Origin: a virus
Length of the DNA: 34,865 nt
IMG/VR virus record: IMGVR_UViG_3300008516_000158
Span: 1 to 34,865 of that record
Direction: 5' to 3' (one strand)
A program made the translations under genes and the position numbers. This document shows positions 1 to 34,865 of the stretch, piece after piece (position 1 is the first letter of the stretch; each line of letters starts with the position of its first letter). Under the pieces are notes generated by a model. The model worked only from the letters and a program-made list of their open reading frames with translations, searched no databases and was not told where the DNA came from.

Positions 1-99
1 TCAAGCATTGGAAGAAGAAGATTGACGACCGTGTCGCCGCCGGCATGGGCGGCCTGGAAATGGACTTGTCCGACGTTGGCCGCCTGGCGGAACTATACC
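1..99. repeat. Terminal direct repeat, left copy (circular overlap)
   Basis: Bases 1-99 are identical to 34767-34865. A perfect short overlap at both ends is what an assembler leaves when it closes a circle, and the small-terminase reading frame continues without a break across the join. The real unit is therefore about 34,766 bp, circular or circularly permuted. A true packaged terminal repeat of this size cannot be excluded from sequence alone. Confidence 0.95.
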
Positions 100-329
100 A
101 AAAGGGCGAACGCCTGGCGCGGGGGCTTGCCACGTCGAAGGCGGAAGTAATCGTCGAAGTCCTTCCGCCCCTGGTCAAGGACATATTCGCCGTCTTCTTG
201 GCCGTGAACGTTATCACGAACGACCCGCCGGAACTGGTCCGGAAGCGGCAAGCCGAATTCATTACCCGCGCCGACGGCGTCATGGTCCAGTATTACGGAC
301 AAAAGCAAATCGGGAAAGGGGGCGAATGA
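1..329 (+). CDS. terS: Terminase small subunit, C-terminal part (gene begins at 34424)
   Basis: This is the 3' part of the gene that starts at 34424 and crosses the circular join; base 1 is the second base of a codon and the frame stays open to the TGA ending at 329. The complete protein is 223 aa. This part is helical and charged and would be the oligomerisation or large-subunit-contacting region that follows the N-terminal DNA-binding helices, as in other small terminases. The ATG at 45 is internal and not the real start. The last codons overlap the start of the cytosine methyltransferase gene by 4 bases (ATGA), indicating translational coupling. Confidence 0.7.
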   Translation, partial: KHWKKKIDDRVAAGMGGLEMDLSDVGRLAELYQKGERLARGLATSKAEVIVEVLPPLVKDIFAVFLAVNVITNDPPELVRKRQAEFITRADGVMVQYYGQKQIGKGGE

Positions 330-1030
330 ATAATCTTGTATTAAGCTTGTTCCCAGGCGTCGGCTTAATGGACCGCGCCTTCGAAGAAGAAGGGTTCACA
401 ATAGTTCGGGGACCCGACATTCTTTGGGGCGGCGACGTCCGCCGGTTCCATGTTCCAGCTCATTTATTCGAGGGGATTATCGGCGGGCCGCCATGTCAAT
501 TCGCGTCGTTGGCTTTACATTGGCAAGGGAAGGAAACGAAACATATATCGGAAGACTTAATCCCTGAATTCGTACGGGTTGTCGAGGAAGCGAAGCCGAC
601 CTGGGTCGTCATGGAAAACGTCGTGCCGGCCAGGAAAAGCAAGGGCATACCGGCCGACTGGTTATATGTGAAGTTGCGCGATTGGGATTGTGGGGGGCTG
701 ACTCATAGGAAGCGCGCCTTTTGGGTTTGGCCGCCGACCCTGATATTCGCGCCCCCGAAGCGACCTGGTAAGCCCGAATACTCCGTCCTGAAGAATAGCG
801 GCCGGCAGAAGCTATCATTACAGCAAAGGCGTGATAAGACCTTTCGGACACATCAGAAGCCGCTTACCTTGAAGCAAGCCGCCGAACTTCAGGGTTGGCC
901 GGAAATGGCCGGAATCCTGAAGGATATGTCGGCGACTTATGCCGTCGGCCTATTGGGTAACGGGGTCCCGCGGGCAATGGGCAAGTATATCGCGAAGGCA
1001 ATCAAGTGGGCATTTTATGGCCAACTGTAA
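326..1030 (+). CDS. DNA (cytosine-5) methyltransferase
   Basis: A 234-aa C5-cytosine methyltransferase, predicted to transfer a methyl group from SAM to cytosine in DNA. Conserved motifs appear in order: motif I FPGVG at residues 9-13, motif IV GGPPCQ at 53-58 with catalytic Cys57, motif VI ENV at 97-99, motif VIII HRKR at 127-130, and motif X GNGVPRA at 211-217. It is shorter than typical bacterial enzymes (over 300 aa), so the target-recognition region between motifs VIII and X is small (about 80 residues). No restriction enzyme lies next to it, so it is an orphan phage enzyme, most simply protecting phage DNA from host restriction. It sits between terminase small subunit (ATGA overlap) and a zinc-ribbon gene. 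The recognition site cannot be read from sequence. Confidence 0.92.
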   Translation: MNNLVLSLFPGVGLMDRAFEEEGFTIVRGPDILWGGDVRRFHVPAHLFEGIIGGPPCQFASLALHWQGKETKHISEDLIPEFVRVVEEAKPTWVVMENVVPARKSKGIPADWLYVKLRDWDCGGLTHRKRAFWVWPPTLIFAPPKRPGKPEYSVLKNSGRQKLSLQQRRDKTFRTHQKPLTLKQAAELQGWPEMAGILKDMSATYAVGLLGNGVPRAMGKYIAKAIKWAFYGQL

Positions 1031-1433
1031 GCAATGCGGGGGCCCGCTGAAGCGCGGGAATATCAGGTTCGTTCGGAACCCTGGAAAGCGGCCGTTCCGG
1101 ATACACCGGCATTGTCCCCAGGCGCGTTCGGAAGCTATTCAACCTTACGGATTGCCGACCAGGGGCGGCGGTACCGCGGGAAGCCCGCTTCAGCGGCCCC
1201 AGGATAGCACAGGGGGGCCCGTAGCGGTTGAAGCGGTATTGGAGTATTCGACGCCGCTGAAATACCGGTATTTTGTAACCAGGGCGACGGCCGAAAAGCT
1301 TCAGCGGGCAATCAAGGGCGGACAAGTCGGGATAACGGTTGAAGTGATTCCCGTCCCTGAATACTTCCTGGAAGCGGACGTTGAAGCATTTACGGCTTAT
1401 GTCGAAATCGAATTCAAATGGCCAACCGATTGA
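1017..1433 (+). CDS. Hypothetical protein with N-terminal zinc-ribbon-like motif
   Basis: A 138-aa protein starting at the ATG at 1017, which overlaps the end of the methyltransferase gene by 14 bases. The frame is open further upstream, but that segment is a shadow of the methyltransferase. The N-terminus has CKQC followed about 25 residues later by HRHC, a plausible zinc site (C-x2-C...H-x2-C) in a basic context. The C-terminal half (about residues 70-138) is a compact acidic alpha/beta region rich in Val and Glu. Codon use (GAA, GTC, CTG, CCG) matches neighbouring phage genes, supporting it as real. Family not recognised; it could be a small nucleic-acid-binding partner of the modification genes around it, but that is only inference from position. 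Confidence 0.7.
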   Translation: MANCKQCGGPLKRGNIRFVRNPGKRPFRIHRHCPQARSEAIQPYGLPTRGGGTAGSPLQRPQDSTGGPVAVEAVLEYSTPLKYRYFVTRATAEKLQRAIKGGQVGITVEVIPVPEYFLEADVEAFTAYVEIEFKWPTD

Positions 1434-1626
1434 ACTGGACCTGGACGAATGGTTCCAGATATGGGTCGCTGACCAGGTCGCCGCGGACATGGGCCTTTCA
1501 ATGACCTGGGAAAAAACCGAAGAAGGGCTTATAATAGGAATGGGAAAGTCGAATGAAAGTGCTATTGATAGACGCCGACGGGAAGCTTCCCAATATCGCC
1601 CTTCACAAGTTGGCGATATGGCATGA
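1399..1626 (+). CDS. Small acidic hypothetical protein
   Basis: A 75-aa reading frame that fills the gap between the zinc-ribbon gene (ends 1433) and the radical SAM gene (starts 1553), overlapping both. I chose the ATG at 1399 because codons from there to about 1550 follow the phage pattern (GAA, GTC, GAC, CTG). The frame opens slightly earlier at 1381. The protein begins with a short polar stretch, then an acidic helix containing LDLDEWFQIW and a WEKTEEGL segment. The last 24 residues overlap the radical SAM gene in another frame and look like passive read-out. No family recognised. Overlapping small genes of this kind are common in compact phage genomes, but this could be spurious. Confidence 0.5.
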   Translation: MSKSNSNGQPIELDLDEWFQIWVADQVAADMGLSMTWEKTEEGLIIGMGKSNESAIDRRRREASQYRPSQVGDMA

Positions 1627-2437
1627 AAACCAGGGCGACGAAGTGACCTGGAATATGCCGCTTTTCTTGGACCAGGCGGACAAGGTTTACATTTCAACGA
1701 TACTGACGAAGTCCTGGCCGAAGGTCGAAAACCTGGTCGGGTTGCGGCCCGATGCCGTCGTCGGCGGGACGGGCACCTGGGGCTTCATTGACCCGCCGCC
1801 GAAGCTTCCCGCTGAAGTCGAAGCGGTCAAGGCGCGAATCAATTACGGATTCACAACGCGGGGTTGTATCCGGCATTGCCCGTTTTGCCTGGTCCCGTTG
1901 GTTGAAGGGAATATCCGCGCGGTCGGCGACATATACGACGTTTGGGACGGGAAGGCGAAAACCTTGACGTTGCTCGATAACAATATCCTGGCCCTTCCTG
2001 ACCACTTCGAAACCATTGTCGAACAACTGGTTTCGAACGGTTTAATCGTTGACTTCAACCAGGGCCTTGATATTCGCCTGGTAAACGGACGGACCCTTCC
2101 TTTGCTTCAGAAGCTTAAAATGCGGCGTCTTCGGTTCGCTTTTGACGACCCGAAAATGGCCGCCATAATTAAAGAAAAGGTCGCCCTGGTCCGCCAGGCG
2201 GGATTGAACCATGACGTCTTCTTTTATGTCCTGGTCGGTTTCGATACTACATTCGAAGAAGACCTGGAACGGTTGAACCTTCTTCGCCGCCTGAAGTGTC
2301 GCGCTTACGTTATGCGTTATGAAACGGTTCGGGGAAAGCGGGAATATATCAGGCTTGCCGAATGGGTCAATCAGCATTGGACATTCGCAAAGTATGATTT
2401 CGACGAATTCTGTCAAGCTTATGAGGTAAAGGGTTGA
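1553..2437 (+). CDS. Radical SAM protein
   Basis: A 294-aa protein with the radical SAM signature C-x3-C-x2-C at Cys105, Cys109 and Cys112, which would bind a 4Fe-4S cluster and cleave SAM to a 5'-deoxyadenosyl radical. The first 80 residues (MKVLLIDADG..., then a GGTGTWG turn) look like a Rossmann-type segment such as the cobalamin-binding-like N-terminus of many class B radical SAM enzymes, although no DxHxxG cobalamin motif is present. The remainder reads like a TIM barrel, with DFNQGLDIR and YVLVGFDT as likely strand-loop segments. Substrate unknown; relatives in phages are usually left as radical SAM protein. It lies between two DNA methyltransferase genes, so a role in nucleic-acid modification is possible but unproven. 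The frame after its TGA stays open into the next methyltransferase. Confidence 0.85.
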   Translation: MKVLLIDADGKLPNIALHKLAIWHENQGDEVTWNMPLFLDQADKVYISTILTKSWPKVENLVGLRPDAVVGGTGTWGFIDPPPKLPAEVEAVKARINYGFTTRGCIRHCPFCLVPLVEGNIRAVGDIYDVWDGKAKTLTLLDNNILALPDHFETIVEQLVSNGLIVDFNQGLDIRLVNGRTLPLLQKLKMRRLRFAFDDPKMAAIIKEKVALVRQAGLNHDVFFYVLVGFDTTFEEDLERLNLLRRLKCRAYVMRYETVRGKREYIRLAEWVNQHWTFAKYDFDEFCQAYEVKG

Positions 2438-2590
2438 AGCGGAAGCGTACTTCCGCAACTCGATTTTCAGCTCGGAAAATTCGTAGCTAGGAAAACCAGC
2501 TCGTCAGCTCGCAAGGGCGGCAAGAATAAGGAAGATATTGCCGGATTATTGAATTCAGAAGGGACAAGGCAAAGGAAGGTCCCGGGACCA
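2438..2590 (+). other. Intergenic segment with hairpin and CAGCTCG triplet
   Basis: This 153-base gap follows the radical SAM stop. Two bases after the TGA is a perfect 7-bp hairpin (2439-2445 with 2450-2456, loop CGTA). The heptamer CAGCTCG occurs three times (2469, 2497, 2505), putting several CTC triplets into a genome where CTC is rare. The frame of the radical SAM gene remains open through the whole gap into the methyltransferase. There is no T-run, so this is not a normal terminator. A TTG start at 2549 exists, but the ATG at 2591 fits the methyltransferase family better. Confidence 0.5.
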
Positions 2591-3292
2591 ATGAAACCAT
2601 TTTACGAAGAAGACGGCATTACGATTTATAACAGCGATTGTCGTGAGATATTACCCGCGCTGGCCGCGTCCGACTTCAATTGGACTGACCCGCCTTATAA
2701 CGTCGGAAAGGATTATGGTCCATGGACCGACAATTTGCCCGATAACGAATACCTGGACTTTTGCCGCTTCTGGATTGGCGAATTCAAACGGCTGAATCCG
2801 GAATCAATCGCGGTTTACGTCCCCAGGAAGTATATCCTGGATTACTGGAATATGCTCGGGACCGACTTCAAACAAATCGTCCTTCCCTGGCGGCCTGAAG
2901 GTACGTTTGGCAAAGGGAAACTGATAAATCAATTCGGTTCGATATTGACGAATGCGTTGGCGAAACGACTGACAAAGGACGTTTGGTACGATTGCCAAAT
3001 GCGGGGCTTGGGTTACTTCTTCAGAGAAAATCATTATGGACACCCTGGTTATACCAGCGAAGATATTACCAGCCGTGTCATTGCCGCATTCACGGACCCA
3101 GGCGACCTTATCGTTGACCCGTTCCTGGGGACGGGGACGACGGCCTTTTGCGCGAAGAAGCATGGCCGGAAATGTATCGGTATTGAATTAAACGAACGGG
3201 ATTGCGAAGTCGCGGCGAATCGTTGCCGTCAAACTGTCATGGAACTGGAAACAGAAAAGCCCGTTATTGACCAGGTTAAATTCGAATTATGA
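2591..3292 (+). CDS. DNA adenine/N4-cytosine methyltransferase, DPPY type, beta order
   Basis: A 233-aa SAM-dependent amino-methyltransferase. The catalytic motif IV TDPPYNVG lies near residue 36 and the SAM-binding motif I, VDPFLGTGTTA, lies near residue 193. IV before I defines the beta group, and DPPY suggests N6-adenine rather than N4-cytosine. The C-terminal IGIELNERDCEVA segment is the usual strand following motif I. The ATG at 2591 is preceded by a purine-rich AAGGAAGG stretch and gives the family's normal N-terminus. No matching nuclease is nearby, so it is the second orphan methyltransferase here. The target is unknown; GATC is absent from the genome, so methylating GATC would be pointless for self-protection. 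Its stop overlaps the large terminase start (ATGA). Confidence 0.9.
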   Translation: MKPFYEEDGITIYNSDCREILPALAASDFNWTDPPYNVGKDYGPWTDNLPDNEYLDFCRFWIGEFKRLNPESIAVYVPRKYILDYWNMLGTDFKQIVLPWRPEGTFGKGKLINQFGSILTNALAKRLTKDVWYDCQMRGLGYFFRENHYGHPGYTSEDITSRVIAAFTDPGDLIVDPFLGTGTTAFCAKKHGRKCIGIELNERDCEVAANRCRQTVMELETEKPVIDQVKFEL

Positions 3293-4773
3293 TTACGAAG
3301 ACGCCGTACCTATTCAAAGACGCCGCGACCGCGGTCGAAATAAGGCGCGCTGAAGACGTGTCCAACTGGACCAGGACGCCGGCGGCCCTGGGGAATCACT
3401 TGTCGAACGGGTCATACGAACGGATTCAGCATATTGACTTCCTGGCCGACGTAATCGCCCAATGCGCGGAACGGGCCTTGTTCCTGGTAATCACGATTCC
3501 GCCCCAACATGGCAAGTCCGAACTGGTTTCACATTATACGCCCGTTTGGTTCCTGAAGAAGTTCCCCTGGAAGAAGGTCGGCCTGGCGTCGTATGAAATG
3601 GGTTTCGCTTCCGAATGGGGCGGCAAGGCGAAGGACACGATTACCGACCACGGCGACGAACTGAATATCCAGCTTACCCAGGACACGAAGGCGAAGGGCC
3701 GATGGCGGCTTCGCGGGTATGGCGGCGGAATGACCGTTGCCGGTATCGGCGGCCCCTTCACGGGTCGGGGTTTCGACCTGATTGTCATTGACGACCCGAT
3801 TAAAAACGACGCTGAAGCCCTTTCGGAAGTGTACCGTCGGCGGAACTGGAATTGGTATCGGTCCGTTGTCCGGCCCAGGCTTCAACCTGGCGGGTCCATT
3901 ATCGTCATTATGACCCGCTGGCATGAACAAGACCTGGCGGGGGCCTTATTGGGGAACCCGCCGGAAAGCGAAGAAGAACTGGTCCTGGAAGAAGAAGACG
4001 TCGAGCCCGACCCCTGGGAAGTAATCAACCTTCCGGCCCTGGCCGAAGAAAACGACGTCCTGGGGCGAAAACCAGGGGAAGCCCTTTGGCCCGAACGGTA
4101 CGACGAAACGGCCCTGAAGAAGCTTCGGGTCGCCGCCGGCCCCTTTTGGTGGACCGCGCAATACCGCGGGAAGCCGCAACCGGAAGGCGGCGGTATTATC
4201 AAAACGGCCTGGTTCAAATCGTACGAAGACGAAGACCTTCCGCCAACCTTTTCGCGTGTCGTCCAGATATGGGATACGGCCCACAAGGAAAAGCAACGGC
4301 ATAGCCGTTCGGCGTGTCTTACCATCGGCCAGGCGAACAACCCGCGCCGGTATTATCTTCTGGACCTGTACGCCGCCAGGCTTATATATCCTGACTTGGT
4401 ACGTGCGAGCGAAGCGCAATATGACAAATGGGAACCGGACAATGTCATTATCGAAGACAAGTCGGCCGGAATTTCCCTTATCCAGCAACTTCGGCAGGAT
4501 ACGAAGGTCCCGATTCGGGCGGTCAAGGCCATTGACGACAAGGTCACGCGGGCCCATACCGTAACCGGCGTCATGGAAGCCGGCCAGGTCCTTATCCCGC
4601 GTCATGCTTCCTGGTTGGCCGATTTCCTGAAGGAAGTCGGGGACTTTCCCAACGGGGCCCATGACGATATTGTGGACGTCCTGGTTCACGGCTTGCGCTT
4701 CCTGAAGCCGCGGTTGAAGGGACACCGCCAGGGGGTCGAAACCGAAGAAAAGAAGTCACGCTGGCGTGATTAA
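3289..4773 (+). CDS. terL: Terminase large subunit
   Basis: A 494-aa packaging motor protein. The N-terminal ATPase has a Walker A-type loop PPQHGKS at residues 71-77, Walker B LIVIDDP at 164-170 and the coupling motif TRWHE at 209-213. The C-terminal RNase H-like nuclease carries acidic residues expected for metal binding: IWDT (Asp329), VIIEDK (Glu389/Asp390) and HDDIVD (Asp459/Asp460). Length and domain order are normal for the gp17-like/Terminase_6 group. It would cut concatemeric DNA and pump it through the portal with the small subunit encoded across the circular join. The start overlaps the upstream methyltransferase by 4 bases. It is separated from the small terminase by five genes, which is unusual but not rare. 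Confidence 0.97.
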   Translation: MITKTPYLFKDAATAVEIRRAEDVSNWTRTPAALGNHLSNGSYERIQHIDFLADVIAQCAERALFLVITIPPQHGKSELVSHYTPVWFLKKFPWKKVGLASYEMGFASEWGGKAKDTITDHGDELNIQLTQDTKAKGRWRLRGYGGGMTVAGIGGPFTGRGFDLIVIDDPIKNDAEALSEVYRRRNWNWYRSVVRPRLQPGGSIIVIMTRWHEQDLAGALLGNPPESEEELVLEEEDVEPDPWEVINLPALAEENDVLGRKPGEALWPERYDETALKKLRVAAGPFWWTAQYRGKPQPEGGGIIKTAWFKSYEDEDLPPTFSRVVQIWDTAHKEKQRHSRSACLTIGQANNPRRYYLLDLYAARLIYPDLVRASEAQYDKWEPDNVIIEDKSAGISLIQQLRQDTKVPIRAVKAIDDKVTRAHTVTGVMEAGQVLIPRHASWLADFLKEVGDFPNGAHDDIVDVLVHGLRFLKPRLKGHRQGVETEEKKSRWRD

Positions 4774-4785
4774 AAAGGGGGGACC

Positions 4786-4917
4786 ATGAAGTATAAACCG
4801 ATAACGATATATCCCGACGAAAACCGTCATTTCGAAATACCCGAAGGATTCATATTCGTTCGCGCTGATAGCAAGTGGAATTATATCCAGGGGCTTGTCC
4901 CGATTGTATCAACTTGA
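4786..4917 (+). CDS. Small hypothetical protein, 43 aa
   Basis: A 43-aa reading frame with a very strong ribosome binding site (AAAAAGGGGGG, 4773-4782) four bases before its ATG. The peptide starts MKYKPITIYPDENRHF and has aromatic, strand-like residues, ending VPIVST; no cysteines, signal peptide or membrane segment. It follows the large terminase by 12 bases. Its stop codon TGA at 4915-4917 lies inside the -35 box of the promoter for the portal operon, so the end of the gene doubles as regulatory DNA. No family recognised. Confidence 0.6.
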   Translation: MKYKPITIYPDENRHFEIPEGFIFVRADSKWNYIQGLVPIVST

Positions 4918-4920
4918 CAC
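4906..4920. promoter_or_regulatory. Operator-like dyad overlapping the portal promoter -35
   Basis: GTATCAACTTGACAC is an imperfect palindrome centred on the -35 box of the promoter at 4914. Its reverse complement nearly equals the dyad at 28788-28802, which covers the start region of the ribbon-helix-helix gene promoter, and it also resembles the iterons at 30176-30256. A protein bound here would block RNA polymerase. The binder could be the ribbon-helix-helix protein or the replication initiator; the sequence does not decide. Confidence 0.6.
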
Positions 4921-4943
4921 TTTCAAGAAAATAGCAGTAAACT
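4914..4943 (+). promoter_or_regulatory. Sigma70-type promoter for the head operon
   Basis: TTGACA at 4914-4919 is followed after 18 bases by TAAACT at 4938-4943, about 38 bases upstream of the portal ATG. The same TTGACA-N18-hexamer geometry is seen at 23233, 26029 and 28757. The -35 is perfect and the -10 has two mismatches to TATAAT. It would drive the portal and following head genes and is probably repressed through the overlapping dyad. Confidence 0.6.
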
Positions 4944-4980
4944 TTTGGAAGGCCCGAAATAACCGAAGGGGGAATGTTGA

Positions 4981-7020
4981 ATGGAAAACCGAAAGCCGAA
5001 CCCTTCCCAAAATAAACAGAACCCACGATACCGCGGCGGCCGAAGACTAAAACCACTTTCGCGTAGATACCAAAGCGACGCGGGCAATATCCGGACCGTG
5101 GTCGGCGTCACGGGCTTGAAGCATATCGGCGGCCGCATTCGCGAAGAATACCTGAACGCAATCAAAAACTGGTCAACCGAAGTCAAGCTATACCTGGAAA
5201 TGAGGGACGACCCTATTATCGGGGCCTTGACTGACGCGATTAAACTTCCCCTTCAGGCCGCTTCCTTCGACGTCGAATCGGCCCCAGGGGGAAGCCCCAA
5301 TGACAAAGCCGCCGCCGAATGGTTATGGGAAACAATGAACAACATGGAAAATCAACCCTGGATTTCCCATGCTGAAGACGCCCTGGAATGCCTGGACTTC
5401 GGGTTCGCCCTGGGGGAAATTATCCTGGACAAACGGGTTGACGGCCGCCTTTGGTTGAAGAACATTGACCCGCGCGGCCAGGAAAGCTTGAACCGTTGGG
5501 AATATGAACCGAACGAACGGGACAAGCTTGTTTCCTTTATCCAGAATGACCCGAATTCTGGCGAACAATACACGGTTCCAATTGCGAAATGCGTACATTT
5601 CCGGTATCGCGGCCGGAAGGGGAATCCCCAGGGTCATTCGATACTTCGGGCCCTGTATCGGCCTTATAAGTTCGCGCGCAACCTGGAAGACCTGGAAGGA
5701 ATCGGTATCGAACGCGACGTCGGCGGAATGCCTTATGCTAAACTGACCGACGACAACTTCGAACCCGCGGACCTTGACGACCTGAAGGCCGCGCTGAAGG
5801 GTCTTCGGAAGGACGAAGAAGTTTACCTTATCGCCCCGCCTGGCGTTGAAATTCAAGCTTATGGCGGCGGTTCGAAGATATACGACGTCAACGTGGTCAT
5901 TGACCGCTGGCATAAAATTACACTCATGCGCTTCTTCGCCCAATTCCTTATCCTGGGAATGGGGACCGTCGGGACGCAATCCCTGGTCAAGGGTTCCCAG
6001 GACTTTTTTACCCTGGTCCTGGAAGCGGTCCAGCGGTACCTTCTGGAAACCTGGAATCTTCAACTGGTCCCGTACCTTTTCCGGTTCAATGCCTGGACTG
6101 GAATATCGGGGTATCCGACAATCGTTTGGGAAAAACCAGGCAAGGTTGACCTGAACGCCCTTATCACCGCGCTGAATACGGCGGCCGGCGCGAAATTGCT
6201 TACGCCGACCGACATTGACGAAGACCACTTGCGCGCAATCGCGGACCTTCCGGAACTTCCGGAAGAAGAACGGGGGGCCCCGCGTGACGTTGAGCAACCG
6301 CCAATGCCAGGATTATTCGACACGCCCGAAGCTGGATTGAAGGAAACCAGTAAACGGATTAACCGCCTGGAACATAGCTTGTCCGAATTGATAAGGAACC
6401 TTCAGGATAAGACGTTCAAGAAAATGACGCCTGAAGATTGGGGCAAAGAATACGAAGGGGACTTGCCCCATTGGGCGACCGATAAGACCCCGTCCGCCTT
6501 CGCCCAGGATTACGTCAAAAAACTGAAGGCGGCCAACGTGAAGTCGGTCCTGGAAGTCGGTTGCGGCAATGGCCGCGATTCGATATTCTTCGCGGAAGCG
6601 GGCTTCAAGGTAACGGGTGTTGACGTGGTTCCGAAGGCCGTCGAAATAGCGAAGAATAACGCGAAGGAAGTCGGCGTCAAGGTTGATTTCCGGACGGCCA
6701 ACGCGGAAGCATTACCGTTCGCCAATGAAAGCTTCGACGCGGTTTATACCTTGTCCGTCCTTCATTCGACGAATATCAACCGAAGCTTCAAGGAACTTTC
6801 CAGGGTATTGAAGAAGAACGGACAAGCCTTCATTTATATTTATTCGAATACCCAAAAGGTTTCGGGCGAAGTGGATACGACCGCGACGCTGGAAGAATTT
6901 ATCGCCTTAATGAAAACATCGGGCTTGACCATTCAGGACCTATACACGGACCAGGAAGAAGATTTCGACGAATTCGGGGAAATGCACAGGGTATTCGTCA
7001 CTTATGGGAAGAAGGAATAA
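4981..7020 (+). CDS. Portal protein fused to a C-terminal SAM methyltransferase
   Basis: A 679-aa protein with two unrelated parts. Residues 1 to about 455 match the DUF935/Mu gp29-type portal: EMRDDPIIGALTDAI, DPRGQESLNRWE and RGRKGNPQGHSILRALYRPY are typical core segments, and the length is close to a complete portal. A predicted coiled-coil linker (about 455-480, NRLEHSLSELIRNLQDK) leads into a complete class I methyltransferase (about 482-679). Motif I is VLEVGCGNGRD (about 523-533), the acidic ribose-binding residue lies in VTGVDVV, and SFDAVYTLSVLH is motif IV. No stop, frameshift or internal Shine-Dalgarno separates them, so both should be made as one chain. A ring of 12 copies would place 12 methyltransferases at the portal vertex. 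Substrate unknown. ATG 4981 follows GAAGGGGG by 6 bases. Confidence 0.9.
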   Translation: MENRKPNPSQNKQNPRYRGGRRLKPLSRRYQSDAGNIRTVVGVTGLKHIGGRIREEYLNAIKNWSTEVKLYLEMRDDPIIGALTDAIKLPLQAASFDVESAPGGSPNDKAAAEWLWETMNNMENQPWISHAEDALECLDFGFALGEIILDKRVDGRLWLKNIDPRGQESLNRWEYEPNERDKLVSFIQNDPNSGEQYTVPIAKCVHFRYRGRKGNPQGHSILRALYRPYKFARNLEDLEGIGIERDVGGMPYAKLTDDNFEPADLDDLKAALKGLRKDEEVYLIAPPGVEIQAYGGGSKIYDVNVVIDRWHKITLMRFFAQFLILGMGTVGTQSLVKGSQDFFTLVLEAVQRYLLETWNLQLVPYLFRFNAWTGISGYPTIVWEKPGKVDLNALITALNTAAGAKLLTPTDIDEDHLRAIADLPELPEEERGAPRDVEQPPMPGLFDTPEAGLKETSKRINRLEHSLSELIRNLQDKTFKKMTPEDWGKEYEGDLPHWATDKTPSAFAQDYVKKLKAANVKSVLEVGCGNGRDSIFFAEAGFKVTGVDVVPKAVEIAKNNAKEVGVKVDFRTANAEALPFANESFDAVYTLSVLHSTNINRSFKELSRVLKKNGQAFIYIYSNTQKVSGEVDTTATLEEFIALMKTSGLTIQDLYTDQEEDFDEFGEMHRVFVTYGKKE

Positions 7021-7241
7021 TGGCCTGTACCTGGGGAAAGAAGGACGGACGCTGGATTTGCCAGGCGAAGCATTGTTCCCATTGGCGCGAAGACGGTTGC
7101 GAATTGGGGAAGGTATCCTTGACTTGCGATAGGGACGATTGTAAATGGAACCTTAAAAATACGGGCCGTTGCGCGTGTATGGACGTTCACCTGGACGCTG
7201 ACGGCCGTTGTTTGGGTTATGAGAAAACCGAAGTATCATAA
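7020..7241 (+). CDS. Cysteine-rich small protein, probable zinc binder
   Basis: A 73-aa protein with nine cysteines (3, 14, 19, 27, 36, 41, 51, 53, 64) plus several histidines, enough for two zinc sites. It is hydrophilic and has no signal peptide or membrane segment. Its ATG overlaps the portal fusion's stop by one base (TAATG), so it is almost certainly co-translated with the portal gene, and it ends 23 bases inside the MuF-like gene. Position between portal and MuF suggests a head-assembly or portal-associated function, or a partner for the portal-linked methyltransferase, but this is inference. No family recognised. Confidence 0.7.
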   Translation: MACTWGKKDGRWICQAKHCSHWREDGCELGKVSLTCDRDDCKWNLKNTGRCACMDVHLDADGRCLGYEKTEVS

Positions 7242-8052
7242 TTTCAAGGCCCGTCCGAAGGCGGGCCAAAAACAGCGTATCGGTTCGGGGGATTGGGAAC
7301 AACAAACCAACCGCCAACAACGGAAGCTGGTCCGTATTTATGACCAATGGGCCGCCGGCATGAAGCGCGAAATCGCGGCACGGGCCAAACGCGGGGCGAC
7401 ACTCCCCGAACTTCAAGCTTATATTGACCGGCAAATCCCGAAGCTGGAAGAACGCCTGGTTGAAATTCAAACGAAGGGAATCCAGAATGCCGTCAAAACG
7501 GCCGCCGGTTCCCGCGCTGAACTTCCCGCGGTCCTGGGAATGACCGAACAACAAATCCGCGAAAACGTATTGCTCATTAAAAACAACCTGGTCCCGAAGG
7601 TTCACGAAAAGCTTACCCTGGCCCTGGCGACCGCGGTACCCGCCGTCGGAATTGCTGTAATCGGCGGCCTGGCCGCTGAACAACAAAGGGCCGTCGCCCT
7701 GGCCATTAAGAACGCGACCCTGGCCGGACGTACCATGCCCGCCCAATATGCCGGCGGATATTGGGTCGCGATATTCGAAACGGAAAGGACCCTGGGCGGG
7801 GTTCGGGAAGACGAACGGGCCGCCGAAGGATTGCCGCCTGAACCCGTCCGTTGGGACCTGGACCCGCGGGCGGTCCATTGTAAACCGTCGCCTGGATTCT
7901 ATGGTTGCGCTGAACTGGCGGGCGTATATCCTGGCGGTTGGCGGACGCTTCCGACCGTCCCCGCTGGTCAAGTCACTTGCCGCGGGAATTGCCGTTGCCA
8001 TGTATCCGTCTTCCGTGACGGCGAATGGCGAAGGGGCGTATATGATGATTGA
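7219..8052 (+). CDS. MuF-like minor head protein
   Basis: A 277-aa protein placed directly after the portal, as minor head (SPP1 gp7/Mu gpF type) proteins usually are. The N-terminal two thirds is helical and basic. The C-terminal 70 residues carry the diagnostic pattern of the family: a short PVRWDLDPRAVHC segment, Cys residues in GFYGCAEL, and the ending CRGNCRCHVSVF, where the CRC motif is typical of the MuF domain. Such proteins enter the capsid in a few copies and help portal assembly or DNA ejection. No additional toxin domain is attached. It overlaps the Cys-rich gene upstream and the CxxC gene downstream. Confidence 0.8.
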   Translation: MRKPKYHNFKARPKAGQKQRIGSGDWEQQTNRQQRKLVRIYDQWAAGMKREIAARAKRGATLPELQAYIDRQIPKLEERLVEIQTKGIQNAVKTAAGSRAELPAVLGMTEQQIRENVLLIKNNLVPKVHEKLTLALATAVPAVGIAVIGGLAAEQQRAVALAIKNATLAGRTMPAQYAGGYWVAIFETERTLGGVREDERAAEGLPPEPVRWDLDPRAVHCKPSPGFYGCAELAGVYPGGWRTLPTVPAGQVTCRGNCRCHVSVFRDGEWRRGVYDD

Positions 8053-8266
8053 CGGCGACGTCATTTATTGTGATTGTTGCGGGACCGAAAAGCTGGCCCA
8101 GGTCGTCGGCGATAACCTGGTAATCAAGGACCGCCGGCACGGGCAAAGACACGTCGCCGTCATACCGATTTCCGACCTACTTGACATTTTGGAAAAGAAG
8201 AACCATAATCTTGATAACGAACGCAAAGCGGCGGGGGCCGCGGAAGCGGCCCTGGCGGGCCAGTAG
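8042..8266 (+). CDS. Small protein with CDCC motif
   Basis: A 74-aa protein; ATG codons at 8042 and 8045 are both possible and an AAGGGGCG ribosome site lies just upstream. It starts by overlapping the MuF-like stop by 11 bases. Residues 10-13 are CDCC, then a short beta-rich segment (LAQVVGDNLVIKDRRHG, VAVIPISDLLDIL) ending in an alanine-rich helix. It resembles the single-CxxC small proteins found between head genes in several phages, but I cannot name a family. A promoter for the downstream tRNA lies within the coding region. Confidence 0.65.
   Translation: MMIDGDVIYCDCCGTEKLAQVVGDNLVIKDRRHGQRHVAVIPISDLLDILEKKNHNLDNERKAAGAAEAALAGQ
8181..8209 (+). promoter_or_regulatory. Promoter upstream of the tRNA
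   Basis: TTGACA at 8181-8186, a 17-base spacer, then CATAAT at 8204-8209: a perfect -35 and a one-mismatch -10 with optimal spacing, inside the CDCC gene. Transcription would begin near 8216 and run through the hairpin at 8297 and the tRNA to the terminator at 8466, making a dedicated tRNA transcript. Confidence 0.55.
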
Positions 8267-8296
8267 GCCGAAACAAGCCGCGATAAATAAGGGATT

Positions 8297-8338
8297 GGGC
8301 GGCCGAAGCCGTCGAAGCGGTAAAATCTTCGACCGCCC
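8297..8338 (+). other. Stable hairpin in the tRNA leader
   Basis: GTCGAAG (8311-8317) pairs perfectly with CTTCGAC (8327-8333) around a 9-base loop, and outer GGGCGG (8297-8302) can pair with CGCCCC (8334-8339). It lies in the 98-base non-coding stretch between the CDCC gene and the tRNA. I tested it as a second tRNA and it has no T-arm, so it is more likely a processing or leader structure. Confidence 0.45.
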
Positions 8339-8364
8339 CAGGTTTAACAACTGAATACAGGCGG

Positions 8365-8438
8365 CGCGGGTAGGACAAGCGGAAAGTCGTCGGTCCCATA
8401 AGCCGAAGAACGGGGTTCGATTCCCCGACCCGCTACCA
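8365..8438 (+). tRNA. tRNA-Met(CAT), initiator-like, CCA encoded
   Basis: A 74-base cloverleaf. Acceptor 8365-8371 pairs with 8428-8434 except for position 1 (C1 x U72). The D stem GAC/GTC contains an A11-U24 pair. The anticodon stem TCGGT/GCCGA closes the loop CCCATAA with anticodon CAT at 8397-8399, and the T stem CGGGG/CCCCG with loop TTCGATT is perfect. A73 and CCA (8436-8438) are encoded. An unpaired 1-72 and A11-U24 are hallmarks of bacterial initiator tRNA, and the G29-C41 and G30-C40 pairs match two of its three GC pairs. Oddities are A8 instead of U8 and C33 instead of U33. Elongator Met or lysidine-modified Ile2 are less likely. It sits inside the head operon with its own promoter and terminator. 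Confidence 0.85.
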
Positions 8439-8465
8439 TGACCGCCCGAAAGTTGGCCCGACCGA

Positions 8466-8501
8466 CCCCGAAGACGGATTACCGTCCTTCGGGGCTTTTT
8501 T
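8466..8501 (+). terminator. Rho-independent terminator after the tRNA
   Basis: A 12-bp stem with one bulge (8466-8477 with 8482-8494, loop ATTA) is followed by TTTTTT at 8496-8501. It would end the tRNA transcript and partly attenuate read-through from the portal operon into the capsid genes. Confidence 0.85.
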
Positions 8502-8542
8502 ATTATAACGGGGGCCCAAAGTCGAAAAGGGGGTAACTGAAA

Positions 8543-10474
8543 ATGCCGTTCGGTCCGTACGCTGATTTCGACGAGTGCGTCGCGAAGAATTCGGACAAGT
8601 CCAGTCCGGAAGGCTTTTGCGCGTGGTTACATCATAAAATCCTGGGGACCTGGCCGGCGGGTTTGTCGGCCGATAAATACCCCGAACCTTTCCTGACCGC
8701 TTATGACGCCGCCCTGGTTGCTCAAAAATCGGAAGCTGAAGCATTCAAGGAAGCGACCGCCGCGGCGGAAGCGGAAGGTTACGAACTGACCCGCTTCGGT
8801 TGGGTCAAACAGTTTCAGGCCCCGAACATGAAGAAGATTACCGGCGTCAAGATATTCGCCGCGGGAACCTGGACTGACAGCGCGGGCGTGACCCGCGACT
8901 GGACAAATGAAGACCTGGACAAAATGGTTGAAGCGTTCACGGCGGGGGTGCCCGCCGTTGTCCCGCTGAAATGCGGGCATACGTCCGACGGATTCAACCG
9001 TCGGATTGCCGAAGCCCTGGAAGTCCCCGTTGAAACTATTACGGGGGAACAAGGCCAGGGTCAAATCGGCCTGGGGAAGATGATTTCCCTGGAACGCAAA
9101 GGAAGCTTGCTAATCGCGGGCTTCGACAATATCCCCGAACCGATTTCCAACCTTTGCGAAGGCGGCCAATACTCGACCGTATCGGTTGAGATTGAAGACG
9201 TGGTCGGGGATTTCGGCCCCGTAATTACGGGCGTCGCGTTGTTGGGCGCGGAAGAACCGGCAGTTGACGACGCGACCCTGGAAAGGGCCCTGGTATTCGG
9301 CGGGAAACGGCAAGGCGCGCGGGTATTGACGTTCACGGTTGGGGACGACTTACCAATAAGCGAACTTCGCGCCGAATTCGATGAAATACGGGGTAAGATT
9401 GCCGAAATCATCAAAGGCAAGCGCGGCGCGCCATTATTCAGGGCCATGTTCGGAAACCTGAACACTCTTTTCGAACAACTGGTCGGGAAAAGTAACCAGA
9501 AGAAGGGGGGCGATATGGGTAAAACCAATTACCATACCATCGTTGAACGTATGCGTTACCTGGCGGGGGACCTGGGCCTTCCTGAAGATGCCACGATTGA
9601 AGACGTGATTACTGAACTAAAACGGCTTCAGGCTGAAGAAGGTGAAATACCCGAAGAAATCCGCGCCCTGGCCGACAAGGAATATCAAGGGGACGTCGGT
9701 CCTCTTATTGCCTGGGTCGGTCGCGTAGGGTTCGACCAATGCGTCGCAAGCCTTACGGGAAAGGCTGGCATTACCGACCCCGAACGTCTTTGTGGTTGGT
9801 TGAAGGGCCAGTCACTTTCGAAATCAAAAGAAGGGGGTAATAATCTAATGAAATTGCCAAAAGCACTAGAAGGGAAAAAGCCCGAAGAAATTCGGGCAAT
9901 GAGCCTTCCGGACCTGGTAAAACTATTCGAAGGAGGCGAAGCCCCGAAGGTTGAAGACCTGAAGGCCGCATTCCAGGAAGGCGATATAGCCGCCATTGCC
10001 GCCGCCCTGGGCCTGGCCGAAGGCGCGACCGTGGAAGACATTGTCGCGGCTATTCAAGCCCTTGTGGAAAAGGCCGCCGCTGTACCAGCGGGCGAAATGA
10101 AGACGGAACTGAAGAAGGCGACCAATACAATCGCCGTTCTTCAGGCGAAGGAATCGGTTCGCGAATGGGAAGACAAGACCCGCGAATTTACCGCGATTCC
10201 TGGGACCGCCAATGAACACGCCGTCAAGCTGGCCGGTATAGAGGCCAAAGCGGGGAAGGAAACGGCCGAAACACAGTACGAAGCCTTGAAGGAAGCGAAC
10301 CGGCTTGCTGAAGAAGCATTGAAAATCACCGGCACTTCCAGGGCCGCCGGCCCGACCGACTTCGACAACGAAGTTGCGAAGCACATGACGGCCAATCCGA
10401 CCGTTTCGAAGGTGGACGCAATCAAGGCCGTATCCAAAGCCCGCCCCGACCTGTACTTCGCCAGGCGGCAATAG
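8543..10474 (+). CDS. Capsid maturation protease/scaffold (Mu I-like)
   Basis: A 643-aa protein between the MuF-like and capsid genes. Residues about 95-260 resemble the Mu gpI-type prohead protease: GTWTDSAGVTRDWTNEDLD, PLKCGHTSDG (probable catalytic His region) and YSTVSVEIED. The C-terminal half is Ala/Glu/Lys-rich and helical, as expected for a scaffold. Two related cysteine motifs occur, FDECVAKN...FCAWL near residues 9-29 and FDQCVASL...LCGWL near 395-420, suggesting an internal duplication. Strong Shine-Dalgarno sequences inside the gene precede in-frame ATGs at 9515 and 9848, so separate scaffold products are likely, as in lambda C/Nu3 and Mu I/Z. The main ATG at 8543 has AAAAGGGGG upstream. 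Confidence 0.8.
   Translation: MPFGPYADFDECVAKNSDKSSPEGFCAWLHHKILGTWPAGLSADKYPEPFLTAYDAALVAQKSEAEAFKEATAAAEAEGYELTRFGWVKQFQAPNMKKITGVKIFAAGTWTDSAGVTRDWTNEDLDKMVEAFTAGVPAVVPLKCGHTSDGFNRRIAEALEVPVETITGEQGQGQIGLGKMISLERKGSLLIAGFDNIPEPISNLCEGGQYSTVSVEIEDVVGDFGPVITGVALLGAEEPAVDDATLERALVFGGKRQGARVLTFTVGDDLPISELRAEFDEIRGKIAEIIKGKRGAPLFRAMFGNLNTLFEQLVGKSNQKKGGDMGKTNYHTIVERMRYLAGDLGLPEDATIEDVITELKRLQAEEGEIPEEIRALADKEYQGDVGPLIAWVGRVGFDQCVASLTGKAGITDPERLCGWLKGQSLSKSKEGGNNLMKLPKALEGKKPEEIRAMSLPDLVKLFEGGEAPKVEDLKAAFQEGDIAAIAAALGLAEGATVEDIVAAIQALVEKAAAVPAGEMKTELKKATNTIAVLQAKESVREWEDKTREFTAIPGTANEHAVKLAGIEAKAGKETAETQYEALKEANRLAEEALKITGTSRAAGPTDFDNEVAKHMTANPTVSKVDAIKAVSKARPDLYFARRQ
9515..10474 (+). CDS. Nested scaffold protein from an internal in-frame start
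   Basis: Within the protease gene, AGAAGGGGGG ends four bases before an in-frame ATG at 9515, as good as any start site in this genome. It would give a 319-aa product, residues 325-643 of the long protein, lacking the protease domain: predicted scaffold. A second in-frame start at 9848, preceded by AAGAAGGGGGT, would give 208 aa (residues 436-643). Nested scaffold starts are well known in lambda-like and Mu-like phages. Which of the two is used cannot be decided from sequence. Confidence 0.6.
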   Translation: MGKTNYHTIVERMRYLAGDLGLPEDATIEDVITELKRLQAEEGEIPEEIRALADKEYQGDVGPLIAWVGRVGFDQCVASLTGKAGITDPERLCGWLKGQSLSKSKEGGNNLMKLPKALEGKKPEEIRAMSLPDLVKLFEGGEAPKVEDLKAAFQEGDIAAIAAALGLAEGATVEDIVAAIQALVEKAAAVPAGEMKTELKKATNTIAVLQAKESVREWEDKTREFTAIPGTANEHAVKLAGIEAKAGKETAETQYEALKEANRLAEEALKITGTSRAAGPTDFDNEVAKHMTANPTVSKVDAIKAVSKARPDLYFARRQ

Positions 10475-10516
10475 GAAGGGGCCAGTAAAATCGAATAAGA
10501 AGGGGGTACGCTTAAA

Positions 10517-10924
10517 ATGGGCGTAAACGAAAAGTTAATCTGGACGGAATCCATGAAGACGGCTTCGTCGTTGGCCGACTATTCGTCCAAACAGTATTAC
10601 GGGGCTAAACTGAACGACGACCGCGAAATCGTCCTTCCGACCGGCGATACCGACGTACCCGTGGGGCTTGTCCTGAACAATCCGGCGAATAGCAAGGACG
10701 CGCTTCTTCTGATTGTCGGTCGCGCCCCTGGCGTGGTCGCGGAAGATATTGACGCGGGCGAACTGGTCCGCATTGCCAGCGGCGGAAAGGTTGCCCTGTT
10801 TACTCCAGGGACGGATATAACCTTATTCTGTGTCGGGCAATGCGTTGAAGGCGCGGATACCGACGAAATAGGGGTCTTCAACTTCAACTTCGCGACGCCG
10901 GTCAAGGGGGGTGCTTCCACTTAA
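10517..10924 (+). CDS. Capsid decoration (cement) protein, DUF2190-like
   Basis: A 135-aa protein between the scaffold and the major capsid protein, the normal place for a head-stabilising protein. The sequence is a Gly/Ala/Val-rich beta fold with DVPVGLVLNNP and the central DIDAGELVRIASGGKVALF segment, which is typical of DUF2190-type decoration proteins where newly added proteins bind the mature capsid. Its ATG follows AAGGGGGTACGCTTAAA. It has a single short Cys-containing segment (FCVGQCVEG) but no metal site. Assignment rests on position and this motif. Confidence 0.7.
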   Translation: MGVNEKLIWTESMKTASSLADYSSKQYYGAKLNDDREIVLPTGDTDVPVGLVLNNPANSKDALLLIVGRAPGVVAEDIDAGELVRIASGGKVALFTPGTDITLFCVGQCVEGADTDEIGVFNFNFATPVKGGAST

Positions 10925-10965
10925 TCCGTGTCATTGGAAATCTAAATAAGGGGGATACTTCGGAA

Positions 10966-11928
10966 ATGAAATCGAAATTCGGAAATCCGACCATTGGCGA
11001 CGTACACATTGACGCGGCGTTAAGTGAAATCGCCATTGCATACCGGAACAAATCCTTTATCGCGGACCAGGTCTTCCCGCTGGTCGAAGTGGAAAAGCAA
11101 AGCGACAAATACTACATTTGGGACAAGGGTTCCTGGTTGACCAACCAGGTTGAAAGCCGGACCCCTGGGGACACCTATCCGGAAGGTCGCATTAAGCTTT
11201 CCAACGACGAATTCTTCTGCGACATTTATCACCTGGGTTACGCGATACCCTGGGAACATAAGAAGAACCAGGACGTAGCGGTCCAACTGGAAGAAACAGG
11301 GGCCGAATGGTTGGCCCATCAATTCATGCTGAACCGCGAAATCCAAATCGCCGCGGCAATCTTCGCCGCGGATATATGGGACACGGACCCGACCGTCGGT
11401 ACCGACTTCGTCGCCTGGGACGATTACGACAACAGCGACCCGCCGGAAGACATTGACACTTACCGCGACACGGTCCTTCAGAATACCGGCGTGGAACCGA
11501 ATGCCCTGGTAATCGGGAAACAGGTCTTCAGCAAGCTTCGCCGGCACCCGTTACTTCTGGATATGTATAAATACACGGGGAAGGGCATTCTGTCCGTGGA
11601 AGAAGTCGCCGCCGCGCTGGACATTGAAAAGCTTCTTATCGGGAAATGCGTCCAGCGAACGTCCGCTGAACTGGCTGGCACCGCGGTCCAGGCTTTCGTT
11701 TGGGGGAAGAACGCGCTTATGCTTTACGTCCCCGAACGCCCCGCATTGCGGGAACCGGCGTCCGGTTATACCTTCGCCTGGAAGATTGACGATTCCGGCT
11801 TGACCACGAACGTTGTCCCGACCGTCCAGGAAGACCGCGACCGCGATTTCCTGAAAGGGAAACACGCGTTCGACTTCAAGGTCACGGGGGCTGACCTGGG
11901 CGTTTACTTCGCTTCCGTCATAAGCTAA
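10966..11928 (+). CDS. Major capsid protein
   Basis: A 320-aa protein matching phage major capsid proteins of the E-family (HK97 fold): the N-terminal HIDAALSEIAIAYRNKSFIADQVFPLV helix and spine region, the ESRTPGDTYPEG loop, EETGAEWLAHQ, and the C-terminal GYTFAWKIDDSG and VVPTVQEDRDRD segments. No separate N-terminal delta domain is evident, consistent with a separate scaffold. It would form the icosahedral shell around the portal. It is preceded by a decoration gene and followed by a stable hairpin at 11945-11970, which may protect this abundant message. Confidence 0.92.
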   Translation: MKSKFGNPTIGDVHIDAALSEIAIAYRNKSFIADQVFPLVEVEKQSDKYYIWDKGSWLTNQVESRTPGDTYPEGRIKLSNDEFFCDIYHLGYAIPWEHKKNQDVAVQLEETGAEWLAHQFMLNREIQIAAAIFAADIWDTDPTVGTDFVAWDDYDNSDPPEDIDTYRDTVLQNTGVEPNALVIGKQVFSKLRRHPLLLDMYKYTGKGILSVEEVAAALDIEKLLIGKCVQRTSAELAGTAVQAFVWGKNALMLYVPERPALREPASGYTFAWKIDDSGLTTNVVPTVQEDRDRDFLKGKHAFDFKVTGADLGVYFASVIS

Positions 11929-11944
11929 ACACGAACAAAATAAT

Positions 11945-11970
11945 TATCGGGGGGCTTCGGTCCCCCGATA
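11945..11970 (+). terminator. Hairpin after the major capsid gene
   Basis: A perfect 9-bp stem (11945-11953 with 11962-11970) with loop GCTTCGGT. There is no T-run, so it is more likely a 3' stabilising or attenuating structure for capsid mRNA than a full terminator. Confidence 0.55.
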
Positions 11971-11985
11971 GTCGAGGGGGGTAAC

Positions 11986-12129
11986 ATGGCAAAGAAGAAG
12001 GAACCAAAGAAGAAGGAAGCCGCCGAAAAGAAGGAAGTCGTTATCGAAAAGGGGGTATATTGCGCCTATTGCGCGAAGACCCAGGACCTTGAAAACGGCG
12101 TATGTCCTGAATGCGGTCGGCCAGCCTAA
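11986..12129 (+). CDS. Lysine-rich zinc-ribbon miniprotein, 47 aa
   Basis: A 47-aa peptide with ribosome site GAGGGGGGTAAC immediately upstream. The first 22 residues are almost all Lys, Glu and Ala (MAKKKEPKKKEAAEKKE), followed by a compact zinc-ribbon of CAYC and CPEC (Cys26, 29, 40, 43). It follows the major capsid gene. A positive tail plus zinc ribbon suggests DNA or RNA binding, possibly packaged with the genome, but there is no named family. It is too short for most annotation thresholds. Confidence 0.7.
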   Translation: MAKKKEPKKKEAAEKKEVVIEKGVYCAYCAKTQDLENGVCPECGRPA

Positions 12130-12141
12130 CGTTTTGAATAT

Positions 12142-12164
12142 CCGAATGGGGAAGCCCATTACGG
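12142..12164 (+). other. Short hairpin upstream of the beta-helix gene
   Basis: CCGAATGGG (12142-12150) pairs with CCCATT plus CGG (12155-12164, one bulged A) around loop GAAG. It lies 30 bases before the beta-helix gene start and could insulate that gene's translation from the upstream operon. Weak functional evidence. Confidence 0.35.
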
Positions 12165-12192
12165 AAATGCTAAAAAGGAGTAGCTAATCAAA

Positions 12193-13158
12193 ATGAATAG
12201 TGTAGTAAGAAGATTCAGGGGAACAAGCGTCTTTGACGTGATACGGGCGGGGCAAATCAGCGGCGGATTCCTGGGCGAAAACCCAGGCCGCGACTATTAC
12301 GTCAACAACATTACGGGAAGCGACAGCATGAACGGGCGGTCCTGGGCGCGGGCGTTCGCTGGAATAGCCGCGGCCGTTAGCGCTTCGGAAGCATATCGCG
12401 CGCGTCAAGCTTCCTTGAACCAATATATCCGCAATAGGATATTCATTCAGGGAACGGGGTCCCCGTATGCCAGTCTGACCGCCCTTCCGTCGTATTGCGA
12501 TATGATTGGCCTGGGGGCCGACCCCAGGGGGAACGGGGCTGGTATCGCCCGCATAGGCGCGGATTCTGACGGGGAAGGGGCCGAAGACGGGGTCAACGCT
12601 GACGCCGCCCGTGGACTGAATATGTATAATCTTCAGTTCCAGGCGGGGTCGGGAAAGGTCGCCTTCGACATTGACAAGATATACCGCGCCAGGTTCGAGA
12701 ATTGCGCGTTCATGGCGGGCCACGACGCGATTTCGCCCGCCGCGGGCCTTCTAATCGGAACAACGGGGACCTGGGGATACGGCGCAAGCGGCCTTGTCCT
12801 GAAGGATTGCCATATAAGCACGGGGCACGCTTCGGACCTGGTAATCGGGCTTTCAATCGCGGGAACCCACTTCCACAACTGCGAAGTTATAGATTGCCTG
12901 ATTACGGGAACGACTGGAATCCTGGTCGCTTCTGTATGTACCGCGACCTTCGGGTCACGGGTCAAGGGTTGCGACATTACTCACGGATATGGGTTACAAA
13001 CCGCGTCAATCAATGACGACGCGACGGAAGGTCATATCCATTACAGCGATTGTCGGGTCGCCGTCAAGCCGACAATGGTCAACAACGCGGACAAGCGCGC
13101 CGTCGGTATAGTGGTCGTTGACGAAACCGCCTTCAGCGGGGGCTTCAGCGATAGTTAG
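12193..13158 (+). CDS. Right-handed beta-helix virion protein
   Basis: A 321-aa protein with the hallmarks of a right-handed parallel beta-helix: the N-terminal DYYVNNITGSDSMNGRSWA segment, common to pectate-lyase-like phage proteins, followed by repeated short strands with Asn/Cys/Gly turns (ARFENCAFMAG, LVLKDCHISTG, FHNCEVIDCLITG, GSRVKGCDITHG). It has no signal peptide. Such proteins are usually spikes, receptor-binding or capsid-surface proteins, sometimes with glycan-degrading activity; no catalytic triad can be assigned. It is one of few genes here with a canonical AAGGAG ribosome site, 12 bases from the ATG. Confidence 0.65.
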   Translation: MNSVVRRFRGTSVFDVIRAGQISGGFLGENPGRDYYVNNITGSDSMNGRSWARAFAGIAAAVSASEAYRARQASLNQYIRNRIFIQGTGSPYASLTALPSYCDMIGLGADPRGNGAGIARIGADSDGEGAEDGVNADAARGLNMYNLQFQAGSGKVAFDIDKIYRARFENCAFMAGHDAISPAAGLLIGTTGTWGYGASGLVLKDCHISTGHASDLVIGLSIAGTHFHNCEVIDCLITGTTGILVASVCTATFGSRVKGCDITHGYGLQTASINDDATEGHIHYSDCRVAVKPTMVNNADKRAVGIVVVDETAFSGGFSDS

Positions 13159-13167
13159 ACAATAGCA

Positions 13168-13199
13168 CCTGGGGGCCCCTAGTCAACCTGGGGGCCCCT
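13168..13199 (+). repeat. 13-bp direct repeat forming a GC-rich hairpin
   Basis: CCTGGGGGCCCCT occurs twice exactly (13168-13180, 13187-13199). Because its core GGGGCCCC is palindromic, the two copies can also pair with each other to form a hairpin. It lies in the 118-base gap before the gene at 13277, which also contains GGCCCTTCGGGGGCC. No T-run, so probably a processing or attenuation element. Confidence 0.5.
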
Positions 13200-13276
13200 T
13201 ACCTGACAATTGAATACTAACGGGTTACTGGCCCTTCGGGGGCCGTCCTGAATAAGAATGTAGGGGGTAACGAATC

Positions 13277-13654
13277 ATGGTCACACCTTCACGGGACAAC
13301 CGTTCCGCAAAACAGGTCACACGCAAAGCGATTCCGCTTGAAAAGGCGAACGTCCACAACGGAAACAAGCTTGCCAATGCCGACTTCCTGGCGGCCGCCT
13401 TGACCCCTTCCGATTATCCGGTCCTTTTCCGTGTTCAAGTCATGCTTCCGGCCGCGGGGAAGTTCACGGCGAAGATTTCGGACGGGACCAATACGTTGAC
13501 TAGCCATTTCAACGGCGGGGCGAACCTGGCCGCAAGTTGTCTTTATATCTTCGACTTGCTGGTCCATGACGGGGACGAAATAAACTTCCAGTCCGACCAA
13601 AATCAAAACGGCCATTTGCTACGGGTCCAGGAAATCCTTTGGGGGACACAATAG
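13277..13654 (+). CDS. Hypothetical virion protein, beta-rich
   Basis: A 125-aa protein with ribosome site TAGGGGGTAACGAATC. After a basic N-terminus (about 30 residues) it is almost all beta-strand like (YPVLFRVQVMLPAAGKFTAKISDG, YIFDLLVHDGDEINFQSD), consistent with a small jelly-roll or Ig-like fold. It belongs to a run of four proteins between the beta-helix protein and the connector, likely head-surface or adhesin proteins. Family not recognised. Confidence 0.6.
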   Translation: MVTPSRDNRSAKQVTRKAIPLEKANVHNGNKLANADFLAAALTPSDYPVLFRVQVMLPAAGKFTAKISDGTNTLTSHFNGGANLAASCLYIFDLLVHDGDEINFQSDQNQNGHLLRVQEILWGTQ

Positions 13655-13655
13655 A

Positions 13656-14222
13656 ATGGGTTATCCGCCCCAGGGATTTGATAAGGCCGACGTCCTGGCG
13701 AACCAGTCAACCTTGTTATCCAGGCTTACGGAAACGCGCGCGGTTTACATGGACGATATTCCGATTATCGAAGAACATGAACACAATCGCGAACGCTGGT
13801 TCGGGAAGTCGGGCGACCAGTCGGGAACTAATTGGGCGACCGGAAGTGGCTTGACCGTCTTCCAGGCGGCAAGCGGCGACGGGGTCTTCGGGACTGAAAT
13901 CAAGGTCCTGGGTTCAACCGATACGCCCGCCATTTCGGGGAATACCAGATTCGACTTTCACAGATTCTTCGTGGTCGCTTCAAGCGCGACGTCGGCTTAT
14001 ATCGTCCGTTTCATTTACGGAACGGGAACCGCCGCGGACGCTGAAGCCGCGGGGCAATATACCGACGTCTATTATATGAAGGAAAGCGCGGCCGGACGGG
14101 GCGCACCCGCTGACTTGCGAATGCCCTTGCTGGACGTCGGGACGAAGATATGGGCCAAAGTGAAGAACGCGACCAATAACGCGACCCTGGATTTCTTCTT
14201 TGGTCTTCACGAATACGTGTAA
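13656..14222 (+). CDS. Putative fibre/decoration protein with YPPQG N-terminal module
   Basis: A 188-aa protein whose first 35 residues (MGYPPQGFDKADVLANQ..., ending RAVYMDDI) form a short helical module shared with the next gene. The remaining about 150 residues are a beta-sandwich-like domain (ERWFGKSGDQSGTNWA, LDFFFGLHEYV). A common anchor joined to different outer domains is typical of virion attachments that dock in the same place but present different surfaces. Its start is two bases after the previous stop. No enzymatic motif. Confidence 0.6.
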   Translation: MGYPPQGFDKADVLANQSTLLSRLTETRAVYMDDIPIIEEHEHNRERWFGKSGDQSGTNWATGSGLTVFQAASGDGVFGTEIKVLGSTDTPAISGNTRFDFHRFFVVASSATSAYIVRFIYGTGTAADAEAAGQYTDVYYMKESAAGRGAPADLRMPLLDVGTKIWAKVKNATNNATLDFFFGLHEYV

Positions 14223-14237
14223 GGGGGGTAAATTGAA

Positions 14238-14837
14238 ATGAGTTATCCGCCACAAGGAAATAAAGCTGACGTTTCGACCCTAGAAACGAATGTTGATACT
14301 ATATTGACCAGGCTTTCGGCGGACCGCGCCGGTTACATGGACGCCTTGAATCGGGACCGGCCTTCAATGCTTTTCCCGTCGGCCTTGCCGAAGGCGATTA
14401 TCGCCATTCCCGCGGTTGGGAATGTCGCTGACCTGGCCTTTCCGGACGTGGCCGTTGCTGGCCTTCCTTCCGGAATCACCATTAAGCGGGCGGACCTGGT
14501 CCTGATAATCGGGGCCCTTCTGGATACTTCGACGGCTGAAAATCAGATTGCCGCCGCCGATAAGAAGCTTCGAATCAAGATTTCGACGGGGGCCTGGGGG
14601 ACCAACGATATTCCAGCATTGACCTTCGTTCAGAATTCACTTCAGGTTGACGGAAGCGCATACCGCGGGGGGACCGTCCTATTCGGCGGGATTGATATTA
14701 AGTCAATCATAACCATTGCCGACGGGACGTACAACCTTCGGTCCGACCAAACGGAACGGACCGACGCCGTCATTGCGACGGGGGATACCCTGGAACTTCT
14801 GGACGTGTCCGCCGTAATCCGTGTTTGGTTCAATTAA
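14238..14837 (+). CDS. Putative fibre/decoration protein, paralogous N-terminus
   Basis: A 199-aa protein starting MSYPPQGNKADV and containing RLSADRAGYMDAL, closely parallel to the previous protein's N-terminal module. The rest differs completely: a beta-rich C-terminal domain with PSGITIKRADLVLIIG and TLELLDVSAVIRVWFN. The ribosome site is AAGGGGGGTAAATTGAA. It is probably a virion surface protein sharing an attachment site with its neighbour. No family recognised. Confidence 0.6.
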   Translation: MSYPPQGNKADVSTLETNVDTILTRLSADRAGYMDALNRDRPSMLFPSALPKAIIAIPAVGNVADLAFPDVAVAGLPSGITIKRADLVLIIGALLDTSTAENQIAAADKKLRIKISTGAWGTNDIPALTFVQNSLQVDGSAYRGGTVLFGGIDIKSIITIADGTYNLRSDQTERTDAVIATGDTLELLDVSAVIRVWFN

Positions 14838-14846
14838 GGGGGGATA

Positions 14847-15485
14847 ATGCCAATAATCCAGCGGCAAGTTGGGGCGAGTACCGATGATGTATTTCGTGCT
14901 TTGTCCATTGATGCGTTTGACCTGGGAGATACTCATAACATTGTTGGTGCAGATTCAGCTTGGAACAAGGCGGGGGCTGGTTGGAGATTTACCAATATCA
15001 CTATTCCATCAGGGGCAACTATTACTTCGGCTTATGTTCGTCAGAAGTGTTCCAATGCTACAAGTGGTGTTACTGTTAAAACAAGAATAAGTGCCGAAAA
15101 AGCTGACAACCCCGCCACTTTTGACAACAAAGTTGCTTTTGACGCTCGTTGGGCAAACAGAACCACAGCAAGGATGAATTGGGATAGCATACCAGGATGG
15201 ACATTAAATACGTTTTACAATAGTCCTACCACTGATGGTTCAACTACTTTTGCTTCTATCATACAGGAAATCATAGATAGAGGTGGATGGAATTCAGGAC
15301 AGAGTATCGTTATCTTTTGGGATGATTTTGAGGATAGAAGTAATCATGTTGCAGGTTGTTACAGACGTTCTTATGCTTGGGATGGAGATTCCGCTAACTG
15401 TGCCCAGTTGGTGGTTACTTATGAAGAACCACCGCCGCTTGCTGGCGGCGACGCCGCGCAACTTGTTGCGGCGGGCGAAATATAA
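14847..15485 (+). CDS. Putative receptor-binding/adhesin protein with foreign base composition
   Basis: A 212-aa protein resembling beta-sandwich carbohydrate-recognition or adhesin domains: a DDVFRALSIDAFDLG opening, ITIPSGATITSAYVR and a QSIVIFWDDFEDRSNH segment. Bases about 14866-15420 are clearly more A/T-rich than neighbours, with T-ending codons (GAT, GCT, GTT) and several GAG/CTC triplets otherwise rare here. The last 20 codons return to phage style (GGCGGCGACGCC). This suggests the domain was acquired recently and joined to a phage-type tail. Host-receptor proteins often show such mosaicism. No catalytic motif. Confidence 0.6.
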   Translation: MPIIQRQVGASTDDVFRALSIDAFDLGDTHNIVGADSAWNKAGAGWRFTNITIPSGATITSAYVRQKCSNATSGVTVKTRISAEKADNPATFDNKVAFDARWANRTTARMNWDSIPGWTLNTFYNSPTTDGSTTFASIIQEIIDRGGWNSGQSIVIFWDDFEDRSNHVAGCYRRSYAWDGDSANCAQLVVTYEEPPPLAGGDAAQLVAAGEI

Positions 15486-15497
15486 GGGGGGCTTGAT

Positions 15498-16019
15498 ATG
15501 GTTGTTGAAGCGAACACTTACGCGGAACATGAAGACGTCGAACGGCTAATCGGGGACATTGTCGAAGACCGGACGTTCGAAACGGATACAGTCCCTTCCC
15601 TGGCCCAGGTCGAAAGCGAACTGGATAATGTGGCCGCGGACCTGAATCGGGAACTGGACCAGGTCGGCTATACCGTACCCGTGTCCGAAACCGATTATCC
15701 GACGGCGTATAAATACCTGGTCGCGGCCAATGCTTACGGGGCGGCCGCGGTCCTATTGTCCGCGGTACCGGCGAACGCTTACAACCCCGACGAAGAAGTC
15801 GAACAATCAGGGGAAACCAGGGCGACGACTTACGGGAACAAGTTCAAGTCGGCATTGAAGGCAATCAGGGAAAACCGCCTTCGCGCCGGCCGCCGGACCC
15901 GCCGCCTGGGAAACCTGGCCGCTGGTTCCGCGGAAACCGAAGAAGGCAAAGAAAAGCTTCCGATATTCAAGCGGGGTCAAGGGGATTATCCAGGACGCCG
16001 GTCCCTGGTTGACGGTTGA
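15498..16019 (+). CDS. Head-tail connector protein (DUF1320/gp6-like)
   Basis: A 173-aa helical protein in the position of the first head-tail connector. The N-terminus (TYAEHEDVERLIGDI) and central tyrosine/alanine helix (YPTAYKYLVAANAYGAAAVLL) match connector proteins that form a 12-mer ring under the portal. The C-terminal 40 residues are basic (RENRLRAGRRTRRLG), likely contacting DNA or portal. Assigned by synteny and this pattern; sequence similarity to a defined family is only moderate. Confidence 0.65.
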   Translation: MVVEANTYAEHEDVERLIGDIVEDRTFETDTVPSLAQVESELDNVAADLNRELDQVGYTVPVSETDYPTAYKYLVAANAYGAAAVLLSAVPANAYNPDEEVEQSGETRATTYGNKFKSALKAIRENRLRAGRRTRRLGNLAAGSAETEEGKEKLPIFKRGQGDYPGRRSLVDG

Positions 16020-16103
16020 CGATAAATTGGACAATGACGAGCTGGCGGCCGGCTGAAATATTGAGCCTGAAGGAAATACAAAAGGCGAAAAGGAAGGTTT
16101 GAA

Positions 16104-16544
16104 ATGAGCCAGGCGACAATCGAAGCGGGAATCATAGCGACAATCATAAAACACGCCGACTTCGATTCCGATAATACGAAGCTATACGACCGGCGGCCAA
16201 TGGGGAAGGGCAAGGCCCGCGTCGTCGTCGTGTCTTATAATTCACACCGCAAGGAACAAATCACCTTGCGAATGGAAAGGCGTATCTGGACCTATAACGT
16301 GGACGTCATGGTCCCCTGGCGGGGGGACCTGACCGAACTGGATACCAGGGTCGGGACCGAAACCCAAAAGGTCATTGATACCCTGGCCGCATACCCGAAG
16401 CTGAACGCGGTCGCGGGGGTCCAGCGGACCGACGTCACGCTGGCGAATACGCCTGACCTTATCCAGGAAAAGAAGGGCGGGTATCGAGGTCGAAGACACT
16501 TCCTTGAAGTTCGGGAAATCGTTGACCCTGGAAGGTTGGAATAA
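16104..16544 (+). CDS. Tail completion/terminator protein
   Basis: A 146-aa protein following the connector. Strand-rich segments RRIWTYNVDVMVPWRGD and the DTLAAYPKLNAVAG helix are reminiscent of small tail terminator (Gp37/lambda U-like) proteins that cap the tail tube. It overlaps the next gene by one base (TAATG), as usual in this module. No residue-level diagnostic; assignment depends on position between connector and gp10-like protein. Confidence 0.6.
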   Translation: MSQATIEAGIIATIIKHADFDSDNTKLYDRRPMGKGKARVVVVSYNSHRKEQITLRMERRIWTYNVDVMVPWRGDLTELDTRVGTETQKVIDTLAAYPKLNAVAGVQRTDVTLANTPDLIQEKKGGYRGRRHFLEVREIVDPGRLE

Positions 16545-17047
16545 TGGCCGAACTGGAATTCGATTATAGCGAACTGGAAAACTTGAACCGCCGCGCCAAA
16601 GAAGCGGGGGATACCGTGACGCGGATTTCGATAAACGAAGGCTTCCGCAAGTTGGGGCGGCTTATCGTGCCAGCGTCGGGGACTGGTCCATTGGCGGCCG
16701 CGACCCCGAAGGTATCTGGCAAGCTTGCCAAGTCAACCGTCTTCCAGATAATCGGCGGACCAATGAACCAGGTCCTTGAAATCCGCCAGGCGGCCCGTTC
16801 CGCCCTGGGCGTATTTTACGGCTTCATTGTTCGGGAAGGCCGCGGTCCGGTCTATGCGAAGAACGTAAAATTCCTTCACTTCTTCATTGGCGGCCAGGAG
16901 TTCTTCCGGAAGTCGGTCGGGCCCGCGGAACCGAACCCGTACCACAAGCGCGTATTCGCACAACTGAAGCCGCAAATGCAAAAGATAATGAATGATATGG
17001 GAAGGCGGATTATCGCCCATATCAGCGGGGAAGGGCCCTTACAATAA
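16544..17047 (+). CDS. HK97 gp10-like tail-joining protein
   Basis: A 167-aa protein with the pattern of HK97 gp10/lambda Z-like neck proteins: an N-terminal helix, a PLAAATPKVSGKLAKST segment ('P...TG.L..S'), YGFIVREGRG and a C-terminal helix (VFAQLKPQMQKIMNDMG). Such proteins join head and tail or help close the tail tube. Start overlaps the preceding stop by one base. Position immediately before the major tail protein agrees. Confidence 0.7.
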   Translation: MAELEFDYSELENLNRRAKEAGDTVTRISINEGFRKLGRLIVPASGTGPLAAATPKVSGKLAKSTVFQIIGGPMNQVLEIRQAARSALGVFYGFIVREGRGPVYAKNVKFLHFFIGGQEFFRKSVGPAEPNPYHKRVFAQLKPQMQKIMNDMGRRIIAHISGEGPLQ

Positions 17048-17085
17048 GGGTTCCGCCCAGGTCATAAAAAGGGGGTGATTGGAAA

Positions 17086-17529
17086 ATGACAGAAGTATTT
17101 GTTGATTCCCAGGAAAGCGCATTCATTATTGACGACACGACACCTGGTACTGAACGGGACTTGTCTCCGTACATCGTTTCGATTGACGGCCTTCCTGGTC
17201 CCAGGGGATTGTCGGACGCGACCGCGCTTGGTGCCGGCGGCCGGAAATGGCACCCGTCCCTTGAAGACGTGCTATTCAACCTTGAACTTATGTGGTCGGA
17301 CGACGCTGACGTCGGACCCGACACGGTCCTGGGGCCGCTTCGGACCCATACGGCCGCGGTGAACTTCCATTATGGTCCTGAAGGTCAAGCGGCCGCTGAC
17401 ATTAGGTATCACGGGGCTTGTTGGGTCCGGAACTTCAAGATTACGACCAGGGTCGGGAACCTGGTCATGGCGGCCGCCGAACTTCAGGTCAACGGCAAGG
17501 TGTCCAGGGGTACCTTTCCCATAACGTAA
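17086..17529 (+). CDS. Major tail (tube) protein
   Basis: A 147-aa protein with ribosome site AAAAAGGGGGTGATTGGAAA. The RDLSPYIVSIDGLPGPRG opening, the KWHPSLEDVLFNLELMW strand and the C-terminal WVRNFKITTRVGNLVMAAA segment fit small siphophage tube proteins, which form stacked hexameric rings. It lies directly before the gpG/gpGT chaperone pair, the standard order. It lacks an extra Ig domain. Confidence 0.75.
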   Translation: MTEVFVDSQESAFIIDDTTPGTERDLSPYIVSIDGLPGPRGLSDATALGAGGRKWHPSLEDVLFNLELMWSDDADVGPDTVLGPLRTHTAAVNFHYGPEGQAAADIRYHGACWVRNFKITTRVGNLVMAAAELQVNGKVSRGTFPIT

Positions 17530-17554
17530 AATCGAATAAAGGGGGGAAGACGGA

Positions 17555-17953
17555 ATGGAAACTGTAAAGGTTGACTTGCCCGACGGAAACATGGCGGAAA
17601 TGTACGCCGAAATGAAGCATAAGACACAGCGGGCCGTCGAAGAAGCAACCCGCCAATATCTGACTTATCCGGAAGGGGCCGGCAAAGTGAAATTGACCCA
17701 GGGGGAAGACGGCGAACAATCTCTGAAGGCAAAGGCCGCTGGTGAAGGACTGGAAGTTACTATTGACCTGGAACGGATTGACTGGAACGCCGTCAACGAA
17801 ATCATCATTCTGAACCAGGTCGCTTCCTGGTCCTTCGGGGAAGTGACGGCCGCGGTCCTGGAAGAACAATCCGAAGCTGTGTTCCAAGCTTTGAAGGCAA
17901 AGGTCAACGAAATGTATAAAGTCCCTTTAGCATTTGGCGGCGGCGCGAGTTAG
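17555..17953 (+). CDS. Tail assembly chaperone (gpG-like)
   Basis: A 132-aa acidic helical protein in the position of lambda gpG: after the tube protein and before the tape measure. It carries a typical C-terminal domain (WNAVNEIIILNQVASWSFGE). The final ten codons contain the -1 slippery heptamer CCCTTTA at 17923-17929; without a shift, translation stops at 17953. The chaperone would keep the tape measure soluble and guide tube assembly. Confidence 0.75.
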   Translation: METVKVDLPDGNMAEMYAEMKHKTQRAVEEATRQYLTYPEGAGKVKLTQGEDGEQSLKAKAAGEGLEVTIDLERIDWNAVNEIIILNQVASWSFGEVTAAVLEEQSEAVFQALKAKVNEMYKVPLAFGGGAS

Positions 17954-18150
17954 GCGAAGGGCTTTTCCTGGCCTTCAAGATACCGAAGAAATTTCGCGTA
18001 CCGCCGCAATTAAGGGAAGCAATGTTGATTACGGAAACCGGCTTATCACCGGACGTCCTGGCCGAATTGCCCGAACGGTTACTGGACGAAATTATAATAT
18101 ATCGGGGCATAAAAAACGTCGCCCAATTCGGCGGCGAATGGCAACCATAA
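17555..18150 (+). CDS. Frameshift tail chaperone gpGT-like (-1 fusion)
   Basis: A predicted 198-aa product. Ribosomes read frame 0 to C CCT TTA (17923-17929), slip back one base, and continue from 17929 through 73 further codons to TAA at 18148-18150. The extension includes FLAFKIPKKFRVPPQLREA, LSPDVLAELPERLLDEI and FGGEWQP. The 'PPQLRE...W' style matches gpT-like C-terminal parts that bind the tape measure. The -1 frame has no ribosome site or good start of its own, and the CCC-TTT-A arrangement is exactly in register, so a programmed frameshift is the simplest reading. Confidence 0.75.
17923..17929 (+). other. Programmed -1 ribosomal frameshift site
   Basis: CCCTTTA fits the X-XXY-YYZ slippery rule (X=C, Y=T, Z=A) and is in register with the frame-0 codons CCT (17924) and TTA (17927). 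It sits eight codons before the gpG stop, and the -1 frame stays open for 73 codons beyond. CGG/CGC-rich sequence just downstream may form a stimulatory structure. Confidence 0.75.
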
Positions 18151-18160
18151 GGGGGGAATC

Positions 18161-18712
18161 ATGGCCGACGAAGTTTCAACTGTAATGGTCCTTCGAATGA
18201 GGGACGACGCTTCAACTCAAATGAATAATTTCGCGGTAACGACCGAGCAAGCGACTATGGCGTCGCTGGACTTCCAAATGACGCTGACAGCGGTCGGGGG
18301 CGCGTTGACCGCGGTCGGGGCCCTGGTCAATCAGATTGACGACCCGACGGCGAAACTGGCCGCGACCTTTTTAATGACCGGCGGGGCAATGATGACAACC
18401 GCGTCCGCGATTATTTCAATGTTACCTCATATTCGGGCCCTGATTACCTGGTTGCGGACCCTGGCCGTTACCCAGGCCATTGTCAGAGCCCTTTCGGGTC
18501 CCGCGGGTTGGGCTCAACTTGGTGCTGGCCTGGCAATCGCGGGGGCGGCGACCGCGGGTATCTACGCAATGACCGGCGGCTTCGGCGGCGGCCGGACCAC
18601 GACTGTTAATATCCAGGGCGGGCCGCTTATCATGGAAAACGACGCGCAAATGCGAAGGTTCGCCAGCACAATCACCGAAGCGCAACGTCGGGAAGGAAGG
18701 GTCGGGAGATAA
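18161..18712 (+). CDS. Very short tape measure protein
   Basis: A 183-aa protein exactly where the tape measure gene belongs, between the gpG/gpGT chaperones and the tail hub. It has the typical composition: Ala/Met/Gly/Leu hydrophobic helices at about 38-56, 66-88 and 118-140, few charges and an N-terminal segment (STVMVLRMRDDASTQMNNF) like normal tape measures. It is far shorter than usual (many hundreds of residues). By the general rule of about 0.15 nm tail per residue, the tail would be near 27 nm. No lytic-transglycosylase or peptidase domain. It overlaps the hub gene start (TAATG). Confidence 0.65.
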   Translation: MADEVSTVMVLRMRDDASTQMNNFAVTTEQATMASLDFQMTLTAVGGALTAVGALVNQIDDPTAKLAATFLMTGGAMMTTASAIISMLPHIRALITWLRTLAVTQAIVRALSGPAGWAQLGAGLAIAGAATAGIYAMTGGFGGGRTTTVNIQGGPLIMENDAQMRRFASTITEAQRREGRVGR

Positions 18713-21700
18713 TGGGGATTGAGAATTTTCTAACCTATACAGAAGTTGACCCGAATTCTAGGATTGCCGTTTATTCCCCTCAAATTGTGTGGGCTTCTTT
18801 GACGAGGAATGAAGACGCCTATGTTTACAAGGACAAGGGCGCAAATTTTTATTCCGGTGACTTTACCTTTACCTTTGCTTTCCGAATCACGGGGGGTAGT
18901 AAAGGCGGGATAATCTTCCCCTTTGGGATTGAAAGTGCTATTGGTAGCTTCCTTGACCAAACAGATTGCCTTGTGGTCGGGTGCAAGAGGCACGACTTAA
19001 CTGATGTTCCTTACATTTTTATGAATGAAGTTGTTGGGGCAAGTGTGGTCCACGCTTATACCTTTAACATTTCCGAAGATACCACCTATTACCTGAAGGT
19101 AGTGAGGGACGAATCCGTTGGAACTTATGGTACTCTCTACTGCTATATTTATAGCGATTCGGAAATGGGGAACCTTCTTTACACGCTGACAATAACCCTT
19201 CGTAGCAAGGCAGACTTCCAGTATATTTATGCTACACAGAACGCTAATACTGGGAACAATTATGAAATAAGCGGGTATGTAGAAAACCTGGAACGGGTTG
19301 ATATTGTGGAAGGGGGCCCTTCGGTTACTACTTACCTATGCGAAGATATTGACCACAATTCGGGGACGGGCCACGGGGAAGTAACCGACCTGGGCGATTC
19401 GGCGGTTACTCAACACGGCCATTGTTGGAGTACCGACCATAACCCGACCATTGCCGACGACAAAACGGAAAATGGGGCGAAAGCGGCAACGGGGCTTTTC
19501 ACTTCGACGATAACGGGCCTTGACCCCGAAACCCTTTATTACGTTCGCGCTTATGCGACGAATACCGCCGGAACCGTTTACGGCGACGAAGTCGAACTGA
19601 CAACCTTCGCGGCGGGGGCCCCGACGGTTACGACGCAAGAGTGTACCGCAATTCAAGCCGAAACAGCGACGGGCAACGGGACCCTGGTTGATATTGGCGA
19701 TTCCGCCGTCACCGAACACGGGCACGTTTGGGCGACGACCCCGTATCCGACGACCGCTGATTCAAAAACAGAAAAGGGGGCCAGGGACGTCGGCGTCTTC
19801 GATTCAGACCTGGTCGGTCTTACGCCTTCAGAATGGTATTATGTTCGCGCTTATGCGACCAATACCCAGGGGACCGCGTACGGCGACCATGTCCTTTTCC
19901 AAACGCCGGCCGCCAATATACCGACCGTTACGACCCAGGCTTGTTCAGCGATAGGTCCCGAATCGGCAACCGGCCACGGGAACATTGTCAGCTTCGGCGA
20001 CGACGACGTTTCCGTATACGGCCATTGTTGGTCAACCAGTCCAAACCCGACCACGGCCGACGATAAGGCGGAACAAGTATCACCACTTGCGCCAGGGGCC
20101 TTCACATCTTCGATAACTGGACTTGCCCCCGATACCTGGTATTACATTCGGGCGTACGCGACCAATGTGTACGGGACCGCGTACGGCAACCAGGTTTCAA
20201 TATTCACTTATCCAGGCGGGGTCATTATCAATCCGTGGAACCCCGTCGGCGTTGATTGGGCCGACGATGGCAATTTCATTGACATACACGACGACATAAT
20301 GGAAGTGTATATCGAATATGGAAAGGACCGCGAGCTGAACGAAGCGATTCCTTCCTTAATGGCCTTGACCGTGGACAATTTTGACCATAAATACAGTCCG
20401 CCCAATGCGGCAAGCCCCTATAATCAGGACGGGAAAACCGTCCGGCCTGGTCACAGAATCAAATTACCGTACGGGTACCCGTTCGATTACTTCACCGATG
20501 TTGATGGCGTCGCTATTGAAAACCACACCGTCCCGAAGGATAGTCAATTCGCCTGGACCGAAGAATCGGGGACCTTTTCCATTTACGACGGCAAGCTTCG
20601 GGAAACAGCGGGAAGCGGCGGTATCGCCGTCATTGACTTCGGGGAACCGGACGCGCACGTCCAGGTTGACTTCACGAAGGGCGCGAATAATGACTGTATT
20701 ATCGTCTTCCGATATTCCGATACTGACAATTACTTGTACGTCAAAACCGACGGGACCGATATTAGAATCCGCAAGGTTGACGGCGGGGACGATACCCAGG
20801 TCGCAACGGCGGCCCTGGCCTGGGCCAATGACCTGACGAAGACGGTCAAGGTCATTCTTCACGGCGCATATATTTACCTGGTCGTCGAAGGGGCCCTGGT
20901 CATTTCGACCAGTTCGACCCATAATCAAACGGAAACCGAACACGGCGTCGGCGGACCGGCCATTGATACCGACGCCAGGTACGATAACTTCGGCGGAATC
21001 TATTCCCTGTTTTATGGGACCATTGACCGAATCATTCCATACCCGAACAAGGAACGTCAAACGTGCCTGATTGAAGCAAGCGACGATTTGAAGATTCTGG
21101 AACGCCATATCCTTTACAGAAGGGCATACTCTTATACCGCGTATCCAGGCGGAACGCGGTCATTTATCCAGGAAGTCTATAAAAACACGGCCAACGTTTC
21201 ACAGTTGGGCGAAATCATGGACCTGGGCGAAACAATCAATTCGTCACCTTTTAAATCCTGGTGGGGCATTTCGGGCTTGCGGGTATGCCGGAACGTCGAA
21301 AGGGAAGAAAACGGCTTCTTCTATCAGGACCAGGATTCCTTTTGGCGGTTCGAAGCGAAGGCACACAGGACCAGCGCGTCCCATACGACGCCGCGTTGTA
21401 TCTTTTATCAGGACTATGAAACGAATAACCTGGCGTTTACCGGCCTGAAATGGGCCAGCGGGGAAGAAGACGTCTTCAATATGGTTTCGGTCCACGTGGA
21501 AAAGTCGCAACCACACCCGTTGAACTTGCTGACCGGCGGTCAGGTAGTATGGCGTTGCGCTGAAGCCGACGTACTGGACGGCGGGGTCGCGTCAAGTCAA
21601 CTGGCAATCCCCGCCACAGATAGCGTCGTAATCTACTTCGAATCGAAGGACTTCGATTGCCTGGTAAACCTGATTGAACCCGCGACCGCTTCGAACGTTT

Positions 21701-22656
21701 ACAGAATTGAAGGGAAGATAACGGACGGCCCCTTCCTTTTGGGCGAAACCGTGACGGGGTCCGTTTCGGGTCATACGGGAAAGGTCCTGGAACAAGGCGG
21801 CGGTTACATAATCCTGGGCGATTCTTCAGGGGCCTTCGACGTGGCCGATATTTGGGTCGGGGCGACTTCGGCGGCGACGATTGCCATTGGTTACAAAATC
21901 GAAGGCACGGTTGCCGGCGGTCCGTTCCTTTGGGGCGAAGGTATTACGACCAACGTTTCAGGCGATACCGGCATTGTTCGGGAAGTCGGCCAGGACTTCC
22001 TTATATTGGAAAGTTGTTCGGGGGCCTTCAATGCTGGCGATACACTAACAGGCGCGACTTCGACGGCGACCATGAACGGGACCGTGACGATAACGGCCGT
22101 CGGTTCGAAGACGGCCATTCCCGATTACCAGGCCAACGCCGCGGCCGACGGGTCTGGCGCGGATAAGACCGGCAACCTGACCGTGGGCCTGTCTTATCCG
22201 GTTTATAATTCGTACGGCAAGGGCGGGAAGCTGACCCTGACCAATGACGACACTTCCCCGATTTACGTCACGCGGTTACTGGTCCGCGGCGACGGGTACA
22301 ACCTGAAGGATAGGGGGTCCGTGTACGTCGAAGACGTCACTTCGAAGGAAACTTACGGCGAACATTCATACGACGTGAAGGCGGAAATATTGACAAGCCT
22401 GGCCGAAGCGAAAATCCTGGCCGACGACGTGGAATCGAAGGAAGACGCGCCGCGGGCGAAGGTCGAAATCACGCTGACAAATGCCAACAAGGAAATGCTG
22501 ACGAAGATTCTATCCCTGAAAATATCGGACCGGATTACGGTCAATTATTCGGACATGGGGATTGACGAAGACTTTTTCATAAACAAATTCATTTACAATA
22601 TTACCGAAGGCGGCTTGAACGTCGAAGCCGTCCTGAAGCTGGAAGAAATATCCTGA
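18712..22656 (+). CDS. Tail hub/central fibre protein with LamG-like and FN3-like domains
   Basis: A 1314-aa protein, the largest here. Residues 1-200 form a LamG/concanavalin-like domain (DFTFTFAFRITGG, TTYYLKVVRDE) encoded by A/T-richer DNA. Then come three tandem FN3/Ig-like repeats of about 100 aa (about 203-502) containing YYVRAYATNT. From about 506 the hub proper starts (GVDWADDGNFIDIHDDI, LMALTVDNFDHKYSPPNA, VRPGHRIKLPYGY), interrupted by a second LamG-like insert (about 600-720). Two 64-aa beta repeats (about 997-1120) precede the conserved C-terminus (RITVNYSDMGIDEDFFINKFIY). In short-tailed siphophages one such protein can supply hub, tip and adhesin. Cell-wall hydrolase motifs were not seen. 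Confidence 0.75.
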   Translation: MGIENFLTYTEVDPNSRIAVYSPQIVWASLTRNEDAYVYKDKGANFYSGDFTFTFAFRITGGSKGGIIFPFGIESAIGSFLDQTDCLVVGCKRHDLTDVPYIFMNEVVGASVVHAYTFNISEDTTYYLKVVRDESVGTYGTLYCYIYSDSEMGNLLYTLTITLRSKADFQYIYATQNANTGNNYEISGYVENLERVDIVEGGPSVTTYLCEDIDHNSGTGHGEVTDLGDSAVTQHGHCWSTDHNPTIADDKTENGAKAATGLFTSTITGLDPETLYYVRAYATNTAGTVYGDEVELTTFAAGAPTVTTQECTAIQAETATGNGTLVDIGDSAVTEHGHVWATTPYPTTADSKTEKGARDVGVFDSDLVGLTPSEWYYVRAYATNTQGTAYGDHVLFQTPAANIPTVTTQACSAIGPESATGHGNIVSFGDDDVSVYGHCWSTSPNPTTADDKAEQVSPLAPGAFTSSITGLAPDTWYYIRAYATNVYGTAYGNQVSIFTYPGGVIINPWNPVGVDWADDGNFIDIHDDIMEVYIEYGKDRELNEAIPSLMALTVDNFDHKYSPPNAASPYNQDGKTVRPGHRIKLPYGYPFDYFTDVDGVAIENHTVPKDSQFAWTEESGTFSIYDGKLRETAGSGGIAVIDFGEPDAHVQVDFTKGANNDCIIVFRYSDTDNYLYVKTDGTDIRIRKVDGGDDTQVATAALAWANDLTKTVKVILHGAYIYLVVEGALVISTSSTHNQTETEHGVGGPAIDTDARYDNFGGIYSLFYGTIDRIIPYPNKERQTCLIEASDDLKILERHILYRRAYSYTAYPGGTRSFIQEVYKNTANVSQLGEIMDLGETINSSPFKSWWGISGLRVCRNVEREENGFFYQDQDSFWRFEAKAHRTSASHTTPRCIFYQDYETNNLAFTGLKWASGEEDVFNMVSVHVEKSQPHPLNLLTGGQVVWRCAEADVLDGGVASSQLAIPATDSVVIYFESKDFDCLVNLIEPATASNVYRIEGKITDGPFLLGETVTGSVSGHTGKVLEQGGGYIILGDSSGAFDVADIWVGATSAATIAIGYKIEGTVAGGPFLWGEGITTNVSGDTGIVREVGQDFLILESCSGAFNAGDTLTGATSTATMNGTVTITAVGSKTAIPDYQANAAADGSGADKTGNLTVGLSYPVYNSYGKGGKLTLTNDDTSPIYVTRLLVRGDGYNLKDRGSVYVEDVTSKETYGEHSYDVKAEILTSLAEAKILADDVESKEDAPRAKVEITLTNANKEMLTKILSLKISDRITVNYSDMGIDEDFFINKFIYNITEGGLNVEAVLKLEEIS
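19318..20215 (+). repeat. Three tandem FN3/Ig-like coding repeats (~300 bp)
   Basis: Three in-frame copies of about 300 bp within the hub gene. The core CGCGCTTATGCGAC(G/C)AATAC is nearly identical in copies 1 and 2, about 300 bases apart, and modified in copy 3. Each codes for VTT...C, HGH(C/V)W(S/A)T, N/YPT.AD.K, ITGL/LVGL and YY(V/I)RAYATN. This type is common in bacterial surface proteins, suggesting acquisition and then tandem duplication. Confidence 0.8.
21700..22074 (+). repeat. Two tandem 64-residue coding repeats in the hub
   Basis: Two copies of a beta-rich unit, residues about 997-1060 and 1061-1120: YRIEGKITDGPFLLGE... and YKIEGTVAGGPFLWGE..., each ending SGAF(D/N)..D...GATS.AT. 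The nucleotide sequences have diverged, so the duplication is older than that of the FN3 repeats. Confidence 0.75.
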
Positions 22657-22664
22657 AGGGGGAA

Positions 22665-22922
22665 ATGATAATGGAAAACCGACCGCCGAAAATGACCCCT
22701 GAAGAAGCAATTTATGACGTCCGCGAACGCATGGTTCGGATTGAAACCGTTTTGACCGGCGTTCCGAATACTGACGACAAGGGCCTGGTCGGGACGGTCA
22801 AGGATACTACGAAGAAGGTCGGCAAGCTTGAAATCCGCTTCTGGATTTTAGTTGCCTTCCTGGTCGGGAGTGGCGTCTTGAATGGGTTCGCTATAATGGA
22901 ACTTATTAAGTACGCCCATTGA
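22665..22922 (+). CDS. Holin-like small membrane protein (XhlA-like)
   Basis: An 85-aa protein with a charged coiled-coil N-terminus (EEAIYDVRERMVRIETVL), a short polar linker and one C-terminal membrane helix (RFWILVAFLVGSGVLNGFAI, about 58-77). This layout fits haemolysin XhlA/holin-like proteins at the end of tail modules. Two in-frame starts (22665 and 22671) share the GAAGGGGG ribosome site, reminiscent of dual-start holins, though the two products would differ by only two residues. No endolysin gene follows; the gene is directly followed by hairpins and a terminator, so it ends the late operon. Confidence 0.6.
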   Translation: MIMENRPPKMTPEEAIYDVRERMVRIETVLTGVPNTDDKGLVGTVKDTTKKVGKLEIRFWILVAFLVGSGVLNGFAIMELIKYAH

Positions 22923-22958
22923 CGCCCCTTCGGGGGACCTGGCAATTTGCCAGGCGTC
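22921..22958 (+). other. Paired hairpins after the late operon
   Basis: CCCC TTC GGGG (22926-22936) and CCTGGCA...TGCCAGG (22938-22954) form two adjacent hairpins, and flanking GACGCC/GGCGTC can enclose both. No T-run follows; likely a 3' stabilising structure just before the true terminator. Confidence 0.5.
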
Positions 22959-22970
22959 TTCCTTTCGGAC

Positions 22971-23014
22971 GGACCCTGGGGATTATCGGGCTAATTCCCA
23001 GGGTCCCTTTTTTT
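22971..23014 (+). terminator. Rho-independent terminator ending the late genes
   Basis: A perfect 10-bp stem (22971-22980 GGACCCTGGG with 22997-23006) and 16-base loop, followed after one C by TTTTTTT at 23008-23014. It is the strongest terminator in the window and separates structural from early genes. Confidence 0.92.
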
Positions 23015-23232
23015 ACCCTTACCAGCGGCCCCAGGACGGCCAACACAGGGCTTCAGGCCCCGCCCTGATATAATTCCTTTCGGGTCCCGACAATTTCGAT
23101 TACAGCGCGAAGTCACCTTTGTTTACTGAAGTCACCTTTGTCAACCAAAGTTACTCAAAAGCATGACGAAAGTAATGGCCCAAAAGAATGATACCTTTGG
23201 TTCCCGATTCGGCTTCAATTTGGAAAAGGGGC
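23015..23232. promoter_or_regulatory. Non-coding control region with CACCTTTG-type repeats
   Basis: No gene is visible. GAAGTCACCTTTGT occurs twice exactly, 19 bases apart (23109-23122, 23128-23141), followed by an inverted relative CCAAAGTTACT (23145-23155) and a further ATACCTTTGGTT (23191-23202). An extended -10 sequence, TGATATAAT, lies at 23066-23074 without a good -35. The repeats look like binding sites for a regulator or an accessory origin, just upstream of the strong early promoter at 23233. Confidence 0.55.
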
Positions 23233-23262
23233 TTGACAAGGGCGGTACATATCTTTTATACT
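23233..23262 (+). promoter_or_regulatory. Early promoter P1
   Basis: TTGACA (23233-23238), 18-base spacer, TATACT (23257-23262). The sequence TTGACAAGGGCGGTACATA is repeated with one change in promoter P2 at 26029, so the spacer itself is conserved and may be an operator. It drives the ParB-like and following genes. Confidence 0.8.
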
Positions 23263-23268
23263 GATAAT

Positions 23269-23290
23269 GGTCGGGTTGACTAGCCCGACC
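23269..23290 (+). other. 5' leader hairpin of the ParB-like transcript
   Basis: GGTCGGG (23269-23275) pairs with CCCGACC (23284-23290), loop TTGACTAG. It starts at the predicted transcription start of P1, so the mRNA would begin with a hairpin, a feature that can protect the 5' end. The same GTCGGG/CCCGAC stem recurs at 23733-23745. Confidence 0.55.
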
Positions 23291-23304
23291 GAAGGGAAGA
23301 TTGA

Positions 23305-23535
23305 ATGAAGATACCGCTGACTGAAATATTGAAAATCGAAACCAGGTTTCCGTTGCGGCTTGTCGAAATGGACGACAAGCTTCTGGAAGATATTCGGGAA
23401 AATGGTATCAAGGAACCAATCGAAATCAGGATTCGGGAAGATGGTTCGCTGATAGTATGGGACGGGCTTCACAGATTGGCAATTGCCGTTAAGCTGGACC
23501 TGGAAGCCGTCCCCGTTTTCTTCAGGGGAATGTGA
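23305..23535 (+). CDS. Short ParB-like protein
   Basis: A 76-aa protein consisting of only a ParB/Sulfiredoxin-type N-terminal domain: IPLTEILKIETRF, LLEDIRENGIKEPIEIR and the diagnostic DGLHRLAIA (Gly54, His56, Arg57, the nucleotide-binding GxHR motif). It lacks the helix-turn-helix and dimer domains of true ParB, so it is not a partition protein by itself; stand-alone versions in phages act as nucleases or CTP-binding switches. It is the first gene of the early operon, expressed from P1 with leader hairpin. Confidence 0.8.
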   Translation: MKIPLTEILKIETRFPLRLVEMDDKLLEDIRENGIKEPIEIRIREDGSLIVWDGLHRLAIAVKLDLEAVPVFFRGM

Positions 23536-23537
23536 AA

Positions 23538-23690
23538 ATGAAGGGGAAAAAGCGAAGCAAGCAATTAGAGAAACAAGGCGTTTCTATAACAGAATTGGTA
23601 TTTGGGAAACCGCCCAAAATGCGTTGTCCGATGTGCGGCAAGTTAATTTCGGCCCGTGGTGGACGGGGACGGGGACACAAATGTAAATAA
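23538..23690 (+). CDS. Small basic protein with half zinc ribbon, 50 aa
   Basis: A 50-aa peptide starting two bases after the ParB-like stop. It has a Lys/Arg-rich N-terminus (MKGKKRSKQLEKQ) and a C-terminal MRCPMCGK...RGRGHKC segment: three cysteines and a histidine able to bind one zinc. Codons match the genome. Ribosome sequence AGGGGAATGTGAAA lies within the preceding gene's end, suggesting coupling. Family not recognised. Confidence 0.55.
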   Translation: MKGKKRSKQLEKQGVSITELVFGKPPKMRCPMCGKLISARGGRGRGHKCK

Positions 23691-23732
23691 TTAACCGGCG
23701 CGGGTTCCTTCCCCGCCGTCGTGGTCCGAACG

Positions 23733-23762
23733 GTCGGGTCCCGACGGGGGCGAAGAAGCCCC
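23733..23762 (+). other. Dyad and leader hairpin before gene 23790
   Basis: GTCGGG-T-CCCGAC (23733-23745) is a perfect dyad, and GGGGC (23747-23751) pairs with GCCCC (23758-23762), followed by AAATAAA and the ribosome site. Hairpin plus CCCCAAAT is repeated before the genes at 24434 and 26112. This occupies the 99-base gap; no coding sequence seen. Confidence 0.5.
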
Positions 23763-23789
23763 AAATAAATCGAAAGGGGGCGAAAGGAC

Positions 23790-23993
23790 ATGGCGAAAAT
23801 AGGTAACGAAGCGAAGCTTATCCTGAAGCTGGCCGAAGAACGTACCCAGGCCAAAGTCAAAGAGCATGGCGACGAAGCCGCCAACGCGGACGGCCAGGAT
23901 AGCAAACTGGCCGCGGCACACCGGAACAAAGCCGCGGGCATGAAAGAAGCTTTGTTTATCCTGGAGAAAATCTACCTAGAAATGGAAAACTAA
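23790..23993 (+). CDS. Small helical hypothetical protein
   Basis: A 67-aa protein with ribosome site AAGGGGGCGAAAGGAC. It is almost wholly helical and rich in Ala, Lys and Glu (AKLILKLAEERTQAKVKEHG, AAAHRNKAAGMKEALFILEKIY), suggesting a small coiled-coil or helical bundle. No cysteine, signal or membrane segment. Not recognised; could be a small host-takeover or accessory protein, as common in early operons. Confidence 0.6.
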   Translation: MAKIGNEAKLILKLAEERTQAKVKEHGDEAANADGQDSKLAAAHRNKAAGMKEALFILEKIYLEMEN

Positions 23994-24018
23994 ACGAAAA
24001 CCGAAAGGGGGGAAGTAA

Positions 24019-24360
24019 ATGCCCGAACAAATAGAATCAGGAACACTTGACCGTTTCGAACGGGCCCGCGAAGCGATTTGGGGGGCCCCAGGATTTCAGC
24101 GTCGGCAAGCAACAATCACGGCCGACGGGAACCAGTTCTTCCCTTCCGCAACCTGGGTCGTTCAAACGGTAATCACGGACGACAATGCGACGGTCTTCCT
24201 GGAAACCGTTTCCAGGGAAGGCGGTTCGCGGATTATCCTTCCAAACAGGGTCGCCCGAACTATCTTCCGGCACTATGTGGAAATAATGAAGGCCCGCCGT
24301 TCGACCAGGTCGAAGCGCGGGGCGGAAAGCCGGAAGAACAAGCAACGCGGCGACGCGTAA
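24019..24360 (+). CDS. Hypothetical protein with basic C-terminus
   Basis: A 113-aa protein preceded by AAGGGGGGAAGTAA. Residues 30-80 form a probable beta sheet (TITADGNQFFPSATWVVQTV, ATVFLETVSREGG, RIILPNRVA), and the last 30 are strongly basic (ARRSTRSKRGAESRKNKQRG), consistent with nucleic-acid binding. No known domain recognised. Confidence 0.6.
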   Translation: MPEQIESGTLDRFERAREAIWGAPGFQRRQATITADGNQFFPSATWVVQTVITDDNATVFLETVSREGGSRIILPNRVARTIFRHYVEIMKARRSTRSKRGAESRKNKQRGDA

Positions 24361-24381
24361 GCGAATAGAGTTGAACGCGAA

Positions 24382-24403
24382 GGGGCCCCGCGTAATGGGC
24401 CCC
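24382..24403 (+). other. GC hairpin leader before gene 24434
   Basis: GGGGCCC (24382-24388) pairs with GGGCCCC (24397-24403), loop CGCGTAAT, followed by AAATAAAAACCGAAAGGGAG and the ATG. Second instance of the hairpin-CCCCAAAT leader; no T-run. Confidence 0.5.
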
Positions 24404-24433
24404 AAATAAAAACCGAAAGGGAGTAACAACAAA

Positions 24434-24835
24434 ATGATTATTTGCGAATCTGAATTCGAAACGCCCGACCCGAACGACCCCGAAATCGCCTTGACCGAAG
24501 TGGATTACTACGCCTGGATACCACAGCCCGCGGCCGTACCCAATCACCGACTTTCACTACGGTACCGATTCGCGACCGGCCAGTACGAACTATATCGGAA
24601 ATATGCCAGAACCCTCATAGCGGCTACTGACAACGTAGTGCTTATCCAGCACAAGGCCGACGGCGACGAACAAGTCGTCTTCGCTGACAAGGACCTGGAA
24701 AAAGCGATAGAATATGCTAGTACCCAAACCTTGAAATATCACGGGTACGAATCGAAGGACCAGGTATGTACCCATGAAGGCCGCGGTCGCGCCTTCGGTT
24801 GTAAAGTATCAAGAGGGGGGGAATCAACAAAATGA
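24434..24835 (+). CDS. Hypothetical protein
   Basis: A 133-aa protein with an acidic N-terminus (ESEFETPDPNDPE), aromatic beta-rich middle (DYYAWIPQPA, LSLRYRFATGQYELYRKYAR) and a helical C-terminal part (DKDLEKAIEYASTQTLKYHG). The last four codons overlap the Toprim gene (ATGA), so the two are translationally coupled. No family recognised; coupling suggests it may work with the Topo VI-A-like protein. Confidence 0.6.
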   Translation: MIICESEFETPDPNDPEIALTEVDYYAWIPQPAAVPNHRLSLRYRFATGQYELYRKYARTLIAATDNVVLIQHKADGDEQVVFADKDLEKAIEYASTQTLKYHGYESKDQVCTHEGRGRAFGCKVSRGGESTK

Positions 24836-25695
24836 AGTACGAACAAACAGTCACCGCCGTCAACCGGATAATCGGTCAATATACGATACCGCTTACACTT
24901 CGTCAGATTTATTACCGATTGGTTGTCGAAATTCTAATCCCGAATCTTCGAAGCGCGTACAATGGGCTTTCGGCCCAACTGGTCAGGGCGCGTGAAATGG
25001 GCGAAGTTGACGAAAGGCGAATCGTTGACCGTTCGCGGTCCATTGACGACCGCGCCTTCGATAGTCCGACCGCCTTCCTGGAAGCGGCAATCTGGACCAC
25101 AGAAAACCGCTTCTTCCATCGTTACTGGACGACCCAGGGCGTTTATTGCGAAGCCTGGGTCGAAAAGGACGCCCTTTCCCAGGTAATCGCGGGGGCCGTG
25201 GAAGAATTGAATACAATCGTCGCCCCGTCCAGGGGATATTCCAGCTATTCATACGTCAGCGATGCCGTCCGCCGGTTCCAGAAAAACCGCGGGGACGCCG
25301 AACGCGTCGTCATACTCCACTTCGCCGACCATGACCCTTCCGGCCTGGACATGACCCGTGACCTTCGGGACCGCTTCAACGCTTATTCCCGCGGATTCTC
25401 ATTCAGCGTCGAAGTGAAGCGAATCGCCTTATCCTTCGACCAGGTCCGCCAGTACGACCTTATCCCGAATCCGACGAAGGTTACTGATTCGCGGGCGGGC
25501 GGTTACATGGCCCGATACGGCGACGAATGTTGGGAACTGGACGCAATCGAGCCCGACGAACTGGTCCGCCTGGTCCATGAAGCCGCGGAAGTCGAAGTCA
25601 CGGATTGGGACGCCTGGAACGAATTGAAGGACCAGGACGAAAAGGAACGGGAAGAAATCCGAAAGGCAATCGAAGAACTGAAGGATAAGTATTAA
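24832..25695 (+). CDS. Topo VI subunit A/Spo11-like Toprim protein
   Basis: A 287-aa protein with the two-domain layout of type IIB topoisomerase A subunits. The N-terminal winged-helix part has LTLRQIYYRL; Tyr28 of IYY aligns with the catalytic tyrosine of Spo11/TopoVIA (K/R-R-[DE]-[IV]-Y-Y). A Toprim domain follows with Glu111 in EAWVEKD and the metal-binding HFADHDPSG (Asp166, Asp168). DRSR at 66-69 and YMARYGDECWELDAI are typical of the phage/bacterial branch. It is shorter than TopoVIA (about 360 aa). No B subunit or GHKL ATPase is encoded here, so it may nick or break DNA or unlink it with host partners. It is located in the early region before the replication initiator. Overlap with the upstream gene and a downstream hairpin mark an operon end. 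Confidence 0.8.
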   Translation: MKYEQTVTAVNRIIGQYTIPLTLRQIYYRLVVEILIPNLRSAYNGLSAQLVRAREMGEVDERRIVDRSRSIDDRAFDSPTAFLEAAIWTTENRFFHRYWTTQGVYCEAWVEKDALSQVIAGAVEELNTIVAPSRGYSSYSYVSDAVRRFQKNRGDAERVVILHFADHDPSGLDMTRDLRDRFNAYSRGFSFSVEVKRIALSFDQVRQYDLIPNPTKVTDSRAGGYMARYGDECWELDAIEPDELVRLVHEAAEVEVTDWDAWNELKDQDEKEREEIRKAIEELKDKY

Positions 25696-25707
25696 GCCAT
25701 TATCAGG

Positions 25708-25733
25708 GGCCCCAGGGTCGAAATCCTGGGGCC
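25708..25733 (+). terminator. Weak terminator/attenuator after the Toprim gene
   Basis: A perfect 9-bp stem GGCCCCAGG/CCTGGGGCC (25708-25716, 25725-25733) with loop GTCGAAAT but only TTT following. Likely partial termination or 3'-end protection. Confidence 0.6.
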
Positions 25734-25778
25734 TTTGCCGGTTGATATGGGGAATATCAAAAAGGGGGTTGAAAAGCA

Positions 25779-25934
25779 ATGGAAATAACCTGGGAAAGTA
25801 TCGGTTTATTGTTCCTGGTCCTGGTCGTCGGGTCCTTCATTGCGGCGTATATTGACGTCGCCCTGGAAGACCGGAAGCGACGCCGCGAACAAGCCGAATG
25901 GGAAGAATTACAGCGAAGGAGAAAGGTGCAATGA
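25779..25934 (+). CDS. Small single-span membrane protein, 51 aa
   Basis: A 51-aa peptide starting MEITWESIG, then one hydrophobic helix (LLFLVLVVGSFIAAYI, about 10-25) and a long charged helix (EDRKRRREQAEWEELQRRRKVQ). Positive charge after the membrane segment predicts N-out, C-in topology. Ribosome site AAAAAGGGGGTTGAAAAGCA. It overlaps by four bases (ATGA) with the pilin-like peptide, so both are likely made together. Candidates: holin/pinholin, superinfection-exclusion or pilus-interference factor. No family recognised. Confidence 0.65.
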   Translation: MEITWESIGLLFLVLVVGSFIAAYIDVALEDRKRRREQAEWEELQRRRKVQ

Positions 25935-26032
25935 AGGGAATAACGTTTATTGAAGTCCTGATGTTCATTGCTATATTAGGCATACTGGCCGCCGTGGTAA
26001 TTCCCAACTTAATTCTATTGTTTTGGGATTGA
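25931..26032 (+). CDS. Pilin-like minipeptide with type IV prepilin signature, 33 aa
   Basis: A 33-aa peptide that is almost only a type IV pilin N-terminus: leader MKG, then ITFIEVLMFIAILGILAA, with Pro and Asn soon after. If cut after Gly3 by prepilin peptidase, the mature peptide has Ile1, the invariant Glu5 and Pro22, exactly as in type IVa pilins (FTLIE...IP). It ends LILLFWD and has no globular pilin domain. Such a peptide could insert in the inner membrane, be processed by PilD, and poison or modulate pilus assembly, for instance to block superinfection by pilus-dependent phages. It overlaps the upstream membrane gene (ATGA), and its stop codon lies in the -35 of promoter P2. Function is inferred, not known. 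Confidence 0.75.
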   Translation: MKGITFIEVLMFIAILGILAAVVIPNLILLFWD

Positions 26033-26058
26033 CAAGGGCGATACATAGGTATTACAAT
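26029..26058 (+). promoter_or_regulatory. Early promoter P2
   Basis: TTGACA (26029-26034), 18-base spacer, TACAAT (26053-26058). Shares TTGACAAGGGCG(A/G)TACATA with promoter P1 at 23233. Drives the coiled-coil, multi-zinc and OB-like genes; its leader contains a TGGGGA/TCCCCA hairpin (26066-26085) followed by AAATCTAAACG and the ribosome site. Confidence 0.75.
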
Positions 26059-26065
26059 AAGGGCC

Positions 26066-26085
26066 TGGGGAATCCTGGGTCCCCA
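26066..26085 (+). other. Leader hairpin before gene 26112
   Basis: TGGGGA (26066-26071) pairs with TCCCCA (26080-26085), loop ATCCTGGG, immediately downstream of P2. Third instance of a GC hairpin ending CCCCAAAT before a gene start. Confidence 0.5.
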
Positions 26086-26111
26086 AATCTAAACGAAAGG
26101 AAGGAAGACCA

Positions 26112-27158
26112 ATGGAACAAAAAGGACATTGTAAGCATGGGGAATTTAATCTTCGGGAAGGTTGCCCCGATTGTATTCAGGAAGAACGGGAACGGCGCGA
26201 AGCCGAAGCGTTGGGGGAAGAAGTCCCCGAACCTGAACCCGAACCAATTATCGTCAAGGTTCGATACCTTTCCGAATCCACGGGAGAAGTAATTGTAAGC
26301 GGCCGTGAATACGCGTACTTTTCGGCGGAACCGCTGAAGGTTGGCGACGTCGTCCAGGTACCCGTCCGCGATAGGGTTCAGAAGGCGGTCGTCACAGCGA
26401 TTGATGTCACCGAATCCGAAATCGCGGATTTCAGATTCGACGTCAAAACCATTCCGGCGGGTTCAGTCTTCCCTGGGGCCCAAGCCCCGCCCGAAATGGA
26501 AATACTTCCCGCCCCGCTGAATACCCTTCGCGAATTGGGCCAGGTTGTCGAACCTGGCCTTCTTCAAGTCGCCGCTGAAGCCGAACGTCTTCGGGACTTT
26601 GCCGTTGCCCGTGTCATTACGACGAACGAAGACCTGAAGCCCGCGACCGACGACCTTTCCATTATCGCCAATGCGAAGAAGCTTATCATGGAAAAGAAGG
26701 CCGAAATACTGGCCCCGTTCAAATCCCAGGTTGACGGAATCAACGCGGCTTTCGCTGACCTTCTTCAACCCCTGGACGAAGCCGACCAAATAACCAGGGA
26801 AAAGGTCAAGGCTTTCCGCGAAGAACAACAAAGGAAGGCCGCGGAAGCACAACGGATTGAAGACGAAAAGTTGAAGCTGGCCCAGGCCGAAATGGAGTTG
26901 ACCGGCGAACATACCCAGGAACTAGGGACCGCCGTCGCCCCGCCCGCCGTTCCCGACCATACCCGAACGGGAATGGGTACCCAGGGCTTCCAGAAGGTTT
27001 ACAAATGGGAAGTGACCGATTTCGCCCAGGTACCCGACCAGTATAAAATGATTGACACAGGCAAAGTAACCGGCGTCGTCAAAGGGTCGAAGGGAACGAT
27101 TGAGATTCCAGGTATCCGCGTATGGACGGACGAAGCCGTCCGAATAAATACACGATAA
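26112..27158 (+). CDS. Coiled-coil protein with N-terminal Cys/His cluster
   Basis: A 348-aa early protein. The N-terminus has a probable zinc site, HCKHGEFNLREGCPDC, followed by an acidic spacer and a small beta-domain (about 46-110, with VGDVVQVPVRDRV). A long central coiled coil runs from about 155 to 270 (NEDLKPATDDLSIIANAKKL, ADQITREKVKAFREEQQRKA). The C-terminal domain (YKWEVTDFAQVPDQYKMID, IPGIRVWTDEAVRINTR) is seen in phage proteins beside recombination/ssDNA-binding genes, where function is unknown. It opens the P2 operon with a multi-zinc and an OB-like protein, so a DNA-metabolism role is likely but not proven. Confidence 0.7.
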   Translation: MEQKGHCKHGEFNLREGCPDCIQEERERREAEALGEEVPEPEPEPIIVKVRYLSESTGEVIVSGREYAYFSAEPLKVGDVVQVPVRDRVQKAVVTAIDVTESEIADFRFDVKTIPAGSVFPGAQAPPEMEILPAPLNTLRELGQVVEPGLLQVAAEAERLRDFAVARVITTNEDLKPATDDLSIIANAKKLIMEKKAEILAPFKSQVDGINAAFADLLQPLDEADQITREKVKAFREEQQRKAAEAQRIEDEKLKLAQAEMELTGEHTQELGTAVAPPAVPDHTRTGMGTQGFQKVYKWEVTDFAQVPDQYKMIDTGKVTGVVKGSKGTIEIPGIRVWTDEAVRINTR

Positions 27159-27173
27159 GGGGGAAATGAACCA

Positions 27174-27911
27174 ATGACGGAACCATTGAACAAAGCTGAA
27201 AAGAGGAAAAGGAAAGAAAAAAGGAAACAGCAAAAGGCGGTTTCAAAGACCATGAAGACCGTTATCCAACCGAAGCAAGAAGAAACGCCGCTAGGTCCGC
27301 CCGAAGCCGCGCCAGCAACGCCGCCGCCCGTGAATCTTTGCGACAATTGCGCTTATGAGTTCGGGGAATGTGAAGGCAAGCCGAAGTTCGCTTCTGAACT
27401 GGACGAAACCCTGACGGGACCGGCGGCCGACCGTGTCGTCAAATGTGAAGGATTCCTGAACGTCGCCGAAATGCCGACCGCCCAGGAAGCGGCCGCGAAA
27501 GCTACCGCGGCCGCTGAATACCCTGGTTTAATCATTGTTTGTTCGGGCGGTTGCGGGAAGACGACCGAAGGAATTCCTTTGGGAACCTTGTCAGGCGAAT
27601 TCCAGGAAGTTGAAGGAAGCGACGTCCCCAAATGGACTTGCCAGGAATGCCTTGACAAACGGGGCGAATCGGCCGCGGACCAGGAAACCGAAGAACCGGC
27701 ACCGGAAACCCAGGTTATCCGGAAGGACCTTCCGGAACGGCCGGACCCGAAGCGGTTCCAGGCGGAAGAAGATTTCGGGACTTGCCAGTCATGTTCCAGG
27801 CCCTTGAAACGGACCGCCCTGAACCGATACCAGGACGCGATTCGTTGCACGAACGGGCATTGTCGGGCGTATCGCGCCATTGTGAAGACCATTTCAACGG
27901 GGGTCAAGTAA
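27174..27911 (+). CDS. Protein with three zinc-binding clusters
   Basis: A 245-aa protein. After a Lys/Arg-rich start (NKAEKRKRKEKRKQQKA) and Pro-rich linker come three Cys clusters: LCDNCAYEFGEC (about 55), CSGGCGKT...CQEC (about 122-163), and CQSC...RCTNGHC (about 206-232). The last resembles a zinc ribbon in topoisomerases and primases. All three sets suggest a multivalent nucleic-acid binder. It lies between the coiled-coil and OB-like genes of the P2 operon, 1 base from the latter. No named family. Confidence 0.65.
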   Translation: MTEPLNKAEKRKRKEKRKQQKAVSKTMKTVIQPKQEETPLGPPEAAPATPPPVNLCDNCAYEFGECEGKPKFASELDETLTGPAADRVVKCEGFLNVAEMPTAQEAAAKATAAAEYPGLIIVCSGGCGKTTEGIPLGTLSGEFQEVEGSDVPKWTCQECLDKRGESAADQETEEPAPETQVIRKDLPERPDPKRFQAEEDFGTCQSCSRPLKRTALNRYQDAIRCTNGHCRAYRAIVKTISTGVK

Positions 27912-27912
27912 C

Positions 27913-28749
27913 ATGGCCGACAATAAAGTATTCCCAAAACAGCAACTTGAAATCCATAAAATTCAGGACCCGAAACCCTATTCGGGCGGACAAAAGTCCC
28001 TTCTTCCCGTCATGGCGGTGAACCTTTCACTTCCGGAAGGCGACGGGTTTCATGGAAAGTCCCTAAAATATACCGTCTTCAACCAGGACCTTCAGGACCA
28101 CATCAAGGGCCTGGAAGTTGGGGACCGTTTCCTTTGCGACATTGAAGAACACGAACGCCCCGATAGTCAATACGGGCCCGACCGGAACATTGTCCAGATA
28201 TACGTCAACGGCCAACCCATATCGAAGAAGAAGGCCGGCGGCGGGTATGGTAAGTCGCCGGAAATCGTTCGCCTGGAACATGAACTTGACCTGGTCCTGG
28301 AAGGCGTGAAGCGTCGTTCAATCGAAGGTCAAACGGCAATCGCCCAGGTCGGGCTTGTGTTGACTTGCCCGACCCCGATACCTGGGGAAGCCCTGGGAAT
28401 TGACTTTGATTCCTGGAACCGTATCCTGGACAAATACTGGAAGGCCGTCGAAAAGTCCCTGGACAATTTCCTGTCAGAAAGGGTCCAGAAGCCCCAGGAC
28501 GCAAATTCAGCGGCCGCAAAGACTGAAAAGATAGCAAAGGATTCAACGCCGACCACGGACCCGATAAAACACGTCGGCGACCTTTTGACCAGGTCATTGA
28601 AATTGACGCCGCCGGTTACGCGGCTTGAACTCGTTGTCGCCCTGGCCGTCAATGACCCGTCCGAAATAAAGGACCTGGAAGCGGCCTGGAAAACCGCCCA
28701 GGAATTAAGCGCGTCGCTGGCAAAGGAACCTGATATTCATTCTCTATAA
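27913..28749 (+). CDS. Putative OB-fold single-stranded DNA-binding protein
   Basis: A 278-aa protein. Residues about 35-105 (MAVNLSLPEGDGFHGKSLKY, VGDRFLCDIEEHERPDS, NIVQIYVNGQPISKK) look like an OB-fold strand pattern. The middle (YGKSPEIVRLEHELDLVLEG, SWNRILDKYWKAVEKSLDNF) is helical, and the C-terminus is an acidic/polar tail. These are compatible with a phage SSB-like protein, but the typical acidic tip is weak. Placement in the early operon before the initiator supports DNA replication or repair. Moderate confidence in the fold, lower for function. Confidence 0.5.
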   Translation: MADNKVFPKQQLEIHKIQDPKPYSGGQKSLLPVMAVNLSLPEGDGFHGKSLKYTVFNQDLQDHIKGLEVGDRFLCDIEEHERPDSQYGPDRNIVQIYVNGQPISKKKAGGGYGKSPEIVRLEHELDLVLEGVKRRSIEGQTAIAQVGLVLTCPTPIPGEALGIDFDSWNRILDKYWKAVEKSLDNFLSERVQKPQDANSAAAKTEKIAKDSTPTTDPIKHVGDLLTRSLKLTPPVTRLELVVALAVNDPSEIKDLEAAWKTAQELSASLAKEPDIHSL

Positions 28750-28756
28750 ATGGGGC

Positions 28757-28786
28757 TTGACATTGCCGACACGACGGCGTTACAAT
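28757..28786 (+). promoter_or_regulatory. Promoter of the ribbon-helix-helix gene
   Basis: TTGACA (28757-28762), 18-base spacer, TACAAT (28781-28786). The dyad at 28788-28802 lies across the expected start site, so this promoter looks repressible. ATTGACGG-type spacing equals that of P1, P2 and the portal promoter. Confidence 0.8.
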
Positions 28787-28787
28787 T

Positions 28788-28802
28788 GTGTCAAATTGAT
28801 AC
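28788..28802. promoter_or_regulatory. Operator-like dyad at the RHH promoter
   Basis: GTGTCAAATTGATAC, an imperfect palindrome just downstream of the -10. Its reverse complement GTATCAATTTGACAC differs from the portal-promoter dyad (4906) at one base. A nearby ACTTTCGAAAAGT (28801-28813) is also palindromic. Most simply, autoregulation by the ribbon-helix-helix protein. Confidence 0.65.
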
Positions 28803-28827
28803 TTTCGAAAAGTGAAAGGGGGTTCAC

Positions 28828-29019
28828 ATGGTAACTGAAACACATAAAAAGGGGAAGGTTGACCCCTTGAAGGTCGGTCGGAACTGGCGAATCCTGAAGA
28901 CGGTTGACAAAGAATTACACCTTGAAGCCGTCAGGCGGGGGTTCACTTCCGTTCCCGCCTTCCTGAACAATCTTCTGACCCGATACTTCGATGGTGAAAC
29001 TATCAAGCGCGACCCGTAA
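28828..29019 (+). CDS. Ribbon-helix-helix transcriptional regulator
   Basis: A 63-aa protein. After a basic start (THKKGKVDPLKVGRNWRI) the segment ILKTVDKELHLEAVRRGFTSVPAFLN... fits the ribbon-helix-helix (Arc/CopG) pattern: one beta strand followed by two helices, the second starting SVPAFLNNLLTRYF. Such proteins dimerise and insert a beta-ribbon into the major groove of short dyads. It has its own promoter, an operator-like dyad over the start site and its own terminator, a monocistronic autoregulated arrangement. The same dyad covers the portal promoter, so this is the best candidate for an early/late switch. Confidence 0.75.
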   Translation: MVTETHKKGKVDPLKVGRNWRILKTVDKELHLEAVRRGFTSVPAFLNNLLTRYFDGETIKRDP

Positions 29020-29044
29020 ATCTGAATACGGGTCGCTTCTTTTT
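29009..29044 (+). terminator. Rho-independent terminator after the RHH gene
   Basis: A perfect 10-bp stem GCGACCCGTA/TACGGGTCGC (29009-29018, 29027-29036) with TTCTTTTT after it; the stem begins inside the last codons of the RHH gene. Confidence 0.88.
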
Positions 29045-29067
29045 ATTCCGAAAGGGGGACTTTACCA

Positions 29068-29832
29068 ATGCCTAAACGATTAGAGCCCGAAGAAAAGGAA
29101 CGAAGGAAACAAGCCCGAAAGCAACGAAAGGCGGAATCGCCGGCCGCGATAGCCGAAAAGAAGGCCGAAATCATTCAACCGCTGGCGGTCGAAATCAACT
29201 TCCCTTTGATAATGGACCTGAAGCAAGCCCTGGCGTTCGACGCCGACGGGAACCTTATAATCGGTGTCCAGTTCAAGGCAAAGGTTGACCAGTACGAAAT
29301 CTTCCGCCTGGTCAATCTTCTGAAACAACCACACGGGACCTTATACGCCACAATCGGAAGCCCGCAAGCGGCAATGGACTTCAAGTTCGATACGAAGAAG
29401 GAAGTGGTCGAAGTAATCAAGGCGGCAAGGACCCTTCCCCTGGACAAGGCCCTGGAAGAAGCGGAAAAACCCGCGCCGGAATCGCTGTTTCAGGAACCGA
29501 AGGCGGTCAAGATTCAGGAAGTCACCTTCAACCATATTCCGGAAGAATCAAAGCCTTACGGCGTCGTCATTGATTATATCAGCGACGGGACGGGGAAAAT
29601 TCACACGGTCGCCGGCCGCGGCATGAATCCGACCGAAGCGGTCATGGCGGGAGTGAAGGCAACCAACGCCCTTCCCGCGGACGCGAAGGAACCTTTCGAA
29701 GTCACGGCCGCGCTGGAACAACTGGAACCGTCGCCGGCGTGTTACAAATTGATTCGGGTGATTGAAGTCGGGTCGTTTGACGACGGTCCCGTCCAGGGCA
29801 AGGGGGCAAAAAAACCGACGAAGGGGAAATAA
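29068..29832 (+). CDS. Hypothetical early protein with basic N-terminus
   Basis: A 254-aa protein with ribosome site GAAAGGGGGACTTTACCA. The first 35 residues are charged (EEKERRKQARKQRKAESPA). The rest alternates strand and helix: FDADGNLIIGVQFKAKVDQY, TKKEVVEVIKAARTLPLDKA, a GVVIDYISDGTGKIHTVAG segment and a C-terminal Gly/Lys tail (QGKGAKKPTKGK). It lies 3 bases upstream of the replication initiator and starts after a terminator, so initiator and this gene probably share a transcript. Not recognised. Confidence 0.6.
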   Translation: MPKRLEPEEKERRKQARKQRKAESPAAIAEKKAEIIQPLAVEINFPLIMDLKQALAFDADGNLIIGVQFKAKVDQYEIFRLVNLLKQPHGTLYATIGSPQAAMDFKFDTKKEVVEVIKAARTLPLDKALEEAEKPAPESLFQEPKAVKIQEVTFNHIPEESKPYGVVIDYISDGTGKIHTVAGRGMNPTEAVMAGVKATNALPADAKEPFEVTAALEQLEPSPACYKLIRVIEVGSFDDGPVQGKGAKKPTKGK

Positions 29833-29835
29833 TAA

Positions 29836-30759
29836 ATGGGGGTCGAAAGCCGGTTACTCTACGACGAAAGGCCCCTGGTTGTTATCCCTGAACTGGCCGT
29901 CGTTGTCGGGCTGAACCATGCCATTGCCCTTCAACAAGTCCATTATTGGGTAAGAATAAACCAGCGGGCTGATAAGAACTTCCGCTTCGGGTATTACTGG
30001 ACATTTAATACTTATGAAGCCTGGCATGAGCAATTTCCCTTTTGGTCCATTTCGACGATTAAGCGAATCTTCATGGAACTGGAAGCTGACGGCTATATCA
30101 TTACGGGGACCTTCAACCGCCTTGTGATTGACCGGACGAAATGGTATCGAATCAATTATGACCGCCTGGCCGAAAGTGTCAATCTGATACAATCGTCGGG
30201 TCAAGTTGACACTATGGTCGGGTCAAAACGACACGATGGTCGGCTCAATTTGACCTCACCATTACCAGAGATTAAAACAGAGATTACTCCAGAGAATATT
30301 GTCAATGATATATGGACTGAAGCTTTGGAAGAATTAAAAGGGCAAGTCAGCACTTCAAATTTCCGGACCTGGTTAAAAGATATTGTTCCGCTTTCGTTCG
30401 ACGGGGAAGTTTTCGTCGTCGGGGCGAAGAATGCCTTCATTGCCGAATACCTGGTCCGAAACCAGCGGTCGTTAATTGAAAAGACCCTGACCCAACTTAT
30501 CGGCGAAGCTGTCACGTTCGTATGTCAAATCGCGCCGGTATCGCGACGCAAAGTGAAGGAAGCGGAAACGATAAATGATAAAATCCGTGACCTATTGAAC
30601 GCCGCAAGGGAAATCGTGGGCGACAAAAAAACTGACCAGGCAATCGCCTTCCTTGAAGAAGAACCAATGGAAGAAGAACAACTGGAAGCCTGGTTCAAAG
30701 AATTGACAGAGTTTAGCTTGAAGGGGGAAAAGCCGCATGACGCGCTTCATAGCAATTGA
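29836..30759 (+). CDS. Replication initiator/replisome organiser
   Basis: A 307-aa protein. Residues 1-112 form a phage replisome-organiser winged helix: LQQVHYWVRINQ, YYWTFNTYEAWHEQFPFWSI, STIKRIFMELEADGYI and DRTKWYRINYDRL. Residues about 155-232 resemble the DnaA N-terminal domain (DIWTEALEELKGQVSTSNFR, TWLKDIVPLS, FIAEYLVRNQ), which in DnaA recruits the helicase. The tail is helical and acidic. The DNA for the linker (residues 114-155) contains four 22-bp iterons and an AT-rich repeat zone, so the gene carries its own origin, like lambda O. No helicase or polymerase is encoded, implying recruitment of host enzymes. The next gene overlaps by 23 bases. Confidence 0.85.
   Translation: MGVESRLLYDERPLVVIPELAVVVGLNHAIALQQVHYWVRINQRADKNFRFGYYWTFNTYEAWHEQFPFWSISTIKRIFMELEADGYIITGTFNRLVIDRTKWYRINYDRLAESVNLIQSSGQVDTMVGSKRHDGRLNLTSPLPEIKTEITPENIVNDIWTEALEELKGQVSTSNFRTWLKDIVPLSFDGEVFVVGAKNAFIAEYLVRNQRSLIEKTLTQLIGEAVTFVCQIAPVSRRKVKEAETINDKIRDLLNAAREIVGDKKTDQAIAFLEEEPMEEEQLEAWFKELTEFSLKGEKPHDALHSN
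30176..30300. other. Predicted replication origin: iterons plus AT-rich repeats
   Basis: Four iterons start at 30176, 30198, 30220 and 30242, exactly 22 bp apart. The cores are GTGTCAATCTGATAC, GGGTCAAGTTGACAC, GGGTCAAAACGACAC and GGCTCAATTTGACCT; units 2 and 3 both end CNATGGTC-like. Directly downstream, AGAGATTA (30267), AGAGATTA (30279) and AGAGAATA (30291) repeat every 12 bp in A/T-rich DNA, like a DNA-unwinding element. All lie inside the initiator gene. The iteron core matches the dyads at 4906 and 28788. Confidence 0.8.
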
Positions 30760-31225
30760 CCCGTCTTCGACGGTTACGGGTTGGTCCGTCTTCCAGGACC
30801 AGGGCCTTGTCGCCTGGGGGAAGCTGGACGCGACGAAGGTCGAATATTCCTTCCGGTTCCAGTTTATCGTCAACGAATTGGTTCGCCTGGCCCGAAAGTA
30901 CGGCTTCCAGGAAGTCGCAATCGAAGACGTGAAGACTGCCTGGCATTCGAAGAACCGGCAACGGAATATCGCGGGCCTTCAGATAGTCTTCACGTCAATT
31001 CAGAAATGGGCCGAAAGGAACAAAATTCCCCTGGCGGCCTATAATCCCGCGACCTGGAAGAATGCCGTCGTCGGGCACGTCCACGCGACAAAGGAAGAAA
31101 CGAAGACTAATATCTGGTACCGCTTCCCCAGGATACCCGACGACTTGACCGACCATGAGTACGACGCAATCGGTATCGGCGTTTACCACGGCGGGCTTCG
31201 CTTCCTGGCGGAAAGGGGGAAGTAA
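30737..31225 (+). CDS. RuvC-like Holliday junction resolvase
   Basis: A 162-aa RNase H-fold nuclease. FIAIDPSSTVTGW supplies the first catalytic Asp (Asp8), VAIEDVK supplies Glu63, and DHEYDAIGIG supplies His140/Asp143, the typical RuvC acidic set; YNPATWKNAVVG is also characteristic. It would cut four-way junctions and branches left by replication and recombination before packaging. It overlaps the initiator by 23 bases and the following small gene by one base (TAATG). Length is normal for the family. Confidence 0.85.
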   Translation: MTRFIAIDPSSTVTGWSVFQDQGLVAWGKLDATKVEYSFRFQFIVNELVRLARKYGFQEVAIEDVKTAWHSKNRQRNIAGLQIVFTSIQKWAERNKIPLAAYNPATWKNAVVGHVHATKEETKTNIWYRFPRIPDDLTDHEYDAIGIGVYHGGLRFLAERGK

Positions 31226-31359
31226 TGGAAATCATATTCGGAATATTGCTTGAACTGAAGGAATGGGCGGCTAAACGGGATTTATGGCAAGCCGAATTCG
31301 AAGGCTTATTGGCCCAGGCCGTCCGAATGGTAAAAAGGGGGAAAGTGCTATGTCAATAA
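31225..31359 (+). CDS. Small hypothetical protein, 44 aa
   Basis: A 44-aa peptide starting MEIIFGILLELKEWAAKRD, an amphipathic helix, then LWQAEFEGLLAQAVRMVKRG. It begins on the last base of the RuvC stop (TAATG) and overlaps the radical SAM start by 10 bases, a strong sign of real coupling. No family recognised. Its 3' end carries the AAAAAGGGGGAAAG ribosome site of the next gene. Confidence 0.55.
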   Translation: MEIIFGILLELKEWAAKRDLWQAEFEGLLAQAVRMVKRGKVLCQ

Positions 31360-32138
31360 TTTATGAAACCAGGGGGCGCGCCAGGGAATACTTCGAACTG
31401 GCGGCCAACTTATATTCGGGTTGCGAACACGCTTGCCGGTATTGTTACGGGGCGGACGTGACCCATAAGAACCCGCGGGAATTCTTCGGGAAACCACAAG
31501 CCCGCGCAATGGTCCTTTCTCAAATGGAAAAGGACGCCGCCCGCCTTGAACTGAATTACGAAACCAGGCACGTTCTTTTATCCTTTGTTACCGACCCATA
31601 TCAACCCCTGGAAGAAGAACTGAAAATTACCAGGCGGGCAATCGAAATCATTCATAAATACAACCTACCCGTCGCCATACTAACGAAGGGGGGCTTTCTG
31701 GCGACCAGGGACTTCGACCTTCTGGACGGGGGGGACTTGTTCGGCGTGTCCTTGACATTCATGGACCCGCGCCGGTCGCGGACCTGGGAACCAGGGGCGG
31801 CCCTTCCGATTGACCGAATGAAAAGCCTGGAAGACGCGCACGAACGCGGGATTCCGACCTGGGTATCCCTGGAACCAGTCATTGACCCCGCGGAATCCCT
31901 GACCCTGATTGAAGCGACGGCGAAATTCGTTGACGTCTTCAAGGTTGGAACGCTGAACTATTCGGAAAGGCTTCCCTGGGAATTGAGGGACCAGGTAAGG
32001 GGGATTGACTGGAAGCGGTTCGCCCAGGACGCCGTCAAGCTTCTGGACGACCTGGGGGCGAATTACTATATCAAAAAGGACCTGGCGCGGCATATCGGCC
32101 GGCCTGAAGGTATCCAGAAGGGGAACATTCCGAAGTAA
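31350..32138 (+). CDS. Radical SAM protein, SplB/Rv2578c-like
   Basis: A 262-aa radical SAM enzyme with the cluster motif C-x3-C-x2-C in YSGCEHACRYCYG (Cys25, Cys29, Cys32). The following segments LLSFVTDPYQPLEEELKITR, ILTKGG and VSLEPVIDPAESL match the spore photoproduct lyase-like/Rv2578c branch. The ATG at 31350 is chosen over an upstream in-frame start because AAAAAGGGGGAAAG lies directly before it and the motif then sits where the family has it. Members may repair or modify nucleic acids; substrate here unknown. Second radical SAM enzyme in this genome. Confidence 0.85.
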   Translation: MSIIYETRGRAREYFELAANLYSGCEHACRYCYGADVTHKNPREFFGKPQARAMVLSQMEKDAARLELNYETRHVLLSFVTDPYQPLEEELKITRRAIEIIHKYNLPVAILTKGGFLATRDFDLLDGGDLFGVSLTFMDPRRSRTWEPGAALPIDRMKSLEDAHERGIPTWVSLEPVIDPAESLTLIEATAKFVDVFKVGTLNYSERLPWELRDQVRGIDWKRFAQDAVKLLDDLGANYYIKKDLARHIGRPEGIQKGNIPK

Positions 32139-32159
32139 ACGAAAGGGGGATATTCAACA

Positions 32160-32366
32160 ATGGACATTATCGTTTGTTCGCAATGCGGACAAGGCATGGC
32201 CCGAATGGAAGTCGTGGACGGGGTCGAAAAGGACTGGTCCAACGACATTCCTGTTTGCCCTGTTTGCCGCGGGGTACCTGGCGCGACGCCGCTGGTCCGC
32301 AACCGTGACGTCCTGGGGGGCTTTCCCTGGAAGCGCGACGGTCAGGGGAAGAAGGTTTCGAAGTGA
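32160..32366 (+). CDS. Zinc-ribbon miniprotein
   Basis: A 68-aa protein with ribosome site AAAGGGGGATATTCAACA. CSQC near the start and CPVC around residue 33 form a classical zinc ribbon, followed by a basic tail (KRDGQGKKVSK). Ends with ATGA overlap to the next gene. Probably a small nucleic-acid or protein-binding factor; no named family. Confidence 0.65.
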   Translation: MDIIVCSQCGQGMARMEVVDGVEKDWSNDIPVCPVCRGVPGATPLVRNRDVLGGFPWKRDGQGKKVSK

Positions 32367-32683
32367 ATACGGTTTGCAGATATTCGCTTGAAGGACTAGG
32401 CAACGCCGCCCTTGTGGAAGTCGAAATGCCCCAGGGGTCCCGTATCCTGGGGGTCCAGGTTCAGAAGAAGCTTATCGCCGAAACCCCGTATCTTTGGGCC
32501 CTGGTCAATACAGAAGAAGGGCGGACGGTCCGGCGGTTATTCCGGATTTATGGGACCGGCCGCGAAGTCGAAGAACGACCGGAAGCCCTGAATTATATCG
32601 GGACGGTTCAAACGGGCCCGTTCGTTTGGCACGTCTTCGAAAGGAATGTCGGGAAATTACATATAAGGAAGGTTCCGGAATGA
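32363..32683 (+). CDS. DUF7352-like protein
   Basis: A 106-aa protein with the pattern of the phage/plasmid DUF7352 family: EMPQGSRILGVQVQ, the WALVNTEEG strand, RRLFRIYGTGREV and YIGTVQTGPFVWHVFE. It is beta-rich and small. Function of the family unknown. Overlaps neighbours on both sides by 4 bases (ATGA), in a long chain of coupled genes. Confidence 0.7.
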   Translation: MNTVCRYSLEGLGNAALVEVEMPQGSRILGVQVQKKLIAETPYLWALVNTEEGRTVRRLFRIYGTGREVEERPEALNYIGTVQTGPFVWHVFERNVGKLHIRKVPE

Positions 32684-32775
32684 CCGGCAAATTGAAGCTT
32701 CAAAAAATGCGGCGGTCACGGAAGAAGCGGGAACGACGGGCTAGGAAAGCGGCCGTCAAAGGGGGTAACGAATGA
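32680..32775 (+). CDS. Highly basic 31-aa peptide
   Basis: A 31-aa peptide, MTGKLKLQKMRRSRKKRERR followed by ARKAAVKGGNE: almost half Lys/Arg. Its start overlaps the DUF7352 stop (ATGA) and its end overlaps the DUF1643 start, so it occupies a gap in an otherwise unbroken coupled chain, supporting it as a real gene. Likely nucleic-acid binding by charge. The end also supplies the GGGGGTAACGA ribosome site of the next gene. Confidence 0.55.
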   Translation: MTGKLKLQKMRRSRKKRERRARKAAVKGGNE

Positions 32776-33278
32776 ATATCGGCGGAAGCATAAGCGGGGC
32801 CATATTCAGCGACGACCGCCGCTTCAGATATGCGCTTTGGCGGATATGGGACAAGTCCCTGGACGCGCTTCTTTTCATTGGTCTGAACCCGTCCACGGCC
32901 GGCGTGACGAAGGACGACCCGACCGTCGTCCGCATGGTTGGATTCGCGAAGTCCTGGGGATTCGGCGGCCTATTCGTCGGGAACCTATTCAGTATCGTTT
33001 CGGCTGACCCCGCCGTCCTTTGCCTGGAATCGTCGGCCGAATTACCAGGCGGCCCGAATGACACGGCAATTATAAATATGCGTTTAATTTCGACAACCGT
33101 CATAGTCGGTTGGGGGGACTTCGGCCGGTACGCGGGGACCAGGCCGGCGGAAGTCCTGGCCCTGATTGGCGAACCCGTCCATTGTATCAAAGTGAACCGT
33201 TCGGGCGAACCTTCACACCCGTTATATTTATCAGGTAGTTTGAAGCTTATCCGATACTACCGGAAGGGGGCGAAATGA
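32772..33278 (+). CDS. DUF1643 protein
   Basis: A 168-aa protein of the DUF1643 family: the conserved RYALWRIWD, LLFIGLNPSTA, DDPTVVRMVGFAKSWG, VGNLF and VIVGWGDFG motifs are all in order, and the C-terminus PSHPLYLSG is also typical. Members occur in phages and bacteria and resemble nucleotide-processing or glycosylase-like folds, but activity is unproven. Coupled by ATGA to neighbours. Confidence 0.88.
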   Translation: MNIGGSISGAIFSDDRRFRYALWRIWDKSLDALLFIGLNPSTAGVTKDDPTVVRMVGFAKSWGFGGLFVGNLFSIVSADPAVLCLESSAELPGGPNDTAIINMRLISTTVIVGWGDFGRYAGTRPAEVLALIGEPVHCIKVNRSGEPSHPLYLSGSLKLIRYYRKGAK

Positions 33279-33715
33279 AAGCTTTGTCATTACGGCAACC
33301 CTGGGCCTGGTTGGTCGCGTCGGGAATTAAGGACGTCGAAAACCGTACCTGGCCGACGAAACGCCGCGAACGTATTTATATCCATGCGGGCAAGTCAAGC
33401 GAAATCAAAGTTCAGGGATTGGGCGACGCCTGGATTACAAGTCGGCTTACGATTGCTCAATATTTCCAATATCGCGAAGCCGAAGCCGAAGCCGAAATGG
33501 TTCGTGGGGCCATTATTGGCGAAGTCACAATAACCGATTGTAAGTTCCGCTTCCCTGACGAAAATGCCAATCTATATTCGAAATGGGCGGAATCTGGATT
33601 ATATGGTTTCACGCTGACCGACGCGATACTTTACGAAGAACCGATACCGTGTCGCGGGGCCCTGGGATTCTTTGAACCCGACCTTTCCGCGACCGAAAGG
33701 AAGAAGCTTCCATGA
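33275..33715 (+). CDS. ASCH-domain protein
   Basis: A 146-aa protein with the ASCH signature: MKALSLRQPWAWLVASGIKD, ENRTWPTKRRERIYIHAG, then GAIIGEVTITDC and CRGALGFFEPD. ASCH domains are PUA-like beta barrels that bind or process RNA or modified nucleosides. Its pairing with DUF1643 and radical SAM genes is consistent with a nucleic-acid modification cluster, but substrate is unknown. Starts by ATGA overlap with DUF1643. Confidence 0.85.
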   Translation: MKALSLRQPWAWLVASGIKDVENRTWPTKRRERIYIHAGKSSEIKVQGLGDAWITSRLTIAQYFQYREAEAEAEMVRGAIIGEVTITDCKFRFPDENANLYSKWAESGLYGFTLTDAILYEEPIPCRGALGFFEPDLSATERKKLP

Positions 33716-34050
33716 GTAGCAGGGAATCAGGACCGCCCGCCGTGAATCGAAGGGACCGCCGTCGGGCCGAAAAGTTGGCGAAGAAGTACCGGCCGCGGGG
33801 GAAGTGCCCCTTCCCTGGTTGCGGGCATACCTTCTTCCAGGAAGACGGACAACCGAACGCGTGTCCTGACCATAGGAAGCTAATCGGCGACGTCGTCTTC
33901 ATTCTGAATCACATGAAGACGGGGGAACCTGAAGCCGTCAGCGGAAAAGACGGGAAGCCGTTAATCTATGTCCCGAAGCCTGGCGTATCAATGCGAACAT
34001 TGGAAACTGAATTGGCGGCCGAAGCCGCAAAAGGGGGTAAAACACAATGA
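33712..34050 (+). CDS. Zinc-finger-like hypothetical protein
   Basis: A 112-aa protein. After a basic start (NRRDRRRAEKLAKKYRPRG) it has a probable zinc site CPFPGCGHTFF...ACPDH (C-x4-C...C-x2-H). The rest is a helical segment (LIGDVVFILNHMKTGE) and a Lys/Ala tail. Coupled by ATGA to ASCH upstream and to the next gene. Probably a DNA-associated factor; no family. Confidence 0.65.
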   Translation: MSSRESGPPAVNRRDRRRAEKLAKKYRPRGKCPFPGCGHTFFQEDGQPNACPDHRKLIGDVVFILNHMKTGEPEAVSGKDGKPLIYVPKPGVSMRTLETELAAEAAKGGKTQ

Positions 34051-34427
34051 ACTGGTTCACACGCTTATTCAGAAGGAAACCGAAACCTGAACCGACGTCA
34101 ATACGATTGAAGGCGGGCGGCGATATTGTCGGTCGCCAGGGCGGGCAAAAGCGGAATCGGGCCCACATTTACCGGCAACCGTTCGGGTACCCGATTCGCC
34201 TTTGCGATTGGGTCGCCGTTGACACGAACACAATCGAATATATCGGCGAAGCCCAGGGCTTAAACGGACCGGCGGAATTGCCCGCCCTGGTCATGGCCCT
34301 GGATTGGGCGGAAAGCACGAAGAACGCCGTTATCTGTAAGCATTGTCGGGCCGTGGCCCAGGGAAAGCGCGGTCCCGTAATGGGCGAAGTAAACCACGGC
34401 CACGGGACGGGGGCCCCGTTACCATGA
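34047..34427 (+). CDS. Hypothetical protein upstream of small terminase
   Basis: A 126-aa protein with an amphipathic basic N-terminus (MNWFTRLFRRKPKPEP), a beta-rich centre (PIRLCDWVAVDTNTIEYIGE, PALVMALDWAEST) and a CKHC pair (about residue 100) before a GHGTG tail. It might bind zinc with distant His residues. It overlaps the small terminase start by four bases (ATGA). Not recognised. Confidence 0.6.
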   Translation: MNWFTRLFRRKPKPEPTSIRLKAGGDIVGRQGGQKRNRAHIYRQPFGYPIRLCDWVAVDTNTIEYIGEAQGLNGPAELPALVMALDWAESTKNAVICKHCRAVAQGKRGPVMGEVNHGHGTGAPLP

Positions 34428-34865
34428 CCGAACCGAAACCGAAGCGAAGTCATAAGAAGAAGGTCAAGCCCTGGAACGCATATCGGGCCCAGGAACGCCA
34501 GGAATACTTCTTCCTGATTTACGAACAAATGGGCGTTGGCCGAACCTTGAAGCGATTGTGGGGCCTTGTCCGTAGTGTCGGGGTAGAAATTACGCTGAAG
34601 ACGCTGGAAAGGTATTCGGCCGGCTATAACTGGCAAAGCCGAATCCTGGAAAGGGCGGCCAGACATGAAGCGGCCGACTTCGTCGAAATCCAGGACCAGG
34701 TCGAACAAATGACCCAGGACCACATTCGGGTATTTCAGGATATAGGGGCCCTGGTCACGGCCGGAATCAAGCATTGGAAGAAGAAGATTGACGACCGTGT
34801 CGCCGCCGGCATGGGCGGCCTGGAAATGGACTTGTCCGACGTTGGCCGCCTGGCGGAACTATACC
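34424..34865 (+). CDS. terS: Terminase small subunit, N-terminal part (continues at base 1)
   Basis: The gene starts at ATG 34424 and runs across the circular join to 329, 223 aa in total. The N-terminus is basic (TEPKPKRSHKKKVKPWNAYR), followed by a helix-turn-helix-like region: LIYEQMGVGRTLKRLWGLVR and TLKTLERYSAGYNWQSRILE, the 'YS..YNWQ.R..ER' ending being typical of phage small terminases/HTH packaging proteins. A long helical region (RHEAADFVEIQDQVEQM...) would form the oligomer. It recognises phage DNA and loads the large subunit encoded at 3289. Identification is by this pattern and packaging context. Confidence 0.75.
   Translation, partial: MTEPKPKRSHKKKVKPWNAYRAQERQEYFFLIYEQMGVGRTLKRLWGLVRSVGVEITLKTLERYSAGYNWQSRILERAARHEAADFVEIQDQVEQMTQDHIRVFQDIGALVTAGIKHWKKKIDDRVAAGMGGLEMDLSDVGRLAELY
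34767..34865. repeat. Terminal direct repeat, right copy (circular overlap)
   Basis: Exact copy of bases 1-99; see the left copy. It lies within the small terminase gene, so counting both ends would duplicate 33 codons. Confidence 0.95.

Follow-up and report, generated by a model that had tools for sequence, protein, structure and literature searches.

What use would a phage have for a gene that encodes the membrane helix of a type IV pilin and then stops? The question is raised by a 33-amino-acid (aa) open reading frame (ORF) at positions 25931–26032 of the phage record IMGVR_UViG_3300008516_000158 from IMG/VR, whose 34,865 bases constitute the window analysed here. The phage encodes a Terminase_6 terminase, a Mu-type portal, two DNA methyltransferases, a topoisomerase-like protein, a replication protein carrying a DnaA-N domain and a RuvC-like resolvase. 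Neither an integrase nor a repressor turned up in the scanned part of the gene set, and the phage therefore need not be temperate. At its C-terminus the portal (4981–7020) is fused to a SAM methyltransferase domain (approximately residues 505–670), which is missing from the portals of relatives, 460 and 485 aa in length.

The ORF sits in a compact stretch in which all features lie on the forward strand. The gene for the topoisomerase-like protein (phrog_6247; 24832–25695) is followed by a strong, terminator-like hairpin with just three T residues (25704–25737, −27.4 kcal/mol). Between this gene and a promoter at 26029–26058 (TTGACA-18-TACAAT, 11/12) there are two ORFs only: one for a 51-aa protein that has a single membrane segment at its N-terminus and a tail of charged residues (25779–25934), and the 33-aa ORF, joined to it by the ATGA overlap that a first-pass annotation of this DNA had pointed out. 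A Shine–Dalgarno sequence, AAGGAG (25916–25921), precedes the ATG at 25931 by 9 nt; an in-frame ATG is also found upstream, at 25898, with no visible Shine–Dalgarno sequence, and would provide a longer leader only. The stop codon of the ORF overlaps the −35 box of the promoter, beyond which lies the gene for a 348-aa conserved phage protein (26112–27158) with a weak match to phrog_10477 exonuclease, for which a single-sequence search returned no relatives. A second near-consensus promoter of the same type (TTGACA-N18-TACAAT) is located at 28757–28786; both promoters recur at matching places in related phages, where the first borders a variable gene slot.

The peptide begins with the class III leader MKG (25931–25939), after whose Gly prepilin peptidase is predicted to cut, and continues as the mature sequence ITFIEVLMFIAILGILAAVVIPNLILLFWD. 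When residues are numbered from the one after Gly-1, then Gly-1, Ile1, Glu5, Pro22 and Asn23 fall in the type IV pilin register, and Ala11, Gly14, Ala17 and Ala18 likewise occupy pilin consensus positions; at position 1 the peptide has Ile in place of the Phe found in most pilins. Of the features that define Pfam N_methyl (PF07963), the ORF displays a leader ending in Gly, Glu5 and hydrophobic residues 1–24, and lacks the C-terminal globular domain: the stop codon falls eight residues past Pro22. The tail, LILLFWD, is hydrophobic and shows no transition to a charged pilin helix, and no pilin remnant exists in the DNA 3' of the ORF, where the conserved promoter begins at once. The coordinates, frame and sequence given in the first-pass annotation were exact, and the ORF does show the canonical residues, and the lack of a globular domain, that it described. 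The GC content of the ORF is 38%, compared with 54% for the whole window, a value that fits either recent import or merely the coding of a hydrophobic peptide.

The strength of the pilin signature was gauged with a position matrix (PSSM) built from 65 distinct pilin N-termini out of viral contigs. The N-terminus of the peptide reaches +40.8 bits, against −28.8 bits for the second-ranked of 35,886 stop-free 25-mers from the six frames of the window and 13.7 bits for the highest of 500,000 residue shuffles of the peptide. The sequences used to build the matrix all score at least 59.6 bits, which identifies the window peptide as an atypical pilin helix, with Ile1, Phe3 and Met8-Phe9. Its match to Pfam N_methyl agrees with this picture, as it just misses the curated cut-off (E = 7e-4, 19.5 bits; cut-off 21.2); the match to NCBIfam TIGR02532 is also under its cut-off. 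GspG and PilA models match the peptide alike, and its best PDB matches are true pilins, with Geobacter PilA-N first. Judged by its residues, the product appears to be a pilin mimic, a reading that is well supported, and Gly-1 and Glu5 suggest that it would be cleaved and N-methylated by prepilin peptidase.

Is the ORF a constant feature of its lineage? Five phages carry topoisomerases 66–92% identical to that of the window, although one record, L006, breaks off inside the gene; further relatives were found via alignment and via the terminase. The promoter motif of 26029–26058 is kept in L002, L003, L004, L005, L014, L177 and L179, and what precedes it differs. In L002 the slot holds a 54-aa protein homologous to the 51-aa one (70% identity over 47 aa) but lacks a pilin; it is occupied by a lipoprotein and a 137-aa protein in L003 and L177, by a 149-aa protein in L004, by small cysteine-rich ORFs in L005 and by other ORFs in L179, and it is practically empty in L014. 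The frame conservation in related phages on which the first-pass annotation had staked its proposal thus failed within the lineage, the 33-aa ORF being absent from all seven relatives that show the slot. An N_methyl match resembling it was found in none of 45 related records, many of which are fragments. The stretch, with the topoisomerase gene as its upstream border and the gene for the 348-aa protein as its downstream one, is an accessory-gene slot, and for this reason the absence of the pilin, a singleton there, from relatives is no argument against function. The notion that the pilin and the 51-aa ORF form an obligate pair was rejected, as L002 harbours the 51-aa homologue without a pilin.

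Relatives and a donor of the sequence were also sought further afield. The patterns MKG-x-T-x-IEV and GITFIEVL disclosed no tiny pilin in viral contigs, and GITFIEVL, used in genome contigs to look for a donor host pilin, returned unrelated frames and full-length pilin-like proteins only, none of them close. A tblastn search of the peptide against phages gave no match at E = 10, for which the low-complexity filter is possibly responsible. The slot region showed no DNA similarity to phages, and a search for the host via the terminase yielded no match in genome contigs.

A degenerate pilin pattern returned at least 119 matches in viral contigs. Among the 119 listed, lengths after Gly extend down to 25 residues and approximately eight closed ORFs have 50 residues or fewer after Gly; the two shortest are found in phiAS5 and PX29, both phages of Aeromonas. 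Of 129 N_methyl matches in eight cellular genomes, none lies in a stop-to-stop frame shorter than 60 aa. The search methods behind the two counts differ, so that the greater frequency of short pilins in viruses is an indication and not a measured enrichment. The viral matches also include a group of pilin-like phage proteins of 65–90 aa that share the motif C-x2-GYKF ... G-x-GV-x-C, C-terminal to the helix (L191, L227, L291, L195, L187, L261, L264, L186, L233 and L353); a looser form of the motif occurs in Xanthomonas phage X1.

Helix-only pilins recur in nine Aeromonas T4-like phages (Straboviridae), namely Aeh1, PX29, phiAS5, phiWae14, Ah1, AsFcp_1, AsFcp_2, AsFcp_4 and avDM12-TAAL, all of which harbour an ORF of 27–31 aa between nrdB and nrdD. 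Two are annotated: GenBank describes PX29 CL89_gp038 (31 aa) as 'similar to N-terminal part of fimbrial protein (pilin)' and Aeh1p044 (28 aa) as 'similar to N-terminal sequence of bacterial secretion protein pilin'. In the other seven phages (L345, L354, L355, L356, L357, L358 and L359) the ORF, of 27–28 aa, is unannotated, the AsFcp_1 record being devoid of any annotation. Most copies share an ATGA overlap with the ORF before them; phiAS5 has a 3-nt gap instead, and PX29 is rearranged. Aeh1p044 scores 32.9 bits against Pfam N_methyl, above the cut-off. Synonymous divergence (pS) exceeds non-synonymous divergence (pN) in five of six pairs, for example 0.14 against 0.03 for Aeh1–AsFcp_2 and, in a crude ungapped count, 0.74 against 0.29 for Aeh1–phiAS5; the AsFcp_2–Ah1 pair runs in the opposite direction, on the basis of two changes. 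The ORF is conserved in the nine Aeromonas phages, where most pairs point to purifying selection, but the window ORF is a lineage singleton. A TTGACG box lies within approximately 15 bases downstream of the pilin stop in phiAS5 (L345), Aeh1 (L352) and phiWae14 (L357), like the window promoter. In the present analysis these ORFs are grouped as 'helix-only phage pilin (Aeh1p044-like)', and the window ORF shares their build: a phage-encoded pilin N-terminus, a short hydrophobic tail after approximately residue 22 and a stop.

The interpretation favoured here, with moderate confidence, is that the phage carries a helix-only pilin as an accessory gene, whose product would insert as a prepilin and interfere with the assembly of type IV pili or of the type II secretion apparatus; the purpose of the gene is probably to jam the host pilus machine. 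Insertion, cleavage and methylation of a pilin precursor read the leader and the helix, and a precursor without a headgroup should therefore still undergo all three. From translation onward we infer the following course. The product would insert into the membrane in N-in orientation, and host prepilin peptidase would cut and N-methylate it. Contacts made by Glu5 and the N-terminus could then let the processed helix join the pool of pilins at the PilC/GspF platform, where a helix devoid of headgroup and lower helix might block loading, or give a weak filament that stops growing. Such an inhibitory product would reduce either piliation or type II secretion, and fewer pili would exclude other pilus-dependent phages or keep progeny from sticking to the infected cell.

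Several other explanations deserve scrutiny. The ORF could be the 5' end of a host pilin gene, captured by recombination and persisting as a functionless fragment, an origin suggested by its low GC content and by its absence from every relative that shows the slot. This is improbable: there is no pilin remnant downstream, where the conserved promoter follows immediately, the tail remains hydrophobic in place of a charged helix, a Shine–Dalgarno sequence and ATGA coupling are present, and helix-only forms are conserved in other phages and unseen in the eight cellular genomes. Chance resemblance in a generic membrane peptide of the lysis or holin-like kind merits almost no credence, although the product is small and hydrophobic and adjoins another small membrane protein, as shuffles of the same residues stay far below its pilin score; moreover, we know of no role for Gly-1, Glu5 and Pro22 in holins. 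It is also very unlikely that the ORF is untranslated and that its DNA matters solely as the upstream part of the promoter. The promoter does overlap the stop codon and is kept in relatives without the ORF, but there it does without any of the 98 bases before it, and a pilin helix is not what a random frame would encode, as the matrix scores of the shuffles illustrate.

An unlikely alternative is that the product engages the pilin machinery otherwise, occupying the pseudopilus of type II secretion or of competence, or keeping prepilin peptidase busy, and does not poison the motility pilus. The phages of the parallel family infect Aeromonas, which depends on type II secretion, and the signature is common to pilins and pseudopilins, as the equal GspG and PilA matches illustrate. 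The sequence does not distinguish these systems; on the other hand, the tiny phage inhibitors known so far, PfsE, Tip and Aqs1, act on type IV pili (PMC8764522). The helix-only pilin reading has to accommodate the singleton status of the ORF in its lineage, its scores under the Pfam and NCBIfam cut-offs and its GC content. In its favour are a motif far above chance with true pilins as best PDB matches, a Shine–Dalgarno sequence of its own together with coupled translation from the conserved gene for a membrane protein, and a location in an accessory slot that is filled differently from relative to relative. Independent recurrence at the same nrdB–nrdD place in nine Aeromonas phages, short closed pilin ORFs in viruses as opposed to none in eight cellular genomes, and the precedent of PfsE lend further support.

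The first-pass claim that a minimal pilin decoy was undescribed goes too far: such ORFs are annotated in Aeh1 and PX29 and lie unannotated in seven more phages, and no paper describing any of them was found. Judged from titles and abstracts, there was no paper, family or function to be found for helix-only phage pilins, which are already known solely as remarks in two GenBank records; phage pilus inhibitors as such are known. With the window, this unexplained set gains a phage lineage not represented before and a divergent sequence. It is a tentative proposition, falling a little short of probable, that unrelated phage lineages repeatedly cut a host pilin down to its membrane helix, which after processing acts as a decoy and poisons the assembly of type IV filaments, and that these decoys represent an undescribed class of inhibitor. 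The phage proteins already known to block type IV pili bind either the motor, as Tip and Aqs1 do, or, like PfsE, the platform. If true, a decoy of the subunit would add a third mode of pilus blocking and represent the smallest conceivable pilin; it would also allow one to study how a pilin helix that has no headgroup is recognised by the platform. Culturable systems for such work exist in the Aeromonas phages, in most of whose genomes the gene is unannotated.

How does the window peptide compare with known systems? The Aeromonas phage ORFs resemble it in their leader ending in KG, a pilin helix to approximately residue 25 and the lack of a globular domain. They differ in belonging to Straboviridae, in their nrdB–nrdD site, in an upstream ORF that encodes an unrelated 87-aa protein, in a canonical FTLIEL start and in a tail a few residues shorter. 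A pilin N-terminus is also common to the phage families phrog_3433, phrog_13280, phrog_10597 and phrog_11263, whose models, in contrast, span 59–127 positions with sequence past the helix. Geobacter PilA-N ('Geopilin domain 1 protein', a short type IVa pilin) is the closest solved pilin and a natural one without a globular head, but its listed chains of 61–90 aa have a long helix past residue 25 and derive from a bacterial filament gene. The first-pass annotation's remark that phages encode small pilus inhibitors is borne out, by analogy, by PfsE (PA0721/Pf1 orf30), a 30-aa inner-membrane protein of Pf phage that binds PilC and stops twitching (PMC8764522). PfsE is a tiny single-helix phage protein of the inner membrane, N-in, as is predicted for the window peptide, whose suggested target is likewise the PilC platform; unlike this peptide, PfsE carries a YxWGW motif and no pilin signature. 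Homology between the two was rejected, as size alone is similar and there is neither YxWGW in the window peptide nor any sequence likeness. The window peptide would thus be akin to PfsE in its effect, but would achieve it through mimicry of the pilus subunit.
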